From positions 1-26,943 of the IMG/VR virus record IMGVR_UViG_3300030116_005956: 26,943 nucleotides of DNA; one strand, 5' to 3'. The position numbers were made by a program, and so were the translations under genes. Below, one piece after another: positions 1 to 26,943 of the stretch (positions are counted from its first letter, which is position 1; each line of letters opens with the position of its first letter). The stretch comes from a virus. Below the pieces are notes generated by a model, which worked only from the letters and a program-made list of their open reading frames with translations, did no database searches and had not been told where the DNA came from.

Positions 1-1275
1 GCCTCACCTGAACCAACTAATGAATCTGTAAAGTTGGATAATATTTCTTCTGTAAATGTAGCACCTAAAGATGCAGAAGATAATTCTATTATGCAATCAT
101 TTACTAATCTATTTAAATATTATTCTCCAGAAAAAGTAACACAATTATTTGCTAAGAAAATGAATTTACCTGTTGAACGAGTTAATAATATTCTTGCAGG
201 CTCATTTAATTTACCAGAATTACAAGTTAAAAGAATAGCTACGCCTGAAGCTATACAAAGAGGATTAACTACTCCTGAAAAGGCAGGTGCAGATGCAAAT
301 AAACTGGCGTTCTTTGTGGATTTTTATAAAAGAAGAGATTACGATGATGAGGAAGCATTAAGAGCAGCACAAACACACGTAAGAGGCAATATACCTTTAG
401 TCTCTCCAAATCTTCAAGGAGAATCTATTCAAACTATAATTGGTAAAGATGGCAGCATTAATCAAACTCTAATGGATAGATATGGTGCGGACAACCAGTT
501 AATAAATCCAAATAAAAAAGATAGAGATGCCAATGAAAAATACATGAGTAGTGGTACTAGAACATTAGCTACTATTTATAAAGTAAAAACACTGCTAGAT
601 AAAAATAGTCAAGTGTATACAGTTTTAGGTAGACTTCAAAAAACAGGTAGTAATATTGCTAGTATATTAGGACAAGATGCATTAGCAGAGGCTATGGGAG
701 GTCCTGATGTAACTAAGGCAATTCAAGCTGCTAGAGAATTTATTAAAACTACTAAAGAAGCTATCTTTGATGACCCTCGTATTTCTGATAGAGATTTAGC
801 CATTATTAATCAATATATTGGTATTATCGCAGATGAAGAATTTCTTGGTGTGGGTAAAGCCAATGCATTAGCTGCTATTATAGCGTTGGAAAGAGCTGCA
901 GTAACTCAAATAGCAACTGCGTTAGCTGGAAATATGCCGGGGTTAGTTAGGGACAACAAGATAATATCTTATAGAGCTAATGGTACATTTAATGCAAATG
1001 ATGTTAATACAATAGCAGGAAAAATGTATGGTAGGATTATGAAAACTTACAAGTTAAATCAGGCTATGGTTAAAAATGCACAAAGAAATGTTGAGCAGAA
1101 TAAAACAACGCAAAGAGATATAGATATTCTTACACTACATGAAAATATAATGGGATTAGCTGAAAACTCTGTTAACGATATAATAGCTAGACAAACAATG
1201 GATGCAAAAGACTTTAAAGATAACTATAGAAATGTGTATTTACCAGAAATCAAAGCACCACAAACAGGAGTATAA
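1..1275 (+). CDS. Large virion-associated protein, 5'-truncated by window edge
   Basis: The reading frame is open from base 1 (A-S-P-E-P-T-N-E...), so the gene starts outside the window and the TTG at base 34 is not its start; 424 residues are visible. The sequence is largely helical and rich in Ala, Asn, Lys and Ile, with no recognisable enzymatic motif and no signal peptide. A more hydrophobic helical stretch (ANALAAIIALERAA and after) lies about 130 residues before the end. The stop codon is directly followed by the ATG of the next gene, which has the ribosome site AGGAG, so the two are translationally coupled. Position next to two giant genes on the strand opposite the replication genes suggests a virion structural or internal protein; this is inferred from context only. 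Confidence 0.75.
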   Translation, partial: ASPEPTNESVKLDNISSVNVAPKDAEDNSIMQSFTNLFKYYSPEKVTQLFAKKMNLPVERVNNILAGSFNLPELQVKRIATPEAIQRGLTTPEKAGADANKLAFFVDFYKRRDYDDEEALRAAQTHVRGNIPLVSPNLQGESIQTIIGKDGSINQTLMDRYGADNQLINPNKKDRDANEKYMSSGTRTLATIYKVKTLLDKNSQVYTVLGRLQKTGSNIASILGQDALAEAMGGPDVTKAIQAAREFIKTTKEAIFDDPRISDRDLAIINQYIGIIADEEFLGVGKANALAAIIALERAAVTQIATALAGNMPGLVRDNKIISYRANGTFNANDVNTIAGKMYGRIMKTYKLNQAMVKNAQRNVEQNKTTQRDIDILTLHENIMGLAENSVNDIIARQTMDAKDFKDNYRNVYLPEIKAPQTGV

Positions 1276-4200
1276 ATGTCAGAAGATTTTGCTACAAGAT
1301 TCCCATCAACTTTCGGACTCTTCCAAGATGACAAAAAAGAAACCAAGTCTAGTGATGATGATACTTATGTACCTACTCGTGAAGATATAGAAAAAACACG
1401 CACTGCCGATTTTACAGCAGGTTCTGAACTTATAGAAAAACCCATTGAAATGGGTGGACAAGTCCCAAAAGAAGATTTACTTGCAATGAGGTATGCACCT
1501 CCTTTTGCAGGATTAAGTGCGTTTCCTTTTTTATCAGCTGTTCCTAGACTTGCTAAAGACGAAGATGACCCTTTTAGAAAAGCTAGATTAGATAAAATAA
1601 CTTCAGAAATTGGAGGAGAATATAGCTACGACAGCAAAGAAGTATCTGATAAATTGAATGTGTCTACTATAGCAAAGTTAGGTTTTGCTGACAATAAATT
1701 ACATGTAGAAAATGCTCTTGAACAACAATTTGGTGCTGGTAATTTTAAAGTTGTTGAAGATACAGGCGCAGGATTTTTAGATAATAGATTTTTTGTCTCT
1801 GTTAAAAGAGAAGATGGCACTTTTACTCCTTTTACTAATCCCACACAAGATTTGCTCACCAGAGCACTGAAATATGTACCTATGGGAACTTATGAGGTTA
1901 CTTCTGATATTGCGGCTGTAACCGCCTCCTTTTTAACTTCGGCTGTAGTTACTACTACAACATCAGCAATTCCGGGGGTTGGTCCGGGGCTTGCCGTTGT
2001 AACAGGTCCTTTATCATTAGGGTATAGTTTGTATGTGTATAATAAGGGAGCAGAAAGAGGAAGACAATATATACAAAAAGCACTAGGACTCACAAAAGGT
2101 GAGGCTGATGATTTTGGAACATTTATAGAAGAAATTCACAAGTTAGCTTTAGACCCTAAAATAGGACAAGCACTTAAAAAATTATTTAATGACCCAACTG
2201 CTGATATAACAAGTAATGAGTTTAAGCAAGAATTAAGAGGTATAATTGGTTTTGCATTTCCATTTTTTCCAGCACTATTTGATAAAGTATCTATTGGTTT
2301 ATCTAGAGTTAGAGAAAAATTAGAGTTAAAAGGACCTGTTCAAGAACAGGACATATACAAATCTGCCATAGACGCAGAAAAATTTGCTGATTTAACTGGC
2401 TTACGAAATACAATGTTACCTCAAAGAACTATGAATAAAAAGATAAGCAGACTTGCAGGTATTATTGACCAAGTATCTGGTAAATTATCTCAAGGTCTAC
2501 GTCTTCAAATGCAAAGTGCTTATAATTATCTTAAGAACTTTTCAAAGAATATTGGAGAAGGAAATTTTGCAGAATTTAGAAATGCAATGTCTTCTTTTAA
2601 TAAAACTTTAACTGGTATTAGAGAAGGCAGAATACCTAAACCAGACCCAGAAAGACTTGGTGTTAAATTAAGTGAACTTGAAAATATGTTTTACGAATTG
2701 AGGTTAACTGAGTCAAGAGGAATGTATAATAATATATTTACTAAATTAAAAGACAGCACATTTGATTTAGAAAAAATACGTGCCTTTATAGTAGGTAGAG
2801 AGACCAGAAATGTAGAACCTATATCAGGTCAAAAACCTAATCAACCTTTTGAAGCAGCAACAAAACCTTTAGTACAAGGTGAACCTAAATTAGATTCTAT
2901 AGTAGAACATTTATTTGCTCTTGGTCGTGAATCTGGAGGAATAAGAAAATTAAGTAAAGAGTCTGTAAAAAAAGCAGTCGAAGTTTTGAGAAAAAATCAT
3001 CCAGAATATGCAAAATATATGGATGGTCATAATATACAAATAAAAACACCAGCTGAATTATTACATATGTATGCTACTATGTTAGGTAATATGTCTAAAG
3101 CTGTATTTGCAAAAGATACAGGAACTGCCGCTAACCCACAACTAGCCCAATTTGCTATGGGATTAAGAGAAACTATATTAGAAACTATAGCAAAGCCTTT
3201 AGGTGGTAAAGTAGATGTAACTAAAGACTTGGCTGCGGCTAATGCATTTTACAAAGAGACACTAGATAAAATAAGTAGTCTATCTCAAGAAGCTTCTAGG
3301 ATTCAAATAAAAACAGGTGGAGAAAAAACTATGTTACCAGAAGAATTTGGTATAGCTCCCGGTGCCTCTGGAATAAAGAGTAGAAGTCAAATTACTTTAC
3401 AAAATATTAGATTTCAAGAACAGTATGTTAAAAACGCGTTAACAGGAACAGGTAAAAAACCTCCTATAGGCGAATTACAACAAGCATTTAGTGATATTAT
3501 AGCATATAAATTAGGCGGGGCTGGAACTCCTGCGTTAACAAAATCAGAAACTGCACAAAGTGTGAAAAGTTTTCTAGAGTCATATTCTACTAGGGAATTA
3601 GAATTATTAGGACTTAGCCAAAAAAATGTGAAGCAATTGTATAAAGATTTAGATATAATTACAAAGTTAGAAGAGACACAACTAGCACAAACTTATATGT
3701 TAGGCAGCAGAATGAAAAACATTGAAATGAAATCTATATTTGAAAATGCAATAGGTAAGAAAAATGCAGCAGAATTTACTCAAGATGTAGATGCGATGTT
3801 GGCTGTAATAGCTAAATTGCCTAAAAAAGAAGCTGCGGCAGCTACAGATAACTTAAGAAAAAGTCTTTTTGATTTTATAATATCTAAAGAAAGTGGTGTG
3901 CTTTTTGAAATAACAAATAAAAATGCTGCATTTGCTCAAGTCGGGGATATAACAATTAATCCAACTAAATTAAATGAAGTCATAGAAAAGTTTAATTCTG
4001 CAGGAGTATTTGACAAAATATTAAATAAAAAAGTTAAAGTGGCAGAGGGTAAAGAAATATCAGAAAAGGAGATGCTGCTTGGAATACAAAATTATGTAGG
4101 CGTAATAAGTCAAGCAGGTGCAGATGCAGGTTCTGCATTATCTGGTGCTCAATTAATTAGTAATTTGTTTACTCTTGACCCAAGAAAGTTTATTGATGCT

Positions 4201-4512
4201 GTAGCTAGAATAAGTGCACAAGGAAGATTAGCTGTGTTGTTTTCAAATAAAAAGTTTGCTGACGTTGTATCTGGGATAGGAAAACCAACAGCTACAACTA
4301 GAGCAGGACGAATAAAAAGAAATTTAAAAACATTTATGTTTGGTAAAGGTTCTGTAGCTAACGTGGTAGCACAGGTTGCTCTTCAAGGTGGCATGGAGTA
4401 CAGACGTGCACAAGATGCAGCAAGTAATCAAACTATGGAAATGCTAAATATGGATATGTTTCCGGGCACTAGGGGACTATTTGACCAAACTAATGAGGCA
4501 CTAGGACAGTAA
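1276..4512 (+). CDS. Giant virion protein with hydrophobic segment, putative internal/ejection protein
   Basis: A 1078-residue protein with no recognised catalytic motif. It starts with ATG directly after the preceding stop, with AGGAG upstream. Residues about 211-255 form a long uncharged stretch rich in Ala, Thr, Val and Gly (SAVVTTTTSAIPGVGPG within it), flanked by soluble helical sequence; a shorter hydrophobic patch (FAGLSAFPFLSAVP) lies at 77-90 and another (GFAFPFFPALF) in the 320s-330s. The remainder is predicted by eye to be mostly helical with many Lys, Glu and Gln. Podovirus internal core proteins that are ejected and cross the envelope have this general look: very long, helical, with an embedded hydrophobic part. 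The assignment rests on size, composition and operon position, not on homology I can verify. Confidence 0.7.
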   Translation: MSEDFATRFPSTFGLFQDDKKETKSSDDDTYVPTREDIEKTRTADFTAGSELIEKPIEMGGQVPKEDLLAMRYAPPFAGLSAFPFLSAVPRLAKDEDDPFRKARLDKITSEIGGEYSYDSKEVSDKLNVSTIAKLGFADNKLHVENALEQQFGAGNFKVVEDTGAGFLDNRFFVSVKREDGTFTPFTNPTQDLLTRALKYVPMGTYEVTSDIAAVTASFLTSAVVTTTTSAIPGVGPGLAVVTGPLSLGYSLYVYNKGAERGRQYIQKALGLTKGEADDFGTFIEEIHKLALDPKIGQALKKLFNDPTADITSNEFKQELRGIIGFAFPFFPALFDKVSIGLSRVREKLELKGPVQEQDIYKSAIDAEKFADLTGLRNTMLPQRTMNKKISRLAGIIDQVSGKLSQGLRLQMQSAYNYLKNFSKNIGEGNFAEFRNAMSSFNKTLTGIREGRIPKPDPERLGVKLSELENMFYELRLTESRGMYNNIFTKLKDSTFDLEKIRAFIVGRETRNVEPISGQKPNQPFEAATKPLVQGEPKLDSIVEHLFALGRESGGIRKLSKESVKKAVEVLRKNHPEYAKYMDGHNIQIKTPAELLHMYATMLGNMSKAVFAKDTGTAANPQLAQFAMGLRETILETIAKPLGGKVDVTKDLAAANAFYKETLDKISSLSQEASRIQIKTGGEKTMLPEEFGIAPGASGIKSRSQITLQNIRFQEQYVKNALTGTGKKPPIGELQQAFSDIIAYKLGGAGTPALTKSETAQSVKSFLESYSTRELELLGLSQKNVKQLYKDLDIITKLEETQLAQTYMLGSRMKNIEMKSIFENAIGKKNAAEFTQDVDAMLAVIAKLPKKEAAAATDNLRKSLFDFIISKESGVLFEITNKNAAFAQVGDITINPTKLNEVIEKFNSAGVFDKILNKKVKVAEGKEISEKEMLLGIQNYVGVISQAGADAGSALSGAQLISNLFTLDPRKFIDAVARISAQGRLAVLFSNKKFADVVSGIGKPTATTRAGRIKRNLKTFMFGKGSVANVVAQVALQGGMEYRRAQDAASNQTMEMLNMDMFPGTRGLFDQTNEALGQ

Positions 4513-7500
4513 TGCAAGAAACAGTTAGAAATATATTTGGTTATGATGAGGAATTTGTAAACCCTACTACAGGTCCTTTTACAGAAGATGATTTAAAAAT
4601 ATCAGAAGATGATGTAAAAGGTTTTATCAAACGAAATAAAAATGCTCCTAAAGGACTTGTTAATCAAATGTTATTTGATATGGCAAATCCTCAATATACA
4701 AGGTATGGAGAAAGTAAAACTCTAACAGGACTTGGAACAAAATCTAGTTTAGAAGCTATAAAAGACCAACTTATAGCAGAAGCATTATATATTGATGCAC
4801 AAAAGAAAGCTAGTAAAAAAGCTGCTACAGTGCCTGCAGAGTATGGATTAATGAGTCCTAAGAATGTTATGGCGAGTGTTAATAATAATTTAAATCGCTC
4901 TGGTATTCTTATGCCGTTAGGAATGGATGCAGAAAAAGCTCCTGCAATAGGAGCAGCAGATAAGCCAACAGACCCTAGAACTTTAACAGGACCTATAACC
5001 GGAACAGACGTACTTAAATCTTTAAGTCCTTTTGACTCTTCCGTAGGTAAACTTAGATATGAAACAGGACAGATATTATCCCGATTACCCGGATTGGAAA
5101 TAGTTACAGGAGGACCCGGAGGTGCTACTTTTACTTCAGGAATTAATTTAAGAGGTTTGGCTAGTTTAGGTGATGAATTTTTAACGCAAAGCACTGTAGC
5201 AAAAGCTAAAAAAATGGGGACAAAGCTAGGTGCAGATTTTTTAGATGAATTTTTAAAATTAAAACAAATAAATGTAAATAAATTACCACAAAAACAACAA
5301 GATGTAGCCAAGTTATTAGAAAATAATCCAAAAAATGTTCCTTTAATTAAAGTGAATGACTTAGGTATAAAAGAAGAGTTAGCTAAATTAGATGTAGTGC
5401 CGACACCAGCAAAAACTATAGATGATACTTCTTTAGTTAAGGCATATACGGGTGAATACAGAGAAGGCTATGGGCATGGTGAAAAAAAAGCAGTAGATTC
5501 TTTTATAATTTCTGACAGTGCAACAAGTGTAGGACTAAAAGCAAAGGATGTAAAAACTCCTTATACAGGATTTAAAAGATATGAACATCCACAAGTAGTA
5601 GGGGAAAAGTATGAAAAAGAACCTTTGTATGGACATGTACGCACTATAGATTTAAAAAGATTGGCTGGAGGAGATATACATCCAAATATAGATGTAGAAG
5701 CAAAAGTATTAGGACAAAAAAATGAATTTTTAAGTCCGGAATATGGTCTTAAAGATTTTGACTTTCTTGAATCAAAAGGCTTTTGGAATCCGGAAGCTCA
5801 AATGGTTACTACATTTAAAACCCCGTCTGGAGAAATAAAAGAAGTTCCTATAACTAAAGATGTAAATAAAGAATTAAATAATTTTGGAATAGACGAAAAA
5901 AATATGCTTACTGAAATAGAACCAGAAGCTGTAGTAAAAAGTGATTTCAGTGCAGTAGATATGAACAAGTTAGATATACTTAAAGAGTTGTTAAATATGA
6001 GAATACGTATGCAGAGACTGCATGCACTTGTAAGATTTATTGATATTCCTAAATTAGAGGTTCTACAAAAAACTGTTCCTTTAGGTGCATATAAGGAAGT
6101 TCCTATTAAGGATAGGGAATTTTTTGGTGAAAAAATAAGTGCACTTCCTAAAACTGCTTTTTACAATTTTGATGATATTTTGAATAAAATAAAAAGTGCT
6201 AAAAATTTAGATACGCTTAGAGAACTTGAAAATTATATAGTAGGCTATACAAAGGCTAGCATAAAAAATAGTTTAACTACAGATGCAGTTAAAGGGTCTC
6301 CTAATGTATTGTCGGACATATGGTTAAATTCAATTCCTACAAATACAGGCACTAAACCCGGAGATTATTTTTATACTAAAAGAAATGATGTTAGCCAAGG
6401 AATGATTCAAAATAAATTTAATGGTCCTTTATTAATGGACCATCCTCATTTTCGCAATCCTTTAAGTCATAAGGTAATTTATGGTACAATGGGACAATTA
6501 TCTCAAATATACGCACAAAAGAATGTTCTTAATTTTGACCTTAGAAAGCCTATCGGCACACCTATAAATTTACGGGATACACAAGCAAATTTGTTAAATG
6601 CAGTGCCTAGAGGAGGAGATATACCATATAGTACTGCATTGAAAAATTTAATTAAACATGAAGAATTAGAAGGAGAAAAGTTATATAACTTGTATAAAAA
6701 AGCAACTTTATCCGATAAAAACATAGAAACTTTGTCTTCTTCTGGAGAGGCAATCACCACCAGAGAGGCAGAAGGTTTTGTTCCTACAGCAGGTAAACTA
6801 AGAAATGATATTCAAACAGCAGAAAAAAACTGGGGAAGTGGAGAAAACATATTACGTTTTTCAGAAGAACAATATGATACTTTCTCTTCTAAGAATTTTA
6901 AAACAGCGGATGATATGTTATCGGCTATGCGCAGCAAAAAAGTAAAGTTGTATGACCTACCAGTCAAAACAGACCCGGAATTTGATTTGAGTGTTTCTGA
7001 TATCGCTTTTGCTAACTTCAGAAATAAACCAGAACATTTAGTTGAGTTAACTACTCTGCATAACATAAAAAAAGCTATTGAAAATAATTATGATGTAGTG
7101 CAATTCAACACTTTTAATACACAAGCAAAATTATCTGGATGGTCACAGAGTTTATTTGAAGGAAGACGAGATGCGATGAGAGACTATTTTTTATCTGGTT
7201 TTACTGGAGATAAAGCATTAAATGCAAATGATAAAGCATTATTAACAATAATTAATAATTCTATTGATGAAAAAGTATTCCAAAGACTTAAATCAAAAAA
7301 AGGTATTGACTACGACAATGAAATATTAACAGGAGATGCAAACTTATTTAGACACTCAGAGACAAATTATGATACGTTAAGAAAACTTCCTAAAAAAAGT
7401 CAAAATGAATACTTAAAAGCAGTTAAAAAAGCTATGGATGAAAAAGATATAGATGGGAAAGTAATAAATGCTTTAAAGGGTGTTTCTGATGACATTATTG

Positions 7501-8267
7501 TTGATGTATTTGACGCAACATCCTATCTTATTAGAATGTTACATACTGTTCCACTACAACCTAAATATAAAGATTTACCATTAATAAAACGGTTAAACAA
7601 GGCAAAACAAACTGAATTTGTCAGTGGTAAAGTAAATGCCAATGGAGTAAATCTTGTTGATTTTAAAAAAGAGGTACTTAATGAACTTTTTTCTCCAGAA
7701 ACGGCTAAAGCAGTAACTCCAACAGAGTTTAAATATGCAGGAGTGTTAGGTGGGTTTTCAGGTAAATTAGACGAGTTTGGAATTTTATTATATCAAACAA
7801 AACAAAAAATATTAAAAAATAGCTTTGAAATTGAAATGGGAAATACTCCTACTAATGAAAATATTGCAAAGAGAAATATGAATAAGGTCTTTCATAAAAA
7901 ATATAAAGATTCCTTTCCTACTGAAGAAGCTTTAACAAAAGCAATTGTAAGTAAAACAAATGATAAGGGCAACTCTATATATGCAGAACTAAATCATCAA
8001 TATGGTAAAAACAAAATGAAAGCATTAGAAAAATTTGGACTACAACCAAAAATAATTACAGATACTAAAAATAATGTTACTAGAAGTTTTATAGAAATAA
8101 ATTTAGGCAAGACTAAAAAAGAAAAACTAGATTTACTAGAGAGATTAAATAACTATGAAGTTAAATTATACTCTAGAGTAAACCCAGTTCCTACTTTTAA
8201 CGAAGTGGCAGAAGAAGAGTTAACTACAGAAGCAGAAAACAAAACGGCTGTTCCTGCTTTTATGTAA
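4512..8267 (+). CDS. Giant virion protein, possibly polyvalent-protein related
   Basis: A 1251-residue protein whose ATG overlaps the previous stop (TAATG), so translation is coupled. Ribosome-site-like AGGACAG lies just upstream. Between residues about 310 and 410 the order Y-R-E, then G-H-V-R-T-I-D (about 374-380), then D-V-E-A-K-V-L-G-Q recalls a domain that recurs in very large phage virion proteins, whose consensus is roughly YRE...HxR..D...EEIQSD; the acidic last motif is degraded here. The rest is unrecognised. The C-terminus ends in an acidic stretch (EVAEEELTTEAENK). The gene is last on the plus strand and its stop overlaps the stop of the convergent minus-strand gene by 8 bp. Probably a virion protein; the domain resemblance is tentative. 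Confidence 0.7.
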   Translation: MQETVRNIFGYDEEFVNPTTGPFTEDDLKISEDDVKGFIKRNKNAPKGLVNQMLFDMANPQYTRYGESKTLTGLGTKSSLEAIKDQLIAEALYIDAQKKASKKAATVPAEYGLMSPKNVMASVNNNLNRSGILMPLGMDAEKAPAIGAADKPTDPRTLTGPITGTDVLKSLSPFDSSVGKLRYETGQILSRLPGLEIVTGGPGGATFTSGINLRGLASLGDEFLTQSTVAKAKKMGTKLGADFLDEFLKLKQINVNKLPQKQQDVAKLLENNPKNVPLIKVNDLGIKEELAKLDVVPTPAKTIDDTSLVKAYTGEYREGYGHGEKKAVDSFIISDSATSVGLKAKDVKTPYTGFKRYEHPQVVGEKYEKEPLYGHVRTIDLKRLAGGDIHPNIDVEAKVLGQKNEFLSPEYGLKDFDFLESKGFWNPEAQMVTTFKTPSGEIKEVPITKDVNKELNNFGIDEKNMLTEIEPEAVVKSDFSAVDMNKLDILKELLNMRIRMQRLHALVRFIDIPKLEVLQKTVPLGAYKEVPIKDREFFGEKISALPKTAFYNFDDILNKIKSAKNLDTLRELENYIVGYTKASIKNSLTTDAVKGSPNVLSDIWLNSIPTNTGTKPGDYFYTKRNDVSQGMIQNKFNGPLLMDHPHFRNPLSHKVIYGTMGQLSQIYAQKNVLNFDLRKPIGTPINLRDTQANLLNAVPRGGDIPYSTALKNLIKHEELEGEKLYNLYKKATLSDKNIETLSSSGEAITTREAEGFVPTAGKLRNDIQTAEKNWGSGENILRFSEEQYDTFSSKNFKTADDMLSAMRSKKVKLYDLPVKTDPEFDLSVSDIAFANFRNKPEHLVELTTLHNIKKAIENNYDVVQFNTFNTQAKLSGWSQSLFEGRRDAMRDYFLSGFTGDKALNANDKALLTIINNSIDEKVFQRLKSKKGIDYDNEILTGDANLFRHSETNYDTLRKLPKKSQNEYLKAVKKAMDEKDIDGKVINALKGVSDDIIVDVFDATSYLIRMLHTVPLQPKYKDLPLIKRLNKAKQTEFVSGKVNANGVNLVDFKKEVLNELFSPETAKAVTPTEFKYAGVLGGFSGKLDEFGILLYQTKQKILKNSFEIEMGNTPTNENIAKRNMNKVFHKKYKDSFPTEEALTKAIVSKTNDKGNSIYAELNHQYGKNKMKALEKFGLQPKIITDTKNNVTRSFIEINLGKTKKEKLDLLERLNNYEVKLYSRVNPVPTFNEVAEEELTTEAENKTAVPAFM

Positions 8268-8553
8268 TAGCCTTCATCTTATCAATTTTATTTTTTATAA
8301 TATCAGCTTGTAAACTTAAAGAATTTGCAATTTTAGTTAAAAATTCTTTACTTTCTACAGTTAATCTAATATCTTTATCTTTTAAGATTGTTACTGTATG
8401 AGCATCTATAAGCCCTTCTACAACATCTTTCCAAAGATACTCACTAAATGAAGCTTCTTCATTTTCTGGAGTGATAGTTACACCGATACCATTTATAGTA
8501 GGTGAAATGTATAAATCAATTTCATTTACTAATTCTAATTTCTTGTTTATCAT
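8260..8553 (-). CDS. Hypothetical phage protein, 97 aa
   Basis: Not recognised. The protein is acidic and mixed alpha/beta by eye, with no Cys, signal peptide or membrane segment. The start ATG is preceded by AAGGAAG about ten bases upstream. Its beginning overlaps the end of the hidden 43-residue membrane-protein gene, which is in another frame. It is the last gene of the long minus-strand replication block, and its stop overlaps the stop of the plus-strand virion gene. No terminator hairpin is visible at the junction. Confidence 0.7.
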   Translation of the reverse strand: MINKKLELVNEIDLYISPTINGIGVTITPENEEASFSEYLWKDVVEGLIDAHTVTILKDKDIRLTVESKEFLTKIANSLSLQADIIKNKIDKMKAIT

Positions 8554-8653
8554 CTTTTATCTTTCTTCCTTTAAAGAATACTATTAAATTTATTACTGTG
8601 TTAATTGTTACTGCCAACAGCAGCCACCATTGCCATATCTCTATGTTCATCAT
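8522..8653 (-). CDS. Hidden small Trp-rich membrane protein, 43 aa
   Basis: A reading frame nested between two larger genes. It begins with ATG-ATG, preceded by AAGGAAG at 8660-8666 with a six-base spacer, which is a better ribosome site than those of its neighbours. The product begins MMNIEIWQWWLLLAV, continues as one hydrophobic helix to about residue 26, then turns strongly basic (FFKGRKIKDDK). The aromatic belt, single helix and positive tail are the classic layout of a small bitopic inner-membrane protein, predicted with its tail in the cytoplasm. It overlaps the 3' end of the 102-residue gene, fills the apparent gap and runs into the start of the 97-residue gene. Function is unknown; a holin-like, lysis-accessory or membrane-anchoring role is possible. 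It is translated from sequence here and not matched to any family. Confidence 0.72.
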   Translation of the reverse strand: MMNIEIWQWWLLLAVTINTVINLIVFFKGRKIKDDKQEIRISK

Positions 8654-8909
8654 TATATTCTTCCTTAACTGGTAATCTATTCCATTCATTAATATGCATT
8701 CTAAATCTAGGTAATTGATGTCTCAACTCTCCACAAGGAGATACTAAATCTCCCTGCGATATCCTTGCCCACTTTCTGCCTAAAACTGCGTAGACTAAAT
8801 ATGTGCCGCAAATAGGATACTTGGTTTCAAAGAATCTTGCTCTAAATCGTTTAGCGTTTTTCCAAATGTTACTAATTGGTTTTTGTATTGTTGATATTTT
8901 ATTTGCCAT
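8601..8909 (-). CDS. Hypothetical phage protein, 102 aa
   Basis: Not recognised. The N-terminal half is basic (SNIWKNAKRFRARFF) and the middle contains two cysteines (YPICGTYL and VSPCGEL) and several Trp and Arg residues, which could suit nucleic-acid contact, although there is no standard zinc-finger spacing. The ATG overlaps the end of the upstream nuclease gene by 11 bases. The ribosome site (AAAGAAAG) is weak, consistent with translational coupling. Its last 18 codons are shared, in another frame, with the hidden membrane-protein gene. Confidence 0.65.
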   Translation of the reverse strand: MANKISTIQKPISNIWKNAKRFRARFFETKYPICGTYLVYAVLGRKWARISQGDLVSPCGELRHQLPRFRMHINEWNRLPVKEEYNDEHRDMAMVAAVGSNN

Positions 8910-9318
8910 TATTAGTTCTTTCTTTAAAAGTTTTAATTACGTCTGATGAAAATAACTTCTGTATATTAAGCAGATACATTCTTGATGCATTGTGGTCTCC
9001 GCCATTTACTGACTTAGTGTAGTCAAGAGAATCAATAATACGGCGTAAAACATCAGTGCGAAAAACAAGTGTTGCATACACTTCATCTCCCATACAGAGA
9101 TTATGGAACCAATAATCTGATTCCGTTGCTTTGATACCCGATTCTTTGCCATAACTTTCATACTCCACTGCTATATTGCCGGTTTTTTGCCAAATATCTC
9201 TTTCAGATTTTACTTCAATTTTTTTATTTTGAAGCATATCTGCTACAAGTTGTTCTCTAACTTCACCATAATTTAAGTCAATGTCAAACTTCTTGCGGTC
9301 TTCTACTGAAGGTTTCAT
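8899..9318 (-). CDS. PD-(D/E)XK family small endonuclease
   Basis: A 139-residue protein with a compact nuclease signature: an early acidic helix (YGEVREQLVADML, about 18-29), the catalytic-type strand IEVKSE (E35, K37), then W-x-x-T-G-N-I-A-V-E with E52, followed by GKESGIKATESDYW (58-70). This order matches small phage nucleases of the PD-(D/E)XK superfamily that resemble Holliday-junction resolvases. The family normally cuts branched or foreign DNA, so a role in processing replication intermediates or host DNA is likely. The start ATG overlaps the stop of the preceding gene (TAATGA), and the stop overlaps the next start. The fold call is good; the exact substrate is inferred. Confidence 0.72.
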   Translation of the reverse strand: MKPSVEDRKKFDIDLNYGEVREQLVADMLQNKKIEVKSERDIWQKTGNIAVEYESYGKESGIKATESDYWFHNLCMGDEVYATLVFRTDVLRRIIDSLDYTKSVNGGDHNASRMYLLNIQKLFSSDVIKTFKERTNNGK

Positions 9319-9569
9319 TATTTTTTATCTTTCTCTTTAGGGGTTTCAGTTACTTCTTCTTTTTTTCTGTTAAAATATTTTAATAACATTTCAACATTAT
9401 CATTGTGCTTTGCCAACTCTGTGAGTTCTTTATCTAAAGCATCCATGATGTCTTGGTGCTCTCCTATACCAACTGATGCATTTAATAGAATTTCTATGTT
9501 TGCAATTCTTTTATTTATTTGACCAGTATAATAAGACTTAGCCGCGTTTATCATTAGTTCTCTTAACAT
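9318..9569 (-). CDS. Hypothetical helical protein, 83 aa
   Basis: Not recognised. The protein is almost entirely helical and charged, with a likely coiled coil over residues 15-70 (heptad-like Ile/Leu pattern in NKRIANIEILLN and DALDKELTELAKHNDNVEML) and a Lys/Glu-rich tail (KKEEVTETPKEKDKK). No membrane segment. The first ATG is supported by AAGGAGG four bases upstream. It overlaps the 3' end of the preceding 66-residue gene by 32 bases. A small adaptor or structural accessory is plausible, but no function can be assigned. Confidence 0.68.
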   Translation of the reverse strand: MLRELMINAAKSYYTGQINKRIANIEILLNASVGIGEHQDIMDALDKELTELAKHNDNVEMLLKYFNRKKEEVTETPKEKDKK

Positions 9570-9738
9570 TTAACCTCCTTCTGTCAAAATAACTTTTATT
9601 AAATCCTCGTTGCCACTCTTTCCCTCTGAAAGAATTTTCATTGTAAGGATTGGTTCTTTCATGGATAAATTTCCCAGTCTTTGATGTTTTATAAAACTCT
9701 CTCTGACCTTGTTTAAAAAATCTATCTACTATAGCCAT
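9538..9738 (-). CDS. Small basic protein, 66 aa
   Basis: Not recognised. Very basic and aromatic (RREFYKTSKTGKFIHER-like composition; KEWQRGFNKSYFDRRRLNVKR near the end), with no Cys and no hydrophobic helix, so nucleic-acid binding is a reasonable guess. The start ATG has AGGAAGG ten bases upstream, lying over the end of the ribonucleotide reductase gene, so it is expressed from the same transcript. Its last 32 bases overlap the following gene in another frame. Confidence 0.6.
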   Translation of the reverse strand: MAIVDRFFKQGQREFYKTSKTGKFIHERTNPYNENSFRGKEWQRGFNKSYFDRRRLNVKRTNDKRG

Positions 9739-9745
9739 AGCACAT

Positions 9746-11680
9746 TTACCTTCCTATGTCAACTATTTCACAGCTATCTGCTGTGCATGCTAGGGTTTGA
9801 TTGCCCACAGTATTATCTTCTTGCTCATAATCTTTAAGATTTGTCCAGTCAATATGCTCTGGCATTTTTTTAGCAAACTCTAAATAATGTTCTTCCGTGC
9901 AATCTTGATACGGAGCTTGTTCATACACCATATCATTTTTTGGTAAGAAAGAAAGTCCAGATGCAATGTTAAAATTATCATATATCCAACTGCCAGTTCT
10001 TACCCACTCATCTTTTCCTACAGAAATAGTTACAGAGGGTTTGTGCTCACACCAATGTTCTGCATATATTTTCCAAAACTCTAACTGTTCTATAGCACTC
10101 ATATCATCTCTAGTGATACAATTATCTGGTGATTTAATAGGAAAACTAAATACTGCGTTCTCTTTACTCCAACCATCTGTCTCCCAAGGTATTCCTTTAT
10201 CCATCATAAACTGCGTAAGAGGGTCTTTCTTATCTCCTCTTACTGTCCTGATATAATACTGACTATGTCGTGCATGAATACCAGAAGCAGAGTTTGTGAG
10301 TTGCGAAACTGTTCCAGAAGGTTTTACACAAGTAATAGCAGTGGATTGAGGTATGCCTATTTCTTTAGCATACGTTTTGTTTGTTTTAACTGCTATCTCT
10401 TTTAAATGTTGTAAAACTTCTGCTAAATTATGTGAAGCATCTTTACCATTAGTAATAGAGTTATCCATTATTCCAGTCATAGAAACGCCTAACAATCTTT
10501 CTTCTTCCGTATTCTTTTGCCATATCTTACGCAAATAAGGAAAATGAGTAAGAGTAGATTGAAAAGTTCCTATTATAGTAGCCATGTGAACTTTATGTTC
10601 TAATGTATCAATAGTATCATCTCCTCTTACGATAACTTCAGATAAATTACAGAATTGATATGGTCTTAGTATTATTTCACTGCAAGGATTAGTACCAAAA
10701 TCATACTCTGCATCTCTTCTGCCATTTTCTAAAACTTTTTGTTTTGCAGCACCTCTATAAAACATGCCTCGTTCGCCCGTTCCAGATTCAGCTAAAGCAA
10801 GCCACTCTCTCATAAAGGTATGTGAATCGGGCTTATCTGTATAAGCAACAGAGTTATTAGACATTTGTCTTTGTGGTTGTGTTTTATAAAACTCTCCAGT
10901 TTTAGCATGTCTCATTCTGCCATCAGATAAATTAGATAAACTAATCATAGCAGACCTTCTAACACCACCAGATACAACCACTTCTCCAACCTTGCACATC
11001 AAATCATGGCACTCTAAACTAGATAGTCTTCTGCCTTTAGCATCTTTAAATGTGCTTACTGTGAATCTAAATAGATTGTCCAAAGGCACAGGACCTGATG
11101 CCCTACCACCAAATATCTTTAATTTAGCACCTGCAGGTCTTATTAAATGTAAATCCCACTTAGGAACTTCCCCTGCCCATAGTAAAGCTAATAATTTACG
11201 AAATGCTTTTGCCCAACCTTCTTTGCTATCTTTTACTATAATAGTCTCTTCAGTATCAAAAAGTAAAGCAGGAACTTCCGGTAATTTATTTATACAATCT
11301 CTTTCTACAGAAAATCCCACACCAGTGCCACACATTAATATATACATAGCTTCATCAAATGCTTTAGGGTCATCAACTGGCAAATAAGAACAGTTATACC
11401 CTGCAGTATTATCTCTATCTAATGCCTTACCTGCTGTCATCATTGCTCTCATAGAAGGCATAACTTCTTGATGAAGAATAGCTTCTTGTATATTGTGGAC
11501 CAACTCTGGGTCAACCGCATAATTAAATTTATCTTTTAAATGTGCATTCATAAAATTCACATATCTGTGAACAGTTTCATGCCACTCTTCTCTTCTTTCT
11601 TCATCATCCATCCATCTAGCATACCTAGATTTGTGAATAAATTGTTGATAATTTGTGGGTAGGGTTACATTACTAATCAT
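9746..11680 (-). CDS. nrdJ: Class II (adenosylcobalamin-dependent) ribonucleotide reductase
   Basis: Makes deoxyribonucleotides from ribonucleotides using a radical generated from adenosylcobalamin; as a phage enzyme it supplies dNTPs for genome replication in the host cytoplasm. The 644 residues show the family landmarks in order: the first redox Cys in TAGYNCSYLPV (C97), a glycine-rich CGTGVGFSVER (117-127), the active-site motif NPCSEI with N331, C333 and E335, the second redox Cys in FCNLSEV (C344), the phosphate-binding PSGTVSQL (454-461) and SGIHARHSQYYIRTVR, and the C-terminal shuttle pair CTADSC (C632, C637). The layout fits the monomeric Lactobacillus-type enzyme (about 740 residues there). 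No N-terminal ATP cone is evident. It overlaps the upstream gene by ATGA. It requires cobalamin from the host. Confidence 0.95.
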   Translation of the reverse strand: MISNVTLPTNYQQFIHKSRYARWMDDEERREEWHETVHRYVNFMNAHLKDKFNYAVDPELVHNIQEAILHQEVMPSMRAMMTAGKALDRDNTAGYNCSYLPVDDPKAFDEAMYILMCGTGVGFSVERDCINKLPEVPALLFDTEETIIVKDSKEGWAKAFRKLLALLWAGEVPKWDLHLIRPAGAKLKIFGGRASGPVPLDNLFRFTVSTFKDAKGRRLSSLECHDLMCKVGEVVVSGGVRRSAMISLSNLSDGRMRHAKTGEFYKTQPQRQMSNNSVAYTDKPDSHTFMREWLALAESGTGERGMFYRGAAKQKVLENGRRDAEYDFGTNPCSEIILRPYQFCNLSEVIVRGDDTIDTLEHKVHMATIIGTFQSTLTHFPYLRKIWQKNTEEERLLGVSMTGIMDNSITNGKDASHNLAEVLQHLKEIAVKTNKTYAKEIGIPQSTAITCVKPSGTVSQLTNSASGIHARHSQYYIRTVRGDKKDPLTQFMMDKGIPWETDGWSKENAVFSFPIKSPDNCITRDDMSAIEQLEFWKIYAEHWCEHKPSVTISVGKDEWVRTGSWIYDNFNIASGLSFLPKNDMVYEQAPYQDCTEEHYLEFAKKMPEHIDWTNLKDYEQEDNTVGNQTLACTADSCEIVDIGR

Positions 11681-11847
11681 TTTATTACCTTTACTGTTAT
11701 GTCTTTAGTTGTTATACCTGCTATTTCATGCATTAAATCATTAATTATATCTTCTATTACCGAAGGAATCTCTTCTATATCAAGAGCAAATTCTTCAGTA
11801 TCAGCATCAGCTATAATTCTAATCTGTATCTTCTTCTTTGTTACCAT
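11677..11847 (-). CDS. Small hypothetical protein, about 56 aa
   Basis: Not recognised. A short alpha/beta-like protein with a basic start (MVTKKKIQIRIIADADTEEF), an acidic middle (DIEEIPSVIEDIINDLMHEI) and a strand-like end (TTKDITVKVIK). Candidate starts are TTG 11862, ATG 11859 and ATG 11847; the last gives a clean MVTKKK start and the shortest overlap with the upstream gene, but no start has a convincing ribosome site. Its stop overlaps the ribonucleotide reductase start as ATGA, so it is likely co-translated with that enzyme. Confidence 0.6.
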   Translation of the reverse strand: MVTKKKIQIRIIADADTEEFALDIEEIPSVIEDIINDLMHEIAGITTKDITVKVIK

Positions 11848-12073
11848 TTTCTTTAACATCAATTAATTCATTAAGATACCATTGAGCTTTCTCTAAATCT
11901 TGAATACCGTTTTTATACCTATATCTCCACAAATATTTCATAATATTACCTTGTAAGTAATACTCGTATCCAATGTCCGTCATAGCTTGAATAGCATCTA
12001 TACACTCTATTCCAGCAGTATTATAATGTGGAGGATTATTAACCATATCCTCTTCATCTACTTGTTTTCTCAT
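11819..12073 (-). CDS. DUF3310 family protein
   Basis: The core NNPPHYNTAGIECIDAI followed by a helix with GNIMKYLWRYRYKNG and DLEKAQWYLNELI is the DUF3310 signature, common in phages. The family includes T7 gp1.7, reported to be a nucleotide kinase acting on dGMP and dTMP, so a role in nucleotide metabolism is plausible and fits the adjacent ribonucleotide reductase. The frame extends upstream to an ATG at 12124, but the ATG at 12073 has AAGGAGG at 12085-12091 with an 11-base spacer and puts the domain near the N-terminus, so it is preferred (84 residues). Catalysis by this copy is inferred from the family only. Confidence 0.8.
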   Translation of the reverse strand: MRKQVDEEDMVNNPPHYNTAGIECIDAIQAMTDIGYEYYLQGNIMKYLWRYRYKNGIQDLEKAQWYLNELIDVKENGNKEEDTD

Positions 12074-12123
12074 AAGTTTAGAAACCTCCTTATATTTATT
12101 TTTTATAATTTCTTTATATTTCA

Positions 12124-12375
12124 TTAGTGAATAGTAACCTTTTTTAATTGTTTGTCAAGTGCAAAACTTGCTCTTCCATCCTCTAATACTTGGTCTGTAT
12201 CTCTTATAGCATAGTGCACCATACCTCGCGTTAAAAGTGCATAAAATATGCTATCGTCTTCCGTTAATAATTTATTGTCATGCTTGTGATAAATTTCCAT
12301 ATCAAAACCATTTTCATAATGTCGTATTATTATGGCGGAATCCCCACTTTTTAATTTTATATCTTTTGAACTCAT
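12124..12375 (-). CDS. Hypothetical protein, 83 aa
   Basis: Not recognised. A small beta-rich looking protein (DSAIIIRHYENGFDMEIYHK) with a helix (SIFYALLTRGMVHYAI), no Cys and no membrane segment. The chosen ATG has GAGGATAAC directly upstream; this ribosome site overlaps the stop of the hidden 27-residue membrane gene (TGAGGA), so the two are probably coupled. An upstream in-frame TTG at 12396 lies inside that micro-gene and is rejected as the start. The stop codon overlaps the alternative start of the DUF3310 gene. Confidence 0.65.
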   Translation of the reverse strand: MSSKDIKLKSGDSAIIIRHYENGFDMEIYHKHDNKLLTEDDSIFYALLTRGMVHYAIRDTDQVLEDGRASFALDKQLKKVTIH

Positions 12376-12385
12376 TATGTTATCC

Positions 12386-12469
12386 TCAATACACAATATT
12401 TACAAAAGTAAATATTAAAGCTAATGCAAAAAATAACAGCATTACTTTATCATAATTATCAGGTCTCAT
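12386..12469 (-). CDS. Hidden 27-aa single-helix membrane protein
   Basis: A reading frame in an apparent gap. ATG at 12469 overlaps the end of the nuclease gene (ATGAGACCTGA), with AGAGGA at 12477-12482 and a seven-base spacer. The product starts MRPDNYDKVM and continues as one uninterrupted hydrophobic helix (LLFFALALIFTFVNIV) to a C-terminal Tyr, i.e. a charged short head plus one transmembrane helix. The stop TGA merges into the ribosome site of the next gene. Good ribosome site, tight coupling on both sides and an unmistakable membrane helix all support a real gene despite its size. Function unknown; small phage membrane proteins of this type include lysis, exclusion and host-takeover factors. 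Confidence 0.7.
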   Translation of the reverse strand: MRPDNYDKVMLLFFALALIFTFVNIVY

Positions 12470-12806
12470 TTCGTATTCCTCTTTTAATAAAATGTTCTGC
12501 GTCTACTATAATTAAAGGATTTTTCCTATTCATTTTTATAACAAGTAAGGGCTCCCCATAATGATTGTGTGTCACTGCCTGCTCATAATAATTATATATT
12601 GTTGTAAGTCTTTCAGTGTTCTTACACTCTATATTATAGGGAAACTGTTTAAAAGCTTGTGAAGATAATTGAACATCTACACCATTTACTCCCATTGGAG
12701 TAGATTTAATATCTAATTCAGTTACATTTTTAAGAAGACTTAGAAGTTTTTCCGCTACCCATGTCTGTAATTTTCTTCCTTTTGCTTTTGCTGACCGAAC
12801 ACTCAT
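12459..12806 (-). CDS. PD-(D/E)XK nuclease, resolvase-like
   Basis: A 115-residue protein with the nuclease order: basic start with helix carrying E19 (KGRKLQTWVAEKLLSLL), then MGVNGVDVQLS with D44, then FPYNIECKNTE with E60 and K62, then a YNYYEQA helix with Q76, then PLLVIKMNRKNPLIIVD. This matches the small phage endonucleases of the PD-(D/E)XK superfamily related to archaeal-type Holliday junction resolvases. Likely role: cutting branched replication or recombination intermediates. The frame runs upstream to 12917, but that extension is basic low-complexity sequence overlapping another gene, while ATG 12806 follows TTGAGGAAG. It overlaps the micro-gene downstream by 11 bases. Confidence 0.75.
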   Translation of the reverse strand: MSVRSAKAKGRKLQTWVAEKLLSLLKNVTELDIKSTPMGVNGVDVQLSSQAFKQFPYNIECKNTERLTTIYNYYEQAVTHNHYGEPLLVIKMNRKNPLIIVDAEHFIKRGIRNET

Positions 12807-12999
12807 CTTCCTCAATCCTGATTTCCGTGATGTTTTTTGCTGGGATTGTGATTGTTTGGTTCTTTGTTTTAATCGTAGGGAACGGGACTTCGTTGTTAAG
12901 TTCTTTGATAAAACCATATGCTTGTTCTCTTGTTAATTTTATTATTTTGTTAACGGGACTATCTTCAATGCATCCTTTATACTGAATGCTCAGAAGCAC
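12730..12999 (-). CDS. Hypothetical protein, about 89 aa, start uncertain
   Basis: Not recognised, but the product looks real: an alternating helix and strand pattern (KIIKLTREQAYGFIKELNN, then TIKTKNQTITIPAKNITEIRIEE), ending in a Ser/Lys-rich tail. The frame is open far upstream over the exonuclease gene, but that part reads as out-of-frame shadow. The best usable start is GTG at 12999, which overlaps the exonuclease end by 23 bases but has no clear ribosome site; AAAGGA at about 12978 could serve a rare downstream start instead. The C-terminal 25 codons overlap the start of the resolvase-like gene in another frame. Start and exact length are therefore uncertain. Confidence 0.5.
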   Translation of the reverse strand: MLLSIQYKGCIEDSPVNKIIKLTREQAYGFIKELNNEVPFPTIKTKNQTITIPAKNITEIRIEEDECSVSKSKRKKITDMGSGKTSKSS

Positions 13000-13864
13000 G
13001 CCACTTTTTTGTGATATGGGTATACCAGACCCACTTCGGGTTTTTACCTTTGCTAGGGAGCTGTTTTTTAAACTCGACTTTTTTCCAACATTCCAATTTA
13101 AAGGGGCAGTAGCTACACTCCAATCCCAAGGTTCTATTCCCAGTTTCTTTTTTGTAAAAGACTTCTTTGACATCGGAGAAACACCGTTTAAAAGGTCTTT
13201 TAGCATGTAATGATTTAAAAGCATTGCGTAATTTATCACGTATATCCTCTCTTTCTTGTTTATTATTTTTTGCTTCTGCTATGGTTATTTCTCCAGTAGA
13301 TTTATTTAAAGCAATCCAGCCTTTAAAAGGCTTCTTTGCTGCCATAGCGTATCCATGTCCTTGAGCAACATATCCAAATGCATCAGATGCTTTTATTCTT
13401 TCATAAGCATCGTCTGGTTTAAATTTATGCTCAAATGCAAATGGGGATACAGTTTTTATATCATATATCCCATCATCTAATTCAATATCATATTCACCAG
13501 ATATCGAGTTATTTTTATCAATTTTGTATTCCACTTTCTTATGTTTATTTTTTACCTTAATTCCTGAAGCTTTAATAATAGAAATTAATAGAGCTTCAAG
13601 AACATCTCCCATAATCATACGCATTTTAAAATCATAGGAGGGAGCTTCAGCTTTAGCATTTTTAGATTGCATTTGTAATTGGCAAAGCGGTTTGCCTGCA
13701 TTACTCATACGTAATCTGAAATCGTTATCTTGTGCATTAAACTGTTTATTAAGTGCTTCTGCACAAGCTTCACTAAACTCCTTGATAAGGCGAGAGGGCA
13801 TTGAAGCCCTCCCTTGAGCTGCCTTTGAAAGGAAAGAAAGTATAGCAGCTTCTTTTTTATTCAT
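12977..13864 (-). CDS. RecB/Cas4-like PD-(D/E)XK exonuclease
   Basis: A 295-residue nuclease. Core motifs in order: GDVLEALL helix with E90, GEYDIEL with D126, the catalytic strand IYDIKTVS with D135 and K137, and a helix with YVAQGHGYAMA (Q169, Y172), the usual QxxxY motif of RecB-type nucleases. A lone Cys near the N-terminus (C61, PLCQLQMQ) and a C-terminal CxxCx5C cluster (C250, C253, C259) reproduce the four-cysteine arrangement that holds a 4Fe-4S cluster in Cas4 and AddB. A 5'-3' or end-processing exonuclease for phage recombination or host DNA degradation is likely. It overlaps the ssDNA-binding gene by ATGA, supporting a joint role in strand processing. The iron-sulphur cluster is inferred. 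Confidence 0.82.
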   Translation of the reverse strand: MNKKEAAILSFLSKAAQGRASMPSRLIKEFSEACAEALNKQFNAQDNDFRLRMSNAGKPLCQLQMQSKNAKAEAPSYDFKMRMIMGDVLEALLISIIKASGIKVKNKHKKVEYKIDKNNSISGEYDIELDDGIYDIKTVSPFAFEHKFKPDDAYERIKASDAFGYVAQGHGYAMAAKKPFKGWIALNKSTGEITIAEAKNNKQEREDIRDKLRNAFKSLHAKRPFKRCFSDVKEVFYKKETGNRTLGLECSYCPFKLECWKKVEFKKQLPSKGKNPKWVWYTHITKKWRASEHSV

Positions 13865-14721
13865 GACCCTAACGCAGCATCTACATCGTCATTAAGGGCA
13901 TCATCAACGTCAACATTAGCAGGAGCTTGGTCAATAACTTTGCCCTGCTTTCGCAAAACTTCGTCATACAAAGCCATAACTTTTTTGTTTTCGCTGTTAA
14001 TATAGTCCATGAAAAAAGATAAAGTAGATTGGTCTCCATCTGTGAAGTCTATAGGTCCGTCATTGACCTTAAAACCTCCAACGTAGTAGACTAGCCCACC
14101 ATTCTTTTTCTTTTCTAATGAACCTCGCAATTTGTAAAAAATAAATGGTTTCTTCTGTGCAGAGAGTGAGTCTATAGGCACAGAGATAGGCATAAAGTTA
14201 CTACCTCTGGCTCTCCACAACACAGGCAAATCATTCGCTTCTACAGAATTGCCATCTGCATCCACAGCATCTATAAAAGATGCTTTGCCAAACAACATAC
14301 GAAAACACTTTATATTTTTCTGTTGCAAGGCTTTGTCTGCAGATAAACCTTCACGTTGGCTAGCAGGAACAGAGCCACATCTAAAAGTTCCAACTGTATC
14401 TGGAATCTCCGTCTGTGGATAAAGATTATTAGCCATTACTGACCTGCTGACCATCTCATTTACCTCGGCATCATAATGTAAGTATTGATACCTTTGGGCA
14501 AACACTTGAAGGTCTATTTCTTTAGAGTATACGGTTTTACCCCCTATATCTAAAGATGTAGTCCACGAACCTGCAGGGATTGACCTGCCGGAATCGTCTT
14601 CGTGGTCTCTATTTATTTTTAGATAAAACATAGAGGGAGTTGCGTTAGACGGCTCATCCTGCCCTATTATTTTAGCTATGTCCTCAAAACTAGAGGACGA
14701 TGTTAAAGTTAAATCATTCAT
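13861..14721 (-). CDS. Putative single-stranded DNA-binding protein
   Basis: A 286-residue soluble protein whose middle (about 30-225) is beta-rich with many aromatic and basic residues (FYLKINR, LPVLWRARGSNFMPI, FIFYKLRGSLEKKKNGG, YYVGGFKV), and whose C-terminus is a disordered acidic tail (DVDDALNDDVDAALGS, 271-286). An OB-like body with an acidic tail is typical of single-stranded DNA-binding proteins, where the tail recruits polymerase, primase or nucleases. Position directly after DNA polymerase and before the exonuclease fits. ATG has AAGGAG nine bases upstream, and a strong sigma-70-type promoter lies just before it. No homology is verified, so the role is inferred from composition and context. 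Confidence 0.62.
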   Translation of the reverse strand: MNDLTLTSSSSFEDIAKIIGQDEPSNATPSMFYLKINRDHEDDSGRSIPAGSWTTSLDIGGKTVYSKEIDLQVFAQRYQYLHYDAEVNEMVSRSVMANNLYPQTEIPDTVGTFRCGSVPASQREGLSADKALQQKNIKCFRMLFGKASFIDAVDADGNSVEANDLPVLWRARGSNFMPISVPIDSLSAQKKPFIFYKLRGSLEKKKNGGLVYYVGGFKVNDGPIDFTDGDQSTLSFFMDYINSENKKVMALYDEVLRKQGKVIDQAPANVDVDDALNDDVDAALGS

Positions 14722-14749
14722 GATTATTTACTCCTTATTAAGAATCTTA

Positions 14750-14778
14750 TTTATACTAGATTATTAGTCATTAGTCAA
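14750..14778 (-). promoter_or_regulatory. Sigma-70-type promoter before the ssDNA-binding gene
   Basis: TTGACT (14773-14778), exactly 17 bases, TATAAA (14750-14755). The -35 lies inside the last codons of the polymerase gene and the -10 just after its stop; the ssDNA-binding gene starts about 30 bases downstream. The best promoter match in the window; it would let the second half of the replication block be expressed independently of the polymerase. Confidence 0.7.
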
Positions 14779-16878
14779 GTGAAATTCTTTCATATCTAAC
14801 CAATTTTTTCCTATTTCTAAATCAACGGCAAGAGGAACATTCCATTTAATGTTATAGAAGTCCTCAAACTGTTGATTTACCTTTGTCATAGCATTGTAAG
14901 TCATTCTAGCAACCTTCTGTTCTTCACCGGGGTATATATCTAAAACTATTGAGTCATGGACCGTATTAATAATTTTAGACGTAGCTCCACTATCCGTAAG
15001 TTCATTGTGTAGTTGAATAAGTGCCAACGGCACAACACAACCCCCTGCGATACCCTGCACGGGATAATTTTTAATAGAGGGTGCTCCAGATGCATTACCA
15101 CTCGCAAGCCGTTTAGTATCTGGAAAAGCAAATTGTTGACCAGTATCCATACTAACAATACTATGTGTAATAGCCTCAGTTTGAAGATTATCATGCCACT
15201 CTCCTAACTTAGGGTACTTTGCGACAAAAGCTTTATAGTATGACATCTCATTAGGTGTACCTGTAGTGCCGCCATAGAGAGGTTTAAAAGTATGCGCTTT
15301 TGCCGCAGTACGCTCTTCTTTAGTGATGTCCTTCTCATCTTTGTTAAAGATAATAGAAGCAGTATATCTGTGAACATCACTACCATTAATAATGTCTTTA
15401 TACATATTTTCATCGCCACATAATTGTGCCGCTACACGAAACTCTAACTGACTATAGTCAGCTTGAAGTATATTGCCATTACTAAACCTTGATACAACCA
15501 CTGCCCTAACTGGAAATGTAGAGGCTCTGGGTTGATTTTGAAAGTTTGGGTCTGAAGAAGATAATCTAGTAGTTCTAGTTATACATTGATTAAATTTAGG
15601 ATGTAATACTCCATCAGTTCTAGTATTACGAGAAATACCACCTACAAAACTAGATAAATATACATCAACTGCGTTTAATCTTATAGAAGACTTTAGAAAC
15701 TCTTCTGCTTTTTTATTCTGTTTATATTTAGCTGCAGACAATAATCTCACTAATGTGGATTTATCTGTTGCAAAACCATTAGCAGATACGTCATGAATAT
15801 CTCTAGGATTCATTGTGAGTCCTGCTATTTTAGGCATGGGAATATATACAAAACCTGCCCCACGACACGCAGGACATTTGGTTGATTTTTTCCATCTGGT
15901 GCCGTCCTTCTTAGTTTTATAATACTCTCCACGACCTTTACATGTATGACAATGATTAGCAGTCGTTTTGTGAACTCTAGAAGTCATTGACTTTACATGA
16001 TGAACAAATAAAGAATTACTCATCTTAGGACGATGAAAAGGTTTACCTTTCTCATTGAGACCTATATTAAATACTTCAGCCCATTTCTTTTTATCTAACA
16101 CTTTTCGTGAATAGATAAGCTGACTAACTTGTTCTGGAGAAGCAAAATTAATAGGAGTATCCCCCATAACATCATTACATATGTCTTCCATTTTAATTTT
16201 AAGTTGTGATTGCTCTCTTTGATAATCCGCTCTCACTTTGTGAAGTGTAGAAAAATCTATTTTTATGCCGTTGCGTTCTATAGTAGCAAGCACAGGTAAA
16301 AAATTATTCATTAATTTCAAATGCTTATACATCATAGAATTGTGTGATTTTTTATACAAATTACTTTGAGCAATATGTAATTGTCTAGTTGATTCTATAT
16401 CACCTATACCATATTCTTTAACAGTCTCCATAGGAATTTTATCAAATCCTATTCCTTGTTTAAGATAATCATCTATTAATTCAGACTTTTTCATGGCGAC
16501 ATTACGGCGCACACACGAATCAGACAAACTAATCCCTTGCTTTTGCTGTCTTAATAATAAATATTCTCCAATCATGGTGTCATATACTTTATTAGTATAT
16601 TTAAATCCACTTTCCCATAACCAAATTAAATCAAATTTAATATTATGCCCTACTAACAAAGTTGTATTATTAAGAACAATTTGTATTTGTGTGAATGCGT
16701 CTCTTGTATCAACACATCTCAAATCTTTGTGATGAAACCAATGAAAATGTATATCTTTATCATTGATTGCATATTGAATTGAAACAAGTCTGTTTTGTGA
16801 ATTAAACGGAGATGGGTCTGTCCGCTTGTTATCATCAATTACAAATGTTGTCTCAACATCTATATATGTTGTTGTCAT
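14764..16878 (-). CDS. polA: Family A DNA polymerase with exonuclease and DnaJ-type zinc insertion
   Basis: The replicative polymerase, 704 residues. 3'-5' exonuclease: Exo I YIDVET (D7, E9), Exo II VGHNIKFD (N79, D83), Exo III YGIGD (Y156, D160). Polymerase: motif A LQADYSQLEFR with D474, motif B R523-x3-K527-x3-F531-x3-Y535, motif C VHDS (H641, D642). The residue equivalent to E. coli F762 is Phe (F531), unlike Tyr in T7. Between the thumb helix NFASPEQVSQLIY (244-256) and GFATDKSTL (368-376) lies an insertion of about 100 residues with two CxxCxGxG motifs (C310, C313; C335, C338), half of a DnaJ zinc domain. This architecture is known from phage HMO-2011. It overlaps the helicase gene by ATGA. 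Confidence 0.96.
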   Translation of the reverse strand: MTTTYIDVETTFVIDDNKRTDPSPFNSQNRLVSIQYAINDKDIHFHWFHHKDLRCVDTRDAFTQIQIVLNNTTLLVGHNIKFDLIWLWESGFKYTNKVYDTMIGEYLLLRQQKQGISLSDSCVRRNVAMKKSELIDDYLKQGIGFDKIPMETVKEYGIGDIESTRQLHIAQSNLYKKSHNSMMYKHLKLMNNFLPVLATIERNGIKIDFSTLHKVRADYQREQSQLKIKMEDICNDVMGDTPINFASPEQVSQLIYSRKVLDKKKWAEVFNIGLNEKGKPFHRPKMSNSLFVHHVKSMTSRVHKTTANHCHTCKGRGEYYKTKKDGTRWKKSTKCPACRGAGFVYIPMPKIAGLTMNPRDIHDVSANGFATDKSTLVRLLSAAKYKQNKKAEEFLKSSIRLNAVDVYLSSFVGGISRNTRTDGVLHPKFNQCITRTTRLSSSDPNFQNQPRASTFPVRAVVVSRFSNGNILQADYSQLEFRVAAQLCGDENMYKDIINGSDVHRYTASIIFNKDEKDITKEERTAAKAHTFKPLYGGTTGTPNEMSYYKAFVAKYPKLGEWHDNLQTEAITHSIVSMDTGQQFAFPDTKRLASGNASGAPSIKNYPVQGIAGGCVVPLALIQLHNELTDSGATSKIINTVHDSIVLDIYPGEEQKVARMTYNAMTKVNQQFEDFYNIKWNVPLAVDLEIGKNWLDMKEFHLTND

Positions 16879-18086
16879 GCTGTGTACCTACTTAAATCTG
16901 TATCGAGATTACATACAATTTTACCATGAAATCCCGTTAGTTTATTTTTAGATATAGTTATATATCTTCTTTTATCTGCGTTATCAGTTATATCGGATTT
17001 GCCAATACCAATAATTAAATCAGCTTCTGCGGCTTTTCCGGTTTTACTATTCTCCATCATAGCATATGTTACATTAGTTTTGCCCTCTGCATCTGCAGAT
17101 GCTTGACTAATGCCTATACCAAATAAATTATGCCTCTTACATATTTCACGGTATTTAGTGTATATACTACGAAGCTTTTCATCTGTCCTTGCAAACGAAC
17201 CCATAACATTAAGTTTATCTAACTGGTCAACTATTAATATATCTGGTTTTTTATCACCACAATATTTGTCCAACCATTCTATAGAGGCATCCACATTATC
17301 TACCATTGTTATTTGTGAAGATATCTCTGTGAATTTATCTCTAGCTTGTGAACGATTAGCATATATTTGTTTGTCATTATATCCAGTATATGCAGACACT
17401 GCTCTTAACATTGTTCTTCGTGCAGGCTCTTCATTAGTTATTATGTGAACATCTGCACCTTGTGAACAGAAGCCATTTGGTGATGCCACTAAAGATACAT
17501 AAAATGCTGTTTTACCTATCTCTGGTCTTGCAAACGCAATCATAAATTCGCCTGCTTTACCACCTCTGACAGATTTTGCAAGACTAGGTATATTAAACTC
17601 CCAACAATCTTCGTTGTCTGCATACTCTAGTAATGTATCTACATCTGTAGTTACTGGTGTTACATCATCCTCTGGCACAAAACCATCTTGTGATTTTTCT
17701 ATTAATGCTTTTACATCTTGTATCTTTTCTGGCGAACCTTCCATTATAGCTAAACCCATATCAGCTATATTTCTACCTATCTCTTGCTGCCACATTTTCT
17801 TTAATACATCAGATGCTACATCTTTACCCATTTTAGGTAAATGTTCTATATCTACTAAAACTTCTGCTACTGCATCTCGTTTAGCACGAGTAGCTGTTGG
17901 ATTGCTTACACGATATATTTCCCTAACTTCTTGTGAAGATAAATCTCTTTCATAGCTTGAATGACCACTTATAATCGTATCATACAAATCTGCTAATTCG
18001 TTCGGAAACATTGAACGCATAACACGACTTTTATTTGCATCAAAGAACTCTTTATGCATTAAAAGTTTAATTAATTGCTGTTCCAT
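16875..18086 (-). CDS. Replicative DNA helicase, DnaB/T7 gp4-type RecA fold
   Basis: Hexameric 5'-3' helicase that would unwind the fork ahead of the phage polymerase. Residues 1-130 are a helical N-terminal region; the RecA-like core starts near 165. Walker A is ARPEIGKT (186-193), with Ala in place of the usual first Gly; a catalytic-type acidic pair follows in ITNEE (E219, E220); Walker B is ILIVDQLD with D287; sensor-type motif IGISQAS has Q328; SKTGKAAEADLIIGI (347-361) matches the arginine-finger/KxR region. Length 403 fits a helicase lacking the primase part of T7 gp4. The start overlaps the primase gene by 16 bases, so the two are translated together as a split primase-helicase. Confidence 0.88.
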   Translation of the reverse strand: MEQQLIKLLMHKEFFDANKSRVMRSMFPNELADLYDTIISGHSSYERDLSSQEVREIYRVSNPTATRAKRDAVAEVLVDIEHLPKMGKDVASDVLKKMWQQEIGRNIADMGLAIMEGSPEKIQDVKALIEKSQDGFVPEDDVTPVTTDVDTLLEYADNEDCWEFNIPSLAKSVRGGKAGEFMIAFARPEIGKTAFYVSLVASPNGFCSQGADVHIITNEEPARRTMLRAVSAYTGYNDKQIYANRSQARDKFTEISSQITMVDNVDASIEWLDKYCGDKKPDILIVDQLDKLNVMGSFARTDEKLRSIYTKYREICKRHNLFGIGISQASADAEGKTNVTYAMMENSKTGKAAEADLIIGIGKSDITDNADKRRYITISKNKLTGFHGKIVCNLDTDLSRYTA

Positions 18087-18844
18087 ACTAATTTCTTAAT
18101 CTCCTCTTTACTAAAATATTTTAAATCATCAGTTAATCTAACGACACTACAAGATATAAAATACGATAAATACTTGTGAATGTCAAGTGATTTGCGAGTA
18201 GCATCAGCATCTAAACAAATATATATGTGAGTATACCCTTTTAGAGATGCTAAATCTGCATCTTTCATATTTGTGCCTAGTAAGGCTATTCCGGTTGCAA
18301 CTTGTGAAACAGCACATGCACTGGCGGCATCTTCTACAAGAATTGCTTTTGAATGTTCACCACAAGTGAATAGTTTAGAGGATTTACCATATCTATACCA
18401 TTTAGGCACAGCTCCTCTAGTCATACTTCTGCCTATGGCATCACAAACTTGTGAATCATGCTCGACTAAAAATACAACTCGGTTTTGTTTTGGGTCATAC
18501 ATAATTTTAGCAAGTTTATCATCTAAAGCATTGATACAATTATTTCTTTTTAAATATGCCATTGCTTGTGAATTATTGTGAACTTGAACAAAATGTTCGG
18601 GATGATAGAACTGAACAGAGTGATAGTTGCTAGAAGCAACAATATTTTTAATATCTGTTTTTGTTCTAGTAATATTTTTACCTCCTTTTGTTTTACAAGA
18701 TGCCTTGTAACAATTCCATAAAAGTTTGCCATGTTGTTTCGTTAAAGTAAAAGTATTTCTTCCGGCACACAATGGACAATTTAGTCTGACAGAGGTGTTA
18801 TCTGTTGGTTCATGTTGTTGTATAAATGTTTGTAAATTCTGCAT
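18071..18844 (-). CDS. DNA primase (zinc-binding and TOPRIM domains)
   Basis: Synthesises RNA primers for the lagging strand. 257 residues: N-terminal zinc-binding domain with CPLC (C23, C26) and CYKASC (C45, C50), then the RNA polymerase basic region, then TOPRIM with the conserved Glu in LVEDAAS (E171) and the metal-binding DxD in CLDADAT (D212, D214). This corresponds to the N-terminal half of T7 gp4, encoded here as its own protein. The start ATG has AGGAT five bases upstream. It is the first gene after a terminator and a candidate promoter, so it opens the primase-helicase-polymerase operon. Confidence 0.88.
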   Translation of the reverse strand: MQNLQTFIQQHEPTDNTSVRLNCPLCAGRNTFTLTKQHGKLLWNCYKASCKTKGGKNITRTKTDIKNIVASSNYHSVQFYHPEHFVQVHNNSQAMAYLKRNNCINALDDKLAKIMYDPKQNRVVFLVEHDSQVCDAIGRSMTRGAVPKWYRYGKSSKLFTCGEHSKAILVEDAASACAVSQVATGIALLGTNMKDADLASLKGYTHIYICLDADATRKSLDIHKYLSYFISCSVVRLTDDLKYFSKEEIKKLVWNSN

Positions 18845-18886
18845 AGTTTATCCTATATAAGTATATGTCCCTCGGCAAGTTCTTTG

Positions 18887-18915
18887 CTTTTAACATAGTT
18901 TTTAATTTTTGTCAA
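18887..18915 (-). promoter_or_regulatory. Candidate promoter for primase-helicase-polymerase operon
   Basis: TTGACA (18910-18915) is a perfect -35, followed after 17 bases by TAAAAG (18887-18892), a weak -10. It lies just beyond the terminator of the upstream unit and about 45 bases before the primase start. The strong -35 and the position argue for a promoter; the poor -10 leaves the exact site open. Confidence 0.42.
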
Positions 18916-18917
18916 AT

Positions 18918-18955
18918 AAAAAAAATACCCCAACCAAACTTAACTGATTGGGGTA
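18918..18955 (-). terminator. Intrinsic terminator after peptidase gene
   Basis: On the minus strand TACCCCAA pairs with TTGGGGTA (18926-18933 with 18948-18955) around a 14-base loop, followed by eight T. It lies 13 bases after the peptidase stop codon and closes the tRNA-to-peptidase transcription unit. Confidence 0.85.
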
Positions 18956-18968
18956 GTGGGAGGAAACT

Positions 18969-20438
18969 TTATAAATCAAATCCATATTGGCTTCTGTTAT
19001 ACCAATAGTCATCATCTTCCTCTGAAGCTGTGGTTTGTTTGCCTTTCTTTATGCCTTCGTCATAAGCATCGACAACTTGTTCTGCCATCTGTTCAAGTGT
19101 TGCAGTATCTTTAATCCAAGAATACAATACTCTTTGCACTTTCTGTTTATGTGTTTCAGATTCTGCAAAGCCGTCCTCTTGGTCAAAAGATTCTAGTTTA
19201 TTTAGAGAATCCTTAATTTTGTCCAGACAAGATTGATTTTGTCTTTCTTGGTTAGTTACAATTTTAGACTCCCTAGCACCACTAAAGTCATAATCATTGT
19301 AGTCATACAATGCTCTAGTGTTACGTCTATTGTAGTTATTGTATCTTCCATAACCTCTTCCGTAGTAAGAGTTTGAAGAAACATCCTTCGGGTCTCTTTT
19401 GACTGGTAGTTCATGCCACTTTACTTTTAATAAAGCAGGAAGTAACATAGATTGCAACCACTCTAAATCAAACTTCTCTCGAGAACTGTGTTGATGTTTG
19501 TAACCAACAGACACATTAGTGCACTCGGGGATAATTTCAGTGTAGTTTGCACTATCTGTAAACACACCACTAGCTGAAGGACTCATCTGTTGTTTAGGTG
19601 GTAAGTATATGTTTAATTCATCTGCTAATGCTTGAGCAAATTCATTTGAACAACACCTGCCTCCACTTTGATTAGTTATAATATCTCCGTAATCCATTCT
19701 GTCGAATGCTATACAATACTTGTATCCTTCAACTATTTCTGGAGTTGTTTCAGATATATATTTAGAACCAATGCCCCCACATTCTTCGCCAACATGGAAT
19801 ACATATAGTCCTTTAACTCCTGCTTGTATTAGTTTACACATAATGTAACAACCGAGTTTGTCGTCAGCACCAAGCACGGCAGCAGTAGGTTCTACTTTAG
19901 TATCTACTTTGAATTTAATTTTGGTATCTTGCCAATTATCAAAATCATCATCAGATGCAAATAGAACTTTATGTTTGCCTTGCCAAAACATAGTATAGTT
20001 ATCAAAATCAAAACCTTTCTTCTTGGCATATCTTTTGATATCAAATTCGTCCATTTCAGTTTTGGCATCTCCTACTCGTTTGTATTTATACACTTCTTTA
20101 TCTTTAGAAGCATACACAAAGTTATCATCAGTTAGACGCAAATCAGTAGTAGCACCAAGTGATGCCGATTGCACCGTATCCATATGACAACTAAACATAA
20201 CTTTAGAGTCTCCCACACTTGCTATTAGATTACCTTTATCATCTACATGACATTTGGCATATTTACTAATAGCCTTGATAATTATATCTGCCACAGGTTT
20301 TTCTTTACCATGTGGAGATACAGTTGTTAATAGGTCATACAACAATGAGTCCATGTCTTTACCTCTAACTACTTTTTTTAGTTTAGATATATCCACAGAT
20401 TCTCTGGTATAACCAGAATAATAATTAGTTAAACTCAT
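18969..20438 (-). CDS. M20/M42-type zinc aminopeptidase, PepT-like, with long C-terminal extension
   Basis: A 489-residue dinuclear zinc exopeptidase. Metal and catalytic residues in family order: H85 and D87 in CHMDTV, bridging D192 in LGADDKLGC, catalytic E218/E219 in HVGEECGG, D246 in AFDRMD, and a final His in GYKHQHSS (H315 or H317). The LGADDK motif is closest to tripeptidase PepT (M20B). About 85 residues are inserted between the first two motifs. After residue 345 there is an extra tail with a Tyr/Arg/Asn/Gly-rich part (YYGRGYGRYNNYNRR, 358-372) and a helical acidic end. No signal peptide, so cytoplasmic. ATG has AGAAAGGA upstream. In a phage this would be an auxiliary gene, perhaps for peptide turnover; substrate unknown. 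Confidence 0.85.
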   Translation of the reverse strand: MSLTNYYSGYTRESVDISKLKKVVRGKDMDSLLYDLLTTVSPHGKEKPVADIIIKAISKYAKCHVDDKGNLIASVGDSKVMFSCHMDTVQSASLGATTDLRLTDDNFVYASKDKEVYKYKRVGDAKTEMDEFDIKRYAKKKGFDFDNYTMFWQGKHKVLFASDDDFDNWQDTKIKFKVDTKVEPTAAVLGADDKLGCYIMCKLIQAGVKGLYVFHVGEECGGIGSKYISETTPEIVEGYKYCIAFDRMDYGDIITNQSGGRCCSNEFAQALADELNIYLPPKQQMSPSASGVFTDSANYTEIIPECTNVSVGYKHQHSSREKFDLEWLQSMLLPALLKVKWHELPVKRDPKDVSSNSYYGRGYGRYNNYNRRNTRALYDYNDYDFSGARESKIVTNQERQNQSCLDKIKDSLNKLESFDQEDGFAESETHKQKVQRVLYSWIKDTATLEQMAEQVVDAYDEGIKKGKQTTASEEDDDYWYNRSQYGFDL

Positions 20439-20451
20439 ATAAAATCCTTTC

Positions 20452-22476
20452 TTAAAGTTTATTAATTATGTTGACACCTTGCAAAAGTTTGCCAATTACT
20501 TCACTTTCGTAATCGTAATCAAACATTGCATTAAACATATTGTCATCAAAGTCGGTGTTTCCTTCAATAACACATAGCGACCAGTTTTTAATAGTATCTG
20601 GTATGCTATCTCTTGACACTCGCGATAGCTCGTGTATTTTAAAAGTTGGTCTAATAAACTCTAAACAGTCATCATCCCAATTATATTTAACAAAGTATGA
20701 TATGTATTCGTTATTAAGTCGCGTTGCTGTCATTTGTATAACATCATGCAAATCTTTATAACTTTCTACATCGTTATCATACTGCCTAAACAAAGCATTA
20801 TTAACAAATTCTGTATGAATATTAAATTCAGAATGGTTTAAAAATATGTGTTTTTTGAAAAGAGTTTTTTCATGCGTAAAATTAATATCATTAATAGACT
20901 GAAGCTCTATACCCGTTATGTCTATGTCCAAAAGTCTTGACGACATAGCCAGAGGGTATTCTGTATCTGCCCATATTAATGGAAAATAAAAACCAACAGC
21001 ACGATTTACCATTCCAGCATGAAGATTAGATAACAAAGCAGGCTGCCTATGACACTCTATACTTACATCTGTTCGTAAATCTCTTAAAGAAGTACGCCAT
21101 TCTGCATTTGCACTTTGAATATATTGATGATGCCCAGCATTAGATATACAATGAGCAGAACAATAATGTTGGTCGCCAATCCAAGCAAAAGGTTCTTCTC
21201 CACCATATTCATAACCACATTCTAAACACTCCTCTGGTTCACTATTTTGTTGACCATTTGTTAATACATATCCTAATGTGCTTTGATGACTAGGCAGAAC
21301 AAATCCTGCTTGTGTCCATTCATTCCTATTAGAATTACCAACTAAAACAACTTTAAATTTATGTTCTTGTGGTAAGTGCTTAACCCAAATTCTACATGAG
21401 GGCATTAAATCAAAATAAGGAAAAGGCATGACAGTAGCACTACCTCCTTGTATATCTTCTGGAACATAAAATATCACATTATCGGTATAATATTGAAAAT
21501 GACTTCCGTCACTAGAATATTTTATACCTTGCTCTTTCATCTTATCTACAAGTTCCTTCTTATATACATCTCTGTTAGCATACACTCTGCTGTAATACCA
21601 TTCTTCATCTTGTGGCTTTTTATACAAAACTGTTCTAGCTAATACTTCTCCACTTCTATGCACATAAGCAACTTTAGTGGTAGGACAATAACCATAAAAA
21701 TCTACTGGGTTAGAATCTCGTAAACCAAAACTATGTGTTGAATCCATACAAGAAGCAGGAGAATTAGCCTCTTTTTTGTAAGCCATTCTTACTTCGTCTG
21801 GTGTGTTTGCTACAACATATGTCATAGGAGCATACAAACCATACATTTTTGCAGCTAAATTATCAACAAGAAGGGCACTAGGTGGTTTCTCGTCAATAAG
21901 TAAATACCTTGCTAATAGTCTTGTCAAAGGTAATTTATGCCTAACACCAAGAGATTTAATGCCTCTTCTCAAAGGTAACCATGCTTGTTGTTTGACTGGA
22001 CAAAGTAAAGCTTCTGTAATTTCATTTAACAATCCAGCACTTGCTTGTGGAAAATATGCGTCTTCATCTTTCCATTGAGTGCGACCTGACAATGAATCAT
22101 AAGGATTTATTTTCAAACTAGGAAAACATATTGCCCCTTTACTCTTATCTGGGTGCCAAATAAGTATAGACTTCATACGCCATTTTGGGTGGTTCCAGTT
22201 ACTGTATCTTTTACAAGATACATCTACACCAAAATTTAACGCTTTTAAGCACTCGTATACATCTGAATGAAATTTAGTATACTCTTTACTTAATATTCTA
22301 TACTTTCTAACTGCTGCTTTAGTTAATGGATGCAACTCTGGATTTAGTTTATGAAAGTTCCTTTCATGAATATTCTCTTGCCTAGCAAAAGATTCAATTA
22401 TGAAATTAGTAAAATTAAAAGCATCTTTACTTCTTTCCTCTGACTCTCCCTTTAAACTTATTTTTACTTCAGCCAT
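20452..22476 (-). CDS. Large uncharacterised phage protein with zinc motif, 674 aa
   Basis: Function not known. A soluble 674-residue protein. Residues about 236-305 (SPASCMDSTHSF, GLRDSNPVDFYGY, AYVHRSGEVLARTVLY, EEWYYSRVY) look like a module that I recall from many tailed phages as an unnamed conserved protein, pattern S-C-M...HPV/NPV...Y...G.ilAR. A likely zinc site follows: ECLEC (C417, C420) and YCSAHC (C439, C443). The remaining C-terminal 200 residues are acidic and aromatic. ATG has GAGGGG upstream. It lies between the 181-residue gene (one base apart) and the peptidase, in the unit that starts with the tRNA. No enzyme family can be named. Confidence 0.75.
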   Translation of the reverse strand: MAEVKISLKGESEERSKDAFNFTNFIIESFARQENIHERNFHKLNPELHPLTKAAVRKYRILSKEYTKFHSDVYECLKALNFGVDVSCKRYSNWNHPKWRMKSILIWHPDKSKGAICFPSLKINPYDSLSGRTQWKDEDAYFPQASAGLLNEITEALLCPVKQQAWLPLRRGIKSLGVRHKLPLTRLLARYLLIDEKPPSALLVDNLAAKMYGLYAPMTYVVANTPDEVRMAYKKEANSPASCMDSTHSFGLRDSNPVDFYGYCPTTKVAYVHRSGEVLARTVLYKKPQDEEWYYSRVYANRDVYKKELVDKMKEQGIKYSSDGSHFQYYTDNVIFYVPEDIQGGSATVMPFPYFDLMPSCRIWVKHLPQEHKFKVVLVGNSNRNEWTQAGFVLPSHQSTLGYVLTNGQQNSEPEECLECGYEYGGEEPFAWIGDQHYCSAHCISNAGHHQYIQSANAEWRTSLRDLRTDVSIECHRQPALLSNLHAGMVNRAVGFYFPLIWADTEYPLAMSSRLLDIDITGIELQSINDINFTHEKTLFKKHIFLNHSEFNIHTEFVNNALFRQYDNDVESYKDLHDVIQMTATRLNNEYISYFVKYNWDDDCLEFIRPTFKIHELSRVSRDSIPDTIKNWSLCVIEGNTDFDDNMFNAMFDYDYESEVIGKLLQGVNIINKL

Positions 22477-22477
22477 G

Positions 22478-23023
22478 TTATGTCCCCTCTACCCAGTTTA
22501 ATGATGCTTTACCTCTAACTGCAACAACGCTAGTAGTAGGAACTTCGACTATGTGAGCAATCTCATTGAGGTCTCCAGTTAGTCTTAACACATACATATG
22601 TGACCTAGAAGCCGTATATCCTAAAAGTAAAAAAAGAATGGCACTGTTATCAGGATGTCTTGTGAAACCTCTTATGGTAACTACATCTTTAATTGTTCTA
22701 TTTTCATAAGGAACTAAATCTCGTATGTTAGAAAGTCTTGGGGTATCATACATACTCAATTCAAAATGAAAATACCCTTTAACTAATACCATATTACCCA
22801 TTTTATCTGAATGTGCAGGTGTTGTGGCTAAAGTTATTTCATTGTCCTTATTAAGTAATTTAAGACTAAAATAAAATTGAGTTCCGTTTTTTTCATGTTT
22901 GCCCAGATGTCCATAAGTAAACTGTCCATCTGTGTATTTAAATACATGCCCTATGGCGATATCTCGCCTAGCAATTTTTTGACCTATTGAAGTTAGGTCA
23001 TAACTTGGTGTTAAACTATACAT
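22478..23023 (-). CDS. Hypothetical phage protein, 181 aa
   Basis: Not recognised. Soluble and beta-rich by eye, with repeated aromatic/hydrophobic strands (TYGHLGKHEKNGTQFYFSLKL, HFELSMYD, AILFLLLGYTASRSHMYVLRL). No Cys, so no zinc or disulphide site. ATG has AAGGAGA seven bases upstream and overlaps the end of the 222-residue gene by 8 bases. Its stop is followed after one base by the start region of the 674-residue gene, so the three are one translational cluster and probably work in the same process. Confidence 0.7.
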   Translation of the reverse strand: MYSLTPSYDLTSIGQKIARRDIAIGHVFKYTDGQFTYGHLGKHEKNGTQFYFSLKLLNKDNEITLATTPAHSDKMGNMVLVKGYFHFELSMYDTPRLSNIRDLVPYENRTIKDVVTIRGFTRHPDNSAILFLLLGYTASRSHMYVLRLTGDLNEIAHIVEVPTTSVVAVRGKASLNWVEGT

Positions 23024-23684
23024 AATCTCTCCTTGTTATTGTTGTAGTTTCAGTTGGAAAAAAATTTGTTAAGGACGATAATTTATTATGCTTTAAAAAT
23101 TGATAATCATATCGTGCTGTATAATCAATTTTATTGTCACTTAACTGGTTAATAATATTGTCAATTCGCATCAACGAAAAAGACAAATACGCTAAAGATT
23201 TGTAAAATCCTTTGGATTGTGCGTCATTATAAAAATGGTTTCTTATCATAAAATTACCTTTTCTATGTGAAGAATTATAACGACTATAATAAGAACTGTT
23301 TCTGTAATCAGACTCGTGAACTAAATCATCTTCACTAAGTTTCATTTGTGTATCCGTAGCTACTTTTGGACATAAATGAGTTTTTACAGTTTGAACTTTG
23401 TTCATAAATATGGTTTGGACCACAGTTTTGGCTCTCAATATCTCCCTCAACAAATAGAATTTAGATAATTCGTGAGTCTTGCATTTAACATAATAATCAC
23501 AATTAGGAAACGACATATCTCCCCAATAACTATACCTTGAGTTTTGACATAAAGGTAAAAGAAATCTTACTGTGTAATCATCTCGCCCGTCAAAAGAACA
23601 TACTTGCCCAATAAAATCTAGGGCAGCATATCTTGTTCGCAAACTGACAAAAGCAATCTCAGTATCTGTGAATTTTCTTGGCAT
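23016..23684 (-). CDS. Hypothetical phage protein, 222 aa
   Basis: Not recognised. Soluble, basic and very Tyr/Ser-rich in the middle (YRNSSYYSRYNSSHRKGNF), with four Cys that are not in a standard zinc spacing. The first 60 residues contain a possible folded domain (YAALDFIGQVCSFDGRDDYTVRFLLPL). ATG has a near-perfect AAGGAGG five bases upstream, predicting high translation. It directly follows the zinc-ribbon gene and overlaps the 181-residue gene. Confidence 0.7.
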   Translation of the reverse strand: MPRKFTDTEIAFVSLRTRYAALDFIGQVCSFDGRDDYTVRFLLPLCQNSRYSYWGDMSFPNCDYYVKCKTHELSKFYLLREILRAKTVVQTIFMNKVQTVKTHLCPKVATDTQMKLSEDDLVHESDYRNSSYYSRYNSSHRKGNFMIRNHFYNDAQSKGFYKSLAYLSFSLMRIDNIINQLSDNKIDYTARYDYQFLKHNKLSSLTNFFPTETTTITRRDYV

Positions 23685-23936
23685 TTACACCTCCTTAAGT
23701 TGTTGTGAAAAGTCATGGTCGTAGTTTTTAGGATTACAAGTAGCATCATAAAGTTGCTTACGATTCATAACTGGTTGGTATGCACCCTTGTGAGTAGGCA
23801 CTAGCGAAGGAATATGCTTGATAGCAGAATCCATAGCAGAAGCACAAGTAATACAATAATCAGCGAAGTGCTGAGCGACAGACCTACGCTTAATAGGAAT
23901 GTCTGCACTACATTTAATACATTCATATGTGTTCAT
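23685..23936 (-). CDS. Small zinc-ribbon protein, 83 aa
   Basis: The N-terminus has two CxxC knuckles: YECIKC and DYCITC, separated by about 20 residues including basic KRR, which is a typical treble-clef or zinc-ribbon arrangement, followed by a helical tail. ATG at 23936 has AGGAAAGAAAGAG upstream; the in-frame ATG at 23954 is too close to that ribosome site and to the tRNA end, so the shorter form is preferred. First protein gene after the tRNA. It could bind DNA, RNA or a host protein; nothing in the sequence decides between them. Confidence 0.68.
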   Translation of the reverse strand: MNTYECIKCSADIPIKRRSVAQHFADYCITCASAMDSAIKHIPSLVPTHKGAYQPVMNRKQLYDATCNPKNYDHDFSQQLKEV

Positions 23937-23959
23937 CTCTTTCTTTCCTCTCATAATGT

Positions 23960-24035
23960 TGGTGATGCCTGCAGGATTCGAACCTACGTTGCCGCTGTGA
24001 AAGAGCGATGTCCTAGACCACTAGACGAAGGCATC
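23960..24035 (-). tRNA. tRNA-Glu (anticodon TTC), CCA encoded
   Basis: A complete 76-base cloverleaf: acceptor GATGCCT pairs with AGGCATC, discriminator A, then encoded CCA (ending at 23960); the D-arm region TCGTCTAGTGG...AGGAC is that of bacterial tRNA-Glu; anticodon stem TCGCT/AGCGG encloses loop CTTTCAC with anticodon TTC (23999-24001); T-arm GTAGG-TTCGAAT-CCTGC. It reads GAA, a very frequent codon in these AT-rich genes. It is the first transcribed element after the promoter embedded in the upstream terminator. No integrase lies in the window, so an attachment-site role is only a possibility. Confidence 0.95.
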
Positions 24036-24051
24036 ATTAGTTGAAATGAAT

Positions 24052-24098
24052 GATGACGATTGACAAAATGAAAGGAGAAAAAAAGGTCAATCGCCATC
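24052..24098 (-). promoter_or_regulatory. Leader hairpin (13-bp inverted repeat) upstream of tRNA-Glu
   Basis: Arms GATGGCGATTGAC and GTCAATCGTCATC (minus strand; 24086-24098 and 24052-24064) pair over 13 bp with a single G-U wobble; from the plus strand the same position is an A-C mismatch, so the structure is better in minus-strand RNA. The 21-base loop is pyrimidine-rich and contains CTCCTTT, complementary to a Shine-Dalgarno sequence. With the predicted promoter just upstream, the hairpin would sit at or near the very 5' end of the transcript. Confidence 0.65.
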
Positions 24099-24104
24099 TT
24101 TTAT

Positions 24105-24133
24105 ATAATAGCAAAAACCCCCAGCTTACGCAA
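24105..24133 (-). promoter_or_regulatory. Candidate promoter embedded in the terminator
   Basis: TTGCGT (24128-24133), 17 bases, TATTAT (24105-24110). The -10 matches the sigma-70 consensus at five of six positions. The -35 lies inside the terminator hairpin and the -10 just after its T-run, so transcription can restart exactly where the upstream unit ends. It would drive the leader hairpin, tRNA-Glu and the following genes. Confidence 0.58.
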
Positions 24134-24160
24134 CCAAAAAGCTAGGTAAACTGGGGGTTT
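24113..24160 (-). terminator. Intrinsic terminator after small early genes
   Basis: AAACCCCCAG and CTGGGGGTTT pair over 10 bp (24115-24124 with 24151-24160); inner TTTAC/GTAAG extends the stem by five more pairs around a 16-base loop. On the minus strand it ends in TTTTT. The first arm begins 18 bases after the last stop of the small early gene cluster. A short T-run on the other side could also stop plus-strand transcripts. Confidence 0.85.
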
Positions 24161-24177
24161 CAAGGGGAACTGGTGAA

Positions 24178-24387
24178 TTATAATTGGTCTCTTTTTACAA
24201 AAGGAGGTGGGAGGTGGTCAGGGTTTTCAAACATAGCTTCAAGTAGATGTGAAACATATTCATCTATAACAGAAGACTCTGCTAAAAGACCATATTTTTC
24301 GCAAGCATTTTGAAATTGGTCAACAGTCATGCTTGTGATTTTATCTAGCAGTCTTTCTCTAACTGCTTCGTTGTGTAAATTTGACAT
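24178..24387 (-). CDS. Small early-type hypothetical protein, 69 aa
   Basis: Not recognised. Acidic and helical (AVRERLLDKITSMTVDQFQNACEK form) with a Pro-rich end (DHLPPPFVKRD), no membrane segment. ATG is supported by GAGGAG with an eight-base spacer. It overlaps the preceding gene by 29 bases and is the last gene before the terminator at 24113-24160. Small acidic helical proteins of this size in the early region of phages often bind host proteins, but nothing specific can be claimed. Confidence 0.65.
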   Translation of the reverse strand: MSNLHNEAVRERLLDKITSMTVDQFQNACEKYGLLAESSVIDEYVSHLLEAMFENPDHLPPPFVKRDQL

Positions 24388-24529
24388 TACTTTTTCTCCT
24401 CATAAATTCTGTTAAAAATTGTTCTGCCCTTCCTCTAGTTGTAAAAACTAGAGTTGGGGCATATTTACCATAAATATTTTTTGCAGAAATACAAAATTTA
24501 TCCTCAAAGGGTTCAATCTTGTATTTCAT
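24359..24529 (-). CDS. Small early-type hypothetical protein, 56 aa
   Basis: Not recognised. A basic alpha/beta-like peptide (MKYKIEPFEDKFCISAKN, then LVFTTRGRAEQFLTEFMRRK). The frame runs upstream to 24619, but that part overlaps the preceding gene and reads as shadow; ATG 24529 overlaps the upstream stop by 17 bases and follows AGAGAAAAG. It overlaps the next gene by 29 bases. Confidence 0.6.
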   Translation of the reverse strand: MKYKIEPFEDKFCISAKNIYGKYAPTLVFTTRGRAEQFLTEFMRRKSNVKFTQRSS

Positions 24530-24761
24530 CTTTTCTCTGCTCAAGATAGTAACTACGACAAGTATCTTCATGTTGACAATCTTTATACTTTGGTAGTTGT
24601 AAATTAAATAAGTCTGCAAAAAAGTATTCTACAAATGTGAGATTAATCATATTCTCATAAGTTACAGGTGCATTATCCTTAACTTCATTTGTTACTTCTT
24701 TAAGACGATTCATGTTTTGAATCAGTCTTTCTTTCTGTTCTTCTGTTAATTTAATTTGCAT
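24513..24761 (-). CDS. Small early-type hypothetical protein, 82 aa
   Basis: Not recognised. Mainly helical and charged (KLTEEQKERLIQNMNRLKEV), then an aromatic helix (FVEYFFADLFNLQL), then two Cys in KDCQHEDTCRSY, too few for a full zinc site. ATG 24761 has AAGGAG with a seven-base spacer, which settles the start over a TTG two codons upstream. It overlaps the 3' end of the preceding gene. Confidence 0.65.
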   Translation of the reverse strand: MQIKLTEEQKERLIQNMNRLKEVTNEVKDNAPVTYENMINLTFVEYFFADLFNLQLPKYKDCQHEDTCRSYYLEQRKDEIQD

Positions 24762-24933
24762 TGTCAAACTCCTTACGAATTACTCTTATGCCAAGCATAT
24801 CTTTGGCAGTTTGTGATTCAAGAAACTCTAATCTTTTCTTCGCATCAAATAATTTATCAGTAGTATATTCATGTGGAACTGGACTTACTGAATCCATATA
24901 TACAATACGAAACACTTGTTTAGAAATAGTCAT
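24751..24933 (-). CDS. Small early-type hypothetical protein, 60 aa
   Basis: Not recognised. Contains a strand-helix-strand pattern (VFRIVYMDS, then DAKKRLEFLE, then LGIRVIRKEF). ATG 24933 overlaps the upstream stop as ATGA, the usual coupled arrangement in this genome; a GTG at 24942 is possible but less likely. No Cys and no membrane helix. Confidence 0.6.
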   Translation of the reverse strand: MTISKQVFRIVYMDSVSPVPHEYTTDKLFDAKKRLEFLESQTAKDMLGIRVIRKEFDNAN

Positions 24934-25184
24934 GCTCGCCACCCTTTCATGTCTTTTAAAGCATCTTTTTTAATAAGCATAGCATTACCGACTATTGTGG
25001 TATTTGCTATTATTGTTGCTTTGTTATTTATATCAAAACCTCGCATCAGTCCTTCTTCATTAATAAGTAATAAATCACCATTAGGAAGTCCGACTGGCTC
25101 CACCCAACCTTCAACAAATGCTTGTGCATCTTCTAATGTTGGCTCATCTTTTTTGTCATTAATGACTGAAAATTTAGTAGTCAT
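24930..25184 (-). CDS. Hypothetical protein resembling DUF3846-type phage proteins, 84 aa
   Basis: The order DAQAFVEGWVEPVGLPNGD, LLLINEEGLMRGFDIN, N-K-A-T and IVGNAMLI resembles small phage and plasmid proteins grouped as DUF3846 (pattern: VGG-x-IE-x-V, NEEG, N-x2-A, IVGNA). Function of that group is unknown. ATG has AAGGAG with a six-base spacer. It is coupled to the following gene by ATGA. The family call rests on motif memory only. Confidence 0.65.
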   Translation of the reverse strand: MTTKFSVINDKKDEPTLEDAQAFVEGWVEPVGLPNGDLLLINEEGLMRGFDINNKATIIANTTIVGNAMLIKKDALKDMKGWRA

Positions 25185-25193
25185 AATTTCTCC

Positions 25194-25499
25194 TTATTGA
25201 AAATAGTTGATATAAAATGAGTCGCTGTTTTTCTTCAGAAACTCAAGAAGTTTTTGCTTATCCCTAGTAGGATAAACACATTGAATACCATTACAAGTAA
25301 TTAGGTGTAATAAACCTCTTTTCCATAACTTACGAACAATGATATCCTTATGCCCACAAAGGACATATCTTTCACGATATAAACAAATCTTCTCAACCAG
25401 ACAAGTAAGTATGTTCTTCATTACTTCGGCTTCTCTCTTGATTGATAAATCGTGTTCTGTCGCTTGAAACAAAGCGTGTGTGTCAAAATTTGTAACCAT
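25194..25499 (-). CDS. Small early-type hypothetical protein, 101 aa
   Basis: Not recognised. A basic protein with four Cys spread over the middle (LTCLVEKICLYRERYVLCGHKD and ITCNGIQCVYPT, the last pair as CNGIQC) and a helical end. The Cys/His content might allow a metal site, but spacing is irregular. ATG has AAAGGAG with a seven-base spacer and follows a plausible sigma-70 promoter (25526-25554), so this is the first gene of the early cluster. Confidence 0.65.
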   Translation of the reverse strand: MVTNFDTHALFQATEHDLSIKREAEVMKNILTCLVEKICLYRERYVLCGHKDIIVRKLWKRGLLHLITCNGIQCVYPTRDKQKLLEFLKKNSDSFYINYFQ

Positions 25500-25525
25500 T
25501 GATTTACTCCTTTATTTACTCTTAT

Positions 25526-25554
25526 ATATTAGCAAATAGGGGGTGTTTATGCAA
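25526..25554 (-). promoter_or_regulatory. Candidate promoter of the small early gene cluster
   Basis: TTGCAT (25549-25554), 17 bases, TAATAT (25526-25531), about 27 bases before the first ATG of the cluster. Same spacing and similar hexamers as the other candidate promoters on this strand. Confidence 0.5.
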
Positions 25555-25635
25555 ACATAGTTACAGGTAAAATTTGTGAATGTGGACAGAGCTTTTCCCT
25601 TTTTTCTTTGCCGGTGATAGTAAGTGTCATCTAAA

Positions 25636-25679
25636 CAAATGATAGAAATACCAATCTTTGATTGGCAAATGATAGAAAT
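25636..25679. repeat. Two 14-bp direct repeats flanking a hairpin
   Basis: CAAATGATAGAAAT occurs at 25636-25649 and 25666-25679, a 30-base period. The space between them is one A and the perfect inverted repeat CCAATC-TTT-GATTGG (25651-25665). The element sits in the 290-base noncoding region 25500-25789, between the terminator of the 302-residue gene and the promoter of the small early genes. Candidate roles are a repressor/activator operator pair or a replication-origin element. Confidence 0.75.
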
Positions 25680-25734
25680 TTTTTCAAAATTTCGTTCTGG
25701 TTTTGTTCTTTTTATTTTCAAATAAATTTTAGAC

Positions 25735-25771
25735 AAAAAAAACCCCAAGTTAAAATTAATTAACTTGGAGT
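25735..25771 (-). terminator. Intrinsic terminator after the 302-residue gene
   Basis: CCAAGTTAA pairs perfectly with TTAACTTGG (25745-25753 with 25760-25768), extended by weaker flanking pairs, loop of six, then eight T on the minus strand. It begins about 19 bases after the stop of the 302-residue gene. Confidence 0.85.
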
Positions 25772-25789
25772 TTCTGGGGAAAGTTTTTT

Positions 25790-26698
25790 TTATGATGCTT
25801 TTTTTACAGATTTAAAACCATTCATAAATTTTGCTCTATTTGATGCTTGGGTATAAACTTTTTCAATTTCTTTTTTATCTGAAATTTGCTTGTTTATTTT
25901 CTCATCTGCTATTTCATAAAGACCATTAATATTAGAAAAAACTTTTTTACCATCTGGCGAGGATAATAAAACTTTTTCATCTTTTATTAATCTGGCTATT
26001 TCTTCCAATGCAATATTAATATCGGTTAAGTTATTAAGAGCATAATTTTTTTCTTCTCTGGGCTTGGTATTACTTGCGAAAGCATATTGCTTTTCATTTA
26101 ACCCAAAAGTTAAAAAATGTCTTTTATGAATATCACGACAAACCTTGATAGATGCCTTAAAATTTGTTGTATCGTTTGGCACGATTTCAGGGTTTTTCTC
26201 ACTTCCTATATTTTTATTAGGAAACAATTTTGCAGGAGAATAAAACAAACCCTCAACAAACCCATTTTTTAAATTGCCGTTTTTATCAATACAATTTTTT
26301 CTATCTCTATAACTCTTGGTTTCTGTTGTATGACAACCAATAATTAAACCAGAATCTTTCAACAAAAGACCACGACAAATAGCAATAATATCAGTTGCAT
26401 TATTCATATATTGCTTTATCTGGTCGTCATCTAATTCAGATTTAACAATCTCTTGCAAAGCATCTTTTAGGGTTTTAACCTCTGGAATAGTCTTATTATT
26501 GGCTTGGCTAATATGATTAGCAACGATAGACAAAGCAATAGCCGAACTCTCAATTAAACCGGTTTTCTTATTTTCAGTTTGTAAAATATCAGATGCAAAA
26601 CTTCTGATTTTTTCCTCTGCTGAATTTCTACTGGCTTGGTTAACTATTGGTAATAAATCATTTACAGGGAGATTTGACCCTTGATTTTTATTAAGCAT
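25790..26698 (-). CDS. Stand-alone hypothetical protein, 302 aa
   Basis: Not recognised. Soluble, Lys/Asn-rich, no signal peptide. Residues 1-110 look helical (AEEKIRSFASDILQ, AIALSIVANHISQ); residues about 120-215 are a mixed region with GLIIGCHTTETKSYRDRKNC and FKASIKVCRDIHKRHF, in which Cys, His, Thr and Arg cluster; the end is helical and basic. ATG has AAAGGA about ten bases upstream. The gene has its own candidate promoter (26749-26777) and a strong terminator (25735-25771), so it is an independent transcription unit. That arrangement, at the start of the transcribed strand, fits an immediate-early or moron-type accessory gene; a host-interaction or exclusion role is a guess. Confidence 0.72.
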   Translation of the reverse strand: MLNKNQGSNLPVNDLLPIVNQASRNSAEEKIRSFASDILQTENKKTGLIESSAIALSIVANHISQANNKTIPEVKTLKDALQEIVKSELDDDQIKQYMNNATDIIAICRGLLLKDSGLIIGCHTTETKSYRDRKNCIDKNGNLKNGFVEGLFYSPAKLFPNKNIGSEKNPEIVPNDTTNFKASIKVCRDIHKRHFLTFGLNEKQYAFASNTKPREEKNYALNNLTDINIALEEIARLIKDEKVLLSSPDGKKVFSNINGLYEIADEKINKQISDKKEIEKVYTQASNRAKFMNGFKSVKKAS

Positions 26699-26748
26699 TT
26701 TTTAAATATCCTTTCATGCTTGGTTTCTGGAAAAATTCCATTAACAAT

Positions 26749-26777
26749 ATATTACGAAATTTTAAAGCATTACACAA
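26749..26777 (-). promoter_or_regulatory. Candidate promoter of the 302-residue gene
   Basis: TTGTGT (26772-26777), 17 bases, TAATAT (26749-26754), about 50 bases before the ATG. The hexamers and spacing match the candidate promoter at 25526-25554. Confidence 0.48.
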
Positions 26778-26815
26778 ACAAAAAGATAAAATAAATAAAA
26801 ATAATTTTGTATTTT

Positions 26816-26839
26816 TTCCAGCAGATATTCCAGCAGATT
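26816..26839. repeat. Tandem 12-bp repeat (two copies)
   Basis: TTCCAGCAGATA followed directly by TTCCAGCAGATT. It lies at the end of the partial reading frame at the right edge and about 40 bases upstream of the candidate promoter at 26749-26777. A short inverted TGGAA-AAA-TTCCA lies nearby at about 26728-26740. Possible protein-binding site. Confidence 0.6.
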
Positions 26840-26942
26840 AACTTATTGATTTTATTAATAATTTTATAGCTGATATCAGTAAGAAAAAACCTAATAAAAA
26901 CAATAACTTATTACTATCAAAAAAATTTTTCGCTTGTATTAA
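26838..26942 (-). CDS. Partial reading frame, C-terminus of a possible membrane protein
   Basis: A frame open from the window edge, 34 codons to TAA. The visible part is a short charged segment (QAKNFFDSNK) followed by one hydrophobic helix (LLFLLGFFLLISAIKLLI) and KSIS. In DNA this AT-rich an open frame of 34 codons is not remarkable by itself, but a well-formed membrane helix at the end makes a real gene plausible. The N-terminus and start lie outside the window. The rest of the 26699-26943 stretch is AT-rich noncoding sequence with the promoter and repeat listed separately. Confidence 0.35.
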   Translation of the reverse strand, partial: LIQAKNFFDSNKLLFLLGFFLLISAIKLLIKSIS

Positions 26943-26943
26943 C

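Follow-up and report, generated by a model that had tools for sequence, protein, structure and literature searches.

The combination of an exonuclease, half of a DnaJ central domain and a DNA polymerase in one protein has been published for phage HMO-2011, the CRP phages and 207 metagenomic genomes, and is used as the hallmark of the HMO-2011-type phages, an abundant group; HMO-2011, correctly named by the original prediction as a phage with this combination, bears a PF00684 note in its own record. Our search of the literature outside subscription journals found no functional work on the zinc insert. The T7 polymerase, also a phage family-A enzyme, likewise has a basic thumb insertion, its thioredoxin-binding domain, and in T7 acidic C-terminal tails bind basic patches of the polymerase, one of them at this domain (PMC12593628). 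In plant organellar PolI and in mitochondrial Pol gamma, insertions in the thumb have also been associated with processivity, with clamping of the primer-template or with the binding of accessory factors, and no zinc site is mentioned in the passages on them (PMC7699545).

Here, we analysed a stretch of viral DNA of 26,943 bases (an IMG/VR virus record; hereafter, the window), in which genes for a primase, a DnaB-like helicase, a polymerase and an uncharacterised 286-aa protein follow each other in this order on the minus strand:

18071-18844, minus strand: DNA primase with zinc ribbon and Toprim (phrog_47, E=5.2e-14)
16875-18086, minus strand: DnaB-like replicative helicase (PF03796, E=3.4e-10; phrog_19, E=2e-42)
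14764-16878, minus strand: family-A DNA polymerase with 3'-5' exonuclease, 704 aa (PF00476, E=2.9e-55; PF01612, E=1.2e-9)
13861-14721, minus strand: 286-aa protein, candidate single-strand binding protein (SSB) with a disordered acidic C-terminal tail (AlphaFold2 pLDDT 87, tail below 50)

The primase-helicase-polymerase order is common to HMO-2011 (gp10-12), HTVC033P (gp20-22), CRP-3 and CRP-212, and HMO-type phages conserve the gene for the 286-aa protein immediately behind that of the polymerase. Downstream of the latter gene, the window encodes a Cas4-type exonuclease, a RusA/PDDEXK-like nuclease, a DUF3310 protein and a B12-type ribonucleotide reductase. An M42-like peptidase gene (phrog_4191, E=4.4e-70; 18969-20438, minus strand) adjoins the replication genes, and a tRNA-Glu (TTC) gene lies at 23960-24035 (minus strand). 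Two very long ORFs on the plus strand (1276-4512, 1078 aa, and 4512-8267, 1251 aa) are probably structural genes; no PHROG match was found for the former and no Pfam match for the latter, and the large structural-type ORFs at 34-8267 of this 26.9-kb fragment gave no Pfam or PHROG matches where scanned.

The Pfam domain order within the window polymerase is 3'-5' exonuclease, half DnaJ central domain and family-A polymerase, with two strict CxxCxGxG motifs between the exonuclease and polymerase parts; that is, the protein belongs to the HMO-2011-type group. The polymerases of HMO-2011 (gp12), CRP-1, CRP-2, CRP-3 and HTVC033P show the same order, including the half-DnaJ zinc insert, and share 37-45.5% identity with that of the window over 98-99% of the protein. 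However, the window lineage is distinct from these isolates, the best of which (HTVC033P) shares 45.5% identity with it, whereas the nearest environmental relatives share 65-79%. When the insert was left out of the phylogeny, the polymerases of the window, HMO-2011, the CRP phages and HTVC033P formed one clade (support 94/94, present in 94% of the bootstrap trees; small tree with only eight outgroup rows). The HMO-type matches in our genome scan came mostly from marine metagenome-assembled genomes, plus one single-cell alphaproteobacterial assembly (L166, AG-899-M17), and the host assignment is therefore not firm; the HMO-type polymerase fragment in the single-cell assembly is a possible host link.

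The zinc module of the polymerase comprises two knuckles and the hairpin between them:

15853-15951, minus strand: zinc module, residues 310-342, CHTCKGRG - 17 aa - CPACRGAG, four Cys invariant in relatives
15928-15951, minus strand: zinc knuckle 1, residues 310-317 (CHTCKGRG)
15877-15927, minus strand: basic hairpin between the knuckles, residues 318-334, with conserved K321, K323, G326 and K330
15853-15876, minus strand: zinc knuckle 2, residues 335-342 (CPACRGAG)

In the translation of the polymerase, the C310 codon is at 15951-15949 and the G342 codon ends at 15853, so the two CxxCxGxG motifs with C310/C313 and C335/C338 had been placed exactly by the original prediction (codons 15951-15853). 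PF00684 (DnaJ_CXXCXGXG) matched residues 304-344 (E=2.4e-5, 24.9 bits, profile positions 12-53 of 65), which was the sole match to this family in the window, and the score is under the curated cut-off of 32.7 bits both for the whole protein (24.9) and for the insert alone (27.5). The inserts of relatives were also matched by PF00684, in 22 of 22 cases. Based on its sequence, we predict the tetra-Cys insert to be a zinc-binding module with the four invariant Cys as ligands.

An AlphaFold2 model built on an alignment of 75 relatives (mean pLDDT 93.1; about 85-96 for the 10-residue blocks of the insert), the best Foldseek match of which in the PDB was the Klenow fragment (1kfs, E=1.8e-29), provides the following landmarks of the thumb:

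16165-16254, minus strand: long thumb helix H, residues 209-238 (AlphaFold2 model)
16111-16137, minus strand: thumb helix H1, residues 248-256, aligned with Klenow SSTKQLQTIL (AlphaFold2 model and alignment)
15778-16104, minus strand: whole thumb-tip insertion, residues 259-367 (AlphaFold2 model)
15724-15762, minus strand: thumb helix H2, residues 373-385 (AlphaFold2 model)

The predicted elements of the insert are a strand (258-260), two helices (263-270 and 288-298), a second strand (303-309), the two knuckles and a third strand (343-351), and a long helix (389-418) follows H2. The Klenow sequence alignment ends after H1 (query SPEQVSQLIYSRK on SSTKQLQTILFEKQ), where the insert begins, and the Bst sequence alignment picks up again at H2; therefore, the insert is the H1-H2 loop, i.e., the tip of the thumb, as judged from the predicted helix order and sequence alignment. 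The claim of an insertion of about 100 residues inside the thumb hence fits the H1-H2 loop of 111 aa (99-112 aa in the HMO-type isolates measured), and it withstood the predicted structure, run as a check capable of refuting it, which puts the insertion between H1 and H2. The original prediction was also right that the insert is on the opposite side of H1 from that of T7. Specifically, the T7 insert precedes H1 (FNPSSRDHIQKKL) and the T7 H1-H2 loop is 14 aa long, whereas here the insert follows H1 and has a tetra-Cys site; it is not of the T7 type, which lies between helices H and H1, but sits between H1 and H2. The position of the T7 insert before H1 was read by hand from the T7 sequence; the MAFFT alignment misplaces it.

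The sister lineages of the HMO-type clade, VpV262 and StenR_269, have short H1-H2 loops (15 and 22 aa, respectively). In the Stenotrophomonas phage StenR_269, a thioredoxin-domain protein is encoded just upstream of the short-loop polymerase (1388-1654 of locus L029). The H1-H2 loop is also enlarged (52-136 aa) in MEP401, ICP2, Alcaligenes QDWS535, Lullwater and Vibrio K437b (Zobellviridae and related), but these polymerases have no tetra-Cys site (0-2 Cys) and a lower charge (0 to +6), and several are split in two ORFs. The split falls between thumb and palm in ICP2 (L026, 2944-5037), MEP401 (L027, 3001-5111) and QDWS535 (L158, 344-2259), and MEP401 has a 77-aa ORF between its two polymerase ORFs. 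A tblastn search with the zinc module over phage isolates returned 12 HMO-type records and four weak lambdoid matches (one annotated as late regulator Q, three without a name); that is, weak lambdoid matches aside, the module was found among isolates only in HMO-2011-type records. The simplest reading, against eight outgroup rows, is that the long zinc loop was gained once on the HMO stem; alternatively, a long loop might have been ancestral and lost in the sister lineage.

The four Cys, as well as G315, G326 and G342, were invariant in 75 of 75 non-redundant relatives (40-79% identity), while the other six Cys of the polymerase vary (each kept in 4-56 of the 75, one of them in 5/58), which argues against chance conservation of the zinc-module Cys. 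The HMO-type set of the literature is filtered on the CxxCxGxG motif itself. As an independent check on that set, we assembled, among the matches listed, 173 distinct full-length relatives from two palm-motif searches plus earlier loci; the zinc site is not in the palm-motif pattern and the search is therefore unbiased towards it. All four Cys were kept in every one of these 173 proteins, and no relative lacking the zinc site was found among them; thus, the conservation of the four Cys in HMO-2011-type polymerases, by which the original prediction could be judged, held in both sets (75/75, and 173/173 among the matches listed). Both strict CxxCxGxG motifs were present in 110 of the 173, whereas the remaining 63 keep the four Cys but not both full motifs, so the constraint falls on the metal ligands. 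That is, selection on these sequences holds the predicted metal ligands rather than the glycines, and the strict-motif filter of the literature is narrower than the feature actually conserved (63/173 among the matches listed fall outside it). The stretch between the knuckles has 17 residues in 169 and 29 residues in four of the 173 relatives among the matches listed; in the polymerases of loci L094, L108, L109 and L110, the hairpin is longer by exactly 12 residues and lysine-rich, with the knuckles unchanged.

DnaJ has two zinc centres, one of which is formed by motifs 2 and 3 as a pair. A profile built from 22 inserts matched E. coli DnaJ (1EXK) across these two motifs (E=3.7e-5) and also Ydj1, with weaker matches to antitermination Q, UvrA and anti-TRAP; "half of a DnaJ domain" was hence an apt description, with two of the four motifs present and aligned to motifs 2 and 3 of 1EXK. 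A full DnaJ central domain has four CxxCxGxG motifs and two zinc centres, whereas the insert has two motifs only. No J domain (PF00226) was found in six HMO-type phage records by a search that was positive in 12 of 14 control genomes, or in Pfam scans of the main ORFs of the window. The match to motifs 2 and 3, together with the lack of a J domain, therefore indicates a DnaJ-type zinc knuckle and not a DnaJ, and a DnaJ/chaperone identity was rejected on the two of four motifs, the sub-cut-off PF00684 score and the six records free of a J domain. The DnaJ/Ydj1 zinc domain, Q and anti-TRAP are alike in their CxxCxGxG knuckles, with DnaJ motifs 2 and 3 being the best match, but the polymerase insert has one zinc centre only, is set in a thumb and has a longer, lysine-rich hairpin. 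It is extremely improbable, in our view, that the insert recruits the DnaK/DnaJ chaperones of the host, a role hinted at by the DnaJ label in the literature; the similarity to PF00684 and the requirement of lambda replication for DnaJ (PMC9038755) speak for such a role, but the likeness is confined to motifs 2 and 3 and under the Pfam cut-off, the J-domain search was negative, and two proteins that are no chaperones, antitermination Q and anti-TRAP, have the same knuckles.

The net charge of the insert averages +13.3 (range +6 to +21) vs. +8.1 for the whole polymerase; therefore, the rest of the polymerase is net negative. Six columns of the insert are at least 90% basic (K263, K279, K304, K321, K323 and K330), and no column of the insert is at least 90% acidic, vs. 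20 such columns elsewhere in the polymerase. What the model and the alignments display is thus a basic, tetra-Cys-invariant element at the predicted thumb tip that is conserved across the clade. We favor the hypothesis that the H1-H2 loop has been expanded to a basic subdomain of ~110 residues, at whose outer end a single tetra-cysteine zinc site of the DnaJ motif-2/3 type would hold together a two-stranded hairpin. Kept rigid by the zinc, this hairpin would clasp the backbone of the nascent primer-template duplex with its conserved lysines and thereby give the polymerase a grip of its own (for processivity and strand displacement) that needs no thioredoxin; possibly, the same tip also docks a partner. 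We favor this grip because a Klenow enzyme with a truncated thumb is still active but has lower processivity and fidelity (Minnick 1996, cited by PMC10061031) and because the lysine-rich thumb insertions of plant organellar PolI have been proposed to clamp the primer-template (PMC7699545). On the other hand, the enrichment of conserved basic columns in the insert is weak (Fisher p=0.04 at 80% and 0.12 at 90%), the sister polymerases of VpV262 and StenR_269 function with a loop of 15-22 residues, and a basic surface would suit partner docking equally well. With zinc binding, DNA contact and the gain in processivity deduced from position, charge and analogy, we regard the chances of the grip being real as about evenly balanced. 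It is quite unlikely, by comparison, that the zinc site is structural only, stabilising a loop that drift has enlarged and contributing nothing particular to processivity or docking. The H1-H2 loop of phage PolA ranges from 14 to 136 aa, mostly without a tetra-Cys site, and a large loop would therefore be tolerated here, but the invariance of the site (173/173 among the matches listed) and the conserved lysines and glycine of the hairpin exceed the needs of a passive loop. DnaJ-type zinc centres can also be oxidoreductases (DnaJ on DksA; PMC8262869), and Cys oxidation might thus free the zinc and tune polymerase activity as a redox sensor or switch; we consider this very unlikely, given that the surroundings of the polymerase in the window revealed no redox partner and that Cys invariance suits a structural role as well.

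The main alternative to the grip is that the insert is a partner-docking platform, like the T7 thioredoxin-binding domain, with the basic zinc hairpin binding the acidic tail of the SSB candidate or a host factor. In T7, basic patches of the thumb insert bind the acidic C-terminal tails of gp4 and gp2.5 (PMC12593628; PMC7699545), and a PolA and an SSB with a predicted contact at the thumb tip are known from earlier work (PMC10061031). Orthologs of the 286-aa protein end in an acidic tail, disordered in the model: the charge of the last 20 residues averages -4.9 over 61 orthologs, and is -4 or lower in 77% of them vs. 7% of internal 20-mers. The neighbouring helicase is free of such a tail, and was rejected as the acidic-tail partner (helicase tails are neutral, mean -0.07). 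The acidic-tailed 286-aa protein is hence a possible polymerase partner. However, tails are near-neutral in some orthologs, the charges of insert and tail are uncorrelated over 58 loci (rho 0.13, p=0.34), and the protein has no Pfam match, no PHROG match at E<=0.01 and no significant fold match, its best Foldseek matches being non-significant and including several RPA OB-fold subunits (E 0.05-0.4). From its confidently modelled fold, we propose it as a candidate for a new phage SSB family; for lack of a significant SSB fold match and of a charge correlation, the docking partner stays a lead, and we rate docking as the role of the insert as unlikely, albeit less so than a purely structural one.

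In conclusion, while the combination of zinc insert and polymerase was already known as the HMO-2011-type hallmark, our analysis adds its exact position at the thumb tip, on the H1-H2 side, and the half of DnaJ that it resembles (motifs 2 and 3), as well as the unbiased ligand invariance, the basic hairpin, the loop-length comparison and a testable candidate partner. What had been a "partial DnaJ" curiosity thereby becomes a precise hypothesis, open to inexpensive tests, on how a phage replicase may achieve processivity without a borrowed host factor. In its widest form, which we put forward tentatively and consider somewhat doubtful, HMO-2011-type phages would have made a metal-stabilised, thioredoxin-independent processivity and docking domain from the H1-H2 tip, with a lysine hairpin on the duplex and a link to the phage's own SSB through the acidic tail of the latter. 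If true, the problem for which T7 borrowed host thioredoxin would have been solved a second time, from the opposite side of H1.
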